64,000 nt of DNA from Sphingopyxis sp. (GTDB taxonomy: Bacteria; Pseudomonadota; Alphaproteobacteria; Sphingomonadales; Sphingomonadaceae), in the NCBI GenBank assembly GCA_030148985.1, contig JASBSJ010000039.1:1-64000 (forward strand), in the 5' to 3' direction. The stretch's first letter is position 1, and each line of letters begins with the position of its first letter. The notes beneath the pieces were generated by a model. The model ran no database searches and had not been told where the DNA came from. It was given only the letters and a program-made list of their open reading frames with translations. Of the stretch, positions 1 through 64,000 are shown one piece after another. A program made the translations under genes and the position numbers.

Positions 1-33
1 CGCTTCGCGTGACTTTGCCAAGACGCTCGCATT

Positions 34-210
34 CCCTCCCCCTTGATGGGGGAGGCAGCGAAACTTGCCAGCTTGCTGGCTAGTTGCAGCGGTGGGGGTG
101 AGCTCTCGGCCTGAAGCGACGGCGCAAATGCTCACCGTCACCCTCATCCAACTCCGCCTAGTCGCTTCGCGCCAAGGCTCCGTATCCTTCTCCCATCAAG
201 GGAGAAGGAG
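34..210. repeat. Composite palindromic repeat, family C variant
   Basis: The segment begins with a self-complementary CCCTCCCCCTTGATGGGGGAGG block and ends with a related CCTTCTCCCATCAAGGGAGAAGG block. Between them is an asymmetric motif (about 58-100, reading CAGCGAAACTTGCC...TTGCTGGCTAGTTGCAGCGG) that matches the copies at 29017, 31921 and, inverted, 13799. It lies just past the stop codon of the extensin-like gene. I see no gene in bases 1-215. Confidence 0.7.
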
Positions 211-215
211 GTCCG

Positions 216-917
216 TCAGCGGCAGTAACCGTTGCCGCTCATGTCGAAATGGAAATGATTATAATGCGCCGCATTGTAATCGGGGCCCAGCACCGTCCCA
301 AAACGGCGGCAGCCCGATTTGTGAAGCGTTCGCAGGAAATCGCGCGACGCGGCATCGCCCGTCCACCCGCCATCGAGCAGGATGCGCCGCCCGTCGGCCA
401 AGACAAAGCCCGACACGTCGATCGCGTTCGAATAAGCGTGCTGCGACAACCGCCCCGAGCGGCCGCCATAGATGTTGCGGCAGCTGTAGGTGCCGAAGGT
501 CTCGATCTTCACGACCTCGGTCCCGAAATATTTCCGCGCCGCGGGCTTCACCGCATATTGCGCCCACGCCGCGAAATTGCGCGCGAGCGGACAGGTCATC
601 GCGCCGAGCCCCGATACCGGAACGCCGACGTCGAGCAGCTTCACCGAATCGATCGAGGTGCAGCCGCCGCCATGATCCTGGTTGGGGAGCGGGGTGAAGC
701 GCACGCCGGCCTGTTTGAGGTCGAACGCGCATTGCTGCGCCTCGGCGCTGGTGAAGGATGGCGTGCCGACGGGCTGCGGACGGGTCGGCTTGGTTGCCGT
801 AGCGCGGTTATCACTGCCGCGCTTCATCACGTCGGGCGAGCCGAAACAGGCGGATAGCGCCAGCGCGGCGGTGGCGGCGATCAGGGCGCGAGGCTTCAAG
901 AACGGCGCAAGGACCAT
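216..917 (-). CDS. Extensin-like C-terminal domain protein (probable lipoprotein)
   Basis: A 233-residue protein. The first 24 residues form a hydrophobic export signal ending LALSAC, which resembles a lipobox and suggests a lipid-anchored, cell-envelope protein. From about residue 60 to the end it matches the bacterial 'extensin-like' domain: it has several cysteines (CAFDL, GGGCTS, MTCPLARN, YSCRN, SGCRRFG, GYCR), a central SQHAYSNAIDVSGF motif and a C-terminal HYNHFHFD motif. The His/Asp pattern resembles D-Ala-D-Ala carboxypeptidase/VanY-type metallopeptidases, so a role in cell-wall processing is plausible but inferred. The start follows from the signal peptide. It is transcribed away from serC. 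The family call is firm and the function is unknown. Confidence 0.85.
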   Translation of the reverse strand: MVLAPFLKPRALIAATAALALSACFGSPDVMKRGSDNRATATKPTRPQPVGTPSFTSAEAQQCAFDLKQAGVRFTPLPNQDHGGGCTSIDSVKLLDVGVPVSGLGAMTCPLARNFAAWAQYAVKPAARKYFGTEVVKIETFGTYSCRNIYGGRSGRLSQHAYSNAIDVSGFVLADGRRILLDGGWTGDAASRDFLRTLHKSGCRRFGTVLGPDYNAAHYNHFHFDMSGNGYCR

Positions 918-1029
918 GGCGTCAAAATACCGATAAAATAGTTAACAAGCTGTATACCTTTGGCTCGGCTCGTCGAAAATTTGGCGCGGCCGGTGCAATT
1001 AATTTGACAGTCTCCGCCCGCGCCTTAAA

Positions 1030-1080
1030 CGCGGCGCCGGGCCACGCGGTCCCAACGCCGCGCGAGCTCTCTGCAAGGAG
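1030..1080 (+). promoter_or_regulatory. serC-motif-like leader hairpin
   Basis: Just upstream of serC, GCGGCG (1031-1036) pairs perfectly with CGCCGC (1056-1061), extended by C1030-G1062. After a small internal loop, GGG (1039-1041) pairs with CCC (1051-1053) and CC (1042-1043) with GG (1048-1049), closing an ACGC loop. The ribosome-binding site CAAGGAGAG follows at about 1074-1082. The position (directly before a serC-serA pair in an alphaproteobacterium), the single interrupted hairpin and the adjacent Shine-Dalgarno all fit the published serC RNA motif. The match is by architecture and memory; no covariance search was run. Confidence 0.6.
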
Positions 1081-1085
1081 AGACT

Positions 1086-2216
1086 ATGATGAGTGAAGTG
1101 ACGACGCCACAGGTGCGCCCGACGCGCCCCTATTTCTCTTCCGGACCCTGCGCCAAACCGCCGGTCTGGTCCCCCGACAAACTCGCCACCGAATCGCTGG
1201 GCCGCTCGCACCGTGCCAAGATCGGCAAGACGCGCCTCGCTTACTGCATCGACCTGATGCGCGAGATGCTCCAGCTTCCTGACACGCACCGCATCGGCAT
1301 CGTTCCGGGCAGCGACACCGGCGCCTTCGAAATGGCGATGTGGACGATGCTGGGCGCGCGGCCGGTGACGACGCTGGCGTGGGAAAGCTTTGGCGAAGGC
1401 TGGGTCACCGATGCCGCGAAGCAGCTGAAGCTCGACCCGACGATCATCCGCGCCGATTATGGCGCGCTCCCCGACCTCACACAAGTCGACTGGTCGAACG
1501 ACGTGCTGTTCACCTGGAACGGCACCACCAGCGGTGTGCGCGTGCCCGATGGCGACTGGATCGCCGACGACCGCGAAGGCCTCTCCTTCGCCGACGCGAC
1601 CAGCGCAGTGTTCGCTTACGACCTGCCGTGGGACAAGATCGACGTTGCGACCTTCAGCTGGCAGAAAGTGCTCGGCGGCGAAGGCGGCCACGGCGTGCTG
1701 ATCCTCGGCCCGCGCGCAGTCGAACGCCTCGCAACCTACACCCCCGCCTGGCCGCTGCCCAAGGTGTTCCGCCTTGTCAGCAAGGGCGCGCTCGCGGAGG
1801 GCGTGTTCAAGGGCGAAACGATCAACACCCCGTCGATGCTCGCGGTCGAAGACGCAATCTTCGCACTCGAATGGGCGAAGTCCTTGGGCGGTCTCGATGG
1901 CCTCAAAGCGCGCAGCGATGCGAACGCCGCGGCGCTCGACAAAATTGTTTCGGAACGCGACTGGCTCAGCCACCTCGCCGCCGATCCCGCCAGCCGCTCG
2001 AAAACCTCGGTCTGCCTGTCGGTCGCGGGCGCCGACGCGGATTTCATCAAGACATTCGCCGGCCTGCTCGAAAAGGAAGGCGCAGCATACGACATCGCGG
2101 GTTACCGCGACGCGCCGCCGGGGCTGCGCATCTGGTGCGGCGCGACCGTCGACACCGCCGACATCGAAGCGCTCGGCCCGTGGCTCGACTGGGCCTACGA
2201 AACTCTCACCGCCTAA
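1086..2216 (+). CDS. serC: Phosphoserine aminotransferase
   Basis: A 376-residue PLP enzyme that converts 3-phosphohydroxypyruvate and glutamate to phosphoserine, the second step of serine synthesis. It belongs to the alphaproteobacterial SerC group: the N-terminus has PYFSSGPCAKPP, and the PLP-binding lysine is K194 in TFSWQKVLGGEGGHG. Length is normal. Two adjacent ATGs follow AAGGAGAGACT; the first (1086) is used here, and 1089 is equally possible. serA, the preceding step of the pathway, lies 106 bp downstream on the same strand, so the pair is probably co-transcribed. A conserved-type leader hairpin sits just upstream. Confidence 0.95.
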   Translation: MMSEVTTPQVRPTRPYFSSGPCAKPPVWSPDKLATESLGRSHRAKIGKTRLAYCIDLMREMLQLPDTHRIGIVPGSDTGAFEMAMWTMLGARPVTTLAWESFGEGWVTDAAKQLKLDPTIIRADYGALPDLTQVDWSNDVLFTWNGTTSGVRVPDGDWIADDREGLSFADATSAVFAYDLPWDKIDVATFSWQKVLGGEGGHGVLILGPRAVERLATYTPAWPLPKVFRLVSKGALAEGVFKGETINTPSMLAVEDAIFALEWAKSLGGLDGLKARSDANAAALDKIVSERDWLSHLAADPASRSKTSVCLSVAGADADFIKTFAGLLEKEGAAYDIAGYRDAPPGLRIWCGATVDTADIEALGPWLDWAYETLTA

Positions 2217-2224
2217 ATTTTTGT

Positions 2225-2303
2225 CGTCATCCCCGCGAAAGCGGGGACCCAGAGTATGCGTGGGCTGATCCCACACTGGGTTCCCGCTTTCGCGGGAATG
2301 ACG
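2225..2303. repeat. Palindromic repeat, family B variant
   Basis: The arms begin CGTCATCCCCGCGAAAGCGG and end CCCGCTTTCGCGGGAATGACG, forming an imperfect inverted repeat with a short asymmetric centre. It fills the serC-serA gap, so it would be transcribed if the two genes share an mRNA. It is related to the copies at 23296 and 50530. Confidence 0.85.
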
Positions 2304-2322
2304 AGGTTAAAGGATCATCGAC

Positions 2323-3909
2323 ATGACCGCACCCAAAGTTCTGATTTCCGACAAGATGGACCCCAAAGCCGCCGCAATCTTCAAGGAACGCGGCATTCAC
2401 GTCGACGAAATCACCGGCAAGACCAAGGATGAGCTGATCGCGATGATCGGCGACTATGACGGCCTTGCCATCCGCTCGGCCACCAAGGTCACCGCCGACG
2501 TCCTCGCCGCCGCAACCAATTTGAAGGTCGTCGGCCGCGCCGGGATCGGTGTCGACAATGTCGACATCCCCGAGGCGTCGAAAAAGGGCGTCATCGTGAT
2601 GAACACGCCGTTCGGCAACAGCATCACCACCGCCGAACATGCGATCGCGATGATGTTTGCACTCGCCCGCCAGATCCCCGAAGCCAACGCGGGAACGCAG
2701 GCGGGCAAATGGCCGAAGAACGACTTCATGGGGGTCGAGCTGACCTCGAAGACGCTCGGCCTGATCGGTTGCGGCAATATCGGCAGCATCGTCGCCGAGC
2801 GCGCGCTGGGGCTGCGCATGAAGGTCGTCGCCTTCGACCCCTTCCTGACCCCCGAGCGCGCGATCGAGCTGGGCGTCGAAAAGGCCGATCTCGACACGCT
2901 GCTGGCACGCGCCGACTTCATCACGCTGCACACGCCGCTGACCGACCAGACGCGCAACGTCCTGTCGAAGGAAAATCTCGCCAAGACCAAGAGGGGCGTG
3001 CGGATCATCAACTGCGCGCGCGGCGGGCTGATCGACGAAGCGGCGCTGAAGGACGCGCTCGACAGCGGCCATGTCGCGGGCGCGGCGCTCGACGTGTTCG
3101 CGGTCGAGCCGCCGCCCGCCGATCATCCGCTGTTCGGCACGCCGAACTTCATCTGCACGCCGCACCTCGGCGCCTCGACCGACGAGGCGCAGGTCAATGT
3201 CGCGATCCAGGTCGCCGAGCAGATCAGCGATTATCTGCTGACCGGCGGCATCACCAACGCGCTCAACGTGCCCAGCCTGTCGGCCGAGGAAGCGCCGAAG
3301 CTGCGTCCCTATATGAGCCTCGCCGAAAAGCTCGGCAGCCTCGTCGGCCAGCTCGCGCACGACAATCTCACCCACATCTCGGTCGAGGTCGAAGGTGCGG
3401 CGGCCGAGCTGAACCTGAAACCGATCACCGCCGCGGTGCTCACCGGGCTGATGCGCCGCTATTCGGACAGCGTGAACATGGTCAACGCGCCGCATCTCGC
3501 GCGCGAACGCGGGCTTGACGTGCGCGAAGTGCGCCATGATCGTGAGGGCGATTATCACACGCTCGTCCGCGTCACCGTGGCGACCGAGGCGGGCGACCGC
3601 TCGGTCGCGGGCACGCTGTTCGGCAACAACGAACCGCGCCTCGTCGAAATGTTCGGGATCAAGGTCGAGGCCGACCTCGACGGTGACATGCTCTATATCG
3701 TCAACGAGGATGCGCCGGGCTTCATCGGTCGCATCGGCGGCGCGCTGGGCGACGCGGGCCTCAACATCGGCACCTTCCACCTCGGCCGCCGCGCCGCGGG
3801 CGGCGAAGCGGTGCTGCTGCTCAGCCTCGATTCGCCGATGCCCGAACCCTTGTTGTGGCAGCTGTGCCAGCTGCCCGGCGTGAAGATGGTGAAGGGTCTG
3901 AAGTTCTAA
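2323..3909 (+). CDS. serA: D-3-phosphoglycerate dehydrogenase
   Basis: A 528-residue NAD-dependent enzyme that oxidises 3-phosphoglycerate to 3-phosphohydroxypyruvate, the first step of serine synthesis. It has an N-terminal substrate domain, a Rossmann fold with GCGNIG at residues 149-154, the catalytic-region NCARGG and TPHLGAST motifs, an intervening ASB-type domain (about 320-450) and a C-terminal ACT domain (about 455-528, with NEDAPGFIGRIGGALGDAG). This four-domain long form is normal for the type with an extra ASB domain. The ACT domain suggests allosteric control by serine, but this is not shown by sequence. It follows serC on the same strand. The ATG is preceded by GTTAAAGGATCATCGAC. 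Confidence 0.96.
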   Translation: MTAPKVLISDKMDPKAAAIFKERGIHVDEITGKTKDELIAMIGDYDGLAIRSATKVTADVLAAATNLKVVGRAGIGVDNVDIPEASKKGVIVMNTPFGNSITTAEHAIAMMFALARQIPEANAGTQAGKWPKNDFMGVELTSKTLGLIGCGNIGSIVAERALGLRMKVVAFDPFLTPERAIELGVEKADLDTLLARADFITLHTPLTDQTRNVLSKENLAKTKRGVRIINCARGGLIDEAALKDALDSGHVAGAALDVFAVEPPPADHPLFGTPNFICTPHLGASTDEAQVNVAIQVAEQISDYLLTGGITNALNVPSLSAEEAPKLRPYMSLAEKLGSLVGQLAHDNLTHISVEVEGAAAELNLKPITAAVLTGLMRRYSDSVNMVNAPHLARERGLDVREVRHDREGDYHTLVRVTVATEAGDRSVAGTLFGNNEPRLVEMFGIKVEADLDGDMLYIVNEDAPGFIGRIGGALGDAGLNIGTFHLGRRAAGGEAVLLLSLDSPMPEPLLWQLCQLPGVKMVKGLKF

Positions 3910-3924
3910 ACTCACACTTCAATT

Positions 3925-4006
3925 TCCGTTCGTGTCGAGCGAAGTCGAGACACCCATCGTTGGTGAACGCCCTCACGGCATCTCGACTTCGCTCGATGCG
4001 AACGGA
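3925..4006. repeat. Palindromic repeat, family E
   Basis: An inverted repeat with left arm CCGTTCGTGTCGAGCGAAGT and right arm ending ACTTCGCTCGATGCGAACGG. It lies 16 bp past the serA stop and before hisZ. The spacer is about 25 bp. It is the only copy of this family seen in the window. Confidence 0.8.
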
Positions 4007-4049
4007 ATTCGGGATTGTTGACTCTCTTGGACCATCCTAAGGCCACCCC

Positions 4050-5162
4050 ATGACCAAGGCCCCTGCCCTGCTGCCCGAAGGCCTCCGCGACCGCCTGCCC
4101 CAACAGGCCGAGGCCGCGTCGCGCGTCACTCGCGCGCTCGTCGATGCGATGCGCGCGCACGGCTATGGCCGCGTGTCGCCGCCGCTCGCCGAGTTTCGCG
4201 AAACGCTGGGCAGCGACGACGACCGCTCGGGCCGTGACCTCCTGCGCTTCACCGATCCGGTGTCGCAACGCACGCTCGCGCTACGCCCCGACATCACGCG
4301 GCAGGTCGGGCGGATCGCGACCTCGCTGCTCGCCGCATCGCCGCGGCCGCTGCGCCTTTGCTACGCCGGGCAAGTGGTCAAGCTGCGCGCCAGCCAGCTC
4401 CGCCCCGCGCGCGAGATGCTGCAGGTCGGCGCCGAGCTGATCGGTAGCGACAGCGTCGCGGCGGCGCGCGAAATCGTCACCGTCGCGATCGACGCGCTCG
4501 AAGCCGCGGGCATCGGCCCCGTCACCATCGATTTCACTTTGCCCGATGTCGTCGATCTGCTCGCGCGCGGTCCGCTGCCGGTCGCGGTCGACCTCCAGCA
4601 ATTGCGCGACGAACTTGATGCCAAGGACGCGGGCGCACTCGCGCAGCTTGGCGCCGACGCCTATCTGCCGCTGCTCCGCGCGACCGGCCCGTTCGACCGC
4701 GCGATCGCCGACCTTCGCGCTTTCGATACGACCGGCGCGCTAACCGCGCGCATCGACGCATTGGAAGCCATCGCCGCGCCGATCCGCGACCGCGTGACGC
4801 TGACGCTCGATCCGACCGAGCGCCACGGCTTCGCCTATCAAAGCTGGTTCGGCTTCCAGATCTTCGTCCCCGGCCAGGGGGACGCGGTCGGCCGCGGCGG
4901 CGCCTATGCGATCCCCGTGGGCGAGGCGGAGGAGGCCGCGGTCGGCTTTTCGCTCTATCCCGACCCGCTGATCGACGCCGGGCTGGGCGCCGAAGACATG
5001 GGCGAGCGCCGTATCTTCCTGCCGCTCGGCCACGACGCCGCAGTCGCGGCGAGCCTGCGCGCCGACGGCTGGCGCACCGTGGCGGCGCTGACCGATGCCG
5101 ACGATGCAAAGCGGCTCGGATGCGGCTGGCAGCTTGGACCCGACGGCCCGGTCGAAGCCTAA
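4050..5162 (+). CDS. hisZ: ATP phosphoribosyltransferase regulatory subunit
   Basis: A 370-residue HisRS-like protein. The N-terminus LLPEGLRDRLPQQAEAASRV, the central ALRPDITRQVGRIA and the GRGGAY near residue 287 are class-II tRNA synthetase catalytic-fold motifs. The anticodon-binding domain and aminoacylation function are absent, as expected for HisZ. HisZ pairs with short-form HisG to start histidine synthesis and mediates feedback inhibition. hisG is not in this window. The TAA stop overlaps the stop of the convergent small gene (5159-5162). Confidence 0.88.
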   Translation: MTKAPALLPEGLRDRLPQQAEAASRVTRALVDAMRAHGYGRVSPPLAEFRETLGSDDDRSGRDLLRFTDPVSQRTLALRPDITRQVGRIATSLLAASPRPLRLCYAGQVVKLRASQLRPAREMLQVGAELIGSDSVAAAREIVTVAIDALEAAGIGPVTIDFTLPDVVDLLARGPLPVAVDLQQLRDELDAKDAGALAQLGADAYLPLLRATGPFDRAIADLRAFDTTGALTARIDALEAIAAPIRDRVTLTLDPTERHGFAYQSWFGFQIFVPGQGDAVGRGGAYAIPVGEAEEAAVGFSLYPDPLIDAGLGAEDMGERRIFLPLGHDAAVAASLRADGWRTVAALTDADDAKRLGCGWQLGPDGPVEA

Positions 5163-5536
5163 AAGTCCGTCACGCCGAAACGCGCCATTCCCTGATTCGC
5201 CCCCGGCGGGTCGAGCACGCTGATGTCGAGATCGATCGGCGTACCGATCCAATGCGCCAGGCTGGTATGATCGGCAAGATCGTCGTCGGTCAGCGGGTGG
5301 ACAAGCGCCCGCAGCCCCGTCGCCTCGATCGCCGCCACGACCGCATCGCGCGAGCGCGCGAGAAAATGCACCTCATATTGCGCGATCGGATGCGGCCCGA
5401 CGGGGCGGTCGATCATCGGTCCGACATGGAGGATTGCCGGGTCGCCGGTAAAAGCCTCGCGCAGCGCGGCGGCCGCAGGCCGCTCGGCGGGATCGTAATA
5501 GACATGCGCATGATAGGGCGCGTCGGGGCTAGTCAT
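5159..5536 (-). CDS. DOPA 4,5-dioxygenase-family protein
   Basis: A 125-residue protein starting MTSPDAPYHAHVYYDP. The YHAHVYYD motif, GPMIDRPVGPHPIAQYEVHF and the overall length match the DOPA 4,5-dioxygenase-like family (small extradiol-type proteins with conserved histidines). A longer in-frame extension to 5743 has no family similarity and runs into the porin gene, so the start at 5536 is preferred. The natural substrate in bacteria is generally unknown; a catecholic substrate is only inferred. It ends in a 3-bp convergent stop overlap with hisZ and lies 64 bp downstream of the porin gene on the same strand, so it may be co-transcribed with it. Confidence 0.75.
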   Translation of the reverse strand: MTSPDAPYHAHVYYDPAERPAAAALREAFTGDPAILHVGPMIDRPVGPHPIAQYEVHFLARSRDAVVAAIEATGLRALVHPLTDDDLADHTSLAHWIGTPIDLDISVLDPPGANQGMARFGVTDF

Positions 5537-5600
5537 AATCGAATCGCTTTCCGGTTCAGGGAGCGCCCGCCGATAGGCCAACGCCGCACCCCGCTCCAGA

Positions 5601-6959
5601 TCAGAAATCGACCTGCGTCCGCAGCCCGAAGGTGTCGGCGCTATAATCGCGATCCCCCGTCGCCGTCGCCACGCGCGCATCGTCGATCCACAATTTGCCA
5701 TAGTTGGCCGTGATGCGGATATAGTCGATCGGCGCCCAGACAAGGCCGATCAGCGCCGCCTGCTGGCGCCCGCCGACAATCCCGCCGTCGTTGAGGTCGA
5801 GATGATCGTAGCGGGCATTCACTTCGAATGCGCCGATGCCGCCCGCGGTGATCGGCTTCGACGGCTTCAGCCGGTCGAAACCGCCGTCCTTGTACCCGCG
5901 ACGGTCGCCCGGCGTCAGCACCATCCCGACCTCGGCATAGCCGCCGAAGAAGGTCGGGTCGGCCGACCCGGTGCGGTTGACGCGGTGCCAATAGCCCTCG
6001 CCCGCCGCATGGAACGGCCCGGCGATCACCGCGCCTTCGACCCCGATGCCGCGTTCGCTGGCAACATCGAGCAGCCCAGTGTCGACGAGGCGGACGTCGG
6101 TCGTGTGGGCAAAGGGACGCGCGCGATAGCGGCCGAGCGCCGCGGGATCATTGGGGTCGCGCCAATGGCCCGATGCGGCGAGGTGGAGCTGCGTGTCGCC
6201 GAGCTTCGGCATCCACACGACGCGCCCGTCGAGGCTGACGGCATTGTTGCTGTCGTCGAGCAGGTCGTTCGCATTGTCGCCGAACACCCCCGCCTGAATC
6301 AGCAGGTCGCCGCCCTTATACTGCGCCGACAGGCCGACGCGGCGCTCGAAGCCGAACGCCTGCGCAAAGGCCGCGCGCTCCATGAAGCTGGTGAACAGGT
6401 CGCTCGTCATCTCGTCGAGCGACCAGAAAGGCTTGATCTGCCCCGCGGTGACCGACAGCGGCCCGGTGCCATAAGTCAGGTAGACGTCGGTCAGCTCGAC
6501 CGAATTGTTCGCAAGGTCCGCCTCGACGCGATAGGCGAAGCCGCCGGGAATCTTGCCATCGACGCCCAGATAGACGCGGCGAAATTCGGTTTTCAGGCCG
6601 CCGCGCGTGCCCGTCGCCCCGGCGGGCGTATCGACCGCGGCCAGATCGACCTGCATCCGCCCGCGCGGCTTGAAGCTCCAGCCGTCGGCGGTCTTGATCT
6701 CGGGCGCACCCTTCCAGCTGATCTCGCTCGCAGGCTTGGCGGTGACCGATGGAGGGGTCGGCTCGGGTGCGGGTACCGGCGCCGGCTGCGCGGTCGCGGC
6801 GTCGAGACGCGATTCGAGCGTCTGGACCTGTGCCTTCAACGCCGCAAGCTCGGCGCGGAGCGCGGCGGCTTCCTCGGCCGTCATGCCCTGTGCGTGGGCC
6901 ACGCCCGGCAGGCAGAGGATCGAGGTCGCCAGCAGGGCGGCGGTCAGCGAGTGGCGCAT
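5601..6959 (-). CDS. OprO/OprP-type phosphate-selective porin
   Basis: A 452-residue outer-membrane protein. A clear signal peptide (MRHSLTAALLATSILCLPG, cleaved after AHA) is followed by a short coiled coil (about 27-57, EEAAALRAELAALKAQVQTL), a Pro/Ala-rich linker and a porin domain with alternating strand pattern ending in aromatic DTFGLRTQVDF. WSFKPRGRMQVDLAAVDTP and GQIKPFWSLDEMTSDLFTSF fit the Porin_O_P family. Family members in Pseudomonas take up phosphate and polyphosphate. Substrate selectivity here cannot be read from the sequence. The start is fixed by the signal peptide. The coiled-coil plus linker likely forms a periplasmic trimerisation segment (inference). Confidence 0.87.
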   Translation of the reverse strand: MRHSLTAALLATSILCLPGVAHAQGMTAEEAAALRAELAALKAQVQTLESRLDAATAQPAPVPAPEPTPPSVTAKPASEISWKGAPEIKTADGWSFKPRGRMQVDLAAVDTPAGATGTRGGLKTEFRRVYLGVDGKIPGGFAYRVEADLANNSVELTDVYLTYGTGPLSVTAGQIKPFWSLDEMTSDLFTSFMERAAFAQAFGFERRVGLSAQYKGGDLLIQAGVFGDNANDLLDDSNNAVSLDGRVVWMPKLGDTQLHLAASGHWRDPNDPAALGRYRARPFAHTTDVRLVDTGLLDVASERGIGVEGAVIAGPFHAAGEGYWHRVNRTGSADPTFFGGYAEVGMVLTPGDRRGYKDGGFDRLKPSKPITAGGIGAFEVNARYDHLDLNDGGIVGGRQQAALIGLVWAPIDYIRITANYGKLWIDDARVATATGDRDYSADTFGLRTQVDF

Positions 6960-7161
6960 GAAGGGGAAGCTCCGTGACGAAAGAGTTACAAACTGGCGGC
7001 GCTGTTATGACGCATAAGTGACCATTGCGCGTCAATTACGTTACATTTTTGTTGCATTGCCCATTTTTCCTGCCCCCTTGCCAGCGGGGCGCGAGCAGCT
7101 AAGGACGTTCCAGTTTTTTCGGGCAACCTTTCATGCAAAGGGCCCTTTGCGGGAGACCATC

Positions 7162-8064
7162 ATGACGATCAAATTTGACGGCCGCGTTGCCATTGTTACC
7201 GGCGCGGGCGGCGGGCTTGGCCGCGCCTATGCGCTCGAACTCGCGCGGCGCGGCGCAAAGGTCGTGGTCAACGACCTGGGCGGCGCGCGCGACGGCACCG
7301 GCCATTCGGACGCGGCGCTCGAAGTCGTCGAGGAAATCCGCGCCGCGGGCGGCACCGCCATGTCGAACGGCGGCAGCGTCACCGAATATGAGCAGATGGT
7401 CGAAATGGTCGCCAAGGCGAAGGAGGAATGGGGCGGCGTCCACATCCTCATCAACAACGCCGGCATCCTGCGCGACAAGAGTTTTGCCAAGATGGAGCCC
7501 GCCGATTTCGATCTGGTGGTGAAGGTTCACCTGCTCGGCAGCGCCTATGTCACCAAGGCGTGCTGGGACATGATGCGCGACCAGGCCTATGGCCGCATCC
7601 TGATGACCGCCTCGTCGACCGGCCTTTACGGCAATTTCGGGCAGGCCAATTATGGCGCGGCGAAGCTGGGCCTCGCCGGGCTCACCAAGACGCTCCATCT
7701 CGAAGGCGCGAAATATAACATCCGCTGCAACACGATCGCGCCGGTCGCGGGGACGCGGATGACCGAGGACATCTTCCCCGCCGAGCTGTTCGAAAAATTC
7801 ACCCCCGAAAATGTCGTGCCCGCCGCGCTCTACCTCGTCAGCGAGGATGCGCCGACGAACATGATCGTCGGCGCGGGTGCGGGCGCCTATCACGCCGCCT
7901 ATGTCACCATGACCTCCGGCGTTGCGCTGCCCGAGGGCGAGCGCACCCCCGAAGGCGTCGCCGCGGCGTGGGACAAGATCATCGACCGCACCGGCGACAC
8001 CGTCCCGCAATCGGGCAGCGAGCAGTCGATGAACGTGATGAAGGCGTTGATGGCGCTGGGGTGA
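7162..8064 (+). CDS. SDR family (3R)-hydroxyacyl-CoA dehydrogenase-like oxidoreductase
   Basis: A 300-residue short-chain dehydrogenase. The cofactor motif TGAGGGLG is at residues 13-20, NNAG at 98-101, and the catalytic set is SS (151-152), Y164 and K168 (NYGAAK). The NDLGGARDGTGHSDAA segment and C-terminal extension resemble the dehydrogenase domain of MFE-2/17beta-HSD4, so it probably acts on 3-hydroxyacyl-CoA in beta-oxidation (inference). The ATG at 7162 follows GGGAGACCATC; an upstream ATG-less extension to 7018 has no family similarity. It appears monocistronic, followed by a family D repeat. Confidence 0.85.
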   Translation: MTIKFDGRVAIVTGAGGGLGRAYALELARRGAKVVVNDLGGARDGTGHSDAALEVVEEIRAAGGTAMSNGGSVTEYEQMVEMVAKAKEEWGGVHILINNAGILRDKSFAKMEPADFDLVVKVHLLGSAYVTKACWDMMRDQAYGRILMTASSTGLYGNFGQANYGAAKLGLAGLTKTLHLEGAKYNIRCNTIAPVAGTRMTEDIFPAELFEKFTPENVVPAALYLVSEDAPTNMIVGAGAGAYHAAYVTMTSGVALPEGERTPEGVAAAWDKIIDRTGDTVPQSGSEQSMNVMKALMALG

Positions 8065-8072
8065 GGCATTTC

Positions 8073-8213
8073 GATCCTCCCTGTGCCGCAGGCATGGGGA
8101 GGTGGCAGCGGCGGAGCCGCTGACGGAGGGGCAATGGCGCAAACGTCGCTTGCCCCTCCACCACTCGCTTCGCGAGCGGTCCCCCTCCCCATCGCTGCGC
8201 GACAGGGAGGATC
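8073..8213. repeat. Composite palindromic repeat, family D
   Basis: Outer arms GATCCTCCCTGTGCCGCAGG and CGCTGCGCGACAGGGAGGATC are complementary. Internal hairpins include GCAGCGGCGGAGCCGCTG and CACTCGCTTCGCGAGCGG. A second copy at 25808-25937 lies in the opposite orientation. It follows the SDR stop. Confidence 0.8.
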
Positions 8214-8302
8214 GGCTGGGCGCCACACTGTATTGACACAACAACACGCCTCTGCCATAACGCGGACGGGGCAAGGGGATCGGTCTAAGAAGGACGACCC
8301 CG

Positions 8303-9376
8303 ATGTATAGTGAAAGCGACCTGCAAGCCGCGGTCGATGCGAAGGTTCTGACGCCGGAGGCCGCTGCGGCCTTTCGGGGCCATATTGCATCGGTGCGCGC
8401 CGCCCCCGGAGCGGATGAAGAATCCTTCCGCCTCATCACCGGCTTCAACGATATTTTCGTCAGCATCGCGGCGGTGATCCTGCTCGTCGCGGTGGCGTGG
8501 ATCGGCGAATCGATCCACACCGCGCTCGCGGGCGCCTTCGTCGCGGCATCGGCGTGGTTCCTCGCCGAATATTTCACCCGGCGCCGCCGCATGGCGCTGC
8601 CAAGCATCATCCTCGTGCTCGCCTTCGCTGGCGGCGTCTTTGCGACGATGGCGGGTTTCCTTGTCGAACATGGCGAGAGCATTTTCGGGCGCAGCCCCGG
8701 CGACACCGTCGGCGCGCTGCTCGTCGGTTCGATCGCCGCGGTGACCGCGGGCGCGACCTGGCTGCACTGGCGGCGCTTCATGGTGCCGATCACCGTCGCG
8801 GCGGGCACCGCGGCGATCGCCGCGACCGCGGTCGCGCTGATCCTGTCGCTGACCGGCGTTCCCGATCATAATCCGACGCTGGTGATGATCCTGGTCCTCG
8901 TCGCCGGGCTCGGCGTCTTCACGCTCGCCATGTGGTGGGACAAGAGCGACCGCGCGCGCCAGACGCGGCGCAGCGACGTTGCCTTCTGGCTCCACCTGCT
9001 CGCCGCACCGATGATCGCGCATCCGATCTTTCACCTGCTCGGCGTGACCGAGGGCGACAATATCGGCAGCGGCGCCGCGGTGATGGTCGTCGCCATATAT
9101 GTGCTTTTCGGGCTGATCGCGCTCGCGATCGACCGCCGCGCGCTGCTCGTCTCCGCGCTCGCCTATGTGCTGTTCGCGCTGACGCAGCTGTTCAACCAGT
9201 TCGGCGCGGTCGAACTCAACGTCGCGCTCACCGCCTTCGTGATCGGCTCGGCGCTGCTGCTGCTGTCGGCCTTCTGGCAGAATGCGCGCGCGGCCGTGGT
9301 GGCGATGCTGCCCGACAATCTGGCAAACCAGCTGCCGGCGACGACGCGGACCGTCAGTCCCCTACCAGCTTCATAA
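8303..9376 (+). CDS. Multi-pass membrane protein of unknown function
   Basis: A 357-residue protein with a soluble N-terminal segment of about 50 residues (MYSESDLQAAVDAKVLTPEA) followed by about eight to ten hydrophobic helices (for example FVSIAAVILLVAVAWIG, SIILVLAFAGGVFATMAGFL, AMVVVAIYVLFGLIALAI). Short basic loops (TRRRRM, RARQTRRSD) suggest the topology. I do not recognise a family with confidence; the short helical N-terminus plus polytopic body recalls DUF2157-type proteins. The last 23 bp overlap the convergent DUF2794 gene. No partner gene gives a functional hint. The C-terminal tail has no special motif. Confidence 0.75.
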   Translation: MYSESDLQAAVDAKVLTPEAAAAFRGHIASVRAAPGADEESFRLITGFNDIFVSIAAVILLVAVAWIGESIHTALAGAFVAASAWFLAEYFTRRRRMALPSIILVLAFAGGVFATMAGFLVEHGESIFGRSPGDTVGALLVGSIAAVTAGATWLHWRRFMVPITVAAGTAAIAATAVALILSLTGVPDHNPTLVMILVLVAGLGVFTLAMWWDKSDRARQTRRSDVAFWLHLLAAPMIAHPIFHLLGVTEGDNIGSGAAVMVVAIYVLFGLIALAIDRRALLVSALAYVLFALTQLFNQFGAVELNVALTAFVIGSALLLLSAFWQNARAAVVAMLPDNLANQLPATTRTVSPLPAS

Positions 9377-9701
9377 GCTTGCGTTCGACGGGGGCGAGCA
9401 CATTGGACAGCTCGTCCCCGCGTTTCAAAATCGCCCCGGCTTCGGAGACCAAGGCCCACATGCCTTGCCTGCTCCGCAAGGCGGGGCGTTTTTCGATGCG
9501 ATATTCGGGACGCTCGGCGGCGCGGCGAAAGGCCGAGAAGATCGCGGCATCGCGGTGGAAATCCATCGCATAGTCGCGCCAGTGCCCGGCGGCGACCATG
9601 CGGCCGTAAAGGTCGAGGATGCGCAGGAGTTCGGGGCGTTCGAAACCGGTCTGGAGCGGCACCGTCCGCCCGTTGAACGGCAGGGGCGTGACCGTTCCCA
9701 T
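9354..9701 (-). CDS. DUF2794 domain protein
   Basis: A 115-residue protein that matches the alphaproteobacterial DUF2794 family across its length: LYGRMVAAGHWRDYAMDFHR, FSAFRRAAERPEYRIEKRP and a C-terminal ILKRGDELSNVL. Function is unknown. Its ATG shares one base with the TGA of cysE (TGATG), so translation is probably coupled and the two likely sit in one operon. It ends inside the 3' end of the convergent membrane-protein gene. Confidence 0.88.
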   Translation of the reverse strand: MGTVTPLPFNGRTVPLQTGFERPELLRILDLYGRMVAAGHWRDYAMDFHRDAAIFSAFRRAAERPEYRIEKRPALRSRQGMWALVSEAGAILKRGDELSNVLAPVERKLMKLVGD

Positions 9702-10411
9702 CAGGCGCTTTTACGCCCTCCCTTGCGCCGCGGCGCTTCACTCTCCGCCGCCGCGTCGCGTTCGGCGATCAGCGCCGCGAGTTGCTTCTGCATGAGCTCC
9801 AGCTGGCATTGCAGCAATTCGACCTTTTGCGTCGCGGGATCGAAGGTTTCGTTGCAGGTGCCGTAAGGCACAAACTCGCGCGCATATTCGGCGGCATCGA
9901 CCAAGGTGGAGCGCGCCGGAATGCCGACCATCACCGCCCCTTCGGGCACGTCCTTCGTCACCACGGCATTGGCGCCGACGCGCGCGCGCGCGTTGACCGT
10001 GATCGGCCCCAAAATCTGCGCACCCGACCCGACGATGACATCATCGGCCAGCGTCGGGTGGCGCTTGCCCGCAATACCGTTGGCGGGGTCGGTACCGCCC
10101 AGCGTCACGCATTGATAGATGGTGACATTGTCGCCGATCTCGGCGGTTTCACCGATGACGGTAAAGCCATGGTCGATGAACAGGTGGCGGCCGATCTTCG
10201 CGCCGGGATGGATGTCGATCGCGGTCATACAGCGCGACAGGTGATTGACGAAGCGCGCGAGGAAGAACAATCGCGCCTCGAACAGCCAGTGCGCGATGCG
10301 GTGCATACCCACCGCGACAAGCCCGGGATAAAGAAGGATCTCCCAACGCGACCGTGGCGCAGGGTCACGCGCCTTGATCGAATCGAGATAGGCGATCAGC
10401 CCGTTGAACAT
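9701..10411 (-). CDS. cysE: Serine O-acetyltransferase
   Basis: A 236-residue left-handed beta-helix acetyltransferase of the short EpsC/CysE type, which makes O-acetylserine from serine and acetyl-CoA for cysteine synthesis. It shows hexapeptide repeats, DIHPGAKIGRHLFIDHGFTV with the catalytic His, IYQCVTLGGTD and the GNxG-like VGANAVVTKDVPEGAVMVG. The start MFNGLIAYLDSIKARDP (10411) is preferred over 10447 because it has GGGGAC upstream and matches family N-termini. The C-terminal 40 residues form a predicted coiled coil and a basic tail (KGGRKSA). It overlaps the DUF2794 gene by one base. Confidence 0.92.
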   Translation of the reverse strand: MFNGLIAYLDSIKARDPAPRSRWEILLYPGLVAVGMHRIAHWLFEARLFFLARFVNHLSRCMTAIDIHPGAKIGRHLFIDHGFTVIGETAEIGDNVTIYQCVTLGGTDPANGIAGKRHPTLADDVIVGSGAQILGPITVNARARVGANAVVTKDVPEGAVMVGIPARSTLVDAAEYAREFVPYGTCNETFDPATQKVELLQCQLELMQKQLAALIAERDAAAESEAPRRKGGRKSA

Positions 10412-10495
10412 AAACGTCCCCTGCGACCCTATTTCTGTACCGGGCAAGATAGATGTTCGCCGACGGCTTTTCCACCCCCGGCGGCATTTATTCGA

Positions 10496-11095
10496 TCAGC
10501 GACCAAACAGCCCGATACGAAGCAGCAGCAATCCCTCGCTTCTGAGGTGCCGTTCGCCATCGCGCGCGGCAATCGCCGCCGCCCAGCGATCGAGCATCAG
10601 CAGCGCGCGGTTTCCGGTGAAATCGCCGCGCGCCAGCGCGTCGCCGTTTTTGGCATCGCCCAGCAGGCAGCGCGCCGCATCCTCCGCCTCGACCACACCA
10701 GCGCCCCAAAGCAGGCCCCAGCGTTTCCCGGCCGCGGCTCCGCCGTCCGACAGCGCAAAGAGCTGCGCGCCAAAGCTTTCAGCCGCGGCCCGCCGCTCGG
10801 CATCACCCTCGGCCAGCAGCATCGCTTCGGCCGCATCGACCAGCGCGTCGAGCCCGCCCTGCCCCGCCCAGCTTGCGGCGAGGTCGGCGAGCAGCGGCTC
10901 GCCCTTGGGCAAGGCGGCGGGATTGCTCGCAAGCAGCGCCATCATGTCGCGCCACCACGCAAGCTTGATCTGCCCGATCAGCGGCTCGCGCGCATCGAGC
11001 AGCAATTTGGTCAACCGCGCGGCGAGCCCCCACAACGCCGCCATCGCCGCGCGCCGCGCCCGCGGCACCGCGACCATGACACGCGGATCGCGCAT
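10496..11095 (-). CDS. Phytoene/squalene synthase-like protein
   Basis: About 199 residues. It has ALWGLAARLTKLLLDAREPL and IGQIKLAWWRDMMALL, which match the N-terminal part of the squalene/phytoene synthase fold, and a C-terminal GEHLR-like end. The family's first DxxxD substrate motif is not obvious, so enzymatic activity is doubtful; relatives in alphaproteobacteria resemble complex I assembly factor NDUFAF6. The start is uncertain. ATG 11095 has no clear ribosome-binding site, while the frame stays open upstream through a family A repeat that would encode an Ala/Pro-rich N-terminus (ATG at 11164). It lies downstream of pdhB on the same strand. Confidence 0.65.
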   Translation of the reverse strand: MRDPRVMVAVPRARRAAMAALWGLAARLTKLLLDAREPLIGQIKLAWWRDMMALLASNPAALPKGEPLLADLAASWAGQGGLDALVDAAEAMLLAEGDAERRAAAESFGAQLFALSDGGAAAGKRWGLLWGAGVVEAEDAARCLLGDAKNGDALARGDFTGNRALLMLDRWAAAIAARDGERHLRSEGLLLLRIGLFGR

Positions 11096-11119
11096 GTCGG
11101 GGTAGGCGCTGGGTTCAGC

Positions 11120-11210
11120 CGTCGCCCCCGCGAAGGCGGGGGCCGATGTCGGTTTACTCGGCATGGAAGGGCAAGGCCGATGACGGCCCCCGCCTTCGCG
11201 GGGGCGACGG
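11120..11210. repeat. Palindromic repeat, family A
   Basis: The arms CGTCGCCCCCGCGAAGGCGG and CCGCCTTCGCGGGGGCGACG form a near-perfect inverted repeat. The repeat ends one base from the pdhB stop codon and reaches almost to the start of the phytoene-synthase-like gene. Other copies are at 12241, 17854, 36724 and 61967. Confidence 0.9.
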
Positions 11211-11211
11211 A

Positions 11212-12609
11212 TTAACGATGGAGAACCGCCTTCACCGCCTTCGCCACCCGCGGGGTGTCGATCAGCGCGGCCTTTTCGAGATTGTTCGCGTAGGGCAGCG
11301 GCACATCCTCGTTGCACACGCGCATGACGGGCGCGTCGAGATCGTCAAAACCCTGTTCCATCGCGACCATCGCGAGTTCGCTGGCGATCGAGCAAACCGG
11401 CCAGCCTTCCTCGACAATGACGAGGCGGTTCGTCTTTTTAAGGCTGGCGAGCACCGTCGCGGTATCGAGCGGGCGCAAGGTGCGCAGGTCGATCACCTCG
11501 GCGTCGATGCCCTCACCCGCAAGGCTGTCGGCGGCTTCGAGCGCGAGCCCGACGCCGATCGAATAGCTGACGATCGTGACGTCGCTGCCTTCACGCATGG
11601 TGCGCGCCTTGCCGATCGGCAGGACGAAATCCTCGACATCGGGAACCTCAAAGCTGCGGCCATAGAGCAGTTCGTTTTCGAGGAAAACGACCGGGTCTTC
11701 GGTACGGATCGCCGCCTTCAGCAACCCCTTGGCATCGGCGGCGTCATAGGGCGCGATGACGATCAGGCCGGGGACGCTCGCGTACCAGGGTGCATAATTC
11801 TGGCTGTGCTGCGCGCCGACGCGCGCCGCGGCGCCGTTGGGCCCGCGGAACACGATCGGGCAGCGCATCTGCCCGCCCGACATATAGTTGGTCTTTGCCG
11901 CCGAATTGATGATGTGGTCGATCGCCTGCATCGCGAAGTTGAATGTCATGAACTCGATGATCGGACGAAGGCCGCCCATCGCCGCGCCCGCACCGAGTCC
12001 GGCAAAACCATATTCGGTGATCGGCGTGTCGATGACGCGGCGCGCGCCAAATTCATCGAGCAGGCCCTGGGTCACCTTGTAGGCGCCCTGATATTCGGCG
12101 ACTTCCTCGCCCATCACGAAGACGCGGTCGTCGGCGCGCATCTCCTCCGCCATCGCGTCGCGCAGCGCTTCGCGGACGGTGAGCTTGACCATCGCGGTGC
12201 CCTCGGGGATCGCGGGGTCGGAGGCGCGTTCGGCCTTCTCCGTCGCCCCCGCGGAGGCGGGGGCCGCTGGAACCGACTCACTAACGCTAGCGGCCCCCGC
12301 CTTCGCGGGGGCGGCGTCCTTTTCTTCAGCGGCAGCAGGCGCGGGCGCCGGAGTCGACGCCTCCTCCCCCTCACCCGCGATCGTCGCGATCACGGTGCCG
12401 ACCTTCACATTATCGGTGCCTTCGGGAACGAGGATCTGGCCGATCGTTCCCTCATCGATCGCTTCGAATTCCATCGTCGCCTTGTCGGTTTCGATCTCGG
12501 CAAGGATGTCGCCCGACTTCACCGTGTCGCCTTCCTTGACGAGCCACTTGGCGAGCGTGCCTTCTTCCATCGTCGGCGACAGCGCCGGCATCTTCAGTTC
12601 GATGGCCAT
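11212..12609 (-). CDS. pdhB: Pyruvate dehydrogenase E1 beta with N-terminal lipoyl domain
   Basis: A 465-residue protein. Residues 1-78 are a lipoyl domain with the lipoylation site K43 in [11 protein letters not shown]. An Ala/Pro/Glu linker (about 79-135) leads to a transketolase-like E1 beta domain (about 138-465: [51 protein letters not shown]). The lipoyl-on-E1beta layout is typical of alphaproteobacteria. With PdhA it decarboxylates pyruvate and reductively acetylates lipoyl groups. Residues 98-123 of the linker are encoded by an in-frame family A palindromic repeat. The start is [17 protein letters not shown]; the upstream extension lies within pdhA. It begins one base after the pdhA stop region. 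Confidence 0.96.
12241..12316. repeat. Family A palindrome inside the pdhB coding region
   Basis: The left arm (12241-12268, starting CGTCGCCCCCGCGGAGGCGG) and right arm (12289-12316, ending TTCGCGGGGGCGGCG) match as reverse complements at 26 of 28 positions. The repeat is the same family as the intergenic copies at 11120, 17854, 36724 and 61967. It lies fully inside pdhB and encodes, in frame and without a stop, Ala/Pro-rich residues 98-123 (AAPAKAG...AAPASAGAT) of the linker. Confidence 0.92.
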
Positions 12610-12610
12610 C

Positions 12611-13681
12611 TCAATATTGCTCCACCAGCACGTCGGTATAAAGTTCGGACAAATCGGGTTCGGGCGCGCTTTCGGCAAAGTCGGCCGAGTCCGCAACGAT
12701 CGCGCGGATTTCCTTGTCGATTTCCTTGAACTTGTCCTCGGCGATGCCCGCATCGGTCATCAGCTTCTTGAGGTGCTCGATCGCGTCCGACTTGTCGCGC
12801 ACCGCCTGCACTTCCTCGCGGCTGCGATATTTGGCGGGGTCGGACATCGAATGGCCGCGATAGCGATAGGTCTTGAGCTCCATCAGCACCGGCCCCTTGC
12901 CCGCGCGCACCCATTCGAGCGCCGCCTCGGCCGCGCCGCGCACCGCGAGCACGTCCATGCCGTCGACCTGCATACCGGGGATGCGGAAGCTTTCGCCGCG
13001 GCGATAGAGCTGATCTTCGGCCGACGAGCGATTGACCGACGTGCCCATCGCATATTGGTTATTCTCGATCACGAAAATGATCGGCAGCTTCCAGAGCTCC
13101 GCCATGTTGAAGCTCTCGTACACCTGGCCCTGGTTCGCGGCGCCGTCGCCGAAATAGGCCATCGCCACGCCGCCGTCGCCGCGATATTTGTGCGCAAAGG
13201 CCAGCCCGGTGCCGAGCGACACCTGCGCGCCGACGATGCCGTGCCCGCCATAGAATTTATGCTCGACGCTGAACATGTGCATCGAGCCGCCCTTGCCCTT
13301 CGAGATGCCGGCCTGGCGCCCCGTCAGCTCGGCCATGATGACCTTGGGGTCGATGCCGTAAGCGAGCATATGACCATGGTCGCGGTAGCCGGTAATGACG
13401 CTGTCCTTGTTGCCGTCGAGCGCCGATTGCAGGCCGACCGCCACCGCTTCCTGACCGATATAAAGGTGGCAGAAACCGCCGATCAGCCCCAGCCCGTAAA
13501 GCTGCCCGGCCTTCTCCTCGAACCGGCGGATGAGCAGCATCTCGCGATAGAATTTTTCGAGCTCTTCCGGCGTCGCGTCATAGGGGACGGGATCGCGCGG
13601 TTGCTCGCGATTGGACGAGGGAGCAGGGGTCGAAGCGACTTTTTTTGGCGCGGCAGTCTTACGCGCGGGTGCTTTGGCCAA
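12611..13681 (-). CDS. pdhA: Pyruvate dehydrogenase E1 alpha
   Basis: A 356-residue TPP enzyme subunit. The TPP/Mg motif is GDGAANQG (178-185) ending NN (207-208), and [11 protein letters not shown] corresponds to the E1 alpha phosphorylation-loop region. GGKGGSMH-type ([11 protein letters not shown], 128-137) is also present. The first 30 residues are an Ala/Pro/Lys-rich extension. With PdhB it forms the heterotetrameric E1. The two genes are adjacent with no gap, implying an operon. The upstream 250 bp carry a family C repeat and ftsB. The ATG follows AAAGGAAACCTCCC on the minus strand. Confidence 0.97.
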
Positions 13682-13798
13682 GGGAGGTTTCCTTTGCGGT
13701 TAGCCGTTACGGCAAGGCTCCCTATAGGAGCGGCGCGGCGGGTTTGGCAACGCCCGCTTGGCAACGCTCCTGCTTCCGTTACGTATGCAGAAGAAGCT

Positions 13799-13925
13799 AA
13801 GCCCCTCCCCTTCAGGGGAGGGGTTGGGGTGGGGTCCATCGGCCTTGCGCAAGGCCGATGAACCCCACCCGATGCGACTAGCGAACAAGTTCGCAAGTCT
13901 CGCTGCCCTCCCCTGAAGGGGAGGG
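13799..13925. repeat. Composite palindromic repeat, family C
   Basis: Terminal hairpins (CCCCTCCCCTTCAGGGGAGG at each end) enclose a central palindrome ATCGGCCTTGCGCAAGGCCGAT and a one-sided motif GCGACTAGCGAACAAGTTCG. The one-sided motif is the reverse complement of that in the 31921 copy, so this copy is inverted. It fills the ftsB-pdhA gap. Confidence 0.88.
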
Positions 13926-13939
13926 ATTTCAGTCGGTCG

Positions 13940-14263
13940 TTACTTCGCCTCGGGCTCCATCGGGATAATCACCTCGTCGGGGTGATAGGCGCCGAGCTTC
14001 GAGCGCACATATTCCTCGGCCAGATCGGGATCGACGCGGCGCTGGTCGAGCAGGTTGACGCGGTTCTGAAGCTCGCGCTCCTTCTTCACGAGCTCGCTCA
14101 GCACGACGCGCTTCTTTTCGACCGACTGGCCATATTCGCCCCAGGCATAAAGCCCGGTCGGCCCGAAAACGGCATAGCCCAGCATCGCCAGCACCGCGAT
14201 CACCGCGAGCGCCGGCCCGGTCGCGCGGCGCATCGATTTGCGGAATTTGTGGCGCTGCGTCAT
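13940..14263 (-). CDS. FtsB/DivIC-type septum formation protein
   Basis: A 107-residue protein with a short basic N-terminus (MTQRHKFRKSMRRA), one membrane segment (about 16-34, ALAVIAVLAMLGYAVFG) and a coiled coil (EKKRVVLSELVKKERELQNR), followed by a DPDLAEEYVRSKLGAYHPDE motif typical of the FtsB/DivIC family. These proteins act in the divisome with FtsL and FtsQ. A position next to eno is common for ftsB in many bacteria, which supports the call. The start is set by the membrane anchor; a longer reading to 14314 adds unrelated residues. eno lies 69 bp upstream on the same strand. Confidence 0.85.
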   Translation of the reverse strand: MTQRHKFRKSMRRATGPALAVIAVLAMLGYAVFGPTGLYAWGEYGQSVEKKRVVLSELVKKERELQNRVNLLDQRRVDPDLAEEYVRSKLGAYHPDEVIIPMEPEAK

Positions 14264-14332
14264 CGCCGCCCTTGAATCACAGGCGATTCCTGGCGTCAAG
14301 GCGCCAGCGCGCACTTGTCCCCCGCTTTGCGA

Positions 14333-15679
<1,347 letters not shown>

Positions 15680-15808
15680 CTAGTGCAACTGCTGCATAGG
15701 AATTTTGCGCGGCTATGGAACCAATGGGCGCCGCTTGCTATATATTGGTACAGGACCAAAAAGGATGCCCGCCCGCGCGGCGCCCGAACGATAGAAGAGG
15801 ACAGATTG

Positions 15809-16354
15809 ATGGCAAAAGCCGCTACTCCCGCGACGAAGAAGGCCGCAGCACCCCGTCCCAAGGCCCCCGCGAAGCCCGCCGCGACCAAGGCCGCGCCCGC
15901 GCGCAAGCCTGCGTCGGTAAAGGCCGCCAAGGAGCACCCGATCCGCGACCAGCTTGCCGCGACGCGCGACACGATCAAGTCCGAAGCGTCGATTAAGGCG
16001 GCCTCGCTTAAGGAAGAAGCTGCGGCGCTGAAAAAGCAGGCATCGACCTCGGCACGCGACGCTGCGACGAAGGGCAAGGGCAAGGCGGCCGAGGCCGTCG
16101 GCAGCCTCGCCAAGATGCTCGAGGACAGCGCAGGCACGGTCGATACCAAGTTCGGCAAGCAGTACGGCGATTATGCCCGCTCGGCTGCCGCGACCGTCGC
16201 CGGTCTCGCGACGACGCTCGACAAGAAGGATCTCGACGAGCTTGCCGCGTCGACGCGCGACATGGTCAAGAAGAACCCCGCGATCGCGGTTGGCGCCGCG
16301 ACGGTGATCGGCTTCGTGCTCGCCCGGATGCTCAAGGGCGGCTCGAACGATTGA
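15809..16354 (+). CDS. Ala/Lys-rich membrane-tethered protein (YqjD/ElaB-like)
   Basis: A 181-residue protein. The first 45 residues are a basic Ala/Pro/Lys repeat region resembling a histone H1-like tail (KKAAAPRPKAPAKPAATKAA). The middle is helical and charged. The C-terminus holds the pattern VKKNPAIAVGAATVIGFVLA followed by RMLKGGSND, which is the single membrane segment typical of DUF883/YqjD-ElaB proteins. In E. coli such proteins tether ribosomes to the membrane in stationary phase. Here the long Lys/Ala tail may bind nucleic acid (inference). It heads a four-gene cluster that ends at 17534. The ATG has AGAGGACAGATTG upstream. Confidence 0.72.
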   Translation: MAKAATPATKKAAAPRPKAPAKPAATKAAPARKPASVKAAKEHPIRDQLAATRDTIKSEASIKAASLKEEAAALKKQASTSARDAATKGKGKAAEAVGSLAKMLEDSAGTVDTKFGKQYGDYARSAAATVAGLATTLDKKDLDELAASTRDMVKKNPAIAVGAATVIGFVLARMLKGGSND

Positions 16355-16361
16355 TCGGTCC

Positions 16362-16811
16362 TTGGCATCCTCCGATCCCGAAACCCCCGCGCCCGCCGGG
16401 CGCAGCTTTGACGGCATAAGCCACGGCTATGCGCCCGATGGCCGCCCGGCGACCAGCGAGCCGGTGCCGCTCGACAAGATCGTCGGCGATGTCGTCGAAA
16501 ATCTGTCGGCGACGGCGAAGGCCGAACTGGCGCTGATCGAGGCGCGCGGCGAACTCGCCCTGCACGGCGCGACATGGAGCGCCGCGTGGGGCGCCGTCGC
16601 CGCCTGCGCTCTCGGCGTCGCGATGCTCGCGCTTGCGTTCGGCGCGATCCTCGCGCTGGCACCGCATGTCGGGCCTTTGCTTGCGACGATTATCGTCGTG
16701 GCGGTGCTGCTGTTGATCGCGGCGCTCGCGGGCTGGCGTGCGCGCCGAGCCTATGAGGATATTCGCACCGCGCTGCGACGCGACCTGGTGAACGAAGGGG
16801 TCGACGACTGA
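16362..16811 (+). CDS. Phage-holin-family (DUF1469-like) membrane protein
   Basis: A 149-residue protein read from a TTG codon (16362); no in-frame ATG precedes the conserved part. It has a soluble head of about 50 residues, then two membrane helices (about 65-90 and 95-116: GAVAACALGVAMLALAFGAI, LLATIIVVAVLLLIAALAGW) and a short charged tail. This is the layout of the putative Actinobacteria holin-X/DUF1469 family, which is found next to YqjD-like genes in proteobacteria (yqjE). That context supports the assignment. The stop overlaps the next ATG (TGATG). The function is probably stress- or envelope-related rather than lysis (inference). Confidence 0.7.
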   Translation: MASSDPETPAPAGRSFDGISHGYAPDGRPATSEPVPLDKIVGDVVENLSATAKAELALIEARGELALHGATWSAAWGAVAACALGVAMLALAFGAILALAPHVGPLLATIIVVAVLLLIAALAGWRARRAYEDIRTALRRDLVNEGVDD

Positions 16812-17194
16812 TGCCGCGCACGCGCAATCGCCTGATTAATGCCGCGCGCCGCTCGATGCTCCAGCGCGCCGAGCTTTATCGGCGGCTCGACGTCGCCAAG
16901 GCGGCGCTGCGGCCTGCGGCACTGCTCGATCGCGGCAAATATCGCGTGCGGACCAAGGTCGACGATGCCGCGCACGCGGTGCGGCAGGAGTTTCGCGACA
17001 ATCGCTGGCCGATCGCGATTGCCGCCGCGGCGGGGATCGCCTGGCTGCTGCGCGAACCGATCAAGGAACATGCGCCCAGACTGGCGCGCAAGGTGCAGGA
17101 TATGGCGGCGGGTGTCGCCGATCATTTTCGTACGGACACGACGGACGAAGATGACACCGGACAAGTGGAGGAAGACGATGAAGCCGTTCAGTGA
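16811..17194 (+). CDS. Small envelope-cluster protein of unknown function
   Basis: A 127-residue protein. It is basic at the N-terminus (MPRTRNRLINAARRSMLQRA), has one possible membrane segment (about 68-80, WPIAIAAAAGIAWLLR) and an acidic C-terminus (TTDEDDTGQVEEDDEAVQ). I do not recognise a family. It is coupled to the gene before by a one-base stop/start overlap, and its last 17 bp overlap the next gene. That places it firmly in the YqjD-like cluster, at the position where yqjK-type genes occur in enterobacteria, though the similarity is not visible. Confidence 0.68.
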   Translation: MPRTRNRLINAARRSMLQRAELYRRLDVAKAALRPAALLDRGKYRVRTKVDDAAHAVRQEFRDNRWPIAIAAAAGIAWLLREPIKEHAPRLARKVQDMAAGVADHFRTDTTDEDDTGQVEEDDEAVQ

Positions 17195-17534
17195 AACCGC
17201 GCGCGAAACGCGTGCAAAAGCGAGTGAACTTGCTGAGAAAACCGCCGAAAATGCCCGTCTGACCGCAGAGGCGGCAAAGGCGCGCATCCAGGATGGCTAT
17301 GGCCGCGCGCGCGCCGCAACCGAAGACCTCGCCGCGCGCGCCAGCGAACAGGCCAGCGTCGCGCGCGAAGCCGCGGGCGACGCCTATGCCAAGGGCAAGG
17401 TGCAGGCGAAGCGCGCGAACAGCAAGCTCAAGGACGTCGCCGAAAAGCAGCCGCTGGCGCTCGTTGCTGGTGCGGTCGCCATCGGCGCGCTGCTGGGGTC
17501 GCTGTTGCCAAAGGGTCGTTCGGACGAGGAATGA
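17178..17534 (+). CDS. Small helical membrane-tethered protein (YqjD/DUF883-like)
   Basis: A 118-residue protein with a long amphipathic, Ala/Lys/Glu-rich helix region (ASELAEKTAENARLTAEAAK) resembling late-embryogenesis or apolipoprotein-like repeats, and a C-terminal membrane segment QPLALVAGAVAIGALLGSLL followed by PKGRSDEE. This is a DUF883-like end, so it is probably a paralogue of the gene at 15809. The ATG at 17178 has GGAGGAAGACG upstream and lies inside the end of the preceding gene, so translation is probably coupled. Confidence 0.7.
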   Translation: MKPFSETARETRAKASELAEKTAENARLTAEAAKARIQDGYGRARAATEDLAARASEQASVAREAAGDAYAKGKVQAKRANSKLKDVAEKQPLALVAGAVAIGALLGSLLPKGRSDEE

Positions 17535-17613
17535 GCCCGCTTGCCCCGAACGAAAACCGCTGTTAGGGGCCGCCGCTTCTTCCCATCAGCGGTACGCCGC
17601 AAGGAAAGCAGCC

Positions 17614-17829
17614 ATGAGCAAATTGCACCTCGTGTTCGGCGGACGGGTCAGCGATCCGCAGGGCCTCGACTTCGTCGATCTTGCCAATCTCGACGTCGTC
17701 GGCCTCTATCCCGACTATAAATCGGCCGAAAAGGCGTGGCGCAGCGCCGCGCAGCGCACCGTCGACGATGCCGAAATGAAATATGTCGTCGTCCACCTGC
17801 ACAAGCTGTTGCAGCCCGACGCGGAATAA
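17614..17829 (+). CDS. DUF4170 domain protein
   Basis: A 71-residue protein, MSKLHLVFGGRVSDPQGLDF...VVGLYPDYKSAEKAWRSAAQ, which fits the small DUF4170 family of alphaproteobacteria. Function is unknown. It is not long enough for more than one domain. The ATG follows AAGGAAAGCAGCC. It is followed by a family A repeat and faces the convergent NDUFS4-like gene. Confidence 0.8.
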   Translation: MSKLHLVFGGRVSDPQGLDFVDLANLDVVGLYPDYKSAEKAWRSAAQRTVDDAEMKYVVVHLHKLLQPDAE

Positions 17830-17853
17830 TCGCCGACAAGGGCGAATAATTCG

Positions 17854-17943
17854 CGTCGCCCCCGCGAAGGCGGGGGCCGCCGGAACCCTTGTCCTGCATT
17901 GCTGCGTAAACCGGCAGCGGCCCCCGCCTTCGCGGGGGCGACG
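17854..17943. repeat. Palindromic repeat, family A
   Basis: Inverted arms CGTCGCCCCCGCGAAGGCGG and CCGCCTTCGCGGGGGCGACG are separated by an asymmetric centre of about 35 bp. It lies between two convergent genes (DUF4170 and the NDUFS4-like gene) and could serve as a bidirectional transcript end, but it has no U-tract. Confidence 0.9.
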
Positions 17944-17951
17944 ACTATGAC

Positions 17952-18230
17952 CTACCGGAAATTATCGGCGTAGGCCTGGATCTTCAGCTTGCGCACGGGC
18001 GCCGGCATCACCTCGACCTCGATGCCGTTCTTTTGGGCATAGGCCACCGCCTCCTCGCGGCTCGCAAAGCCCAGCCGCAGCTGGCGCTGCGTGTCGCCGC
18101 TGCCCGCCCAGCCCATCAGCGGGTCGGGCTTGCGCGCTTCGGCGGGCGCAAATTCCAGCATCCAGCGCTCGGTGCCCGCACGCCCCGACTGCATCGCATT
18201 CTTGGGCTTCTGGAAGATACGCGCTTTCAT
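17952..18230 (-). CDS. Complex I NDUFS4-like accessory subunit
   Basis: A 92-residue protein. MKARIFQKPKNAMQSGRAGT, WMLEFAPAEARKPDPLMGWA and the C-terminal AYADNFR are typical of the ETC complex I subunit family (human NDUFS4 type), which is kept in alphaproteobacteria as a supernumerary subunit of NADH:quinone oxidoreductase on the cytoplasmic arm. The nuo operon is not in this window, so it is encoded apart. The start at 18230 matches family N-termini; the upstream extension is not similar. Confidence 0.88.
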   Translation of the reverse strand: MKARIFQKPKNAMQSGRAGTERWMLEFAPAEARKPDPLMGWAGSGDTQRQLRLGFASREEAVAYAQKNGIEVEVMPAPVRKLKIQAYADNFR

Positions 18231-18298
18231 CCGGGGTCGTCCTGTCACTGATGCCTGTGCCGCCGCCTTAGCGCCAAGCACGAGCCACGAAAAGGGGC

Positions 18299-20767
18299 CT
18301 ATTGCGCATCGCGCCGCGCCTGCGCCGCCTTGGTCATCAAGGTCGGGCGCGCATTCGCAGGATCATCGGGCCAGCTGTGCTTGGGATAGCGGCCGCGCAT
18401 CTCGCGCGCCACATCGTGCCAGCTGCCCGTCCAAAAGGACGCCAGGTCGCGCGTCGTCTGGATCGGCCGGTGCGCGGGTGAGGTCAGCGCGAGGATCAGC
18501 GGCACCGGCGGATCGCCGATGACGGGATGGCGCGACTGCCCGAACATCTCCTGCACGCGGACGCTGACCGTCGGGCCGCCGTCGGCGCCATAGTCGATCG
18601 GATGGCGACTGCCCGCCGGGGTCACATAGTCGGCGGGCGCATGTTTTTCGAGCAGCTGCCGCGCCGGCCAGTCGAGCATCGCCATCAGCGCATCGGCAAG
18701 CCTGCGGTCGCCGATGTCGCGCAGCCCGCGGCAACCGGCAAGCAAGGGTTCGAGCCAGATTTCGAGACTGTCGCCGAGCGCGTTGGTCGACAGGGCGTCG
18801 ATCCCCGCGAAGGAGGCACGCTGCCGCAGCGCCTGCGCCGCCGGACCCCAGCCGATCAGGCTCAGCCCCTTCTCGCGCACCGCCGCCATGCGCACCGCGA
18901 TGTCACTCTCCGCATGGTTGCCGCGCGGCGCCTGTCCGCTCGTCAGCGCAATCGCGCCCAGTCGCCGCTCGCGCCGATGATCGACGCGGTCGGCCGCGCT
19001 GTCATAGCGGCTCGCCGAATGGGACAGGATTCGGTCCGCGAACAATGTTTCGACCTCGGCCGCTTCGATCGGCGCCGCGGCGAGGATGCGCACGCCCGCG
19101 GCATGACCCTGCGCGTCGGCAATCGCCAGCCATTCATGGTTGCTCAGCGGATCGACCGGATCGATGCGGTAGGCGCGCCCGCCGACGCTCAGATAATCGC
19201 CGCGCTGCCCGGCGCGCCGACGCGCGACGCGATCGGGCCAGGCGGTCGCGATCCACCCGCCGATCGAGCGCGGTGCGGTATCGCCCGCATCCGCCGCGAG
19301 CCTCTCGGCAATGCCCGACAGCCGCCGGGCAAGGCGAAACGCCCCTTCAGACCGCCCGTCGCGTTGCCCGCGCCAGCGCGCCAGTCGCGCCTCGACATCG
19401 ACGCCGCGCCCGCCGAGCCCCGGTTCGGTGAGCAGCACCGCAAGACGCCCCGCGAGCTCGCCCTCCTCCGCGCGCGCCGCGTCGAGCAGCATGTGCGCGA
19501 GCGGCACGGGAAGCGGGATCGCCGCAAGCGCCTTTCCATGCGCAGTGATACGCCCGTCATCGCCGAGCGCACCGATCGCTTGCAGCCGCGTCTTGGCTTC
19601 GGCGACCGCGGCGGGCGACGGCGGGTCGAGCCAGCCCCATTGGCGCGGGTCGATGATGCCCCAGCTCGCGCAGTCGAGCACGACGGGCATCAGGTCGCTC
19701 TCGTGGATTTCGGGCGGGTCGAAGGGCGGCATCCCCGCGGTCGCGGCGGCTTCCCACAGGCGATACGCCACCCCCGGCCCCTGCCGCGCCGCGCGCCCCG
19801 CACGCTGGGTGGCGGACGCCTGGCTCGCACGTTCGGTGACGAGGCGCGATATGCCCGCCGCCTTGTCGAAGCGCGGGCGGCGCGACAAGCCCGCGTCGAT
19901 GACGATGCGCACGCCGTCGATCGTCAGGCTGGTTTCGGCAATGCTCGTTGCGAGGATCAGCTTGCGCCGTCCCTCGGGGTCGCGGACGAGCGCCTTGCGC
20001 TGGAGCGCGGGGTCGATCTGTCCGTGCAGCCGGTGGACGGCGAGCGGCAGACGCGCCTCCTCAACCGCATTCGCCGCGCGCTCGATGTCGGCAGCGCCGG
20101 GCAGGAAGGCGAGCATGTCGCCCTCCGCTTCGTCGGCCATCGCCTGCCGGACCGCCGCGAGCACCGACGCCTCCAGCCGATCCTCGGCGCGGCGGCCGAT
20201 GTGGCGCAGCTCAAGCGGGAAGATCTTGCCCTCGCTCTTCACCACCGGCGCGTTGCCGAGCAAGGCGCCGAAGCGCGCTCCGTCGAGCGTCGCCGACATG
20301 GCGAGCAGGCGCAGATCGTCGCGCAGCCCCTGCTGCGCGTCGATTGCCAATGCCAGTGCAAAATCGCCATCGAGGCTGCGTTCATGCACCTCGTCGAACA
20401 GCACCGCCGACACGCCCGACAGTTCGGGATCGGCCAGGATGCGATTGCGGAACAGCCCGGGGGTCATCACCAGCAGCCGCGTCGCCGCCGACTGCTTGCT
20501 GTCGAGCCGCGTCGCATAACCGACCGTGCCGCCGACCGCCTCGCCCATCTCTTCCGATATGCGTTCGGCGGCGCCGCGCGCCGCGAGCCGCCGCGGCGAA
20601 AGCAGCCACACCGCGCCCTTGCACCAGGGCTGGCCCAGGATCGCCGGCGCGACGCGCGTCGTCTTGCCCGCGCCGGGCGGTGCCACGACGACGGCATTGG
20701 GCTTCAGCACCAGCGCCGCCATGATGTCGGGCAGCACCGCGTCGATCGGCAGCGGCACTCTGGTCAT
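18299..20767 (-). CDS. hrpB: ATP-dependent helicase HrpB
   Basis: An 822-residue DEAH/RHA-type helicase. Walker A is GAGKT (32-36), the DEVH box is at 125-128 and SAT at 158-160. Motif VI region TQRAGRAARQGPGVAYRLW is near 315-335. The C-terminal HrpB domain runs to the end, with GSWHDVAREMRGRYPKHSWP near the end. HrpB is a predicted RNA helicase of unclear bacterial role. The length is normal. The start overlaps the DUF1801 gene stop by four bases (ATGA), so the two genes are coupled. Confidence 0.95.
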   Translation of the reverse strand: MTRVPLPIDAVLPDIMAALVLKPNAVVVAPPGAGKTTRVAPAILGQPWCKGAVWLLSPRRLAARGAAERISEEMGEAVGGTVGYATRLDSKQSAATRLLVMTPGLFRNRILADPELSGVSAVLFDEVHERSLDGDFALALAIDAQQGLRDDLRLLAMSATLDGARFGALLGNAPVVKSEGKIFPLELRHIGRRAEDRLEASVLAAVRQAMADEAEGDMLAFLPGAADIERAANAVEEARLPLAVHRLHGQIDPALQRKALVRDPEGRRKLILATSIAETSLTIDGVRIVIDAGLSRRPRFDKAAGISRLVTERASQASATQRAGRAARQGPGVAYRLWEAAATAGMPPFDPPEIHESDLMPVVLDCASWGIIDPRQWGWLDPPSPAAVAEAKTRLQAIGALGDDGRITAHGKALAAIPLPVPLAHMLLDAARAEEGELAGRLAVLLTEPGLGGRGVDVEARLARWRGQRDGRSEGAFRLARRLSGIAERLAADAGDTAPRSIGGWIATAWPDRVARRRAGQRGDYLSVGGRAYRIDPVDPLSNHEWLAIADAQGHAAGVRILAAAPIEAAEVETLFADRILSHSASRYDSAADRVDHRRERRLGAIALTSGQAPRGNHAESDIAVRMAAVREKGLSLIGWGPAAQALRQRASFAGIDALSTNALGDSLEIWLEPLLAGCRGLRDIGDRRLADALMAMLDWPARQLLEKHAPADYVTPAGSRHPIDYGADGGPTVSVRVQEMFGQSRHPVIGDPPVPLILALTSPAHRPIQTTRDLASFWTGSWHDVAREMRGRYPKHSWPDDPANARPTLMTKAAQARRDAQ

Positions 20768-21150
20768 CTGCGCGCCGCGGGGTTGCCCACTTCGATGTTG
20801 AGCCGATAGGCCGCGGCGGCGAGGCGCGCGACTTCGTCGGCCGTCACCTCGGTACCTTCGGTCATCACCAGATTGCCGAGTTCATATTTGCCGCTCGCCT
20901 TGATCCGGGGATCGAGCTCGCGCAGCCTCTTGCCGCGCCAGAAACCCAGCAGCACGCGATGCTCCTCGGCGCGGATCAGGATGCACGGTCCATTCGCCAT
21001 GAACACCAGATTGGTCCATTTGATCGTTTCGTCAAACGGCGCCGCCCCCGTAATCGCGGCGCGCATCATCGTGCAGCGTTCGAGCTGCCACCCGGACAGC
21101 GCAGCGATATAGGCGTCGGGGCTTTCCGCCGTCGGGCCCATCATCGCCAT
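20764..21150 (-). CDS. DUF1801 domain protein
   Basis: A 128-residue protein. ETIKWTNLVFMANGPCILIR and LLGFWRGKRLRELDPRIKAS match the DUF1801 (YdhG/YjbR-like alpha/beta) family. The PDAYIAALSGWQ N-terminus is also typical. Function is unknown. Two nearby Met codons (21150 and 21144) could both start it. Its end overlaps hrpB by four bases, and it starts 10 bp from the polyprenyl synthase stop, so the three may be one operon. Confidence 0.82.
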   Translation of the reverse strand: MAMMGPTAESPDAYIAALSGWQLERCTMMRAAITGAAPFDETIKWTNLVFMANGPCILIRAEEHRVLLGFWRGKRLRELDPRIKASGKYELGNLVMTEGTEVTADEVARLAAAAYRLNIEVGNPAARR

Positions 21151-21160
21151 CGCCGCCGCC

Positions 21161-22174
21161 TCAATAAGCGCGCGCGACCGCGAAGGCGACCGCTTCGGTC
21201 AGCGCCGATTTCGCCTGGCTCGCGCGGAACCCGCCGATCGCGTCGACCGCGCGCTGGCCGTAGTGCCGCGCGCGTGCCAGCGTGTCGGCGATGGTGTCAT
21301 GCTTGCGCAGCAGGCTGGTGGCATAGAGCAGATCCTCGTCCGAAATCTTGTGGCCGGTGATCGCCTGTTTCCAGAATTCGCGCTCCTCGGCCGATCCGCG
21401 CGCATAGGCGAGGATGACGGGCAGCGTGACCTTGCCGTCGCGAAAATCGTCACCGACCCCCTTGCCCATGGTTTCGGCGTCGGAGACATAGTCGATGGCG
21501 TCGTCGACGAGCTGGAAGGCAATGCCCAGATTTCGGCCATAGGCGTCGAGCGCGGCTTCGGTCGCTTCGTCGCGTTCGGCGACGACTGCGGCGATTTTGC
21601 ACGCGGCGGCGAACAGTTCGGCGGTCTTCGCGTTGATGATCGCGAGATACTGGTCCTCGCTCGTTTCGATGCGGCGCTGCGCCGACAGCTGGTTGACCTC
21701 GCCCTCCGCGATCACCGCCGAGGCGCGGCTCAGGATCTTGAGCACCTTCAGCGATCCGTCCTCGACCATCACCTCGAAGGCGCGGCTGAACAGGAAATCG
21801 CCGACGAGCACCGAGGCGCTGTTGCCCCAGATGACGTTCGCGGTCTTGCGGCCGCGGCGGAGGTCCGATTTGTCGACGACATCGTCGTGGAGCAGCGTCG
21901 CGGTGTGGATGAACTCCACCGCGGCGGCGAGCTTGCAATGGCGGCGCCCCGGATAGTCGAGCAGACGCCCGCACGCGAGCGTCAGCATCGGCCGCATCCG
22001 TTTGCCGCCGCCCGCGATCAGATGGCCGGCGAGTTCGGGGATCAATGGCACTTCGGACTGCATCCGGTCGAGAATGACCGCATTCACCTCGTTCATATCG
22101 GCGGCGACAAGCGTCATCATCGGGTCGAGCGAGGGCGGCGCGTCCCCACGAAGCTGATGGATTTCGGCAGTCAT
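21161..22174 (-). CDS. ispB: All-trans polyprenyl diphosphate synthase (octaprenyl type)
   Basis: A 337-residue enzyme that condenses isopentenyl diphosphate onto allylic diphosphates to make the side chain of ubiquinone. The two Asp-rich motifs are DDVVD (97-101) and DDAID (224-228); GGGKRMRP (56-63) is the IPP-binding segment. The similarity to IspB is clear. The chain length (C40 to C50) cannot be decided from the sequence alone; sphingomonads commonly make Q-10. The start MTAEIHQLRG (22174) is chosen; the upstream frame is unrelated. It is divergent from chorismate mutase with 105 bp between. Confidence 0.92.
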   Translation of the reverse strand: MTAEIHQLRGDAPPSLDPMMTLVAADMNEVNAVILDRMQSEVPLIPELAGHLIAGGGKRMRPMLTLACGRLLDYPGRRHCKLAAAVEFIHTATLLHDDVVDKSDLRRGRKTANVIWGNSASVLVGDFLFSRAFEVMVEDGSLKVLKILSRASAVIAEGEVNQLSAQRRIETSEDQYLAIINAKTAELFAAACKIAAVVAERDEATEAALDAYGRNLGIAFQLVDDAIDYVSDAETMGKGVGDDFRDGKVTLPVILAYARGSAEEREFWKQAITGHKISDEDLLYATSLLRKHDTIADTLARARHYGQRAVDAIGGFRASQAKSALTEAVAFAVARAY

Positions 22175-22279
22175 ATCGCCGCGACCCTTGGCGGCGCGGC
22201 CGCGATTTTGCAACGACTTTCGGCTTGCCACCGCCCCCTTGCCGGTGCCAAGCGGGCGGCAAGAGACAGGAGCCCGCGC

Positions 22280-22567
22280 ATGGACGACCAGCTGAGCCAC
22301 TACCGTCAGAGCATCGACAATATCGACGCGGCGCTCGTCTATATGCTCGCCGAGCGGTTCAAGGTGACCAAGGCGGTCGGCGAGCTCAAGGCGCGCGAAG
22401 GCCTGCCCCCCGCCGACCCCGGCCGCGAGGAGCGGCAGATCGAACGGCTGCGCGCGCTCGCGCGCGACGCCGACCTCGACCCCGAGTTCAGCGAAAAATT
22501 CCTGCGCTTCATCATCGACGAGGTGATCCGCCACCACCAGCAGGCGAAGCGCGAGCAAAGCGCATGA
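22280..22567 (+). CDS. Chorismate mutase, AroQ type
   Basis: A 95-residue all-helical protein that converts chorismate to prephenate for Phe/Tyr synthesis. RQSIDNIDAALVYMLAERFK, TKAVGELKAREGLPPADPGR and EERQIERL contain the expected Arg/Lys/Glu residues of AroQ enzymes. It is a stand-alone mutase, as is common in alphaproteobacteria. Its stop overlaps the next start (ATGA), so the GST gene is translated with it; there is no obvious metabolic link. Confidence 0.92.
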   Translation: MDDQLSHYRQSIDNIDAALVYMLAERFKVTKAVGELKAREGLPPADPGREERQIERLRALARDADLDPEFSEKFLRFIIDEVIRHHQQAKREQSA

Positions 22568-23259
22568 GCGTGGACCACCCGATCTTCACGCGCTGGCCCG
22601 CCCGATACCCCGACCGGCTCCAGCTGTTCTCCGCCCCGACGCCGAACGGGGTCAAAGTCGGGATCATGCTGGAGGAAAGCGGCCTTGCCTATGAGCCGCA
22701 CCGCATCGACATCATGGCGAACGAAAGCCATGACCCCGCCTTCCTCGCGCTCAACCCCAATGGCAAGATTCCGGCGATCTACGATCCGCAAGGTCCGGGC
22801 GAAAAACCGCTCGCGCTGTTCGAATCGGGAGCGATCCTGATCTATCTTGCCGACAAGAGCGGGCGGTTCCTCTCACCCGACCCAGCGGCGCGCTACGAAA
22901 CGATCCAGTGGGTGATGTGGCAGATGGGCGGCGTCGGGCCGATGTTCGGCCAGCTCGGCTTTTTCCACAAATTTGCCGGGCGCGAATATGCGGACAAGCG
23001 GCCGCGTGACCGTTACGCCGCCGAATCGGCGCGGCTGCTCGGCGTGCTCGACGACCGGCTTGCGACGCGGCCGTGGGTGATGGGCGACGATTACAGCATC
23101 GCCGACATCTCGCTGCTCGGCTGGGTGCGCAACCTGATCGGCTTTTACGGCGCCGCCGACATCGTCGGTTTCGAGCGTTTCGCGCATGTGCAGCGCTGGC
23201 TGGACGCCGGACTGGCGCGGCCGGGTGTGCAGCGCGGGCTGGAGGTTACCGCGGGTTGA
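22564..23259 (+). CDS. Nu-class glutathione S-transferase (YfcG-like)
   Basis: A 231-residue protein with a thioredoxin-fold N-terminal domain (LFSAPTPNGVKVGIMLEESG; NPNGKIPAIYDP; FESGAILIYLADKSG) and a helical C-terminal domain ending RPGVQRGLEV. TPNG and the 'ESGAILIYLA' motifs are those of YfcG/YghU, which are disulfide-bond reductases using glutathione. A paralogue (yghU) is at 49365. The start overlaps the chorismate mutase stop by four bases. The substrate is not evident. Confidence 0.88.
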   Translation: MSVDHPIFTRWPARYPDRLQLFSAPTPNGVKVGIMLEESGLAYEPHRIDIMANESHDPAFLALNPNGKIPAIYDPQGPGEKPLALFESGAILIYLADKSGRFLSPDPAARYETIQWVMWQMGGVGPMFGQLGFFHKFAGREYADKRPRDRYAAESARLLGVLDDRLATRPWVMGDDYSIADISLLGWVRNLIGFYGAADIVGFERFAHVQRWLDAGLARPGVQRGLEVTAG

Positions 23260-23295
23260 GGGCGGGGGCTGCCCGGATGTAAACCTATATTCCAT

Positions 23296-23373
23296 CGTCA
23301 TCCCGGCGCAGGCCGGGATCTCGCCGGTGCGTCAATTCGATAGGGTGAGATCCCGGCCTTCGCCGGGATGACG
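23296..23373. repeat. Palindromic repeat, family B
   Basis: Arms CGTCATCCCGGCGCAGGCCG and CGGCCTTCGCCGGGATGACG surround a centre containing TCTCGCCGGTGCGTCA and GGGTGAGAT. The copy at 50530 has the same centre. It sits between convergent genes (GST and esterase). Confidence 0.9.
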
Positions 23374-23413
23374 GAGTAGGGAGAGCGCATCCCCTTACCT
23401 CCATGCCCCACCC

Positions 23414-24337
23414 CTACCGCGCAAACACCCGCTTCAACCAGTCATCGACAAATGCCGTCGGCGCATAGGCGGGATCGCCGAGGCTGCGGTTGATCTCCGC
23501 ATGGCCCTTTAACCCTTCGCCCGGAAAGCTGCCGTGCTCGACGCGGCTGCCGCCCTTTTCGAGCGCGGCGCCGAGCCCTTTCGCCTGCCGCACCCCGTCG
23601 GCGCGCTGGACATAGAGCAGCAGATATTGCCGAACATTGGGCGCCGCGGCTTGCAGCGTCGGCGACAGCGCCTTCTGCCGTACCGGGTCGGTGCCGAACG
23701 CCTGTTCAAAGGTCTTCTGCATGATCGGCGGGCCGTCCGTCATCTGCGCCGCCACATCATAAGCGGCACCGTCGATCGGGATCACACCCGCAATGTCGGC
23801 AAAGGACAGCCCCGCGCCGCGCAGATAGCGCGGATCGGTGCCGACGAGCGCGACCAGATGCGCACCCGCGCTATGCCCCATCAGCACGATGCGCCGCCGG
23901 TCGATGCCGAGGCTGTCCGCGCGGTCGATCAGTGCCCTGACCGCGCTTGCGACATCGGCGGCCTGCTGCTCGACCGTCGCGGCGGGGACGAGGCGATAGT
24001 TGATCGAGGCAAAGGCATAGCCTTGCTCGGGATAATGCACCGCCTTGAAACGCCCGGTCGCATTGTCCTTGTCGCCGCGTTTCCACCCGCCGCCATGGAC
24101 AAAGACGATCAGCGGCGCCGGCCCCGCCGCGCCTTTCGCGCGCCACACGTCGAGCGCCTGAAGCGGGTCGCGACCATAGGAAATCGTCTCGCTGCCCGGC
24201 ACCTTGGGCGCATTGTCCGCACCCATCCGCTCGGCCAGCCGCGCGCGCAGCTGTTCGCGGGCACCGGCGAAGGGGCTGACCGACACGCTGGCCACTGCAA
24301 ACATGGCCACAATGGCCCAACCCGCCAATTTGCGCAT
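23414..24337 (-). CDS. Secreted alpha/beta-hydrolase esterase (BD-FAE/HSL-like)
   Basis: A 307-residue protein with a signal peptide (MRKLAGWAIVAMFAVASVSV, cleaved near AGA). The HSL/carboxylesterase-type oxyanion motif VHGGGW (about residue 80) and nucleophile GHSAG (about residue 150) are present, with FPGEGLKGHAEINRSL carrying the likely His. It most resembles secreted esterases of the 'alpha/beta hydrolase fold-3/BD-FAE' group. The start at 24337 has AAAGG seven bases upstream; further upstream Met codons (24352-24367) are possible. A substrate cannot be predicted. Confidence 0.82.
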   Translation of the reverse strand: MRKLAGWAIVAMFAVASVSVSPFAGAREQLRARLAERMGADNAPKVPGSETISYGRDPLQALDVWRAKGAAGPAPLIVFVHGGGWKRGDKDNATGRFKAVHYPEQGYAFASINYRLVPAATVEQQAADVASAVRALIDRADSLGIDRRRIVLMGHSAGAHLVALVGTDPRYLRGAGLSFADIAGVIPIDGAAYDVAAQMTDGPPIMQKTFEQAFGTDPVRQKALSPTLQAAAPNVRQYLLLYVQRADGVRQAKGLGAALEKGGSRVEHGSFPGEGLKGHAEINRSLGDPAYAPTAFVDDWLKRVFAR

Positions 24338-24514
24338 ATCAGTGCCTTTCATTTCCATCTTCATCATGCCCGTCCTTTGGGCGACGAATGTCGCGGTCCT
24401 ATGTCGCGAAATCGGCTTTTCGTAACAAATTGTGTCCCTCGCCGCGCTTGTATCCCCGCGCAAATCCGCTAAGGCCGCGCCGGGCCGATGGGCCGCATTC
24501 AGCAGGACAGCATC

Positions 24515-25804
24515 ATGGCAAATGTTACCGTCATCGGGTCGCAATGGGGCGACGAGGGCAAGGGCAAGATCGTCGACTGGCTCGCAAGCCGCGCCGATGC
24601 CGTGGTTCGCTTTCAGGGCGGTCACAATGCCGGCCATACGCTCGTCGTCGGCGAACAGGTGTACAAGCTGTCGCTGCTCCCCTCCGGCATCGTCACCGGC
24701 ACGCTGTCGATCATCGGCAATGGCGTCGTGCTCGACCCGTGGGCGCTCAAGGACGAGATCACCAAGCTGCGCGGCCAGGGGGTCGAGATCAACGCCGAGA
24801 ATTTTGCGATCGCCGACAATTGCGCGCTGATCCTGCCCTTTCACCGCGACCTCGACGCCTTGCGCGAAACCGCGGCGGGCGCGGGCAAGATCGGCACCAC
24901 CGGGCGCGGCATCGGCCCGGCGTATGAGGACAAGGTCGGCCGCCGCGCGATCCGCGTCTGCGACCTTGCGCACCTCGACCATCTCGAACCGCAGCTCGAC
25001 CGCCTGACCGCGCACCACGACGCGCTGCGCGCCGGTTTCGGCGAGCCGCCGATCGACCGCGAAAAGCTGGTCGCCGACCTGCGCGGGATCGCCGATTATG
25101 TGCTCGAATATGCGCAGCCGGTGTGGAAGCGGCTGAAGAAGGTCCGCAAGGCGGGCGCGCGCATCCTGTTCGAGGGCGCACAGGGCGTGCTGCTCGACAT
25201 CGACCATGGCACCTATCCCTTTGTCACCAGCTCGAACACGGTGAGCGGCACCGCGGCGTCGGGATCGGGTCTCGGCCCCGGCGCGGTCGGCTTCGTGCTC
25301 GGCATTGCCAAGGCCTATACGACGCGCGTCGGCAGCGGCCCCTTCCCCACCGAGCTGGAGGACGAGGTCGGCCAGCGGCTCGGCGAGCGCGGACATGAAT
25401 TCGGCACCGTCACCGGGCGCAAGCGCCGCTGCGGCTGGTTCGACGCGGTGCTGGTGCGGCAGAGCTGCGCGGTGTCGGGCGTCACCGGCATCGCGCTGAC
25501 CAAGCTCGACGTGCTCGACGGCTTCGACACGATCCGCATCTGCACCGGATACCGGCTGCGCGGCAAGATCCTCGACTATTTCCCCGCGCACGCCGCCGAT
25601 CAGGCCGCGGTCGAGCCGATTTACGAGGAAATGGACGGCTGGCACGAATCGACCGCGGGCGCGCGCAGCTATGCCGACCTGCCCGCGCAGGCGATCAAAT
25701 ATATCCAGCGCGTGCAGGAACTCATTGAAACGCCGATCGCGCTGGTGTCGACCAGCCCCGAGCGCGAGGACACGATCCTGATCCGCGATCCGTTCAGCGA
25801 CTAA
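24515..25804 (+). CDS. purA: Adenylosuccinate synthetase
   Basis: A 429-residue GTP-dependent enzyme that joins aspartate to IMP for AMP synthesis. The glycine-rich loop GDEGKGK is at residues 12-18; GHNAGHT and [13 protein letters not shown] are standard IMP-binding motifs, and [11 protein letters not shown] is near residue 301. The length is normal. The start [10 protein letters not shown] follows AGCAGGACAGCATC; an in-frame ATG 27 bp upstream adds unrelated residues. A family D repeat follows the stop. Confidence 0.98.
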
Positions 25805-25807
25805 ATC

Positions 25808-25937
25808 GATCCTCCCTGTGGCGAAGCCATGGGGAGGGGGACCATCCGAAGGATGGTGGAGGGGCAGCGACGTCGCGCTATTGCCCCTCCGTCAGCGCTT
25901 CGCGCTGCCCCCCCCATCGCTGCGCGACAGAGAGGAT
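25808..25937. repeat. Composite palindromic repeat, family D
   Basis: Arms GATCCTCCCTGTGGCGAAGC and ATCGCTGCGCGACAGAGAGG enclose internal hairpins CCATCCGAAGGATGG and CAGCGCTTCGCGCTG. It is inverted relative to the copy at 8073. It separates convergent purA and the dehalogenase and touches the dehalogenase stop codon. Confidence 0.8.
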
Positions 25938-26824
25938 TATTTGCGTGCCGTCGCGACGTCCTTGATCGCCGCGACGAAGCCCGCGGGGTCATTTTCCTGC
26001 ACGAAATGGCCGCCCTTCAGCGTGCGGTGCGCCATGCCGCGCGCGCCGGGGACGCGGCTCGTGAACAGCGCGTCGCCGCCGCGCGTGATCGGGTCGCCGT
26101 CGGTGAAGCAACAGAGGAAGGGCTTGTCGAACGCCTCAAGCGCCGCCCAGGCGCGCTTCTGGTCGGGCACCGCGATATTGTCGCCCAATGGAACGAACGA
26201 CGGGAATATCCGCGCCGCAACCTTTGACGCGCGCGTCGGAAAGGGCGCGTCATAGGCGGCGATTTCCGCCGACGTCAGTTGACGCTTCGCCCCGGCGTTG
26301 ACGATCCGCCCGATCGGAAAGACCGGGCTGTAGCGCGAAAAGGCACGCCAGATGGCAAAGGCGCGCGGCGCTGGCTGGCCTTCGGGAAGCCCGCCGTTCG
26401 ACAGTGCGACTCCCGCGAAGCGTTCAGGCATTTCGGCGACGAGGCGCAGGCCGATCAGCGAACCCCAGTCCTGGCACGCGAGGATGATGTCCTGAAGATC
26501 GAGCGCCTCGATCCATTGCCGTATCCACGCGACCTCGGCGGCGTAGCTGTAGGCCGAACGATCGAGCGGCTTGTCCGAGCGGCCGAAGCCGATGAGATCG
26601 GGCACGACGACGCGAAAGCCCGCGTTGGCGACGGGGCCGATCATATGGCGATACAGATAGGCCCAGGTCGGCTCGCCATGCAGCATCAGCACCGGCTGGC
26701 CATCCGCCGGTCCCTCGTCGACATAATGGACGCGCAGCCCGTCCGCGATCTCGCGATAGTTCGGCGCATAGGGCCAGTCCGGCAGCCCGGCGAACCGCTC
26801 GTCCGGCGTACGATAAACGCGCAT
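25937..26824 (-). CDS. Haloalkane dehalogenase, HLD-I type
   Basis: A 295-residue alpha/beta-hydrolase. The N-terminal HGEPTW is at 49-54 (halide-stabilising and oxyanion region). The nucleophile is D119 in CQDWG with W120 beside it, the signature that separates dehalogenases from epoxide hydrolases. H273 (GGHFVQENDP) is the general base and D242 or D244 (FTDGDP) the acid. W159 in the cap (AIWRAFSRYSP) may be the second halide-binding Trp of subfamily I. It would hydrolyse C-halogen bonds in alkyl halides; the natural substrate is unknown. It is an isolated gene with a divergent FMN reductase upstream and purA convergent downstream. Confidence 0.88.
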   Translation of the reverse strand: MRVYRTPDERFAGLPDWPYAPNYREIADGLRVHYVDEGPADGQPVLMLHGEPTWAYLYRHMIGPVANAGFRVVVPDLIGFGRSDKPLDRSAYSYAAEVAWIRQWIEALDLQDIILACQDWGSLIGLRLVAEMPERFAGVALSNGGLPEGQPAPRAFAIWRAFSRYSPVFPIGRIVNAGAKRQLTSAEIAAYDAPFPTRASKVAARIFPSFVPLGDNIAVPDQKRAWAALEAFDKPFLCCFTDGDPITRGGDALFTSRVPGARGMAHRTLKGGHFVQENDPAGFVAAIKDVATARK

Positions 26825-26897
26825 AATGTCTCTCCCCCCACGGTCGATTCAGCTTAGGCCGCTTCCGTTCTGACGCAAGCCATGGCAACATCGCGCC

Positions 26898-27488
26898 ATG
26901 ACCCGCAACATCCTCGTCCTTTATGGCAGCTACCGCCGCGACCGGCAGGGCATCAAGCTGGCGAACTGGCTGGTCGATGCGATCGGCGCGCGCGGCGACC
27001 GCGCCGAACTGATCGATGCCAGGGCGGTGGGCCTGCCGATGCTCGACCGCATGTATAAGGAATATCCTAAGGGCGAGGCGCCGCCCGCGATGACCGAGCT
27101 CGCGGACAAGATCGTCGCCGCCGACGGCTTCGTCTTCGTCACCGGCGAATATAATTGGGGTCCGCAGCCGGGGCTCAAGAATCTGACCGATCATTTCCTC
27201 GAGGAATGGTTCTGGCGGCCCGCCGCCATCGCCTGTTATTCGGCCGGCCCCTTTGCAGGCGTTCGCGCATTGATGGGGTGGCGCGACATATTGGGCGAAA
27301 TGGGGATGGCGGTGATCTCGTCGATCCTGACGGTCGGGCGAATCGGCCATGCGTTCGATGCCGACGGCAAACCCGCGGGCGAGGACGGTGCGCGGCTGGA
27401 GAAGGCGTTTCCGCGCTTTGCCGACGATCTCAATTGGTGGATCGACGCGGCGAAAGCGCAGCGCGCAAAGGTCGATCCGCCCTATTAA
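26898..27488 (+). CDS. NADPH-dependent FMN reductase
   Basis: A 196-residue flavodoxin-fold protein. The N-terminal LVLYGSYRRDRQGIKLANWL binds the FMN phosphate. FVTGEYNWGPQPGLKNLTDH is the family's P-Q-x-LKN-x-DH signature. These enzymes reduce FMN or quinones with NAD(P)H. The stop overlaps the convergent MFS stop by four bases. The divergent start from the dehalogenase lies 73 bp away. Confidence 0.88.
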   Translation: MTRNILVLYGSYRRDRQGIKLANWLVDAIGARGDRAELIDARAVGLPMLDRMYKEYPKGEAPPAMTELADKIVAADGFVFVTGEYNWGPQPGLKNLTDHFLEEWFWRPAAIACYSAGPFAGVRALMGWRDILGEMGMAVISSILTVGRIGHAFDADGKPAGEDGARLEKAFPRFADDLNWWIDAAKAQRAKVDPPY

Positions 27489-28801
27489 CCCGACTTCAGC
27501 TCGGCCTTCAGCCGCAAGCTGGCGCGCCAGAAGAAGAAGGCGGGGATCAGCCCGAGCCATGCCGCGCCATAGAGGGCGTAGCGCACGCTCTCTTGCCCAT
27601 AGGCCGGCGCAAGCAAGTCGGACAGCACCCCGAATAAGAGGGGCCCGAAGCCCAGCCCGATCAGATTCTGCCCGAACAGCATGATCGACGCCGCGACGGC
27701 GCGCGCTTGCGGCCGCACAAGCCCTTGCACACAGCCATAGGCGGGACCGTAATAGGCCGAATTGAGGATCGTCGGTACGATCAGCAGCGCGACCGCGACC
27801 AGCCAATTCTCCATATAATAGCCAAGGAACAGGATCGGCGCCGCCACCGCCATGCCATAAGCGGGAACGGTCAGTATATGCTTCTTGTCGCGCTTGCCGA
27901 ACACATCGGCCATCTTGCCGCCAAACCAGGTGCCGAACACGCCGGCGAGGCCGAGCACGGCCGCCATCGACACCCCCGCCTCGGTCGTCGACAGGCCGTG
28001 GCTGCGGATGAAATAGCTGATCGTCCACAGCGCCTTGCCATAGCCGAGGAAGGCGGTGATCGACGCGGCGATCAGGATGTAGATAAAGGCGCGCGAGGCG
28101 AAAATCTCCTTCATCGCCTCGCCGGTCGACATCCGCACCACGGCGGCGGCGGTCGCGGCCGCCTCGGCCGTGCGGCGGTGCCGCGGCTCGCGCATCACCA
28201 GCAGCACGATCAGCGCGAGGAGCAGGCCCGGCGCGCCGACGAGCATCAGCGCGATGCGCCAGCCGTACAAATCGTTGACGATGCCGCCAATAATCAGCCC
28301 AAGCAGCGATCCGATCGGCACCCCCATGCCGTAAAAGGCGATGGCGGACGAGCGTTTCTCTGCGGGCACGCTGTCGGTGATGAGCGAATGCGCAGCGGGC
28401 GTGCAGCCCGCCTCACCCACGCCGACCCCGATGCGCGCGAAGAGCAATTGCACGAAATTCTGCGCGAGGCCGCACACCGCGGTCATTGCCGACCACACAG
28501 CGAGCGCGGCGGCGATCAGCCGGACGCGGTTCGTCCCGTCCTTGTCGGCATAGCGCGCGATCGGAATGCCGAGCACGGCATAGAAGAACGCAAAGGCCGG
28601 ACCCACAAGGAGCCCCAACTGTGTATCGGACAGGCCAAGATCAGCCTTGATCGGCTCGGCAAGGATGTTGACGATCTGCCGGTCGAGGAAATTGAAGATA
28701 TAGACGATCAGCAACAGCCACAGCATCGTCCGCGTCTGCGCGGCGGCACTGTCGGCGGGGGGCGACCCAAGCCCCGCGGCAAGCGCAGGTTTTTCGTTCA
28801 T
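27485..28801 (-). CDS. MFS transporter, spinster-like
   Basis: A 438-residue protein with about 12 membrane helices. The N-terminal FNFLDRQIVNILAEPIKADL and GPAFAFFYAVLGIPIARYAD (the MFS loop 2-3 signature region) are typical of the spinster (Spns) group. The middle has an Ala-rich cytoplasmic loop (TAEAAATAAAVVRMS). The substrate is unknown. The ATG at 28801 has GGAG six bases upstream; the Met three bases earlier (28804) is less well placed. Confidence 0.88.
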   Translation of the reverse strand: MNEKPALAAGLGSPPADSAAAQTRTMLWLLLIVYIFNFLDRQIVNILAEPIKADLGLSDTQLGLLVGPAFAFFYAVLGIPIARYADKDGTNRVRLIAAALAVWSAMTAVCGLAQNFVQLLFARIGVGVGEAGCTPAAHSLITDSVPAEKRSSAIAFYGMGVPIGSLLGLIIGGIVNDLYGWRIALMLVGAPGLLLALIVLLVMREPRHRRTAEAAATAAAVVRMSTGEAMKEIFASRAFIYILIAASITAFLGYGKALWTISYFIRSHGLSTTEAGVSMAAVLGLAGVFGTWFGGKMADVFGKRDKKHILTVPAYGMAVAAPILFLGYYMENWLVAVALLIVPTILNSAYYGPAYGCVQGLVRPQARAVAASIMLFGQNLIGLGFGPLLFGVLSDLLAPAYGQESVRYALYGAAWLGLIPAFFFWRASLRLKAELKSG

Positions 28802-29189
28802 CATTCTCTCCCGACGGCGAAAGGTGCAGGGGGCGCCTGCCCCTGTCAATGCCGCTGCGACGCGATGAAAATGGCGGTTTGCAATTGCCGCTACGGCTGC
28901 CAGCCTTCGCTCCATGCAAAAATTTTGTGGCCGTGCTCACCCGCCTCTGCCCCGTCGCGGCGCGGCCGGAAACGGCTGGGTCCGCTTTCGACCGGTAGTT
29001 GCCGTAAGGAAAAGCCAGCCCCTCCTCTTCAGGGGAGGGGCAACGAAGACTTGGCGGCTTGCTGCCTAGTCGTAGTGGGGTGGGGTTTATCGGCGTTGCG
29101 CGAGGCCGATAGACCCCACCCCAACCCCTCCCCTGAAGGGGAGGGGCTTAGGCGACCGCGATGTCAACTCACCACCCCAAAGCCGCCCA
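28802..29189. other. Intergenic region between MFS and SDR genes
   Basis: The 388 bp hold no coding sequence I can support. The first half is the upstream region of the MFS gene, and 29017-29149 is a family C repeat. Confidence 0.7.
29017..29149. repeat. Composite palindromic repeat, family C
   Basis: Terminal blocks CCCCTCCTCTTCAGGGGAGG and CCCTCCCCTGAAGGGGAGGG enclose the one-sided motif (AGACTTGGCGGCTTGCTGCC) and a central GATAAACCCC-like palindrome. It has the same orientation as the 31921 copy, but the one-sided part has drifted more. Confidence 0.85.
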
Positions 29190-29909
29190 TCAAAACCGGA
29201 TCATGATCCGCCGTGCCAGCGCGGGCGAGATGCTGTGGACGAGCTGGAGCATCTTCACCATCCCGGCGTTGACCTCGCTTTTGCCGGTGCGGATACCGCG
29301 GACGATCTCGGCTGCACAGTCGTGCGCGCTCATTTTCTTGCCCGCGCGGCCCGCGGTCATGTTCGTCTCGACGACGGGGGGCAAAGCCTCGATCACGCGG
29401 ACATTGCTGTCTCTCAGCAAGTGACGGATCGCCTGCGTATAGCTGCGCAGCCCCGCCTTGGTCGCGCAATAGATCGATCCGCCCGCGCGCGGCGCGATCG
29501 CAAGGCCCGAGGTGACGTTGACGATCGCCGCCTCTCCCTGTGCGCGCAGCACGGGGAGCAGCCGCGTGCAGAGCGCGATCGGCGCGTCGAGGTTGGTGCG
29601 GATGCAGTGCGCGGCGCTGTCCAGCGTTTCGGGAGTGTCGAGATCATAGTCGCTGCTGACGCCGGCATTGTTGACGAGCAACGCGAGCGGCTTGTCCGCG
29701 ACCCCGGCCACGACCGCGTCGATCCCTGCGGGGGTCGAGAGATCGCCGGCAATCGTCCCGAAACCGAGCGCCGCCATCGCCTGCAATTTTTCCACGGATC
29801 GCCCCGTGACGATGACATTGGCGCCCGCGCCCTTCAATTGCAGCGCGATTTCGCGCCCGATGCCGTCGCTGCCGCCGGTAACCAGTGCGAGTTTTCCAAG
29901 TAAGTTCAT
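29190..29909 (-). CDS. SDR family oxidoreductase (DltE-like)
   Basis: A 239-residue short-chain dehydrogenase. The cofactor motif is TGGSDGIG (11-18), NNAG follows, and the catalytic site is Ser (VTSGLA) and YCATK. PPVVETNM is the usual Pro-rich loop. The C-terminal SISPALARRIMIRF is not a membrane segment. It is closest to the DltE/YbbO-type classical SDRs; the substrate is unknown. The start at 29909 is set by the Rossmann fold; the extension to 29957 is unrelated. It diverges from uvrC, with 71 bp between starts. Confidence 0.82.
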   Translation of the reverse strand: MNLLGKLALVTGGSDGIGREIALQLKGAGANVIVTGRSVEKLQAMAALGFGTIAGDLSTPAGIDAVVAGVADKPLALLVNNAGVSSDYDLDTPETLDSAAHCIRTNLDAPIALCTRLLPVLRAQGEAAIVNVTSGLAIAPRAGGSIYCATKAGLRSYTQAIRHLLRDSNVRVIEALPPVVETNMTAGRAGKKMSAHDCAAEIVRGIRTGKSEVNAGMVKMLQLVHSISPALARRIMIRF

Positions 29910-29980
29910 GCGACCCCTCCCATGCGCTTTTACCGCGCACACTATGGCGGCTCGCATCGCCTTCGCCTACATGCAAAATC

Positions 29981-31915
29981 ATGGTTCGCCCCAACGCTCC
30001 CGACCGATTCAACGAAGAGAAGGCCACCTATGTCGTCCGCGGCGGCGGCGAGGAGGGCGACAAGCCCGACCTCGAACGCGGGGCCGAGGCGATCCGCAGC
30101 GTGGTGCGCAAGCTGCCGACCCGTCCGGGCGTCTACCGGATGCTCGATGCGCGCGGCGACGTGCTCTATGTGGGCACGGCGCGCGCGCTCAGGAACCGCG
30201 TCACCAACTATACGCAGGTTGCGCGGCTGCCGCAGCGGTTGCAGCGCATGGTGTCGCAGACGCGCGCGATGGAGATCGTCACCACGAACAGCGAGGCCGA
30301 GGCCTTGCTGCTCGAGGCGCAGCTCATCAAGCGCTACCGCCCGCCGTACAACGTCCTGCTGCGCGACGACAAAAGCTTTCCCTTCATCCTGCTGCGCACC
30401 GACCATGATTTCCCGCGCGTGCAGAAGCATCGCGGCGCGCGGCGCGCCAAGGGACGCTATTATGGGCCGTTCGCGAGCGCGGGGTCGGTCGCGCGCACGC
30501 TCAACGCGCTGCAAAAGACCTTCCTCTTGCGCAGCTGCACCGACAGCTTCTTTGCCAACCGCTCGCGCCCGTGCCTGCTCTATCAGATTCGCCGCTGTTC
30601 GGCGCCGTGCGTCGATCGCATCTCGAAGGAGGATTATGCCGGGCTGGTGAGCGACGCGCAGGACTTTCTGGAGGGCCGCTCGACCGCCGTGCAGAAACGG
30701 CTTGGTGAAGCGATGACCAAGGCGGCCGATGCGATGGATTTCGAGCAGGCGGCGGTGCTGCGCGACCGGCTGAAGGCGCTGACCTTCATTCAGGGCAGCC
30801 AGTCGGTCCATGCCGACGGGCTGGGCGATGCCGATGTCTTTGCGCTCGCGGCGAAAGGCGGACAGCTGTGCATTGCGGGCTTCTTCATCCGCGGCGGGCA
30901 GAATTGGGGGCATCGCAGCTTTTTTCCCGCGCATGTCGCGGGCGTGCCCGAGGCGGAGGTGATGGCGAGCTTCCTCATGCAATTTTACGAAGGCGTGCCA
31001 CCGCCGAAGCTAATCCTCGTCGATCGCGAACCCGAAGAGAACGCGCTGCTCGCCGAGGCGCTTGGTGAGACGGCAGGGCGTCGGGTCGAGATCAGCGTGC
31101 CGCAGCGCGGCAACCGCAGGCGCCTGCTCGATCAGGCGGTGCGCAACGCGGGCGAGGAACTCGACCGACGGCTCGCCGAGAGCAGCAGCCAGGCGAAGCT
31201 GGGGCGCGAGCTGGCCGATCTGTTCGATCTCGAAAATCCGCCGCAGCGGATCGAGATTTACGATAACAGCCATATTCAGGGGACGAATGCCCTGGGCGCG
31301 ATGGTCGTCGCGGGGCCCGATGGCTGGATCAAGGGCGCGTACCGCAAATTCAACATCAAGCGCGCGGAGACGCAGCCGGGCGACGATTTCGCGATGATGC
31401 GCGAGGTGTTCCAGCGCCGTTTTGCGCGCGCGATGGAGGAAGACCCGGAGCGGACGAAGGGCGAATGGCCCGACCTTGTGCTGATCGACGGCGGCAAGGG
31501 GCAGGTCTCGGCCGCGGGCGCGGTGCTCGCCGAGCTGGGGATCGACGATCTGACTTATGTGGGCGTGGCCAAGGGGTCGGACCGCAACGCGGGGCGCGAG
31601 ACTTTTTACCTGCCCGACGGGCGCGAGTTCACGCTGCCGACGAACAATGCGGTGCTCTTCTATATCCAACGATTGCGCGACGAGGCGCACCGTTTCGCGA
31701 TCGGTGCGCACCGCGCGAAGCGCGCGAAGGCGATGGGATCGTCGCCGCTCGACGAGGTTCCCGGTATCGGCCCGGCGCGCAAAAAGGCGCTGCTGATGCA
31801 CTTCGGCACCGCGCGCGCGATCAAGGGGGCGAGTCTGGAGGATTTGCAGAAGGCGCCGGGGGTGAGCGCGGCGGTGGCGCAGGCGGTGTATGATTTTTAC
31901 AATCCGGGGGGATGA
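29981..31915 (+). CDS. uvrC: UvrABC excinuclease subunit C
   Basis: A 644-residue nucleotide-excision-repair nuclease that makes the 3' and 5' incisions around lesions. It has a GIY-YIG domain (RPGVYRMLDARGDVLYVGTA, about residues 48-67), a UVR helix (EAMTKAADAMDFEQAAVLRD), an RNase H-like C-terminal nuclease domain (EIYDNSHIQGTNALGAMVVA, LVLIDGGKGQVSAA) and a terminal HhH pair (DEVPGIGPARKKALLMHF). The length is normal. The start MVRPNAPDRF (29981) is preferred to 29885, which overlaps the divergent SDR start. A family C repeat follows. Confidence 0.96.
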   Translation: MVRPNAPDRFNEEKATYVVRGGGEEGDKPDLERGAEAIRSVVRKLPTRPGVYRMLDARGDVLYVGTARALRNRVTNYTQVARLPQRLQRMVSQTRAMEIVTTNSEAEALLLEAQLIKRYRPPYNVLLRDDKSFPFILLRTDHDFPRVQKHRGARRAKGRYYGPFASAGSVARTLNALQKTFLLRSCTDSFFANRSRPCLLYQIRRCSAPCVDRISKEDYAGLVSDAQDFLEGRSTAVQKRLGEAMTKAADAMDFEQAAVLRDRLKALTFIQGSQSVHADGLGDADVFALAAKGGQLCIAGFFIRGGQNWGHRSFFPAHVAGVPEAEVMASFLMQFYEGVPPPKLILVDREPEENALLAEALGETAGRRVEISVPQRGNRRRLLDQAVRNAGEELDRRLAESSSQAKLGRELADLFDLENPPQRIEIYDNSHIQGTNALGAMVVAGPDGWIKGAYRKFNIKRAETQPGDDFAMMREVFQRRFARAMEEDPERTKGEWPDLVLIDGGKGQVSAAGAVLAELGIDDLTYVGVAKGSDRNAGRETFYLPDGREFTLPTNNAVLFYIQRLRDEAHRFAIGAHRAKRAKAMGSSPLDEVPGIGPARKKALLMHFGTARAIKGASLEDLQKAPGVSAAVAQAVYDFYNPGG

Positions 31916-31920
31916 AGATT

Positions 31921-32051
31921 AAGCCCCTCCCCTTCAGGGGAGGGCAGCGAGACTTGCGAACTTGTTCGCTAGTCGCAGCGGGTGGGGTCCATCGCCCTTG
32001 CGCAAGGCCGATGGACCCCACCCCAACCCCTCCCCTGAAGGGGAGGGGCTT
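31921..32051. repeat. Composite palindromic repeat, family C
   Basis: Terminal hairpins CCCCTCCCCTTCAGGGGAGG and CCTCCCCTGAAGGGGAGGGG flank the one-sided motif GCGAGACTTGCGAACTTGTT and the central palindrome GGGTCCATCGCCCTTGCGCA with its partner. It begins five bases after the uvrC stop and ends 19 bases before the thioesterase start. Confidence 0.9.
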
Positions 32052-32070
32052 GAGAAGGAAAGGACGATCT

Positions 32071-32463
32071 ATGGATTTCGCCGCCACCATGCCGCTTGCG
32101 GGCACGCTCGGTGTCACAATCGACGAAGGCAGCAAGGATCGCGTCGCGGGGAAACTTCCGGTGCGCCCCGAAATCTGCACCGCGGGCAACATCGTCCATG
32201 GCGGCGCGATCATGGCCTTCGCCGATTGTCTTGGCGCGGTCGGCGCCTTCCTGACGCTGCCTGAGGGCGCGAGCGGGACGACGACGATCGAGAGCAAGAC
32301 CAATTTCCTCGGCGGCGGGCCTGTCGGTTCGGTGCTGGTGGGCGAGGCGACGCCGGTGAAGATCGGCAAGCGCCTGTCGGTGTGGCAGACGCGCATCCGT
32401 ACCGAAGCGGGCGCCGATGTTGCGCTGGTGACGCAAACGCAGCTGGTGCTTTGGCCAGCCTGA
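32071..32463 (+). CDS. PaaI-type hotdog thioesterase
   Basis: A 130-residue hotdog-fold protein. [20 protein letters not shown] is the HGG-x-x-x-x-x-D core of PaaI-like acyl-CoA thioesterases, followed by [11 protein letters not shown]. It hydrolyses an acyl- or aroyl-CoA; which one is unclear. The ATG follows GAAAGGACGATCT. The stop overlaps the recO start region (TTG at 32451), so the two are probably translated together. A second hotdog protein is at 41205. Confidence 0.87.
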
Positions 32464-33203
32464 GCGCCGATGCCATCGTCTGCGCGGTGCGCGCGCATGG
32501 CGAGCATGGCGCGATCCTGCGCGCGCTGACGCACGAGGCGGGGCTGGTGGCAGGCTATGTCCGCGGCGGGCGGTCGCGGCGGCTGCGGCCCATATTGGTG
32601 CCGGGCAATCGCGTCGCGCTGGAGCTGCGTTCGCGCACCGAAGAGCAGCTTGGCGGCGCGACGGTCGAGCTGCTGGAAAGCCGCGCGCCCTTGCTCGCCG
32701 AACCGCTGGCGGCGGCGGCAATCGACTGGGTGACCAGCCTGACCGCGGCGACCCTGCCCGAAGCGCAGCCCTATCCGGCGCTTTATGCGGTGCTGTCGGC
32801 GGTGCTGGAAGCCATCGGCGTCGCGCCCTCGGCGCGGCAATGGGCGCTCGCGCTTGGTCGTTACGAGCTGTTGCTGCTCGCCGAACTGGGGTTCGGGCTG
32901 GACCTGGGCGAATGCGTGGCGACGGGCACGCGCGACGATCTGGCGTTCGTCAGCCCCAAGAGCGGCGGCGCGGTCAGCGCGGCCGCCGCGGCGGGATATG
33001 AAAGCCGCTTGCTTCGCCTGCCGCCTTTCATGCTGGGGGACGGGGCCGACATGGCTGCCGCCGATCCTTCGATGGCCGATATACTCGATTTTCTGGCGAT
33101 CACCGGGCATTTCATCGACCGCGACCTGCTCGACGGGCGCAACCGCGACTTGGCGGGCGTAAGGCAAAGATTGATCGACCGGCTGGGCAGGGCGGTTGCG
33201 TGA
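32451..33203 (+). CDS. recO: DNA repair protein RecO
   Basis: About 250 residues. The N-terminal OB fold has [20 protein letters not shown] and [20 protein letters not shown], typical of alphaproteobacterial RecO; the C-terminal helical domain follows ([18 protein letters not shown]). RecO loads RecA on SSB-coated DNA with RecR and RecF. There is no ATG near the conserved N-terminus in this frame; TTG 32451 (or CTG 32460) is the likely start, 13 bp inside the thioesterase gene. The Cys zinc ligands of other RecO proteins are not evident. Confidence 0.88.
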
Positions 33204-33251
33204 ACCGATGCCGCTGTCTAAGCGGCGGGCGAGACACGAAAGGGTGACGCG

Positions 33252-34298
33252 TTGAAAATCCTGCTGCTGGCTGGCGATGGTATCGGTCCGGAAATCATGG
33301 CGGAGGCCGAGAAGCTGCTCGCCGCGCTCGCGCTGCCGGTGACGCTCGACCGCGCGCTGGTCGGCGGCGCGGCCTATGCGGCGACCGGCCATCCGCTGCC
33401 CGCGGAAACGCTGGCCAAAGCGAAGGCGGCCGATGCGATCCTGTTCGGCGCGGTTGGCGATCCGCAGTTCGATACGGTCGAGCGCCATTTGCGGCCCGAA
33501 CAGGCGATCCTGGGCCTTCGCGCCGAGCTGGGCCTGTTCGCGAACCTGCGCCCTGCAAAGCTGTTCGCCGGACTGGAGGACAGTTCGGCGCTGCGCCCCG
33601 AAGTCGCGTCGGCAATCGACCTGCTGATCGTCCGCGAACTCAACGGCGACGTCTATTTCGGCGAAAAGGGCACGCGCACGACGGATAGCGGCGAGCGGCA
33701 GGGCTATGACATCATGTCGTACAGCGAAAGCGAAGTGCGGCGCATTGCCCATGTCGCGTTCAAGGCGGCGCAAGGGCGTAACGGACGGCTTTGCTCGGTC
33801 GACAAGGCGAATGTGCTCGAAACCTCGCAGTTGTGGCGCGACGTGGTGATCGAGGTGGCCGCCAACTATCCCGACGTGGCGCTGACCCATATGTATGTCG
33901 ACAATGCCGCGATGCAGCTGGTGCGCAATCCGGGGCAGTTCGATGTCGTCGTCACCGGCAATTTGTTCGGCGACATTCTTTCGGATCAGGCATCGATGTG
34001 CGTCGGCTCGATCGGGCTGCTCGCGTCGGCGTCGCTGGGCGAAGGCACGCGGGGGTTGTATGAGCCGATCCACGGCAGCGCGCCCGACATCGCGGGGAAG
34101 GGCATCGCTAATCCGCTGGCGATGATCTTGTCGCTCGCGATGCTGCTCCGCCATTCGGGGGGCGACGAGGCGAATGCGGCGCGGATCGAGGCGGCGGTGG
34201 CGCGCGTGCTCGCCGACGGCTGCCGCGGCGCCGACCTGGGCGGGACGATGGGCACGGCGGCATTGGGCGATGCGGTTGTGTCGGCTTTGAACGGATAG
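33252..34298 (+). CDS. leuB: 3-isopropylmalate dehydrogenase
   Basis: A 348-residue NAD-dependent beta-decarboxylating dehydrogenase of leucine synthesis. Standard motifs are [48 protein letters not shown] and [10 protein letters not shown], plus the C-terminal [20 protein letters not shown]. The length is near 350, as expected. The start is TTG (33252) with AAAGGGTGACGCG upstream, since no in-frame ATG exists before the conserved [10 protein letters not shown]. metZ follows six bases later, so this is an operon with metZ. Confidence 0.96.
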
Positions 34299-34303
34299 GG
34301 CAG

Positions 34304-35509
34304 ATGAAGAAAACGACGGGTCTGGACCGCAGCAAGACGAAAAACTGGCATCCCGCGACGCAGGCGGTGCGCGGCGGGACGTGGCGCAGCGAGCATGGCG
34401 AGACGTCGGAGGCGCTCTTCCTGACATCGGGCTATACCTATGACAGCGCCGAGGAAGTCGCCGCGCGCTTCGCCGGCGAGGCGCAGGGCATGACCTATTC
34501 ACGGCTCCAGAACCCGACCGTGGCGATGCTGGAGGAGCGCATCGCGCTGATGGAGGGCGCCGAGGCGTGCCGGACGCAGGCGACGGGGATGGCCGCGATG
34601 ACCACCGCGCTGCTCTGCCAATTGTCGGCGGGCGACCATATTGTCGCGGCGAAGGCGGCATTCGGGTCGTGCCGCTGGCTGATCGACCATCTCTGCCCGC
34701 GCTTCGGCATCGAGACCACCGTCATCGACGGCCGCGACAATGATGCGTGGGAACGGGCGATCCGGGCGAACACCAAGGTGTTTTTCTTCGAGACCCCGGC
34801 CAATCCGACGATGGATATTGTCGATATGCGGCATGTGTGCGCGCTGGCCAGGGCACATGGCATTACGACCGTGGTCGACAATGCCTTCGCCACCGCGGCG
34901 CTCCAGCGGCCGATGGATTTCGGCGCCGACGTCGTCGCCTATTCGGCGACCAAGCTGATGGAGGGGCAAGGGCGCGTGCTCGCGGGGGCGGTGTGCGGGA
35001 CCGAAAAGTTCATCAACGAGGTGCTGCTGCCCTTTCAGCGCAACACCGGGCCGAACCTGTCGCCCTTCAACGCATGGGTGGTGATGAAGGGTCTGGAGAC
35101 GCTCGACCTGCGCGCGCGGCGGCAGTCGGAGAATGCGCTGACCGTCGGAAAATTCGTCGAAGGCCGTGTGCCGCGCATCCTTCATCCGGGCCTGGCGAGT
35201 CACCCGCAGCATAATCTGGCGAAAAGCCAGATGGACGATTGCGGGCCGATCTTTTCCTTCATCCTCGAAGGGCGCGAACAGGCGATGGGGCTGCTCAACG
35301 CGCTCGAACTCGTCGATATTTCCAACAATATCGGCGATTCGCGCAGCCTTTGCTGCCACCCGGCATCGACCACCCATTACAGCGTCAGCGCCGAAGCGCG
35401 CGCCGACATGGGCGTGGTCGAGGGAATGCTGCGCATCAATATCGGTCTGGAAGACCCGCGCGACATCATCGCCGATCTGGACCAGGCATTGACCAGGGTC
35501 GGGCTTTAG
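34304..35509 (+). CDS. metZ: O-succinylhomoserine sulfhydrylase
   Basis: A 401-residue PLP enzyme of the Cys/Met metabolism family that makes homocysteine directly from an O-acylhomoserine and sulfide. The PLP lysine lies in VVAYSATKLMEGQGRVLAGA; YSRLQNPTVAMLEERIALME and GLEDPRDIIADLDQAL are typical of MetZ. MetZ versus MetB/MetC cannot be proven by motif alone, but the ATQAVRGGTWRSEHGETSEA N-terminus fits MetZ. It sits between leuB and apaG, a common sphingomonad order (memory, unverified). Confidence 0.92.
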   Translation: MKKTTGLDRSKTKNWHPATQAVRGGTWRSEHGETSEALFLTSGYTYDSAEEVAARFAGEAQGMTYSRLQNPTVAMLEERIALMEGAEACRTQATGMAAMTTALLCQLSAGDHIVAAKAAFGSCRWLIDHLCPRFGIETTVIDGRDNDAWERAIRANTKVFFFETPANPTMDIVDMRHVCALARAHGITTVVDNAFATAALQRPMDFGADVVAYSATKLMEGQGRVLAGAVCGTEKFINEVLLPFQRNTGPNLSPFNAWVVMKGLETLDLRARRQSENALTVGKFVEGRVPRILHPGLASHPQHNLAKSQMDDCGPIFSFILEGREQAMGLLNALELVDISNNIGDSRSLCCHPASTTHYSVSAEARADMGVVEGMLRINIGLEDPRDIIADLDQALTRVGL

Positions 35510-35527
35510 GAGACATCTGGCGCCGCA

Positions 35528-35929
35528 ATGATCGACTCCTTCTTCCCCTTTTCGGCGACAACCGGATCCGTGACCGTGCGCGTGGCGGTAAGCTATCTGC
35601 CCGAACAGTCGCACCCGGCGCTCGGCCGCTGGTTCTGGGCTTATCATGTCCGCGTCGAAAACCACGGGGACACCGCGGTACAGCTGCTCTCGCGCCACTG
35701 GCAGATCAGCGACGCGCGCGGGCAGGTGAGCGAGGTCGAGGGCGAGGGCGTCGTCGGCGAACAGCCGCTGATCGGCGCAGGCGGCGCCTATGACTATGTC
35801 TCGGGTTGCCCGCTGCCGACGCCCGAAGGGTCGATGGTCGGCAGCTATACGATGGAAATGAGCGACGGGTCGCAGATGCTCGTCGCGATCCCGCACTTCC
35901 CGCTCGTGGCGCCTGCGACCGCGTCATGA
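35528..35929 (+). CDS. apaG: ApaG protein
   Basis: A 133-residue fibronectin-III-like beta protein. VRVAVSYLPEQSHPALGRWF, AYHVRVENHGDTAVQLLSRH and GEGVVGEQPLIGAGGAYDYV and the SGCPLPTPEGSMVGSYTMEM segment are conserved ApaG features. In enterobacteria it is linked to apaH and Co/Mg resistance, but its molecular role is not settled. The distance from metZ is 18 bp. The stop overlaps the LysR start (ATGA). Confidence 0.93.
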   Translation: MIDSFFPFSATTGSVTVRVAVSYLPEQSHPALGRWFWAYHVRVENHGDTAVQLLSRHWQISDARGQVSEVEGEGVVGEQPLIGAGGAYDYVSGCPLPTPEGSMVGSYTMEMSDGSQMLVAIPHFPLVAPATAS

Positions 35930-36717
35930 AACGCACGCACCTGCCCCTCAACGCGCTCCGCGTCTTCGACGCCGCTGCCCGGCATTTGAGCTTCACGCGC
36001 GCCGCCGACGAGCTGGCGGTGACGCCCGCGGCGGTGGGGCAACAGATCCGCGCGCTGGAGGATATGCTCGGCGTCGTGCTGTTCCGCCGCACTCCCAAGG
36101 GGCTGGAACTGACGGGCGAAGCGCAGGCGGGGCTCGACGCGCTGCGGCAGGGATTCTTACAGTTCGAGGAATCGGTGCGCGCGATGCAGGCGGGACAGTC
36201 GTCGCAATCGCTGACGATCGCCGCGCCGCGCGACCTGACCGCCAAATGGCTGGCGCCGCGGCTTGCGCGCTACAGCCAGCAGGCGCCCGATGTGCGCTTC
36301 ACCTTGGTGTCGGCCGATACGGGGATCGATTTCACCGAAGCCAACCTCGACCTTGCGATCTTCTGGACCGACGGAGCGGGCGAGCATGAGGGCGTGGCGC
36401 TGTCCGAGCCGCTCATGGTGACCGTCGCGGGGCCGGGGGCGGGCAGCGACACACGCATCGCCTGGCCCGGCTGTCCGGTTGCCGACGGCGAGCCCGCGCT
36501 GCGACTGGGCGACGCGGGCCTGGCGATCGACGCTGCCGCTAACGGGCTGGGTCACGCCAATGTCCCCGCTATGCTTGCCGAGAGCGACATCGCCGCGGGC
36601 CGCGTGCGGCAAGTGGGTGAAGTGGTGCCGGTCAAGCGCGGCTATTGGCTGGTGGCGCCGACGCCGCAATGGCGGCAGGCGAAGGTCAAGGCGCTGGTTG
36701 CGGCGTTGACGGCTTAG
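35926..36717 (+). CDS. LysR-type transcriptional regulator (GcvA-like)
   Basis: A 263-residue regulator. The N-terminal winged helix-turn-helix (LPLNALRVFDAAARHLSFTR, AVTPAAVGQQIRALEDML) is of the GcvA/AmpR group. The C-terminal effector domain is shorter than the usual 200 residues, though with the normal PRDLTAKWLAPRLARYSQQA. It is translationally coupled to apaG (ATGA), so it may act in amino-acid or sulfur metabolism, but the target is unknown. It is next to a beta-lactamase-like gene on the opposite strand; the AmpR-like N-terminus is suggestive, but the genes are convergent, not divergent as in ampR-ampC. Confidence 0.88.
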   Translation: MKRTHLPLNALRVFDAAARHLSFTRAADELAVTPAAVGQQIRALEDMLGVVLFRRTPKGLELTGEAQAGLDALRQGFLQFEESVRAMQAGQSSQSLTIAAPRDLTAKWLAPRLARYSQQAPDVRFTLVSADTGIDFTEANLDLAIFWTDGAGEHEGVALSEPLMVTVAGPGAGSDTRIAWPGCPVADGEPALRLGDAGLAIDAAANGLGHANVPAMLAESDIAAGRVRQVGEVVPVKRGYWLVAPTPQWRQAKVKALVAALTA

Positions 36718-36723
36718 CCTTGG

Positions 36724-36801
36724 CGTCGCCCCCGCGGAGGCGGGGGCCGCTGGCAACCTTGCGCTACATCGATAGCGGCCCCCGCCTCCGCGGGGGCGAC
36801 G
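36724..36801. repeat. Palindromic repeat, family A
   Basis: Arms CGTCGCCCCCGCGGAGGCGG and CCGCCTCCGCGGGGGCGACG are perfect reverse complements, extended inward to CCGCT/AGCGG. It lies between the convergent lysR-type gene and beta-lactamase-like gene. Its left arm is identical to that of the copy inside pdhB. Confidence 0.92.
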
Positions 36802-36808
36802 CACTGGA

Positions 36809-38128
36809 TTAGTTCGCCGCCAGCGCGAGCAATCGCGTCACCAGCCCGACCAGCGTCTCGGTGGCGACCGGCGCGTCGGGGTTGTTCCAGCTCGCGGTGA
36901 CGACGAACCATTTGCCGTCCGATTTGCGTTGTCCCAGCAGGCTCATCGAAATCACCCCGAGTTCGGATCCGCCCTTGTAGCCGAGCCACGACCAGTCCTT
37001 GACCGCACCGGGGTTCATGCCGGGATTGATGGCCATCGCCGCCATCGCCGCCATCGCCTCCGGCGACCGCCGCTTGCGCAGGTCGATCATCACTCTTGCG
37101 ACGTCGTTGGGGCTGGCGAACCATTCGAGGCTGTCGATAAAGCGCGGCGCGCCGGCAAAGCTGACGCCGTCGACATTGGCAAGGGTGAGCCGGTCGCGAT
37201 TGGCGTCGAGCAGCTGGCGCTGCGCGGCATCGTTGCCCGCGACGAAGGCCGCGCGTTCGGCCGCAAAATTATTGCCCTTGAGTGCGAACGCCTCGACCGT
37301 GGTGAGGAAGGGGATGTTGCGCGACGGCGCGCTGTGGCCCGCCGCGCGCATCCGCGCTTCGATCCGGTCGCGGCCGAGCAGGTGAATCAGCGTATCGGTC
37401 GCGCTGTTGTCGCTGACCGAGATCATCCAGTTGGCGAGACTTTGCAGCGTCACCGGCGTGTCTTTCGGCCAGTTTGCGGTGCCCGCCGACGAAAAGCTGA
37501 GGTGCGACAACGGCACGACGTCCGACCATTGGCGTTTGCCCGCCGCGACCTGTGCCGCCAGTTCGTCGAGGATGTAGAGCTTGAAGGTCGAACCGACGGC
37601 GAATTGCCGATCGGCATTTGCCGAGGCGAGCGGCCGGGCGCTGTCCCCGTCGAGTTCGGCGACGAGGAAGCCCGCCATTCCGGGGAGCGCGGCGATTTCC
37701 GCGGCGACCATGTCGAGGCTGTCGTTCGCCATTTCAAGGCCCGTCAGCCGCAGGCCGATCACCCGCGCATCGGCGCCCGCGCCAACGTCGAGCAGCACCG
37801 CGGCGACGCCCTTTTCGAACCGCAGCGACAGCGACCCCGATCGACCGTCGTTCGACGCAGCCTTTTCGACCGCGATCGGCTGGCCATATTGGGCGATCAG
37901 GCCGGCGGTCATCGCTTTGAACTGTGCCTCGGGGATCGCCGCCTGGAAGGTCGGGTCGAAGTAATCAGCAAAGGCGATCTCGCCATTGAGCAGCGCAACA
38001 AGCTGTGCCGCGCGCTGTTCGAACGCGGTCGTGGTGGCGGCCTGCATTTCGGGTGACTGTGCAGCGACGGGCGCGGCAGGTGCCGACAGGGACAGCAGCA
38101 GCGCGGCGAGAACGGGCTTGCCGATCAT
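36809..38128 (-). CDS. Class A beta-lactamase-like serine hydrolase
   Basis: A 439-residue exported protein. The signal peptide is MIGKPVLAALLLSLSAPAAP, cleaved near VAA. Residues about 35-125 form an extra N-terminal domain (LLNGEIAFADYFDPTFQAAI) seen in some bacterial Cpe/DUF3887-type proteins. The beta-lactamase-like domain has STFK (180-183), SDN (239-241) and KGG (385-387), the three class A motifs. The Glu166 loop is not obvious and KGG replaces the usual KTG/KSG, so beta-lactam hydrolysis is uncertain. The start has AGGGGAAATC upstream. Confidence 0.8.
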   Translation of the reverse strand: MIGKPVLAALLLSLSAPAAPVAAQSPEMQAATTTAFEQRAAQLVALLNGEIAFADYFDPTFQAAIPEAQFKAMTAGLIAQYGQPIAVEKAASNDGRSGSLSLRFEKGVAAVLLDVGAGADARVIGLRLTGLEMANDSLDMVAAEIAALPGMAGFLVAELDGDSARPLASANADRQFAVGSTFKLYILDELAAQVAAGKRQWSDVVPLSHLSFSSAGTANWPKDTPVTLQSLANWMISVSDNSATDTLIHLLGRDRIEARMRAAGHSAPSRNIPFLTTVEAFALKGNNFAAERAAFVAGNDAAQRQLLDANRDRLTLANVDGVSFAGAPRFIDSLEWFASPNDVARVMIDLRKRRSPEAMAAMAAMAINPGMNPGAVKDWSWLGYKGGSELGVISMSLLGQRKSDGKWFVVTASWNNPDAPVATETLVGLVTRLLALAAN

Positions 38129-38162
38129 GATTTCCCCTCTGGATCGATGAACCGGCACGATA

Positions 38163-40142
38163 TTAAGCGTCGATCGCGGCCTCGTCGAGGCTGGCCGCAT
38201 TGGCCTGGATGAACTGGAACCGATGTTCGGGATGCTTGCCCATCAGCCGCTCGACCAGATCCTTGACCTGATGGCGCTCCTCATATTCCTGCGGCAGCGT
38301 GACGCGCAGTATCGAGCGCGTTGCCGGGTCCATCGTCGTTTCCTTGAGCTGGTTCGGGTTCATCTCGCCCAGCCCCTTGAAACGTCCGACGTCGACCTTC
38401 TTGCCCTTGAACAGCGTCGCCTCCAGCTCGGCGCGATGCGCGTCGTCGCGCGCATAGGCCGATGTCGCCCCCGCGGTCAGACGATAGAGCGGCGGTTGCG
38501 CCAGATAGACATGCCCGTTCCGCACAATGTCGGGCATTTCCTGAAAGAAGAAGGTCATCAGCAAGGTCGCGATATGTGCACCGTCGACATCGGCGTCCGT
38601 CATAATCACGATCTTTTCGTATCTTAGCCGGTCGGAATCGCAATCCTTGCGCATCCCGCAACCCAGCGCGAGCGCGAGGTCGGCGATTTCCTGATTGGCG
38701 CGGATTTTATCGTTGCTCGCGCTTGCAACGTTCAAAATCTTGCCGCGGATCGGCAGGATCGCCTGCGTCTTGCGGTCGCGCGCCTGTTTGGCGCTGCCGC
38801 CCGCACTGTCGCCTTCGACGATAAACAATTCCGTGCCTTCGGGGCCGTCGTTCGCACAGTCTGTGAGCTTGCCGGGCAGGCGAAGCTTGCGGCCGCTCGT
38901 TGCGGTCTTGCGCTTGACCTCACGCTCCGCCTTGCGCTTCAGCCGCTCGTCCATGCGGTCGAGGACGAGGCCAAGCAGCGCGCGGCCGCGATCCATATTG
39001 TCCGACAGGAAATGGTCGAAATGGTCGCGCACGGCATTTTCGGTCAGGCGCGCCGCCTCGGGGCTCGACAGGCGGTCCTTGGTCTGGCTCTGAAACTGGG
39101 GGTCGCGGATGAAGACCGAGAGCATCATCTCGCCGCCGTTGAACACGTCCTCGGCGGTGATCTGCGCTGCTTTCTTTTGCCCGATCAGCTCGCCGAACGC
39201 GCGCAGGCCCTTGGTCAGCGCCGCGCGCAGCCCCGCCTCGTGCGTGCCGCCCGCGGGCGTGGGGATGGTGTTGCAATACCAGCTGTACGACCCGTCGGAC
39301 CAGAGTGGCCAGGCGATCGCCCATTCGGCGCGGCCCTGATCGCCCGGAAAGTCCTGACGCCCGACAAAAGGTTCGGCGGTGGCGCATTCGCGCGTGCCGA
39401 TCTGTTCCTTGAGATGATCGGCCAAGCCGCCGGGAAACTGGAACACCGCCTCGGCGGGGGTGTCGTCGCCGATCAGCTCGGGCGCGCATTTCCAGCGGAT
39501 TTCGACGCCGGCGAACAGATAGGCCTTCGAGCGGGCCATGCGATAGAGGCGCTGCGGCTTGAAGCGGCCATGCTCGCCGAAGATTTCGGGGTCGGGGATG
39601 AAGGAAACGCTGGTGCCGCGGCGGTTCGGCGTCGGGCCGAGCTCTTCGAGCGGGCCGAGCGGGGTACCGCGGGAAAAGCGCTGGCGGTAAAGCTGTTTGG
39701 CGCGCGCGACCTCGATCTCGGTTTCCATCGACAGCGCGTTGACGACGCTGACGCCGACGCCGTGGAGGCCGCCCGACGTCGCATAGGCCTTGCCCTCGAA
39801 CTTGCCGCCCGAATGGAGCATCGTCATGATGACTTCCAGCGCCGATTTGCCCGGAAATTTCGGGTGCGGATCGACCGGCATCCCGCGCCCGTTGTCGACG
39901 ATGGTTAGCCGGTTGCCGACGTCGAGCGTCACTTCGATACGCGTCGCGTGGCCCGCGACGGCTTCGTCCATGCTGTTGTCGATCACTTCGGCGGCGAGAT
40001 GGTGCAGCGCGCGCTCGTCGGTACCGCCGATATACATGCCGGGACGGCGGCGCACGGGTTCGAGCCCCTCCAGCACCTCGATCTGCGAAGCATTATAGCT
40101 GTCGGAAGCGGGGGTCGCGGTGTCGAACAAATCGTGACTCAT
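38163..40142 (-). CDS. parE: DNA topoisomerase IV subunit B
   Basis: A 659-residue GHKL ATPase that, with ParC, decatenates chromosomes. GHKL motifs ATP-binding NSMDEA, DNGRGMPVD and GGLHGVGVSVVNALS are present; the TOPRIM domain has EGDSAGG and later DADVDGAH. QTKDR and the C-terminal RFKGLGEMNPNQLKETTMDP are typical. ParE rather than GyrB is suggested by the length and the DRKTQAILPIRGKILNV region without a GyrB-type insert. The start MSHDLFD is at 40142; the extension to 40178 is unrelated. parC is not in the window. Confidence 0.94.
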   Translation of the reverse strand: MSHDLFDTATPASDSYNASQIEVLEGLEPVRRRPGMYIGGTDERALHHLAAEVIDNSMDEAVAGHATRIEVTLDVGNRLTIVDNGRGMPVDPHPKFPGKSALEVIMTMLHSGGKFEGKAYATSGGLHGVGVSVVNALSMETEIEVARAKQLYRQRFSRGTPLGPLEELGPTPNRRGTSVSFIPDPEIFGEHGRFKPQRLYRMARSKAYLFAGVEIRWKCAPELIGDDTPAEAVFQFPGGLADHLKEQIGTRECATAEPFVGRQDFPGDQGRAEWAIAWPLWSDGSYSWYCNTIPTPAGGTHEAGLRAALTKGLRAFGELIGQKKAAQITAEDVFNGGEMMLSVFIRDPQFQSQTKDRLSSPEAARLTENAVRDHFDHFLSDNMDRGRALLGLVLDRMDERLKRKAEREVKRKTATSGRKLRLPGKLTDCANDGPEGTELFIVEGDSAGGSAKQARDRKTQAILPIRGKILNVASASNDKIRANQEIADLALALGCGMRKDCDSDRLRYEKIVIMTDADVDGAHIATLLMTFFFQEMPDIVRNGHVYLAQPPLYRLTAGATSAYARDDAHRAELEATLFKGKKVDVGRFKGLGEMNPNQLKETTMDPATRSILRVTLPQEYEERHQVKDLVERLMGKHPEHRFQFIQANAASLDEAAIDA

Positions 40143-40310
40143 GGTCTGGCTATACGGGGCGGGGAAGGCGGCTGGCAAGCGCGGTTTTGGCCAGCATCAT
40201 CTAGCCCGCAGCGGCATCGCTTCACCGCATTTCGGGGCGCGAGAGGAACTTTCCACGCTCGCGCAGGGTTGAGACGGCGACTGTAAAGTCATTAAAAAGT
40301 GGAGTAAAAC

Positions 40311-41144
40311 ATGAAATTCGCAGCTCTCCTCGCCGTTTCGGCGGCATCCATTCTGGCTGTCCCTGCCTTTGCGCAGGACAATCGCGACCCGTCGCAGGAC
40401 TTCGACGGCCCCTATATTTCGATCGGCGGCGGCGCAACTTTGCAAGGTAGCGACCGCGGCGAAACGCTGGTGTTCGATACCGACCGCGACGGCACCTATG
40501 GCGATACCGTCAATACCGTGGGCGGCACCGATGCCTTCTCGCCGGGCTTCTGTAACGGCGCGGCGACCGGAACCGCCAACATCGGCTGTCGCAACGACAA
40601 GGACGGCCCCGAATTTTTCGGACGCCTTGGTTATGACAAGCGCATGGGCAATTTCGTGCTTGGCGCCGTAGTCGAGGGCGGTCGCAGCGTCGCGCGCGAC
40701 AGCGTCAGCGGCTTTTCGACAACGCCGGCGAGCTACACGATGAGCCGTGAGGCCGATTATCAGGCCAATGCGCGTCTGCGTGCGGGCTACACACCGGGCG
40801 GCGGCGCGCTCTTCTATGTCACCGGCGGCGGCGCATATGCGCGGCTCGACAACAAGTTCACGACCACCAATGGCGCGAACAGCTTTGCCGATAATGGCAA
40901 GACGAACGGGTGGGGTTACGCCGTCGGCGGCGGTGCCGAGCTGATGGTGACGAACAACATCGGCCTCGGACTCGAATATCTCTACACCGACGTCAAGGAC
41001 AAGGATTATGTCGTCAACGTCGGTCCGGGAACCGCGCCCGCGACCAATCCCTTCCTGCTCAACGGCGGAGGAACCGACATCCAGCGCAGCAACCCGCATT
41101 TCCGCACGCACAGCGTGCGCGGGACGCTGAGCTATCGCTTCTGA
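40311..41144 (+). CDS. Outer-membrane beta-barrel protein
   Basis: A 277-residue protein with a signal peptide (MKFAALLAVSAASILAVPAF, cleaved after AFA) and a barrel of alternating strands (GLGLEYLYTDVKDKDYVVNV), ending in an aromatic GTLSYRF, a beta-assembly signal. It is of the OMP beta-brl/Omp25-like family, without a peptidoglycan-binding OmpA domain. FDGPYISIGGGATLQ is typical for the first strand. Function is structural or unknown. The ATG has GTGGAGTAAAAC upstream. A strong terminator follows. Confidence 0.85.
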   Translation: MKFAALLAVSAASILAVPAFAQDNRDPSQDFDGPYISIGGGATLQGSDRGETLVFDTDRDGTYGDTVNTVGGTDAFSPGFCNGAATGTANIGCRNDKDGPEFFGRLGYDKRMGNFVLGAVVEGGRSVARDSVSGFSTTPASYTMSREADYQANARLRAGYTPGGGALFYVTGGGAYARLDNKFTTTNGANSFADNGKTNGWGYAVGGGAELMVTNNIGLGLEYLYTDVKDKDYVVNVGPGTAPATNPFLLNGGGTDIQRSNPHFRTHSVRGTLSYRF

Positions 41145-41163
41145 TCCGAAGGATCGGAATAGC

Positions 41164-41203
41164 AACGAAAGCGCCGGGCCGAAAGCCCGGCGCTTTTTCG
41201 TTG
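41164..41203 (+). terminator. Rho-independent terminator (possibly bidirectional)
   Basis: The stem GCGCCGGGC (41171-41179) pairs with GCCCGGCGC (41185-41193) over loop CGAAA, followed by TTTTT. Flanking AACGAAA/TTTCGTT extends the pairing. It ends the outer-membrane protein transcript and lies one base from the convergent thioesterase stop. Confidence 0.9.
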
Positions 41204-41204
41204 C

Positions 41205-41603
41205 TTAACGGGCGCTCGGCGCGGAAAAGATCGCGAAATTGCCGTTGGCACTCGCGACAAGGCGGTCGTGCTGGAACAGGCGCGCGTCGATATTCGCGAC
41301 GCGCTTGCCCTTGTGCAGCACTTCGGCCTCGCACGTCAGCCGGCCTTCGCGCACCCCGACATGGTAATTGAACTTAATTTCCAGCGTCGCGCACCAGAAA
41401 CCCTCGTCCAGCGTGCTGAACAGCGCGCCGCCCATCGCCGTGTCAGCGAGCGAATAGGCGACGCCGCCGTGTGCGACCCCCTGTGGGTTGAAATGCTGGC
41501 GCGCGTTGATGTCGATCGCCATCGTGCAGCGCCCGTCGCCGCGCGTGACCATTTGCAGGCCAAGCGCGCGCGCGAACTCGAAATCCTGGCCGAACGGCCT
41601 CAC
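41205..41603 (-). CDS. PaaI-type hotdog thioesterase
   Basis: A 132-residue hotdog-fold protein. The motif VAHGGVAYSLADTAMGGALF holds the HGG...D core of PaaI-type phenylacetyl-CoA-like thioesterases, with IKFNYHVGVREGRLTCEAEV following. It clears stalled acyl-CoA in cells; the exact substrate is unknown. It lies nine bases from gcrA on the same strand (gcrA upstream), so the pair may form one transcript. Confidence 0.87.
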   Translation of the reverse strand: MRPFGQDFEFARALGLQMVTRGDGRCTMAIDINARQHFNPQGVAHGGVAYSLADTAMGGALFSTLDEGFWCATLEIKFNYHVGVREGRLTCEAEVLHKGKRVANIDARLFQHDRLVASANGNFAIFSAPSAR

Positions 41604-41612
41604 CGGACGCCC

Positions 41613-42302
41613 TTAACGAACTCGCGGGCCCCCAAAGGGCGGGGGCGGGGGCGGGCGGCGCGTGCCGCGCGGCAGCTGTGCCTGATAGGCGCGGCCGCAA
41701 TGTTCGACGCAATAGGGGAAGCCCGGGTTCACCGCTTGCCCGCAGAAATGGAAGTCGGGCTCACCGGGGTGCCCCATCGGCCAACGGCAGATGCGGTCGT
41801 TGAGGTCGAGCAGGCTCGTCTTGTCGGCGATTTCGGGGCTCGGCTTCGCGGGCACCAGTCGGCGCGGCGGCGCGGGCGGGATCGGCGCCTGCTGGTCGCC
41901 GGGGCCTTGCCGAATAAAGCCGCCGGGGCCGATCGACACGATGCGCGGTGCGTCGGCTTTCGGCGCCGGGTCGGTGCCTTCGCCCTGCGCGGCGTCGGCC
42001 GCAGGCTTGGGTTCGGGGCGCGATGCAACCGGCGCGGGACGCGGAGCGGCAGGGGCAGCAGGGCGCGGTGCAGCCGCGACGGGCGCGGGTCGCGGTGCAG
42101 CGGGAGCTGCGGGCTTGGCGGGCTTCGCGGCCTTTTCGGTCGCCTTGACGGGCGAGGGGCGCGATTTCAGCCCCAGGCGGTGCGCCTTGCCGATCACCGC
42201 ATTGCGGCTGACCCCGCCAAGCTCATCGGCGATCTGGCTGGCGGTCAGGCCTTTTTCCCACATGCTGCGCAGCTGTTCGATGCGCTCGTCAGTCCATGAC
42301 AT
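41613..42302 (-). CDS. gcrA: Cell cycle regulator GcrA
   Basis: A 229-residue protein. The N-terminal DNA-binding domain is MSWTDERIEQLRSMWEKGLT, ADELGGVSRNAVIGKAHRLG. A Pro/Ala-rich linker of about 95 residues leads to a conserved C-terminal Cys-containing region (ICRWPMGHPGEPDFHFCGQA, PYCVEHCGRAYQ). GcrA works with sigma-70 and CcrM-methylated GANTC sites in alphaproteobacteria to control cell-cycle genes. The start at 42302 matches family N-termini; the open extension to 42503 overlaps the divergent permease gene. The Pro/Ala linker is longer than in Caulobacter GcrA (173 residues total there, from memory). Confidence 0.94.
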   Translation of the reverse strand: MSWTDERIEQLRSMWEKGLTASQIADELGGVSRNAVIGKAHRLGLKSRPSPVKATEKAAKPAKPAAPAAPRPAPVAAAPRPAAPAAPRPAPVASRPEPKPAADAAQGEGTDPAPKADAPRIVSIGPGGFIRQGPGDQQAPIPPAPPRRLVPAKPSPEIADKTSLLDLNDRICRWPMGHPGEPDFHFCGQAVNPGFPYCVEHCGRAYQAQLPRGTRRPPPPPPFGGPRVR

Positions 42303-42419
42303 CAAATATTCCTCATCATTTCCCGCAGGCCATAGCGTCCGCCTTGCGATCCTTTTGGGGATCGACGATGCGACGGCCCGGCTTGCGGTAAGATCGGGGA
42401 GGCGATAGGCGAGAACGCC

Positions 42420-43292
42420 ATGAACGACCAGCCCCAAATTGCGAACCCCGACTCGGCGAATATCCGCGCGGTTCCGGCCTTCGCCGAACCCGGCGTCCCG
42501 CACATCCGCGCGCTCAACGTGCCGGGTATGCAGGCGCTATATGTCAAGGAGGTGCGGCGGTTTTTCAAGGTCCAGCTGCAAACTATCTGGGCCCCGGCGA
42601 TCACGACGCTCCTTTTTCTCGTCATTTTCACCGTCGCGCTCGGCGGTGCGGGGCGCACGGTTATCGGCGTGCCCTTCGCCGATTTCATCGCGCCGGGCCT
42701 GATCATGATGGCGATGCTGCAGAACAGCTTTGCCAATTCCAGCTTCTCGCTGCTCGTCGGCAAGATCCAGGGGACGATCGTCGATTATCTGATGCCGCCG
42801 CTCGCGGTGGGCGAGCTGGTCATCGCGCTGGTCGGTGCCGCGGTCACGCGCGCAATTCTTGTCGGCTTCGCGCTCTGGTTTGCGATGCTTTTCTGGCCCG
42901 GGGTGAATGTCGGCGCCGATCATCTGTGGGCGGTCGCGCTTTTCGGGGTGCTCGGCGCGATGATGCTCGGCTTCCTTGGCCTCATCACGTCGGTATGGGC
43001 CGAAAAATTCGATCATGCCGCGGCGGTGACCAACTTCGTCGTCACCCCGCTCGCGCTGTTGTCGGGCACCTTCTATTCAGTCGATCTGCTCGCGCCCTGG
43101 TTTCAGGGCGTTGCCCACGCCAACCCCGTCTATTACGCGATCATGGGCTTTCGCTATGGCTTCATCGGGACGGTCGATGCGACGATCGCCAATCCGGTGC
43201 TCACTGCGGCGCTGGTGCTGGTCGGCGTCAATATCGTGCTGGGGTTCATCACATATCGCCTGCTGGTGTCGGGCTGGAAACTCAAAGCCTGA
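42420..43292 (+). CDS. ABC-2 type transporter permease
   Basis: A 290-residue protein with a cytoplasmic N-terminus (about 55 residues) and six membrane helices (first: IWAPAITTLLFLVIFTVALG). The FIAPGLIMMAMLQNSFANSS and NFVVTPLALLSGTFYSVDLL segments match the YadH/NodJ type of ABC-2 permease. An ATPase partner is not adjacent, which is unusual for such systems. The start MNDQPQIANPD is 117 bp from divergent gcrA. The substrate is unknown. Confidence 0.88.
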   Translation: MNDQPQIANPDSANIRAVPAFAEPGVPHIRALNVPGMQALYVKEVRRFFKVQLQTIWAPAITTLLFLVIFTVALGGAGRTVIGVPFADFIAPGLIMMAMLQNSFANSSFSLLVGKIQGTIVDYLMPPLAVGELVIALVGAAVTRAILVGFALWFAMLFWPGVNVGADHLWAVALFGVLGAMMLGFLGLITSVWAEKFDHAAAVTNFVVTPLALLSGTFYSVDLLAPWFQGVAHANPVYYAIMGFRYGFIGTVDATIANPVLTAALVLVGVNIVLGFITYRLLVSGWKLKA

Positions 43293-43316
43293 CGCCCTCG
43301 CCCCGGCGCTCTCTAC

Positions 43317-43691
43317 CTAGTGCCGGTGGATCGCACGCACGCGGTAACGCCCGCGCTCCAGCCCGTCGAACATCGTCTCGACCTGCGGATGATCGATCGG
43401 CCCGCCGTCGCCGTCGGCGACCAGATTCTGCTGGCTGACATAGGCGATATACGACGAATCGCCGTTTTCGGCGAGCAGGTGGTAATAGGGCTGCTCTTTG
43501 GCCGGGCGGATTTCCTCGGGAATCGCTTCATACCATTCGTCGCTGTTCGCAAAGACGGGATCGATGTCGAACACGACGCCGCGAAAGTCGAACATGCGGT
43601 GGCGCACAATGTCGCCCGGCGCAAAGCGGGCGCGGCCGATCAATGGCGCGGTAACCGCCGAATGGCGGGTGGATGAGGACTCGGGCGTCAT
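43317..43691 (-). CDS. hspQ: Heat shock protein HspQ (YccV-like)
   Basis: A 124-residue protein. RFAPGDIVRHRMFDFRGVVF, DWYEAIPEEIRPAKEQPYYH-like (SDEWYEAIPEEIRPAKEQPY) and HLLAENGDSSYIAYVSQQNL are the signature of the hemimethylated-DNA-binding YccV/HspQ family. In E. coli HspQ is an adaptor and substrate of Lon. The function here is by family only. Two convergent neighbours give no further hint. Confidence 0.9.
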   Translation of the reverse strand: MTPESSSTRHSAVTAPLIGRARFAPGDIVRHRMFDFRGVVFDIDPVFANSDEWYEAIPEEIRPAKEQPYYHLLAENGDSSYIAYVSQQNLVADGDGGPIDHPQVETMFDGLERGRYRVRAIHRH

Positions 43692-43865
43692 GCGGTCAAT
43701 CTATGACGGTTTACGACTGTTTCAAGTGCGTTACATTCACCTTTGCCGCGGTTTGCCGAGTCGATTGTGATCGAGGGTACAGATGCGTTGGTCATCAGGG
43801 TTCAATATTCCTGTGGCTTTCGTGTGTCCCGATCGGGTTTCGGGCCGCATCCACAGGGGAGACGC

Positions 43866-44495
43866 ATGATGGCTGACCTACCACCCAATAGTCCGAGTCC
43901 CGCCGCGGGTATCGTCCAGCGTGCCAAGGACATATTGCTCAAACCCAAGGAGACGTGGCCGGTCATTGCCGCTGAGCCGGCGACGACGCAGTCGATCTAT
44001 GTCCCCTATGTCGTTGCGCTTGCAGCGATCGGTCCGGTCGCAAGTCTGATCGGGGGCCAGCTTGTCGGTGTCTCCGTACTGGGCGTGACCTGGCACCCGC
44101 CCATCGGCGCCGCGCTGACACAGGCGATCCTGTCCTATGGGCTGACGCTGGCCACCGTTTTCATGCTGGCGCTCGTCATCGACGGGCTGGCGCCGAATTT
44201 CGGCGGGCAAAAGGACCAGATCCAGGCGCTGAAGGTCGCGGCCTATTCGGGCACCGCCGCGTGGGTAGGCGGCATTTTCGGGCTGATACCCATGCTCGGC
44301 CTGATCGGGCTGCTGTTTGCGCTCTATGGGTTGTATATTCTCTACCTCGGCCTGCCGGTGCTGATGAAGGTGCCGCAGGACAAGGCGCTGGCCTACACCG
44401 CGGTCGTCGTCGTCATCGCAATCGTGCTGTTCTTCATCGTCGGCGCAGTAGTCGCCTCGATCACCGCACCGTCGCTGATGGGCGCGCAGATGTGA
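43866..44495 (+). CDS. Yip1-domain membrane protein
   Basis: About 209 residues. RAKDILLKPKETWPVIAAEP is the Yip1-family N-terminal motif, followed by five membrane helices (for example GLTLATVFMLALVIDGLAPN, GLIPMLGLIGLLFALYGLYI). The function in bacteria is unknown. Two adjacent ATGs (43866 and 43869) follow AGGGGAGACGC; the second has better spacing. The longer frame from 43743 is not similar to the family. Confidence 0.82.
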   Translation: MMADLPPNSPSPAAGIVQRAKDILLKPKETWPVIAAEPATTQSIYVPYVVALAAIGPVASLIGGQLVGVSVLGVTWHPPIGAALTQAILSYGLTLATVFMLALVIDGLAPNFGGQKDQIQALKVAAYSGTAAWVGGIFGLIPMLGLIGLLFALYGLYILYLGLPVLMKVPQDKALAYTAVVVVIAIVLFFIVGAVVASITAPSLMGAQM

Positions 44496-44501
44496 TATGG
44501 G

Positions 44502-44527
44502 CGGCCGTTCCGCCTTCGGGACGGCCG
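44502..44527 (+). terminator. GC-rich hairpin after the Yip1-like gene
   Basis: CGGCCGTTCC (44502-44511) pairs with GGGACGGCCG (44518-44527), with one G-U pair, over loop GCCTTC. It lies seven bases after the stop but lacks a U-tract, so termination is only possible. Confidence 0.45.
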
Positions 44528-44556
44528 TCAGCCGATAGGTCAGATCAGGGAAAAAA

Positions 44557-44646
44557 TGGAGGAGAGTGAGGGATTCGAACCCTCGGTACCGTTGCCGGCA
44601 CTTCGCATTTCGAGTGCGACGCTTTCGACCACTCAGCCAACTCTCC
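44557..44646 (-). tRNA. tRNA-Ser (anticodon CGA)
   Basis: A 90-nt class II tRNA on the minus strand. Acceptor GGAGAGT pairs with ACTCTCC, with encoded CCA. The anticodon arm is TCGCA-CTCGAAA-TGCGA, giving anticodon CGA. A long variable arm and GGTTCGAATCC T-arm support serine identity. Confidence 0.97.
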
Positions 44647-44728
44647 TCGCTGAGAGGAGACGCCCCTAGCGGCGGTCCGTCCCCGTTGCAACCCTCTGGT
44701 CACAAAAAAGGACGGACCGGATGCGCGA

Positions 44729-47700
44729 TCAGCGCTTGTCGGCTTCCCACCAATAGGCTTCGCGCTTGCGCGTCCCCGTTTCCGCCTCGTTCATCGTCAT
44801 GGGATCGTAGAGGCGCCCGCCGAGCATCACACGGTGGATTTGCTCGGTATTGCGGATATTTTCGGTCGGGTCGGCGTCAAGGATGAGCAGGTCGGCGAGC
44901 TTGCCGGCCTCGAGCGACCCCACATCCTTCGCATAACCCAGCGAGGTGGCGGGCATGATCGTCGCGGCGCGAAGCGCGTCGATATTGCTCCACCCGCCGC
45001 GCACGAACGACCAGATTTCCCAGTGCGCTCCAAGGCCCGCCTGCTGGCCGTGGGCGCCGATCGACACCATGCGTCCCGCAGCGGCGATTTTTCCGGCCTG
45101 GCGCGCGGCGTCGTCGTCGACATAGTCGCTTTCGGGCGCGATCACGCGGCGCTTGTTGTTCGCGGCGAGCTCGGTCGGCGGGATATGCTTGGTCAGGATC
45201 GGATGCTCCCACACATTCGTGTGCGCACGCCAATAGGGGTCGCCCGCGGGGCCGCCGTAGGTGACGACGAGCGTCGGCGTGTAATCGACCCTGGTCTGAC
45301 CCCACAGCTGCACAAGATCGCTGTAGAAAACATGCAGCGGGATGTTGTGTTCGACGGTCGAATTGCCGTCCTGAATGAGCGAGACGTCCATCGTGTAGAG
45401 CGAGCCGCCCTCGGGCACGACGGTCAATCCCTCGGCCTGCGCGGCCTTCACGACCATCTGCCGCTGGTCGCGCCGCGGCTGGTTGTAATTCTTGACACTG
45501 TTCGCGCCCTGCGCCTTCAGCCGCCGGACATGCGCGAGCGCGTCGTCATAGCCGTTGATTTCGGCATAGATGCCCGCCGCCTTGGCGCCATAAATGATCT
45601 CGCCGGTCGAAAAGATGCGCGGCGCGAGGATCAGCCCCGCGCGCTGCATTTCGGACGAAACAAAAATTTCCGACGCACGCGACGAGGGATTGTGGCTGGT
45701 CGTCGTGCCCATCGCCAGATTGGTGATTTCCGACCAATTCTGCTGCGGCACCAGCTCGTCGGCGCCATGCGGCCCGTGCGCATGGGCGTCGACGAAGCCG
45801 GGGACGATCGTCTTGCCGGTGGCGTCGACCGTCGTCGTGCCCGCGGGGACGGTGATCGCGCCCGCGGGACCGACCGCCGCGATGCGGTCGTTCTCGATCA
45901 GGATCGCGCCATTCTCGATCACGCCGCCGTCCTTGTCGGCCATGGTGACGATCTTTGCGCCGGTGATGAGCACGGTGCCTTTGGGCTTCGCCGCCGCCTG
46001 CGTCATCGCCAGCGATACGCCATCGGTGGGCGGCGTGAATTTGGGTGCCTTGTCGTCGGCGGGAGCGTTGGCGAACAGGCTCGCCAGATCGGCGCTGAAC
46101 AGCGTTGCGCCGCGGCTCCAGTGGAGGCGGCGACCGCCGTCCGACCAGTGTATATAGTCGGCGCCGCTGCCCGACACGCGCGTTACCGGCAGCGCGCCGC
46201 TCTTGGTGCCGAGCGACACGTCCTGTCCGCCAGGCATCAGCGGCGTGACATAGGCGTCGTAATTCTGCCGGAAGGCGAGGGTGCGGCCGTCGGGCGATAT
46301 TTCATAGTCGCTGACGAGTTCGCCGCTGGCATGGACGCGCTTGTCCTGTCCGTTCATGTCGCTGCTGACGAGCTGGCTCTTGCCGTCGGCGGCGGTGACC
46401 ATGAAGACGCGGTCGTTGGCTGAGCCGAACTGCGGCTTTGCCCCGTCGCGGCTGATCCGTTCGGCACCGCCGCCGGCCGCCGCGATGCGATAGATGCCGG
46501 GATCTTCGCCCCAGCGCGCCGAAACCAGCCCGCCGCCGCCGCGCCGTTCGAACACGATCGTCTTGCCGTCGGGCGAGAAGCGCGGTTCGGCATAGTGGCC
46601 GGGCGTTGCCGTTAGCTTGCGCGAACTTCCGCCGCTGGCGCCCGTCACATGGATTTCGCCCAGGCCTGCATCGGTCCAGCGCACGAAGACGATCGACTTG
46701 CCGTCGCGCGACCAGCTTGGCCAAGCCTCCATCGCGGAGTCTCTCGCGGCGGTCAGCCGCCGTGCCGCGCCGCCGACCGCGGGCTTGACCCACAGCTTGC
46801 CGAGCGTTTCGAAGACGATGCTGCGCCCGTCGGGCGACACTTCGGCCCAGCGTGGCATTTTGGTGGTGAAGCTGTCAGGGGCGACCTCGACCGCCGGATG
46901 CGCGGCGTCAATGATCACGCGGTCGTCGTTGATGCTGAACGGGATGATGCGCGCCTCGCCGCCGTTCGCGCCGATCCGGCGTAGTTTGCCGCCCGCCCAG
47001 AAGAGGATGTCGCGGCTGTCGGGGGTCCACGCCATGTTCGGATAGACGCCGGTCACCGCCCAGGTTTCCTGCACATCCTGGTCGAGTGCATCGTAAAGCT
47101 TTGTTTCAGCGCCCGACGCGAGATCCTTTACATAGAGCTTCGACAGCGTGCCTTCGCGCCGCACGAAGGCCAGGCGCTTGCCGTCGGGCGACGGCGTCGG
47201 GCGCACCGCGCCGCCGTTGCCCGACGCCGCGGTGCTGACCGTCCCGTCGTCGAGGCTGTAGCGTTCGATGTGGAACAGGTCGCTATTGCTGTCCTGCGCA
47301 TATTCAAAGATCGGCCCCGGCGTGACGTTGCGCGTGTAATAGACGCTCTTGCCGTCGGGCGCAAAAATGGGTTCGCCGAGTTCCTTCTGATGCCGCTCAT
47401 TGGGTTTCTTGACCAGCGGCACACCAGCGCCGCCCGACACATGATACATCCACACCTCACCCGTGCCGAGCGAGCGGCCGGTGGTGAAATGCTTTTTGGC
47501 GACGAGGAACTGCCCGTCGGGGCTCCAGCTCGGCTGGTTGAGCAGACGGAAATCCTCTTTCGACACTTGCCTTTTGTCGCTGCCGTCGCGGTTCATGATC
47601 CAGATATTGTCGCCGCCGCCGCGGTCGGAAACGAACGCAATGCGCGTGCCGTCGGGGGAGAAGCGCGGCTGATGCTCATAGGCGAGCCCCTCGGCGATGC

Positions 47701-47965
47701 GCGTCGGTGTGCCGCCGTCGATGGGCATCGTATAGATGTCGCCAAGCAGGTCGAAGGTGATGGTGCGGCCGTCGGGGGCGACATCGACGTTCATCCAGCT
47801 GCCTTCGTCGACCGCAATCGGGACTTTGCGGGTTGCCATGCCCGGCGGGGCGTTGACGTCCCACTTGTCATCTTTGGTCTCGGCCGCCGGGGCGGGGGCG
47901 CTTTGCGCCCAGACCGAGGTTGAACAAGCCAAAGTCGCCGCAAGGGCGAGAGCGAAGCGCGCCAT
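44729..47965 (-). CDS. TolB-like propeller fused to amidohydrolase
   Basis: A 1078-residue exported protein. A signal peptide (MARFALALAATLACSTSVWA) precedes a long WD40-like/TolB propeller region (about 50-640), with repeats such as FSPDGTRIAFVSDR, WSPDGQFLVAKK, PSPDGKRLAFVRRE and FSPDGKTIVFERRG. A metal-dependent amidohydrolase domain follows (about 655-1078; IVPGFVDAHAHGPHG holds the HxH metal motif; DLLILDADP is near the C-terminus). This architecture is known in sphingomonads and other Gram-negatives, possibly for peptide or cyclic-amide hydrolysis in the periplasm. The substrate is unknown. Some catalytic His/Asp residues may be missing but were not aligned. Confidence 0.86.
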   Translation of the reverse strand: MARFALALAATLACSTSVWAQSAPAPAAETKDDKWDVNAPPGMATRKVPIAVDEGSWMNVDVAPDGRTITFDLLGDIYTMPIDGGTPTRIAEGLAYEHQPRFSPDGTRIAFVSDRGGGDNIWIMNRDGSDKRQVSKEDFRLLNQPSWSPDGQFLVAKKHFTTGRSLGTGEVWMYHVSGGAGVPLVKKPNERHQKELGEPIFAPDGKSVYYTRNVTPGPIFEYAQDSNSDLFHIERYSLDDGTVSTAASGNGGAVRPTPSPDGKRLAFVRREGTLSKLYVKDLASGAETKLYDALDQDVQETWAVTGVYPNMAWTPDSRDILFWAGGKLRRIGANGGEARIIPFSINDDRVIIDAAHPAVEVAPDSFTTKMPRWAEVSPDGRSIVFETLGKLWVKPAVGGAARRLTAARDSAMEAWPSWSRDGKSIVFVRWTDAGLGEIHVTGASGGSSRKLTATPGHYAEPRFSPDGKTIVFERRGGGGLVSARWGEDPGIYRIAAAGGGAERISRDGAKPQFGSANDRVFMVTAADGKSQLVSSDMNGQDKRVHASGELVSDYEISPDGRTLAFRQNYDAYVTPLMPGGQDVSLGTKSGALPVTRVSGSGADYIHWSDGGRRLHWSRGATLFSADLASLFANAPADDKAPKFTPPTDGVSLAMTQAAAKPKGTVLITGAKIVTMADKDGGVIENGAILIENDRIAAVGPAGAITVPAGTTTVDATGKTIVPGFVDAHAHGPHGADELVPQQNWSEITNLAMGTTTSHNPSSRASEIFVSSEMQRAGLILAPRIFSTGEIIYGAKAAGIYAEINGYDDALAHVRRLKAQGANSVKNYNQPRRDQRQMVVKAAQAEGLTVVPEGGSLYTMDVSLIQDGNSTVEHNIPLHVFYSDLVQLWGQTRVDYTPTLVVTYGGPAGDPYWRAHTNVWEHPILTKHIPPTELAANNKRRVIAPESDYVDDDAARQAGKIAAAGRMVSIGAHGQQAGLGAHWEIWSFVRGGWSNIDALRAATIMPATSLGYAKDVGSLEAGKLADLLILDADPTENIRNTEQIHRVMLGGRLYDPMTMNEAETGTRKREAYWWEADKR

Positions 47966-48109
47966 GATATTATCCCCGTTTGAAATTATGTGCTGACCAT
48001 ATGGTCGGCACGCGAACTTGCAAGCGACAGCTTTCGACGAAGACGCTGGCAGGCTCGACGGGCGGCTGCTAGCCGGGTTGGCAGAAACAGAATGGGGAGA
48101 GGAAATGGT

Positions 48110-49288
48110 GTGCCGCTGTCAGGAATAAGGGTGCTCGATTTCGGCCGCTATATCGCCGGCCCCTACTGTGCGGCGCTGCTCGCCGATTATGGCGCCGACG
48201 TCATCCGTATCGAGGCGCCGGGCGGCAATGACGACCGCTATACGGTGCCCGTCGCCGATGATGGTTCGGGCGCGATGTTCATGCAGATGAACCGCGCCAA
48301 ACGCTGCCTGACCTTGAAACCCGGCAGCCCCGAGGGACGCGAGATCGTGCGCCGCCTGGTTGCAACCGCCGATGTCGTCGTCGCCAACCTGCCGCACGAC
48401 GCGCTGGTTAAGCTGGGGCTCGATCACGAGAGCCTGTCTGCCATCAACCCGCGCATCATCCTCGCGACCGCCTCCGCCTTTGGCAGCGAAGGGCCGCTGG
48501 CGAGCCGCGTCGGCTTCGACGCGGTGGGACAGGCGATGTCGGGGACGGTCCACCTCACCGGCACGGCGGATCAGCCCTATCGCGCGCAGGTCAATTATGT
48601 CGATTTCGGCACCGCGCTCCACTGTGCCTTTGGCATCCTGCTCGCGCTGCGCGAGCGCGAGGCGACGGGCCGGGGGCAATGCGTGTCCGGGTCGCTGCTC
48701 GGAACCGCCCTCGCGCTGTCGAACGCGCTCACCATCGACCATGCGCTGAACGGCATCGACCGCCAGCCGATCGGCAACCGCAGCTTCAGCTCGGCCCCGA
48801 CCGACCTGTTTCGCACGCGCGACGGCTGGATCGTCACGCAGATCGTCGGCAATGGCATATTTGCGCGCTGGGCGGGGCTTGTCGGGCAACCCGAACTCGT
48901 CGATGATCCGCGCTATGCCAGCGACATATTGCGCGGCGACAATGGCGCGGAGTTGAGCGCGATCATGCAACGCTGGTGCATCGAGCGCACGAGCGCCGAC
49001 GCCATCGCCGAACTGGGCGCGGCGCGCGTGCCGGCGGCGCCGGTGCTGCGTCCGAGCGAAGTGCTGGCGCAGCCGCAGGTCGCAGCGATGCGACTCGTCG
49101 AACCCGTCGTCTATCCGGGCGTGCCGGGTGAAGTGCCAGTCATCCGCGCGCCGATCCACCTGTCGGCGAGCGACAAGGTCGCGGCGGCCCGCGCGCCGCA
49201 GCTCGGCGAGCATAGCGACGCCATCCTCGCCGAGATCGGATATAATGCCGAGGCGATAGCGGCTTTGCGCGCGGCAAATATTATTTGA
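48110..49288 (+). CDS. CaiB/BaiF family CoA transferase
   Basis: A 392-residue class III CoA transferase. LSGIRVLDFGRYIAGPYCAA, MNRAKRCLTLKPGSPEGREI, VVANLPHDALVKLGLDHESL and FDAVGQAMSGTVHLTGTADQ are standard; the catalytic Asp of the family lies about 170 residues in (YVDFGTALHCAFGILLALRE region). It moves CoA between carboxylic acids; the substrate is unknown. GTG 48110 is chosen because GAGAGGAAAT lies just upstream and it directly precedes PLSGIRVLDF; ATG 48092 is a less likely alternative. Confidence 0.85.
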   Translation: MPLSGIRVLDFGRYIAGPYCAALLADYGADVIRIEAPGGNDDRYTVPVADDGSGAMFMQMNRAKRCLTLKPGSPEGREIVRRLVATADVVVANLPHDALVKLGLDHESLSAINPRIILATASAFGSEGPLASRVGFDAVGQAMSGTVHLTGTADQPYRAQVNYVDFGTALHCAFGILLALREREATGRGQCVSGSLLGTALALSNALTIDHALNGIDRQPIGNRSFSSAPTDLFRTRDGWIVTQIVGNGIFARWAGLVGQPELVDDPRYASDILRGDNGAELSAIMQRWCIERTSADAIAELGAARVPAAPVLRPSEVLAQPQVAAMRLVEPVVYPGVPGEVPVIRAPIHLSASDKVAAARAPQLGEHSDAILAEIGYNAEAIAALRAANII

Positions 49289-49364
49289 CCGGGCAAGGGT
49301 GGACAGCGCGGGCGTGGCCACTTACGTTACCGGTCGGTATAAAAATCAGCCAAGGAGCCTCCCG

Positions 49365-50240
49365 ATGACCGACACCAGCGAATATGTGCCGCCGAAAATC
49401 TGGACGTGGGACAAGGAAAGCGGCGGGCGTTTCGCCAATATCAACCGCCCGGTCGCGGGGCCGACGCACGACAAGGATCTGCCCGTCGGCAAGCATCCGC
49501 TCCAGCTCTACTCGCTCGGCACGCCCAATGGCGTGAAGGTGACGGTGATGCTCGAGGAGCTGCTGGCAGCGGGGCACAGCGGCGCCGAATATGACGCCTG
49601 GCTGATCAACATCGGCGAGGGCGACCAGTTTTCGAGCGGCTTCGTCGGCGCCAATCCGAACAGCAAGATCCCCGCGCTGATCGACCGCAGCGGGCCGGAG
49701 CCGATCCGGGTTTTCGAATCGGGCGCGATCCTGATCCATCTGGCGGAGAAGTTCGGCGCCTTCCTGCCGACCGATACCGCGAAGCGCGCCGAAACCCTGT
49801 CGTGGCTGATGTGGCAGATGGGCAGTGCGCCTTTTCTCGGCGGCGGCTTCGGGCATTTCTATGCCTATGCACCGACGAAGCAGGAATATCCGATCAATCG
49901 TTATGCAATGGAAGTGAAGCGCCAGCTCGACGTGCTCGACCGGCGCCTTGCTGAGAGCGAATTTATCGCGGGCGGCGACTATACGATCGCCGACATGGCG
50001 ATCTGGCCCTGGTATGGCGCGCTCGTTAAGGGGCTGGTCTATGATGCGGGCGAGTTTTTGCAGGTGCAGGAGTATAAGAATGTTCTGCGCTGGACCGACC
50101 AGCTTGCCGCGCGCCCGGCGGTGAAGCGCGGGCGGATGGTCAACCGCCTGACCGGCGATCCGGCGAGCCAGCTTCGCGAACGCCACGACGCCTCCGATTT
50201 CGAGCTGCGCACGCAGGATAAGCTGGAGGCTGCCGGATAG
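49365..50240 (+). CDS. yghU: Glutathione-dependent disulfide-bond oxidoreductase
   Basis: A 291-residue Nu-class GST-like enzyme. YVPPKIWTWDKESGGRFANI and the INRPVAGPTHDKDLPVGKHP leader segment are specific to YghU. The thioredoxin-like part has SLGTPNGVKVTVMLEELLAA and SKIPALIDRSG, with SGAILIHLAEKFGAF at its end. It is predicted to reduce disulfides with two glutathiones. It is longer than the YfcG-like paralogue at 22564. The ATG follows CAAGGAGCCTCCCG. Confidence 0.93.
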   Translation: MTDTSEYVPPKIWTWDKESGGRFANINRPVAGPTHDKDLPVGKHPLQLYSLGTPNGVKVTVMLEELLAAGHSGAEYDAWLINIGEGDQFSSGFVGANPNSKIPALIDRSGPEPIRVFESGAILIHLAEKFGAFLPTDTAKRAETLSWLMWQMGSAPFLGGGFGHFYAYAPTKQEYPINRYAMEVKRQLDVLDRRLAESEFIAGGDYTIADMAIWPWYGALVKGLVYDAGEFLQVQEYKNVLRWTDQLAARPAVKRGRMVNRLTGDPASQLRERHDASDFELRTQDKLEAAG

Positions 50241-50529
50241 GGTGACTTCGCTGTTGATCAGGCCGGGTTGGGTGATCGGCCCGATCGGGCCAGAGGTCGC
50301 GAAGTGGTTCCAAAGTTCAGTAAAGGTCAGCCTTGCGCGTCGTCCTGGTTGGGCCGCTCCGGCGTACAATGCCGCCCAGAGTCTTGCGCGCACCCGTAGG
50401 TGTGCCACATCGCTTTTGTCCACATATGGAAAGGACCGTGATCAAGGCTGGCACAGCCGGGCTATGTAGGACAGCGCTTTTTCGTGGCAGATGTCCGACT
50501 TGGGGTGGATTCCTGGCCTTCCTTATTCG

Positions 50530-50605
50530 GCATCCCGGCGAAGGCCGGGATCTCGCCGGTGCGTCAGGACGAGAGGGTGAGATCCCGGCCTTCGCCGGGA
50601 TGACG
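50530..50605. repeat. Palindromic repeat, family B
   Basis: Arms GGCATCCCGGCGAAGGCCGG and CCGGCCTTCGCCGGGATGAC enclose a centre (TCTCGCCGGTGCGTCA...GGGTGAGAT) shared with the copy at 23296. Confidence 0.9.
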
Positions 50606-50649
50606 ACGATAGAAATGGCTGCTTTCGGTCGGAACGCGGCATTCTATAA

Positions 50650-50724
50650 GATTCGCGCAGAGGCGCAGAGATCGCAGAGAAGAGTGCGCTTCAACTCTGC
50701 GATCTCTGCGCCTCTGCGCGAATC
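50650..50724. repeat. Perfect 30-bp inverted repeat, family G
   Basis: The left arm (50650-50679, GATTCGCGCAGAGGCGCAGA continuing GATCGCAGAG) and right arm (50695-50724) are exact reverse complements over 30 bp, with a 15-bp spacer. It lies in the yghU-eipA gap. The internal direct motif GCAGAG occurs four times. Confidence 0.92.
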
Positions 50725-50788
50725 CTGTTCCAACCCGGCCCTTCAGGCAAAAGACCGCAATCGGTCATCAACCGCCATTCTCTCCCAA

Positions 50789-50816
50789 AGAAAAAGCCCG
50801 CGCCGAGGCGCGGGTT
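50789..50816 (-). terminator. Rho-independent terminator of eipA
   Basis: On the minus strand, CCCGCGC pairs with GCGCGGG (50797-50803 with 50808-50814), followed by a U-rich tail (complement of AAAAAG at 50790-50796). It lies about 30 bp past the eipA stop. Confidence 0.82.
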
Positions 50817-50843
50817 CTTGCCCCCGGGGCGGGCGGGTTGGTG

Positions 50844-51623
50844 TCAGAAGGGCACCCAATTCTGTTTTTTGCGGAACTTCATATAGCCGACGTTGGCGCC
50901 GAGCCGCGCGCCGACGCCGACGCGGATCGGGATTAGCACCACGTCGCCGCGGCGCAGGTAGCTGGCATTGAAGCCGCCGACGAGATAGGCGGCGCCTTCG
51001 CCCGCGGGATAGCGTTTGTAGAGATCTTCGCTGTCGAAGAGGTTATAGACGAGGACGAAGGTGTTGCCCGCGTTGGCGCCTGCGTCGAAGCCGATCGACG
51101 GGCCGGTCCAATAAGCGGGAAGCTCGCCCTCGATCTTGTGGTGCAGCGTGCCCGACCCATAACGCACACCCAGCACGAGCGCGCCGCCGGCCTCGCGCCC
51201 GACGATATAGGCGTTGGGTTCGCCCTGCTTGCGCAATATATCCTCGATCATCGCGGCAAGGCCCTGCGCACCCTTGCCGAACACGCCTTCAGCCGCACCG
51301 ATGAGGTCATCCTTCTTATAGGTCGAACCCGCTTCGGCATCGACGCTGGTCGCGGTCATGTCGGTGCTTTGGCCGCCCGACGCGGTGCCATCGGCAGGCA
51401 CTTCGCTCGTCTGCTGCTCACCGGTGGCGAGGTCGCTGTCATAGGATTCGCTCGGCAGCGGATCGCTCGTCGCCGGTGGTGGCGATGGATTATCCAGATC
51501 AGAGTCGACCTGCATACTGCTGGGGTCGATTTCGCGCATCTGCGCCGCCGCCGGAACCGGCGTCAGCGCGAGGCCGATCGACGCCAATGTCGCCAAGGCC
51601 AGGCTGGTGAACGTCTTACGCAT
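50844..51623 (-). CDS. eipA: DUF1134 / EipA-family envelope protein
   Basis: A 259-residue exported protein. A signal peptide (MRKTFTSLALATLASIGLAL, cleaved near AAA) is followed by a low-complexity acidic and Ser/Thr-rich segment (about 30-110) and a C-terminal domain (about 112-259) with EGVFGKGAQGLAAMIEDILR, GEPNAYIVGREAGGALVLGV and GPSIGFDAGANAGNTFVLVY. This C-terminal domain is DUF1134, shown in Brucella and Caulobacter to support envelope integrity (EipA). The gene symbol is by homology. The long N-terminal linker is typical of sphingomonad members. Confidence 0.85.
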   Translation of the reverse strand: MRKTFTSLALATLASIGLALTPVPAAAQMREIDPSSMQVDSDLDNPSPPPATSDPLPSESYDSDLATGEQQTSEVPADGTASGGQSTDMTATSVDAEAGSTYKKDDLIGAAEGVFGKGAQGLAAMIEDILRKQGEPNAYIVGREAGGALVLGVRYGSGTLHHKIEGELPAYWTGPSIGFDAGANAGNTFVLVYNLFDSEDLYKRYPAGEGAAYLVGGFNASYLRRGDVVLIPIRVGVGARLGANVGYMKFRKKQNWVPF

Positions 51624-51867
51624 TTGTGACCCCCAAGGATTATATGTCGCCACGACGGCGAAACCCGCATTAATCATGACTCGCTTTGGCGGGCGGGCAA
51701 TGAACGGGCGATGACCCGAGTCGATTTTGCGCCAGACCGAATCGATTTGCCGACGAAATGCCGGAGAGCGCGCGAAAAAAGGACCATCTTTGGCGTTGCG
51801 GGGTACGAAGCGCATGGCTATAGCGACCCGCCTAAGCCAAACCTGCCGTTAGCGCGGCAGACCATGC

Positions 51868-51960
51868 GGAGACGTGGGTGAGTGGCTGAAACCAACGGTT
51901 TGCTAAACCGTCGTACTGGTAAATCCGGTACCGAGGGTTCGAATCCCTCCGTCTCCGCCA
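51868..51960 (+). tRNA. tRNA-Ser (anticodon GCT)
   Basis: A 93-nt class II tRNA. Acceptor GGAGACG pairs with CGTCTCC, with encoded GCCA end. The anticodon stem ACGGT/ACCGT closes a TTGCTAA loop, giving anticodon GCT. The long variable arm fits serine. Confidence 0.97.
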
Positions 51961-51984
51961 CCTTCTTCAAGTGTAAATGACGCG

Positions 51985-52713
51985 CTAGCCGCGCGGCTCC
52001 AACCACCAGCGCTGGCGCCAGCCGTAAGGACTGGCGATGGGCTCGCCCGCGGCATTGGTCGCGGGTTTGAAGCGGAAGCGCGCCTCGATAAGCTCACAGG
52101 TCCGCCGGTCGAGCGCGGCGTTGCCGCTCGATTTCGTGACGCCGCATTCGGTGACGCGGCCATCGGCCTCGATGGTAAAGCGCACCTCGACCTCGCCGCC
52201 CGCGCGCTCGCGACTGGCATCGCGCGGATAGTCGCGGTCGCGGATCGTGCCGCTGCGCCACACGGCCTTGGTACCGCCGCCGGTTCCGCTTCCCGCGCCG
52301 CCGGCACCCGTGCCGTCGCCGCGGCCGCCCGCCCCCGATCCGGGGCCGGGATCGGGCGTGGCCCCGGCGGAAGGGGCGTTGCCCGCACCCGGTTGCGGCG
52401 CCGCAGCGATCGGCGGAGTGAGCGGCGGCAGTTTCGGGGGCGGCGCGGCGACCGCGGCGGCCTTCGCCTGCTTGTTCGCGGCCGAAGCCTTGCCCGCGGC
52501 GCGCTCGCTCGGCGCTGGTGCCGGAACCGCCTCGTCGCGCGGAACGGGAGGGGCGGGCAGGGCGACCGCGGTGATCGCCTCGCTCGCGCGGCGAACGACA
52601 TCGAGGTCGAGCCCGCGCGCGAGGCCGACGCCGATGGCGAGCGCCGCGACCAGCGCCGCGCCGCCCGACAGCAGTTTCTGCGGCCTCGAAACCTGCCCTG
52701 AATATGCCATCAT
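51985..52713 (-). CDS. TonB-like energy transducer
   Basis: A 242-residue protein. A short cytoplasmic N-terminus precedes one membrane segment (about 18-35, GGAALVAALAIGVGLA), a long Pro/Ala/Gly-rich periplasmic region (about 50-145) and a TonB-type C-terminal domain (GEVEVRFTIEADGRVTECGV; STGNAALDRRT-like SSGNAALDRRTCELIEARFR). Which outer-membrane receptors it serves is unknown; no exbB/exbD or receptor is adjacent. The two Met codons at the start (52713 and 52710) are interchangeable. Confidence 0.85.
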   Translation of the reverse strand: MMAYSGQVSRPQKLLSGGAALVAALAIGVGLARGLDLDVVRRASEAITAVALPAPPVPRDEAVPAPAPSERAAGKASAANKQAKAAAVAAPPPKLPPLTPPIAAAPQPGAGNAPSAGATPDPGPGSGAGGRGDGTGAGGAGSGTGGGTKAVWRSGTIRDRDYPRDASRERAGGEVEVRFTIEADGRVTECGVTKSSGNAALDRRTCELIEARFRFKPATNAAGEPIASPYGWRQRWWLEPRG

Positions 52714-52755
52714 GCCGCCTCGTGTCGCGCGCCGGGGCGCGCCGTCGGCGCCGGT

Positions 52756-53625
52756 TTAAAGGAAATCGTCTAACGTGGACATGAACCGGTCGAACTGGTC
52801 GTGGTGGAGCCAGTGGCCGGCATTTTCGAACTCGATCACTTTTGCCGTGTTGAAATGGCTGAGGCGCCCGTCCTTTTCGGGGTTCGAGGCCCAGCTGTCG
52901 GCGCCATAGAGCAGGAGGGTGGGGCAGGTGATCGCGCCCCACAGCGAGGCGATATCGTCCTGTTGCATGTCGAAGGCCGGCCAGACGTTGAGATAATTGT
53001 CGAACTTCCAGCTCCACGTCCCATCCTCGTTGCGGCTGACGCCATGGATGGTGAGGTGGCGCGCCTGCGCTTCGGTTAGATAGGCGTTTTCCGCCATCAT
53101 CCGCGCGAGGGCATCCTCGATCGTCGCATAGCGGCGCGGGGTGCGCCCCGCGGCCTGGCGCTTGTCGTCGATCCATTTGCGGAAACGGTCGGCGTAGGGG
53201 GTTTCGGCGCGCTCAGCGAGCAGCTTGGGCGAGGGGCCGAGGCCTTCGATGGCGACGAGCTTTTGCACATTGGCGGGATAGAGGCCGGTATAGCGGAGCG
53301 CGATATTGCCCCCCATCGAATGCGCGACGATCGAAACCGGGCCCTGATCGAGCTGGTGGACCAGTTGCGCAACGTCATAGACGAACCCGTCGATCGCGTA
53401 ATTGCCGTCGGGCGACCAGGCGCTGTCGCCATGACCGCGCAGGTCGGGGGCAATGACGTGGAAGCGGTCGCGAAGCCGCTCGGCGACCCAGTCCCAGTTG
53501 CGGCAATGATCGCGCCCGCCATGGATGAGCAGCAAGGGGGGCGCGCCGCGATTGCCCCAATCGACATAATGCAGCTTCAGCCGCTGCGAGATAAAGCTGT
53601 TCGAGGTGGGGCCGGCACTTGCCAT
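52756..53625 (-). CDS. Alpha/beta-hydrolase
   Basis: A 289-residue protein. LLLIHGGRDHCRNWDWVAER contains the oxyanion region, RGHGDSAWSPDG is a typical lid-proximal motif, the nucleophile is Ser in VAHSMGGNIALRY, and GADSWASNPE and FENAGHWLHHDQ carry the likely Asp and His. It is a generic epoxide-hydrolase/lactonase-like hydrolase; the substrate is unknown. The start follows from the N-terminal SFISQRLKLHYVDWGNRG. Next to it upstream lies the 266-bp inverted-repeat element. Confidence 0.85.
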   Translation of the reverse strand: MASAGPTSNSFISQRLKLHYVDWGNRGAPPLLLIHGGRDHCRNWDWVAERLRDRFHVIAPDLRGHGDSAWSPDGNYAIDGFVYDVAQLVHQLDQGPVSIVAHSMGGNIALRYTGLYPANVQKLVAIEGLGPSPKLLAERAETPYADRFRKWIDDKRQAAGRTPRRYATIEDALARMMAENAYLTEAQARHLTIHGVSRNEDGTWSWKFDNYLNVWPAFDMQQDDIASLWGAITCPTLLLYGADSWASNPEKDGRLSHFNTAKVIEFENAGHWLHHDQFDRFMSTLDDFL

Positions 53626-53648
53626 CGGATCATCCTTGTTGTCTGTCT

Positions 53649-53914
53649 AAGGTCAGGATCCATATATTCCGCGGTCGAGGCGTCGAAATGGCGAAGAGAT
53701 CGGGTCTGGGTGGGTGCAGCGGGTAGCATCGCTACCCGCAAGGCCGCACAGGTCCGAGATCGAAGCCATTTCGACGTCCCTTCGGGATTTGACCGATTTT
53801 GTCCATTGCTTCGTCGGCAAGTCTCGAAATATCGACATATTCCTTCGCCTTGCCTCCTCGCACTGAACAAAATCGCTTCAAACCTCGATCGCGGAATATA
53901 AGGATCCTGACCTT
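53649..53914. repeat. 266-bp element bounded by 32-bp inverted repeats (MITE-like)
   Basis: The left end (53649-53680, AAGGTCAGGATCCATATATT...) and right end (53883-53914, ...AATATAAGGATCCTGACCTT) are reverse complements at 30 of 32 positions. Inside are a perfect hairpin GCGGGTAGC-ATC-GCTACCCGC and a second pair GTCGAAATGGC/GCCATTTCGAC. There is no transposase and no clear target-site duplication. Short open frames inside (for example minus strand 53732-53923) have no recognisable domain. It fills most of the 363-bp gap between the hydrolase and the reductase gene. Confidence 0.75.
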
Positions 53915-53988
53915 TGGTTTCAAAAGGCGACTGGTTTCGATCCGTCAACTCCGGATCGGCGACCGAAGCGAGAGAGAGGATAGGGGTC

Positions 53989-54780
53989 ATGTCGACATTT
54001 CGCGATAATCTGTTGGCCGGAAAGACCGCCTTCGTTGCGGGCGGGACGAGCGGTATCAACCTGGGCATCGCCAAGCGCTTCGCCGAACTGGGCGCGAAGG
54101 TCGCGGTGGCGGGGCGCGATCCCGACAAGGCGGCGCGCGCGGCGGCCGAGATCGGCGAAGGCGCGCTGGGCCTGTCGGGCGATGTGCGCGACTATGCGGC
54201 GATCCGCGGCGTGATGGAGCGCGTCGCGGGCGAGCTGGGGCCGATGGACATCGTCATATCGGGCGCGGCGGGCAATTTTCTGGCGCCCGTGCTCGGCATG
54301 TCGGCGAACGCCTTTCGTACGGTGGTCGACATCGACCTCAACGGCACCTTCAACGTCTTTCGCGGCTGCCACGATTTGCTGGTGCGGCCCGGCGCGTCGC
54401 TGATCGCGATCACCGCGGGTCAGGCCGTCAACGCCTCGGCCTTGCAGGCGCACGCCTGTGCGGCAAAGGCGGGGATCAACCAGCTGATCCGTGTGCTCGC
54501 GCTCGAATGGGGGCCGGAGGTACGCGTGAACGGCATCTCGCCGGGACCGATCGCCGATACCGAAGGCATGAAGCGCCTCGCGCCCGACGCCGAAACGCGG
54601 CAGGCGCATTACGACCGCATCGCGATGAAACGCTGGGGCCGGATCGAGGAGGTCGCCGAATCGGCGGTGTTCCTCTGCTCGCCCGCGGCGGGCTATATCA
54701 CCGGGACGATCCTCGATTGCGATGGTGGCAGCCAGATCGGAGACGCCTCGCGCGGCGACCTGGCGAAAGGGATGGCCTGA
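53989..54780 (+). CDS. 2,4-dienoyl-CoA reductase-like SDR (DECR2 type)
   Basis: A 263-residue short-chain dehydrogenase. The cofactor motif is AGGTSGINLGIA; the family's Tyr of YxxxK is replaced (ALQAHACAAKAGINQLIRVL; Lys kept). Together with LALEWGPEVRVNGISPGPIA and DTEGMKRLAP, this is the pattern of peroxisomal 2,4-dienoyl-CoA reductase (DECR2). It would reduce 2,4-dienoyl-CoA in unsaturated fatty acid breakdown with NADPH (inference by family). The start MSTFRDNLLAG follows GATAGGGGTC, after the inverted-repeat element. It is followed by a terminator. Confidence 0.85.
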   Translation: MSTFRDNLLAGKTAFVAGGTSGINLGIAKRFAELGAKVAVAGRDPDKAARAAAEIGEGALGLSGDVRDYAAIRGVMERVAGELGPMDIVISGAAGNFLAPVLGMSANAFRTVVDIDLNGTFNVFRGCHDLLVRPGASLIAITAGQAVNASALQAHACAAKAGINQLIRVLALEWGPEVRVNGISPGPIADTEGMKRLAPDAETRQAHYDRIAMKRWGRIEEVAESAVFLCSPAAGYITGTILDCDGGSQIGDASRGDLAKGMA

Positions 54781-54784
54781 ATCA

Positions 54785-54819
54785 AAAACGCCGCCAACCC
54801 GGCGGGTCGGCGGCGTTTT
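54785..54819 (+). terminator. Rho-independent terminator
   Basis: AAAACGCCGCC (54785-54795) pairs with GGCGGCGTTTT (54809-54819), with CCC/GGG pairing inside. It lies four bases after the reductase stop and directly before the tRNA-Val. Confidence 0.88.
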
Positions 54820-54822
54820 GAA

Positions 54823-54897
54823 TGGTGGGCGTGGCAAGGATTGAACTTGCGACCCCTGCGATGTCAACACAGTGCTCTACCACTGAGCTACACGCCC
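54823..54897 (-). tRNA. tRNA-Val (anticodon GAC)
   Basis: A 75-nt tRNA. Acceptor GGGCGTG pairs with CACGCCC; the anticodon stem CTGTG/CGCAG closes TTGACAT, giving anticodon GAC. T-arm GCAAG-TTCAATC-CTTGC. CCA is encoded. Confidence 0.97.
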
Positions 54898-54967
54898 ATC
54901 CCTTGGGGTGACGCGCCCCCTAAAGGCCTTGGAGCGGCTTGGCAAGCCCTTCGGTGGATCGCTGCGT

Positions 54968-55345
54968 TTATTGTAGATGCGACTGGTCGGCGCGCCCGAA
55001 CAGCATGTCGACCTCGCGCACCAGATCCTTGAGATGGAAGGGTTTGGAGAGCAGCTTGGCCTGCGGCACATTTTCCTCGGCGCGCAGCGAAACCGCCGCG
55101 AATCCGGTAATGAACATCACCTGCGTTTGCGGCGCTGCCTTCGCTGTGTGCTGGGCGAGCTCGATGCCGTCCATTTCGGGCATCACGATGTCGGAGAGCA
55201 GCAGGTCGAAGGTGCCCGAATCGATATAGGGAACCGCCGCCGTGCCGCGATCGACCGCGGTGACGTGATAGCCCGCGCTTGTAAGCGCACGCGCGAGATA
55301 TTCGCGCATCACGTCGTCGTCTTCGGCCAGCAAGATGCGAATCAT
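54968..55345 (-). CDS. cpdR: Response regulator CpdR
   Basis: A 125-residue stand-alone receiver domain. Phospho-acceptor D52 (LLSDIVMPEMDG), conserved T80 and K101 (LLSKPF), and DD (9-11) of the acidic pocket are all present. The N-terminus MIRILLAEDDDVMREYLARA matches alphaproteobacterial CpdR, which controls ClpXP substrate delivery in the cell cycle and is itself controlled by CckA-ChpT phosphorelay. The C-terminus ends SHLQ and is not the AlaAla end seen in Caulobacter, so turnover may differ (inference). The start is 55345; the extension to 55417 is unrelated. The N-formylglutamate amidohydrolase gene is divergent. Confidence 0.9.
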   Translation of the reverse strand: MIRILLAEDDDVMREYLARALTSAGYHVTAVDRGTAAVPYIDSGTFDLLLSDIVMPEMDGIELAQHTAKAAPQTQVMFITGFAAVSLRAEENVPQAKLLSKPFHLKDLVREVDMLFGRADQSHLQ

Positions 55346-55486
55346 CGTAAAAATCGGTTCCCTGGTCCTTGGGCATCGCCGGTTCCGCGCGGCGACGCTC
55401 CCTTTGCAATACCGCATAGCGGCAGAGATTTAACAAATTGGCGTGGTCCGCTGGATTCCTCCGGCTTTTTTTGCCACCCATCCCCC

Positions 55487-56362
55487 ATGACGTCGCGCAT
55501 CATCTCCCCTGCGGCCATCGCCGTCAACCGCCAGGCGATGCCGGGCCCGGTCATTGTTTCGGTGCCGCACGCCGGACGCATCTATCCGGCCGAGATATTG
55601 GAGGCTGCGCGCGTCGATCGCGCGGCGCTGGAGCGGCTGGAGGACAGCTGGTGCGACCACATCGCCGCGGGTGCGGGTGACGCGGGCGCGACCATCGTCG
55701 CTGCGCTTTGGGCGCGCGCGGTCGCCGACTGCAATCGCGGTGAAGGACAGATGGCGCCCGGCGAGGTCGAACCGACGCTGCGCGCCCAATTCGCAGCGCC
55801 GGGGCGCAAGGAGCGGGCGGGGCTTGGGGTCGTGCCTACGCGGCTTGCCGATTGCGGCCCCTTGTGGAAGCAACCGATCAATAGCGCCGCGCTGGAGTGG
55901 CGACTGGACCGGCTGCACCGGCCCTATCATGCGGCTTTGGCAGCCGAAATTGCGACGGTGCGCGCGCGGTTCGGCTTCGCGATCCTGATCGACCTCCACT
56001 CGATGCCGGCGATTCCGCCCGGACAACCGGGGCATGGCGCGCGAATCGTCATTGGCGATCGGTTCGGCGCGACCGCGAACGAAGCGCTCGTCGAAATGGT
56101 GATGGAATCGGCTGCGGCGCTGCGGGAAAAGGTGCTGCGCAACCAACCCTATGCCGGCGGGCATATCGTCCGCACCCATGGGCGGCCCGCCCACGGCGTT
56201 CATGCGATCCAGATCGAGATCGACCGCAGTCTCTATCTGACGGCCGAGCGGCTGCCCGATGCAGCGCGTGTCGCTCGCCTTTCGCGCTGGTTTGCCGATT
56301 TGGTGCGGGAGGCCGGACAATGGCGCCCCGACGCCGAATCCCTGCCGGAGGCTGCCGAATAA
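55487..56362 (+). CDS. N-formylglutamate amidohydrolase
   Basis: A 291-residue zinc-type hydrolase. VIVSVPHAGRIYP, LEDSWCDHIAAGAGDAGATI, INSAALEWRLDRLHRPYHAA, LIDLHSMPAIPPGQPGHGAR and GGHIVRTHGRPAHGVHAIQI are the family motifs. It hydrolyses N-formylglutamate or related amides; histidine degradation (hutG) is possible, but no hut genes are near. It is divergently arranged with cpdR, with 141 bp between. Confidence 0.92.
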   Translation: MTSRIISPAAIAVNRQAMPGPVIVSVPHAGRIYPAEILEAARVDRAALERLEDSWCDHIAAGAGDAGATIVAALWARAVADCNRGEGQMAPGEVEPTLRAQFAAPGRKERAGLGVVPTRLADCGPLWKQPINSAALEWRLDRLHRPYHAALAAEIATVRARFGFAILIDLHSMPAIPPGQPGHGARIVIGDRFGATANEALVEMVMESAAALREKVLRNQPYAGGHIVRTHGRPAHGVHAIQIEIDRSLYLTAERLPDAARVARLSRWFADLVREAGQWRPDAESLPEAAE

Positions 56363-56392
56363 AAAACCACCTCGTACCGAAGTACGAGGTGG
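56361..56392 (-). terminator. UUCG-capped rho-independent terminator
   Basis: On the minus strand CCACCTCGTAC pairs perfectly with GTACGAGGTGG over a UUCG tetraloop, followed by TTTTTT (56366-56361). There is no matching T-run on the plus strand, so it terminates minus-strand transcription. Confidence 0.92.
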
Positions 56393-56474
56393 CCAGGGTC
56401 CAGGGAGGACGCGCCCGCATCGTTTCCGAGGAGGGCACTCACCGCGATGGAAAGGGGGAAAACCATGGCGGCGT
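56361..56474 (-). ncRNA. Candidate trans-acting small RNA
   Basis: About 114 nt on the minus strand, from a likely A start at 56474 to the U-run at 56361-56366. The 5' part has GGUUUUCCCCCUUUCC; then GUGCCC...GGGCGC form a stem closing a loop that contains UCCUCGGAAACGAUGC (an anti-Shine-Dalgarno-like UCCUC), followed by a second CCUCC in the single-stranded linker before the terminator. The end is a strong terminator. A small in-frame ORF (ATG at 56493, [20 protein letters not shown]) also overlaps; a dual-function RNA cannot be excluded. No homology search was run. Confidence 0.6.
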
Positions 56475-56480
56475 AGGATA

Positions 56481-56509
56481 AATCTAGGGACATGTTCGCC
56501 GACTTACAA
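56481..56509 (-). promoter_or_regulatory. Sigma-70-type promoter of the candidate sRNA
   Basis: The minus strand has TTGTAA (complement of 56504-56509) and TAGATT (complement of 56481-56486), separated by exactly 17 bp. The predicted start is near 56474. Each box has about four consensus bases, so it is a moderate match. Confidence 0.5.
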
Positions 56510-56545
56510 GAAGCGACGGTGCAAAATCTGAAATATGCAGGAAAT

Positions 56546-56622
56546 TGGTCGGGGAGAGAGGATTCGAACCTCCGGCCCCTGCCTCCCGAAGACAGTGCTC
56601 TACCAGGCTGAGCTACTCCCCG
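56546..56622 (-). tRNA. tRNA-Pro (anticodon CGG)
   Basis: A 77-nt tRNA. Acceptor CGGGGAG pairs with CTCCCCG, encoded CCA. Anticodon stem CTGTC/GGCAG closes TTCGGGA, giving anticodon CGG. T-arm GGAGG-TTCGAAT-CCTCT. Confidence 0.97.
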
Positions 56623-56729
56623 ACCGATCTGCGCGTCGGCCGTGGCCGCCGCGAAGGCAGGGCGGTCCTCTAGACGCGCAATCTGCGAACTTCAAGCGCC
56701 AATCGGCACAGTCAAGTCGATTGCCCAAA

Positions 56730-57161
56730 CTACAGCATTTGGGCAGTTCGAAAGCTGAAATGACCATCGGCGACGAAAATCAGATGATCGGCAAGATCGA
56801 TACCGATTGTCCTCAGAAAAAGCGCGGCGTCGTGCGTTGCGGCAATGTCGGCATCGCTCGGCCAGGCGATGCCCGAGGGGTGGTTGTGCGCCATGACGAC
56901 GGTCGCGGTGCTGCTGACCAGCAGCCTGCGCCAGCATCGCGGCGGGATGATACAGCGGCGCGGCGTTTCGCTGTCGATGCTTTCGAAACGGACCAGTCGT
57001 TCAAATGCGTCAAAGGCGGCAAGGAGCAGGCTTTCGCGATCATCGTCGAACCGGGGGCGCAGCAATTGCGCCGCGACCGCGCCTTCGGCGTCGCACGGCA
57101 CGAAGCCCGGACGCATCGCGGCGGCATGGGCTTTGCCGACGGGTTCGAAGATCGTCATCAT
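56730..57161 (-). CDS. Short RadC/JAB-domain protein
   Basis: A 143-residue protein with the JAMM metal motif HNHPSG followed by D (AHNHPSGIAWPSDADIAATH). GIDLADHLIFVADGHFSFRT is the usual C-terminal part of RadC. It lacks the N-terminal helix-hairpin-helix of full RadC (about 220 residues). The start at 57161 (or 57158) keeps the gene clear of thyA; a longer frame to 57314 is unrelated in sequence. The biological role of RadC is unclear. Confidence 0.75.
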   Translation of the reverse strand: MMTIFEPVGKAHAAAMRPGFVPCDAEGAVAAQLLRPRFDDDRESLLLAAFDAFERLVRFESIDSETPRRCIIPPRCWRRLLVSSTATVVMAHNHPSGIAWPSDADIAATHDAALFLRTIGIDLADHLIFVADGHFSFRTAQML

Positions 57162-57300
57162 CGGCGCATGGCGCAGGCGCCCGCCGGACCCAACTGCCGA
57201 CTGCGCCGCATCGGACGGATCGGCGGGGCGGTTCCGGCGAATCCCTTGTCGCCGCGCGGCGCGAGGCCTAGCAATGATGGGGAAAGAAAGGGAGCGCGCC

Positions 57301-58236
57301 TTGGCTGATTCCATCCATTATGAATTGCAATATCTTGACCTGATGCGCCGCGTCTGGGTCGAAGGCGACGAGCGCGTCGATCGCACCGGAGTCGGGACGC
57401 GGTCGCTGTTCGGCGAAACGATGCGATTCTCGTTGAAGGACGATGCCATTCCGCTGCTGACGACGAAGCGCGTCTATTGGAAGACCGCGCTGCGCGAATT
57501 GCTGTGGTTCCTGACCGGCGACACCAATATCCGCTCGCTCGTCGCGCAGGGGGTGAAGATCTGGACCGACTGGCCGCTCGACAAATATCGCCGCGCGACG
57601 GGCGACGACATCAGCGCCGCGGATTTCGAGGCGCGCATCGTCGCCGACGCGGGCTTTGCCGCGGCGTGGGGCGACCTTGGCCCCGTCTACGGCCATCAGT
57701 GGGTGAACTGGCCGCGCTACGAGCCGGCGGGCGAGGGGCTATTTCGCCGCGCCGAACGCGGGCACAACCAGATTGCGGCGCTGATCGACTCGCTCAGGAC
57801 CAATCCGGGGTCGCGGCGGCACATTTTCACCGGCTGGAATGTCGCCGATCTGGACCGGATGGCGCTGCCGCCGTGCCACATGACCTATCAATTCCATGTT
57901 CGCAGCGATGGCGGGCTGTCGTGCCTGTTGTTCCAGCGGTCGTGCGACCTGGGCCTGGGCTTTGCGTTCAATATTTTCGAGGCGGCGCTGCTGACGCGGA
58001 TGATCGCCGATCAGTGCGACCTTCATGCGCATGAGGTCGTGTGGACCGGCGGCGACGTGCATCTTTATCTCAATCATGCCGAGCTGGTGGAACAGCAATT
58101 GGCGCGGGTGCCGGACGGGAAGCCGCGGCTCAGCATCCTGCGCCGCCCGGACAGCATTTTCGATTATCGGTTCGAGGATTTTGCGGTCGAGGATTATGCC
58201 CCGCAAGCGCCGATTTCCGCGCCTATCGCAGTCTGA
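57301..58236 (+). CDS. thyA: Thymidylate synthase
   Basis: A 311-residue enzyme that methylates dUMP to dTMP with methylenetetrahydrofolate. RVDRTGVGTRSLFGETMRFS, the catalytic Cys in ALPPCHMTYQFHV (residue 192), FQRSCDLGLGFAFN, and DVHLYLNHAELVEQQL are standard. No ATG lies close to the conserved ADSIHYELQYLDLMR; TTG 57301 has AGGGAG six bases upstream, and ATG 57277 is an alternative. The enzyme carries a longer insertion after TDWPLDKYRRATGDDISAAD than E. coli ThyA. Confidence 0.96.
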   Translation: MADSIHYELQYLDLMRRVWVEGDERVDRTGVGTRSLFGETMRFSLKDDAIPLLTTKRVYWKTALRELLWFLTGDTNIRSLVAQGVKIWTDWPLDKYRRATGDDISAADFEARIVADAGFAAAWGDLGPVYGHQWVNWPRYEPAGEGLFRRAERGHNQIAALIDSLRTNPGSRRHIFTGWNVADLDRMALPPCHMTYQFHVRSDGGLSCLLFQRSCDLGLGFAFNIFEAALLTRMIADQCDLHAHEVVWTGGDVHLYLNHAELVEQQLARVPDGKPRLSILRRPDSIFDYRFEDFAVEDYAPQAPISAPIAV

Positions 58237-58328
58237 CGGCCGCCGTTGCATTCGTATGGCGACCGTAATAATATGTCGTCAACGTGAAATATAACTAGGC
58301 GCCGATTCGCGCCCGAAGGGAAGAAGAT

Positions 58329-59624
58329 ATGCCTGAACCGGACAGCCGCCCGGCGAGCAACCTGCCGCCGCTGTCGCTTCATATCCCCGAGCCGCGCTAT
58401 CGCCCCGGCGACACGCCCGACTTCGGCGACATTGAGGTTCCCGCGGTCGATGCGACCCCGCGTCCCGGCGAAGCGACCAAGCCCGATGCGATGCGCGAGC
58501 TATGCTATGGCCTTGTCCGCGTCCTCGACTTCGACGGACAGGCGAAGGGGCCGTGGAATCCCAATCTGGCGCCCGAACGGCTGCGCACCATGCTGCGTTA
58601 CATGATGCTGACGCGCGCGTTCGACGACCGCATGTTCCGCGCGCAGCGGCAGGGCAAGACCAGCTTTTACATGAAATGCACGGGCGAGGAGGCGACCTCG
58701 ATCGCCTCGACGATGGCGATCGATCGCGCCGACATGTGCTTCCCCAGCTATCGCCAGCAGGGCATTTTGATCGCGCGCGACTATCCGCTGATCCAGATGA
58801 TGAACCAGATCTATTCGAACCGCGGTGATCACCTGATGGGCCGCCAGCTGCCGATCATGTATTCGGCGCCCGAACATGGTTTTTTCAGCGTCTCGGGCAA
58901 TCTCGCGACCCAATATCCGCAGGCGGTGGGCTGGGCGATGGCGTCGGCGTCGAAGGGCGACAGCCGCATCGCGACCGTGTGGTGCGGCGAGGGCTCGTCG
59001 GCCGAGGGCGACTTTCACTCGGCGCTGACCTTTGCGACTGTGTACAACGCGCCGGTTATCTTCAACGTCGTCAATAACCAGTGGGCGATTTCGAGCTTTT
59101 CGGGCTTTGCCGGGGGCGAGCGCACGACCTTTGCGGCGCGCGCCGTGGGTTACGGCATTGCCGGGCTGCGCATCGACGGCAATGATCCGCTCGCGGTTTA
59201 TGCCGCGACGCAATGGGCTGCCGATCGCGCGCGGACGAACAACGGCCCGACACTGATCGAGCATTTCACCTATCGCAGCGAAGGCCACAGCACCTCGGAC
59301 GATCCGAGCGCGTACCGTCCCGCGGGCGAGGCGACCGCCTGGCCGTTCGGTGACCCGATCGCGCGGCTACGCGAGCATCTTGAGCTGCTCGGCGAATGGG
59401 ATGCCGAGCGCCACGAAGCGCAGGCGAAAGAACTCGACGAGCTGGTCAAGACGACGCAGAAACAGTCGGAAAAGCTCGGCATTCTTGGCCACGGGATGCA
59501 CCAGCCGTTCGAAACGATGTTCGAGGATGTGTTTGAAGAGATGCCCTGGCACCTCAAGGAACAATGCGCGCAGATGCTCGCCGAACAAGAGGCCAAGTTC
59601 GGCCCCGACTGGAAGCCCGAATAA
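58329..59624 (+). CDS. bkdA1: Branched-chain 2-oxoacid dehydrogenase E1 alpha
   Basis: A 431-residue TPP enzyme subunit. The TPP motif is GEGSSAEGDFHSALTF (220 onwards) and ends NN (249-250). The N-terminal extension of about 80 residues (LSLHIPEPRYRPGDTPDFGD) and the C-terminal EEMPWHLKEQCAQMLAEQEA are specific to the bacterial BCKDH E1 alpha, unlike PdhA. With the next two genes it oxidises 2-oxoisovalerate, 2-oxoisocaproate and related acids from branched-chain amino acids. It heads the operon, and its TAA shares a base with the next ATG. Confidence 0.95.
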   Translation: MPEPDSRPASNLPPLSLHIPEPRYRPGDTPDFGDIEVPAVDATPRPGEATKPDAMRELCYGLVRVLDFDGQAKGPWNPNLAPERLRTMLRYMMLTRAFDDRMFRAQRQGKTSFYMKCTGEEATSIASTMAIDRADMCFPSYRQQGILIARDYPLIQMMNQIYSNRGDHLMGRQLPIMYSAPEHGFFSVSGNLATQYPQAVGWAMASASKGDSRIATVWCGEGSSAEGDFHSALTFATVYNAPVIFNVVNNQWAISSFSGFAGGERTTFAARAVGYGIAGLRIDGNDPLAVYAATQWAADRARTNNGPTLIEHFTYRSEGHSTSDDPSAYRPAGEATAWPFGDPIARLREHLELLGEWDAERHEAQAKELDELVKTTQKQSEKLGILGHGMHQPFETMFEDVFEEMPWHLKEQCAQMLAEQEAKFGPDWKPE

Positions 59625-60649
59625 TGGCGGAAGACACCAAAACGATGAACATGATCGAGGCGATCAACAGCGCCATGGACGTCATGCTCGAACGCGATCC
59701 GGCGACCGTCGTGATGGGCGAGGATGTCGGCTATTTCGGCGGCGTGTTCCGCGCGACCGCGGGCCTCCAGAAAAAGCATGGCAAGACGCGCGTGTTCGAC
59801 ACGCCGATCAACGAATGCGGCATCATCGGTGTCGCGGTCGGCATGGGCGCCTATGGCCTGCGTCCCGTCCCCGAAATTCAGTTCGCGGACTATATCTATC
59901 CGGGTCTCGACCAGCTTGTGAGCGAAGCGGCGCGGCTGCGTTACCGTTCGGCGAACGATTTTATCTGTCCGATGACGGTGCGCACGCCATTCGGGGGCGG
60001 GATTTTCGGCGGCCAGACGCACAGCCAGTCGCCCGAAAGCATCATGACGCATATTTGCGGCGTCAAGACGGTGATCCCGTCAAACCCCTATGACGCCAAA
60101 GGCCTGCTGATCGCGGCGATCGAGGATAACGACCCCGTCGTTTTCCTCGAACCCAAGCGCATCTATAATGGCCCGTTTAGCGGCTATTACGACCGCCCGG
60201 TCGAGCCCTGGTCCAAACATGCAGCAAGCGCGGTGCCCGAGGGCTATTACCGCATCGACCTCGGCAAGGCGGCGACGGTGCGCGACGGCGAGGCGCTGAC
60301 GATCCTTGCCTATGGCACGATGGTGCATGTCACCAAGACGATCGTCGAGGAAATGGGCATCGACGCCGAAATCCTCGACCTGCGCACCTTGTTGCCGCTC
60401 GACATCGAGGCGATCGAGGCGTCGGTGAAAAAGACCGGCCGCTGCCTGATCATCCACGAAGCTACGCGCACCTCGGGCTTTGGCGCCGAACTGGCGGCGC
60501 TGGTGCAAGAACGCTGCTTCTATCACCTCGAAGCGCCGGTCGAGCGCGTCACCGGTTTCGACACACCTTATCCGCATAGCCTCGAATGGGCCTATTTCCC
60601 CGGCCCGGTGCGCATCGCGACCGCGCTCACCAAAATCCTGAAGGACTGA
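59624..60649 (+). CDS. bkdA2: Branched-chain 2-oxoacid dehydrogenase E1 beta
   Basis: A 341-residue subunit. MIEAINSAMDVMLERDPATV, VMGEDVGYFGGVFRATAGLQ, FDTPINECGIIGVAVGMGAY and EIQFADYIYPGLDQLVSEAA match BCKDH E1 beta. Unlike PdhB here it has no lipoyl domain. TAATG coupling links it to E1 alpha, and E2 follows after four bases. The C-terminal EWAYFPGPVRIATALTKILK is typical. Confidence 0.96.
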   Translation: MAEDTKTMNMIEAINSAMDVMLERDPATVVMGEDVGYFGGVFRATAGLQKKHGKTRVFDTPINECGIIGVAVGMGAYGLRPVPEIQFADYIYPGLDQLVSEAARLRYRSANDFICPMTVRTPFGGGIFGGQTHSQSPESIMTHICGVKTVIPSNPYDAKGLLIAAIEDNDPVVFLEPKRIYNGPFSGYYDRPVEPWSKHAASAVPEGYYRIDLGKAATVRDGEALTILAYGTMVHVTKTIVEEMGIDAEILDLRTLLPLDIEAIEASVKKTGRCLIIHEATRTSGFGAELAALVQERCFYHLEAPVERVTGFDTPYPHSLEWAYFPGPVRIATALTKILKD

Positions 60650-60653
60650 CGCC

Positions 60654-61958
60654 ATGGCCCGCTATTCATTCCGCCTGCCCGACATTGGCGAAGGCATCGC
60701 CGAAGCCGAGATCGTCGCCTGGCACGTCAAAGTGGGCGAGCGCGTCGAGGAAGATGCGCAGCTTGCCGACATGATGACCGACAAGGCGACCGTCGAAATG
60801 GAATCGCCGGTGTCGGGGGTCGTCGTTGAACTGGCGGGCGAGGTTGGCGACCTAATCCCGATCGGATCGACGTTGGCGGTGATCGAGACCGATGCGGATG
60901 GGGACGGCACGGTCGATGCGCCGCCTGCCGATACGCCGGTCGAGGAAGAGATCGTCTCGGAGACGCCGGGCGCCGAGGAAGCATCTGTCGCGGAGGTGGC
61001 GCCACCCCCCGAACCCGTTCGTGCTGAGCTTGTCGAAGCACCGTCCTTGCCTTCGAAGAACAGCCCTTCGACAAGCTCAGGGCAAACGGCGCATGGGAAG
61101 TCGGTTCTGGCATCGCCCGCCGTCCGCGCTCGCGCCAAGGATCTCGGTGTCGATCTCAGCCAGGTGCAATCCGGCGGCGACCGCATCCGCCACGCCGACC
61201 TCGATGCCTTCCTGCGTTACAGCGCGGGGCAGGGCTATCACGCCCCCGGTGCGAGCCGCGCGCGCGCCGACGAACCGATCAAGGTCATCGGGATGCGCCG
61301 CAAGATTGCCGAGAATATGGCGGCGTCGAAGCGCGCGATTCCGCACTTCACCTATGTCGAGGAAATGGACGTCACCGCGCTGGAAGACATGCGCGCGGAC
61401 CTTAACGCCAACCGCGGCGGGCGGCCGAAGCTGACGATGATGCCCTTCCTGATCGTCGCGATCTGCCGCAAGATCCCGCAATTTCCGAGGATCAACGCGC
61501 GCTATGACGACGAGGGTGGCGTGGTGACGCGTTATGGCGCGGTGCATCTGGGCATGGCGACGCAGACCGACGCCGGGTTAATGGTTCCGGTGATCCGCGA
61601 CGCGCAGGACATGAATGTCTGGCAGCTCGCAAGCGAGATCACGCGCCTTGCCGAAGCCGCGCGCACCGGGAAGGCGAAGGTCGAGGAGCTGACCGGCGGC
61701 ACGTTGACCGTCACGTCGCTTGGGCCGCTTGGCGGCATTGCAACGACGCCGGTGATCAACCGGCCCGAGGTGGCGATCATCGGGCCGAACAAGATCGTCG
61801 AGCGCCCGGTGTTCGACGGTGACGACATACGGCGGGCGAAGCTGATGAACCTGTCGATCAGCTGCGACCACCGGGTGGTCGATGGCTGGGATGCCGCGAG
61901 CTATGTTCAGGCATTGAAGAAGCTGATCGAAACGCCGGTATTGTTGTTCGCGGATTGA
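60654..61958 (+). CDS. bkdB: Branched-chain 2-oxoacid dehydrogenase E2
   Basis: A 434-residue acyltransferase. Residues 1-78 form one lipoyl domain (lipoyl Lys K44 in MMTDKATVEME). A variable Pro/Glu linker (79-150) precedes a peripheral E1/E3-binding domain (about 152-190, ASPAVRARAKDLGVDL) and a catalytic domain with the CoA-acyltransferase motif DHRVVDG near the end. Residues 121-146 of the linker (PVRAELVEAP...SSGQTAH) are encoded by an in-frame family F repeat. No dihydrolipoyl dehydrogenase gene follows; E3 must be elsewhere. Confidence 0.95.
   Translation: MARYSFRLPDIGEGIAEAEIVAWHVKVGERVEEDAQLADMMTDKATVEMESPVSGVVVELAGEVGDLIPIGSTLAVIETDADGDGTVDAPPADTPVEEEIVSETPGAEEASVAEVAPPPEPVRAELVEAPSLPSKNSPSTSSGQTAHGKSVLASPAVRARAKDLGVDLSQVQSGGDRIRHADLDAFLRYSAGQGYHAPGASRARADEPIKVIGMRRKIAENMAASKRAIPHFTYVEEMDVTALEDMRADLNANRGGRPKLTMMPFLIVAICRKIPQFPRINARYDDEGGVVTRYGAVHLGMATQTDAGLMVPVIRDAQDMNVWQLASEITRLAEAARTGKAKVEELTGGTLTVTSLGPLGGIATTPVINRPEVAIIGPNKIVERPVFDGDDIRRAKLMNLSISCDHRVVDGWDAASYVQALKKLIETPVLLFAD
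61015..61089. repeat. Family F palindrome inside bkdB
   Basis: Left arm CCGTTCGTGCTGAGCTTGTC (61015-61041) and right arm GCCCTTCGACAAGCTCAGGG (61063-61089) match as reverse complements at 22 of 27 positions. Intergenic repeats of this type (GTTCGTGCTGAGCTTGTCGA) are common in sphingomonad genomes, from memory. Here it lies in frame in bkdB with no stop. Confidence 0.85.
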
Positions 61959-61966
61959 TTTGAACC

Positions 61967-62043
61967 CGACGCCCCCGCGAAGGCGGGGGCCGCTGGCCAC
62001 CTTGCGCAAGGCCGATGGCGGCCCCGCCTTCGCGGGGGCGACG
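61967..62043. repeat. Palindromic repeat, family A
   Basis: Arms CGACGCCCCCGCGAAGGCGG and CCGCCTTCGCGGGGGCGACG surround a central CACCTTGCGCAAGG. It lies nine bases past the bkdB stop and six bases from the stop of the convergent surface-protein gene. Confidence 0.9.
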
Positions 62044-62048
62044 ATTTG

Positions 62049-64000
62049 CTACAGCAGCCCCAGCCCCGCGAAACTCGTCTGGTCGAACTTCAGCTTGAAG
62101 GTCACATAAGCGCCCGAGCGCGAAAAACGCGCGTCTTTGAAATCGCGGTCGTAGAAACCCGCGAAATTATAGCCGAAGGTGATGTTGGCGTTCGTCATAG
62201 GCGCCAGCGTCAGTGTCGGCCCGCCCGCCCAGCTGACTGTATCGGCAGCGGTGCCGACGCGGACGGTGCCCGACGCGCCGACATCGACATGCTCGCCGAG
62301 ATTGAAGCGAAAGTCGGCGCCGATCAGGTTCGACCAGCCCTTCACATCGTCGACGCCGAAGCGGTCGAAATTATAGCGCGTGCCCCAAAAGAGCCCGATT
62401 TCGGCGCGCTCATACCACGTGCCGCCTTCGCCGCGCGCGCCGAGCGGGGTCCAGTTAACCGAAAGGCTGTTCAGCAGTCGGCGGCTTGTCGCATCGCCGT
62501 CGATCGTCAGCGCGCCGCCGATCGGCCCGGCTTGGCCCGCAACCGCGTCGCGCACCCTGTCCGAGCGGAATTCGCTCTTGCCCAGCCACGAAATCCGCGA
62601 ATCGGCGGGGCGGTGCGCCCAGCTCATCTCGAACTGGATGACCTCGGTCGTCGGCACCCCGGCGCTGCCCCTCGCCTTGGCATAGGTGAAGAGCGCGCCC
62701 AAGGCGCGACCTTCGCCAAGCTGGCGCAGGCCGCCGAGCGTCAGGCCGGTGCGGTTGGCGATCTCGCCATCGCGATATTCGGCGCGGCCGGTGAGTGTCC
62801 AACGGTCAGCGCGATACGTCGCGCCGGTGCTGACCGCGAAGAAATCTTCGGTCAGCGTGCCGCCCGTGCCGAGGAAGCCACCCGATGCGACCGGCTGTTC
62901 GGCGTTCAGCACATCGCCCGCGCGGACGCCGCCGATCGTGCGATTGCCGTCGACCGAAACATCGACCGACAGATGTTCGCCGAGCTTCAGCGACTGCGAC
63001 AGGCCATAGGCGGCAAAGCTGCGCGGGCCATATTCGCCGATGTCCTGCCGGTTCGCGGTGGCGAGCAGGCGCGCACCGGCCCAAGGCGCCATGTCGAAGC
63101 CGAGCCGCGCGGTGCGCGCGCGGATCGTGTCGCCGTCGGCGATTTCATAGCTGCCGACCAAATTGACGTCGCGGCTGATGCCGAAGCGTGCGCCCAGCCG
63201 GTGCCGCGTCGGGAAATCGATGCTCGCATCCTGGCCGCCCAGCGCGAATTCGGTCTGCGCGTCGAGTTCGAGGCGCTTGGCGAACAGACGCTGCGTCGCG
63301 CCGAGCTGGACGATGGTCGAGCGGTTGCGCGAGCCGTCGGACAGGCGATCGTCGGCGTGCGTCAGCCCGGCGCGCGCGACGCTGCTGCCATTGTCATATT
63401 CGACCAGCGCGCGTGCGGCGCGGCGGCGTGCGTTGCTGTCCAGATAATCTTCCTGCCACGCGCTTCCCGTCAGCGACAGCGTGCGCGTCGCGCGCAGGCG
63501 CGCGTCGAAGCCGAATTTGCGCGTGCCGTCCTCGCCGCGATTGAGCTGACCCGTACCGAAACCCGCTTCGCGCTCGCGGATATAGGCCAGGAAATCGGCG
63601 GTGCTGCCATGATGTTCGGCCTCGATCAGCCACGCTTTCGCCGTTCCTTCAGCGGCGCTGCTGCCATTCGCGGCCTTGGCGTCGCTGACCGCCAGCTCGG
63701 CGCGGACTTCGGTGCCCATATTCGGGCGATAACGGGCATCGATCCCGCCGATGTCGGTCTTTGTGTTGCCGTCCTCGTCGTGGATGAAAGTCGCGCCGAC
63801 GCGCAGCTTTTCGTCGGTCGAGCGATAGCTGACGCGGCCGCCGGCGTTGAGCACGCGCTGGCCGACGCCATCGACTTCATATTCGGCGACGATGAACTGC
63901 GGATCGAGGGCGGGCGAGCGGCTGAGCACCGGCGCGCGGAAGCGGATCGTGCCCGACAGATAGTCGATGTCATAATCGACGTGGCGCGAAAGGGTGACGC
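62049..64000 (-). CDS. C-terminal part of a large outer-membrane surface protein (5' truncated by window)
   Basis: At least 650 residues, open to the window edge; the reading frame continues with RHVDYDIDYLSGTIRFRAP before the first in-window Met-like codon (63929, GTG). YDIDYLSGTIRFRAPV and PQFIVAEYEVDGVGQRVLNA form a conserved boundary domain, then a barrel with many alternating strands (for example GVHLGVD-like NLGEHVDVGASGTVRVGTAA, GPTLTLAPMTNANITFGYNF) ends GAYVTFKLKFDQTSFAGLGL. It resembles C-terminal barrels of very large surface proteins with N-terminal repeats. The N-terminal part cannot be judged. Confidence 0.7.
   Translation of the reverse strand, partial: VTLSRHVDYDIDYLSGTIRFRAPVLSRSPALDPQFIVAEYEVDGVGQRVLNAGGRVSYRSTDEKLRVGATFIHDEDGNTKTDIGGIDARYRPNMGTEVRAELAVSDAKAANGSSAAEGTAKAWLIEAEHHGSTADFLAYIREREAGFGTGQLNRGEDGTRKFGFDARLRATRTLSLTGSAWQEDYLDSNARRRAARALVEYDNGSSVARAGLTHADDRLSDGSRNRSTIVQLGATQRLFAKRLELDAQTEFALGGQDASIDFPTRHRLGARFGISRDVNLVGSYEIADGDTIRARTARLGFDMAPWAGARLLATANRQDIGEYGPRSFAAYGLSQSLKLGEHLSVDVSVDGNRTIGGVRAGDVLNAEQPVASGGFLGTGGTLTEDFFAVSTGATYRADRWTLTGRAEYRDGEIANRTGLTLGGLRQLGEGRALGALFTYAKARGSAGVPTTEVIQFEMSWAHRPADSRISWLGKSEFRSDRVRDAVAGQAGPIGGALTIDGDATSRRLLNSLSVNWTPLGARGEGGTWYERAEIGLFWGTRYNFDRFGVDDVKGWSNLIGADFRFNLGEHVDVGASGTVRVGTAADTVSWAGGPTLTLAPMTNANITFGYNFAGFYDRDFKDARFSRSGAYVTFKLKFDQTSFAGLGLL

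Follow-up and report, generated by a model that had tools for sequence, protein, structure and literature searches.

In a REPIN, two oppositely oriented REPs flank a spacer; such elements are associated with GTAG REPs and RAYT. REPs that carry the tag CGTC have an 8-bp stem and a 4-nt loop, occur mostly as head-to-head dimers and lie mostly between genes, with some inside open reading frames (PMC3733652). Across the four described CGTC families the A-T pairs at stem positions 1 and 2 are almost invariable, and most tails fit CCA (PMC3733652). Di Nocera, De Gregorio and Rocco (2013) reported intragenic GTAG and CGTC REPs in a set of species that includes Sphingopyxis alaskensis; the accessible part of the text does not state the superfamily of the S. 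alaskensis copies. Flexible linkers or loops were proposed as sites that tolerate REPs, and in the recB genes of two Xanthomonas different REPs occupy about the same site (PMC3733652). Palindromic elements of Rickettsia are translated in frame inside conserved proteins, and in one enzyme that was tested the element proved neutral to slightly harmful (as far as the accessible parts of PMC2229807 and PMC10969869 tell). Among the best matches in the open-access literature we found no title on repeats in lipoyl linkers, and the accessible part of PMC12306157 contains nothing on intragenic copies.

Here we analyse a stretch of 64,000 nucleotides (the window) from a Sphingopyxis contig, JASBSJ010000039.1, in which a repeat of this kind is read as protein. 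The original prediction, made from the letters of the window, held that a palindrome lies in frame within pdhB, at codons 98-123, with the lipoyl and E1-beta domains on either side, and that its arms are those of the copies starting at 11120, 17854, 36724 and 61967. The open reading frame and the Pfam domains bear out the placement (the E1-beta pyrimidine-binding domain, Transket_pyr, begins at residue 142), and the arms are indeed the same. The presence of an in-frame genome repeat in pdhB is confirmed. Its two inverted 28-bp arms flank a 20-bp spacer, a spacing matched by no other dimer in the looser dimer list of this genome. Since the repeat, which we call family A, is found both in frame in a conserved gene and between genes, it is an intragenic protein-coding palindrome. 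The coordinates are collected in Table 1.

Table 1. Features of the pdhB locus and of the related palindromes in the window
Feature	Position	Strand	Details or basis
pdhB, pyruvate dehydrogenase E1 beta with N-terminal lipoyl domain	11212..12609	-	465 aa; ORF, Pfam, homologue names
Lipoyl domain of PdhB	12379..12600	-	residues 4-77; Pfam Biotin_lipoyl
Ala/Pro-rich linker of PdhB	12187..12378	-	~residues 78-141; interval between Pfam domains
CGTC-tagged REP-like head-to-head dimer, family A, arm class A1	12241..12316	-	76 bp, in frame, residues 98-123
First arm in coding direction	12289..12316	-	tag is CGCC, not CGTC
Second arm in coding direction	12241..12268	-	
Spacer separating the two pdhB arms	12269..12288	-	
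Intergenic family A dimer	11120..11209	.	90 bp; 2 bases past the pdhB stop codon
Family A dimer	17854..17943	.	90 bp; non-coding by periodicity test
Family A dimer	36724..36801	.	78 bp; non-coding by periodicity test
E2 subunit gene, named BkdC by inference (2-oxoacid_dh domain)	60654..61958	+	PF00198 match 61269-61949; ORF
Family C palindrome in BkdC lipoyl linker	61014..61088	+	in frame
Family A dimer	61967..62043	.	77 bp; 8 bases past the stop codon of the E2 gene (BkdC)

How does family A compare with the described systems? With CGTC REPs it shares the tag, the 8-bp stem, the 4-nt loop and the head-to-head dimers. CGTC stands at the left end of 25 of 26 coding copies and at the right end of 24, as it does in most free dimers; stem positions 5-12 pair with 17-24 around a loop at 13-16, within the CGTC-REP range of 8-9 bp for the stem and 4-5 nt for the loop. 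The start of the stem and the tail are different. Where CGTC REPs have A-T pairs and a CCA tail (PMC3733652, accessible part), family A has G-C at position 1 (26/26 copies), C-G at position 2 (25/26) and the tail CGC (25/26 coding copies, with CGT in the other). Because of this stem start and tail, we describe family A as CGTC-tagged without assigning it to families 1-4. Its likeness to REPIN/RAYT systems lies in the two inverted REPs and the spacer, its tag being CGTC instead of GTAG. Like the Rickettsia elements it is a palindromic repeat read in frame in a conserved protein, but those measure ~105-150 bp, belong to another organism and sit in many unrelated genes, with no single linker class mentioned in the accessible parts of PMC2229807 and PMC10969869.

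The repeat is abundant in this genome. The family A arm pattern has 95 matches in the whole assembly (2.94 Mb, 73% complete), and the reversed pattern, which served as control, has none. Could the block in pdhB simply be a palindrome that arose by chance in the Ala/Pro linker of a GC-rich gene? Plain Ala/Pro linkers do yield short inverted repeats, with scores up to 11, but a defined arm with 95 genomic matches against 0 control matches refutes chance resemblance and leaves this explanation with practically no probability. In the stretches examined the family is predominantly head-to-head, with 51 dimers to 19 single core matches, a tally that takes in some chance core matches and also four dimers of the CGTCAT type, a form that this genome does contain. 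The 50 free dimers with full arms in the stretches examined (37 from this genome, G000, and 13 from a relative, G011) measure 78 or 88-91 bp, and the looser dimer list of this genome adds free copies of 77 bp (at 61967) and ~79 bp (L226). Arm matches also occur shortly after pdhB in G011, G001 and G002.

Family A copies were found at 59 places in the stretches examined (47 dimers and 12 singles), and each place was scanned for coding periodicity on both sides. Under the full two-sided rule, a strict criterion that copies near the ends of genes could escape, pdhB is the sole place that passes. A copy in Lnt (L232) passed a weaker rule and then proved to have Pfam domains on both sides. Two further places, L240 and L201, have open frames with Pfam domains, yet the copies lie N-terminal to the domains and were not counted as intragenic. 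CGTC REPs are not known to have a dedicated transposase. A RAYT-type transposase (PF01797, Y1_Tnp) has no match in this genome (G000, at 73% completeness) and a match in 15 of the 80 genus genomes, which lends RAYT no support as the mobiliser here.

Other palindromes were seen in the same window. The segments 13799-13925 and 31925-32051 form an inverted repeat pair of 127 bp, 98% complementary and 18 kb apart, made of GGGGAGGGG-type palindromes, with a partial further copy at 29078. The segments 23294-23376 and 50526-50608 are CGTCATCCCGG-type dimers, in the A-T stem form of CGTC REPs, with 92% mutual likeness.

Is the block a fixed part of PdhB? We examined pdhB in 70 of 80 genomes of the genus, the other ten being fragments or not taken. 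By manual reading of the peptides, 15 of the 70 linkers hold family A, eight hold an unrelated palindrome, family C, and 47 hold neither (five outgroup-like and 42 plain Ala/Pro); the automatic classifier missed L055 (A) and L323 (C). The segment is thus not conserved in all relatives, and since the repeat is abundant elsewhere in the genome, both conditions that the original prediction set for its own refutation fail. Family C, whose peptide reads VRAEPVEAPS...GPSTSSGQT, is a genome repeat as well, its arm occurring in 73/80 genomes with up to 189 matches. The load of A1 plus C arms is higher in genomes whose PdhB or PdhC carries an insert than in those without (median 92 versus 21; 30 versus 34 genomes; p = 9e-6, uncorrected for kinship). 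Outside the genus, the pdhB linker of a Novosphingobium MAG (L105) contains another CGTC dimer; 35 of the 76 outgroup loci L065-L140 were parsed, and L105 was chosen for its peptide, L113 having scored higher.

On a pdhB tree built with the linker left out, family A needs 10 changes, eight of them forced by the starred branches, and family C needs seven, six of them forced; parsimony does not separate gain from loss in these counts, and the bootstrap had not settled. Clustering of the C label on the tree barely exceeds that of shuffled labels (110 of 500 shuffles were as low). We aligned 12 pairs of linkers, of which 10 paired near relatives with and without the insert. In these 10 the central part of the linker has been exchanged or shortened and is never simply interrupted, which goes against the clean, precise insertion that had been predicted for some lineages. 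The wider claim that a palindrome was inserted and kept because the linker tolerates it is therefore sustained in part. The element is a genome-wide repeat, in frame, in an Ala/Pro linker and in some lineages only (15/70 genomes), and a class of such elements is known (PMC3733652); the insertion itself was not seen as a clean event.

The lipoyl linkers of other subunits also hold palindromes. The gene pdhC was parsed in 68 of the 70 loci taken, and manual reading of the peptides gave family A in 18 of the 68 linkers, family C in eight and neither in 42. In this strain PdhB holds family A, and PdhC and BkdC hold family C, a different palindrome that the original prediction overlooked in PdhC and, within the same window, in BkdC. 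The family C arms in BkdC (61024-61038 and 61066-61080) are 15 bp long and fully complementary. A third E2 of this strain, SucB by inference, holds neither palindrome, as judged by eye. Because the repeat in these linkers may be shared, be of another family or be missing altogether, we regard lipoyl linkers as a place where mobile-looking repeats survive in genes; the linker presumably tolerates replacement, which would let one site take up unrelated palindromes from species to species.

A second kind of site is Lnt (apolipoprotein N-acyltransferase), where in this genome a membrane-domain loop contains a family A dimer of 91 bp (L232:1537-1629). Elsewhere in the genus this loop may be short or may carry family A, an interrupted A or some other repeat-like peptide. 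Across the 70 of 80 genomes in which the loop was read, 33 have short segments (61-67 residues) without a repeat-like peptide, two have short segments with a single repeat-like peptide (L276, L277) and eight have segments of 84 residues. Another eight by eye (seven by pattern) carry an unrelated PPRNGEVAARSADGG-type peptide, a putative repeat, and the remaining 19 are intermediate, longer or interrupted. In L247, L253, L255, L256, L257, L264 and L270 the Lnt A element is seemingly interrupted by another sequence, with peptides such as GGGRHVTPDTAA or TAVSGVTRLP; one repeat may here be nested in another within a gene.

Coding copies differ from free copies in length. The family A copies in PdhB and PdhC that match the peptide pattern number 27, of which 26 are 76 bp long and one is 79; the pattern excluded six of 33 A copies (L042, L050, L055, L344, L362 and L382) as decayed, interrupted or one residue off. 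None of the 50 free dimers from G000 and G011 is 76 or 79 bp long, the copy of ~79 bp (L226) being confined to the looser list (the length test was run with 49 free dimers; the list holds 50). The pdhB and Lnt dimers are read in the same frame, in which both arms give Ala, Pro and Gly. For a symmetrical dimer, having both arms in this frame requires a length of 1 modulo 3, as in pdhB (76) and Lnt (91). Such lengths account for seven of the 50 free dimers, six of 91 bp and one of 88.

The codon in the right loop differs as well. It encodes Ser in 21 of the 27 PdhB/PdhC copies and Phe in four, whereas the base that gives Ser is found in 11 of 125 free arms from G000 and G011 (p = 8e-13, uncorrected for kinship). 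In most free copies the same codon would read Phe. In Lnt, a membrane protein, Phe is retained in the right loop of five of the seven copies that match the pattern. The p-values overstate the case, since the coding rows are kin to one another and just two genomes supplied the free arms.

What of the arms themselves? At third positions, arms of one class differ by 0.03-0.13, the lipoyl domain by 0.17-0.30 and the spacers by 0.39-0.61; the arms are lower than the lipoyl domain in 90 of 90 pairs. Once the classes are pooled, this contrast disappears in pdhB (arms lower in 24 of 55 pairs) and weakens in pdhC (76 of 105). Rows were grouped for this comparison by one arm letter, and one pdhB row (G039) falls in neither group. 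At six arm third positions, nine of 26 rows read A1 throughout, 12 read A2 throughout and five read A2 with one or two other letters; none of the 26 mixes the A1 and A2 sets. The pdhB arms of G045 are of a further class, A3, in a dimer of 79 bp, and that genome has 41 A3 arm matches (two of them in pdhB) and no A1. In G071 the exact A2 pattern is found just twice, in pdhB and in pdhC, so the donor pool for A2 is not seen in that genome. We consider it probable, with room for other readings, that a CGTC-tagged REP-like dimer is resident in the PdhB lipoyl linker, adapted to the protein, while its arms are still replaced from the repeat pool of the genome.

Two other histories deserve attention. 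The first is a single old insertion: early in the history of the genus a 76-bp family A element entered a lipoyl linker, from which it was copied into the paralogous one, and most species now retain plain Ala/Pro linkers as its decayed remains, with family C following a similar course. The PdhB and PdhC copies have in common the 76-bp length and a likeness of their spacers, whose mean best score is 23.0 among themselves and 9.2 against 13 intergenic spacers from G000 and G011 (7.8 when shuffled). This likeness suggests shared descent rather than repeated insertion from the present pool. Seemingly decayed forms exist for both families (L049 for C, L050 for A), and parsimony, as noted, is blind to gain versus loss. 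A single old insertion does not readily account, however, for arm third positions that are conserved beyond the gene within a class, for G045 with the arm class of its own genome and another length, for the alternation of A and C inside supported clades or for the other CGTC dimer in the same linker of L105. As a complete account we think it rather unlikely. Together with later overwriting of the arms, old descent explains the data no less well than fresh insertions over and over would, given the spacer likeness and the A2 pattern of G071.

The second alternative is an exchange of linkers, among species as well as from pdhB to pdhC or back, through homologous recombination across the conserved lipoyl domains. 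The PdhB and PdhC spacers of G011 score 24 against each other, compared with 9.5-16 in the five other genomes with family A in both; in this strain 71 of 80 residues are the same in the two lipoyl regions, and the patchy distribution fits such transfer. To the right of the linker, however, PdhB and PdhC run into different domains, and the same-genome comparison was possible in six genomes only. We regard this route, too, as doubtful, and continue to prefer a resident dimer with replaceable arms.

The original prediction further proposed that the hairpin in the mRNA slows ribosomes between the two domains; a related possibility is that it stabilises the transcript. The RNA segment has a minimum free energy of -65.3 kcal/mol against a shuffled mean of -50.9 (z = -3.64), and none of 200 shuffles was as low, as must be the case for any such palindrome. 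Positions 10 and 19 of the arm covary, and all 26 copies keep them paired. With the exception of a single G-T row, however, these changes occur only between the two arm classes, and the pairs 7-22, 13-64 and 25-52, all at third positions, never switch to another Watson-Crick pair in the 26 copies. For these reasons base pairing is unlikely, as judged from the alignments, to be the selected property. The proposed slowing of ribosomes also fits poorly with the 47 of 70 genomes that have neither palindrome and with third positions that follow two fixed arm classes. We consider retention of the hairpin for the mRNA very improbable.

How might a resident dimer with exchangeable arms have come about? 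REP-like dimers would enter genes now and then, and most would be lost. They would survive in flexible linkers or loops when their length puts both arms in a mild frame. The protein would then select the exposed codons, from Phe to Ser and from Lys to Glu, and a REP subfamily of the genome would overwrite the arms in one piece, with gene conversion as a putative route and fresh insertion as the other. From the coding copies and their free counterparts we infer that the repeat is adapted to the protein yet coupled to the repeat pool of the genome.

The class of intragenic CGTC REPs is already known; it is the patchy, family-switching use of lipoyl linkers that goes further. The accessible text of PMC3733652 does not name PdhB, PdhC, BkdC or Lnt, and arm-class switching, the length class and loop adaptation are absent from it. 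Because the PdhB of S. alaskensis (P0027) carries the insert, its pdhB may be among the intragenic REPs in Additional file 3 of that study.

A broader and more tentative proposal, to which we would give less than even chances, is that the lipoyl linkers of PdhB, PdhC and BkdC are standing acceptors in which unrelated REP families succeed one another, their arms overwritten in block by the current subfamily while the protein edits the exposed codons. If this is true, the sequence of the linker would be set in part by the repeat population of its host and not solely by its own lineage, and alignments or trees through such linkers may reflect repeats instead of descent. A single linker can be tracked here over 70 genomes, alongside its paralogous counterpart, two repeat families and a free population of the same repeat. 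The system lends itself to tests of how mobile palindromes turn into protein and of whether intragenic copies still exchange with copies outside.
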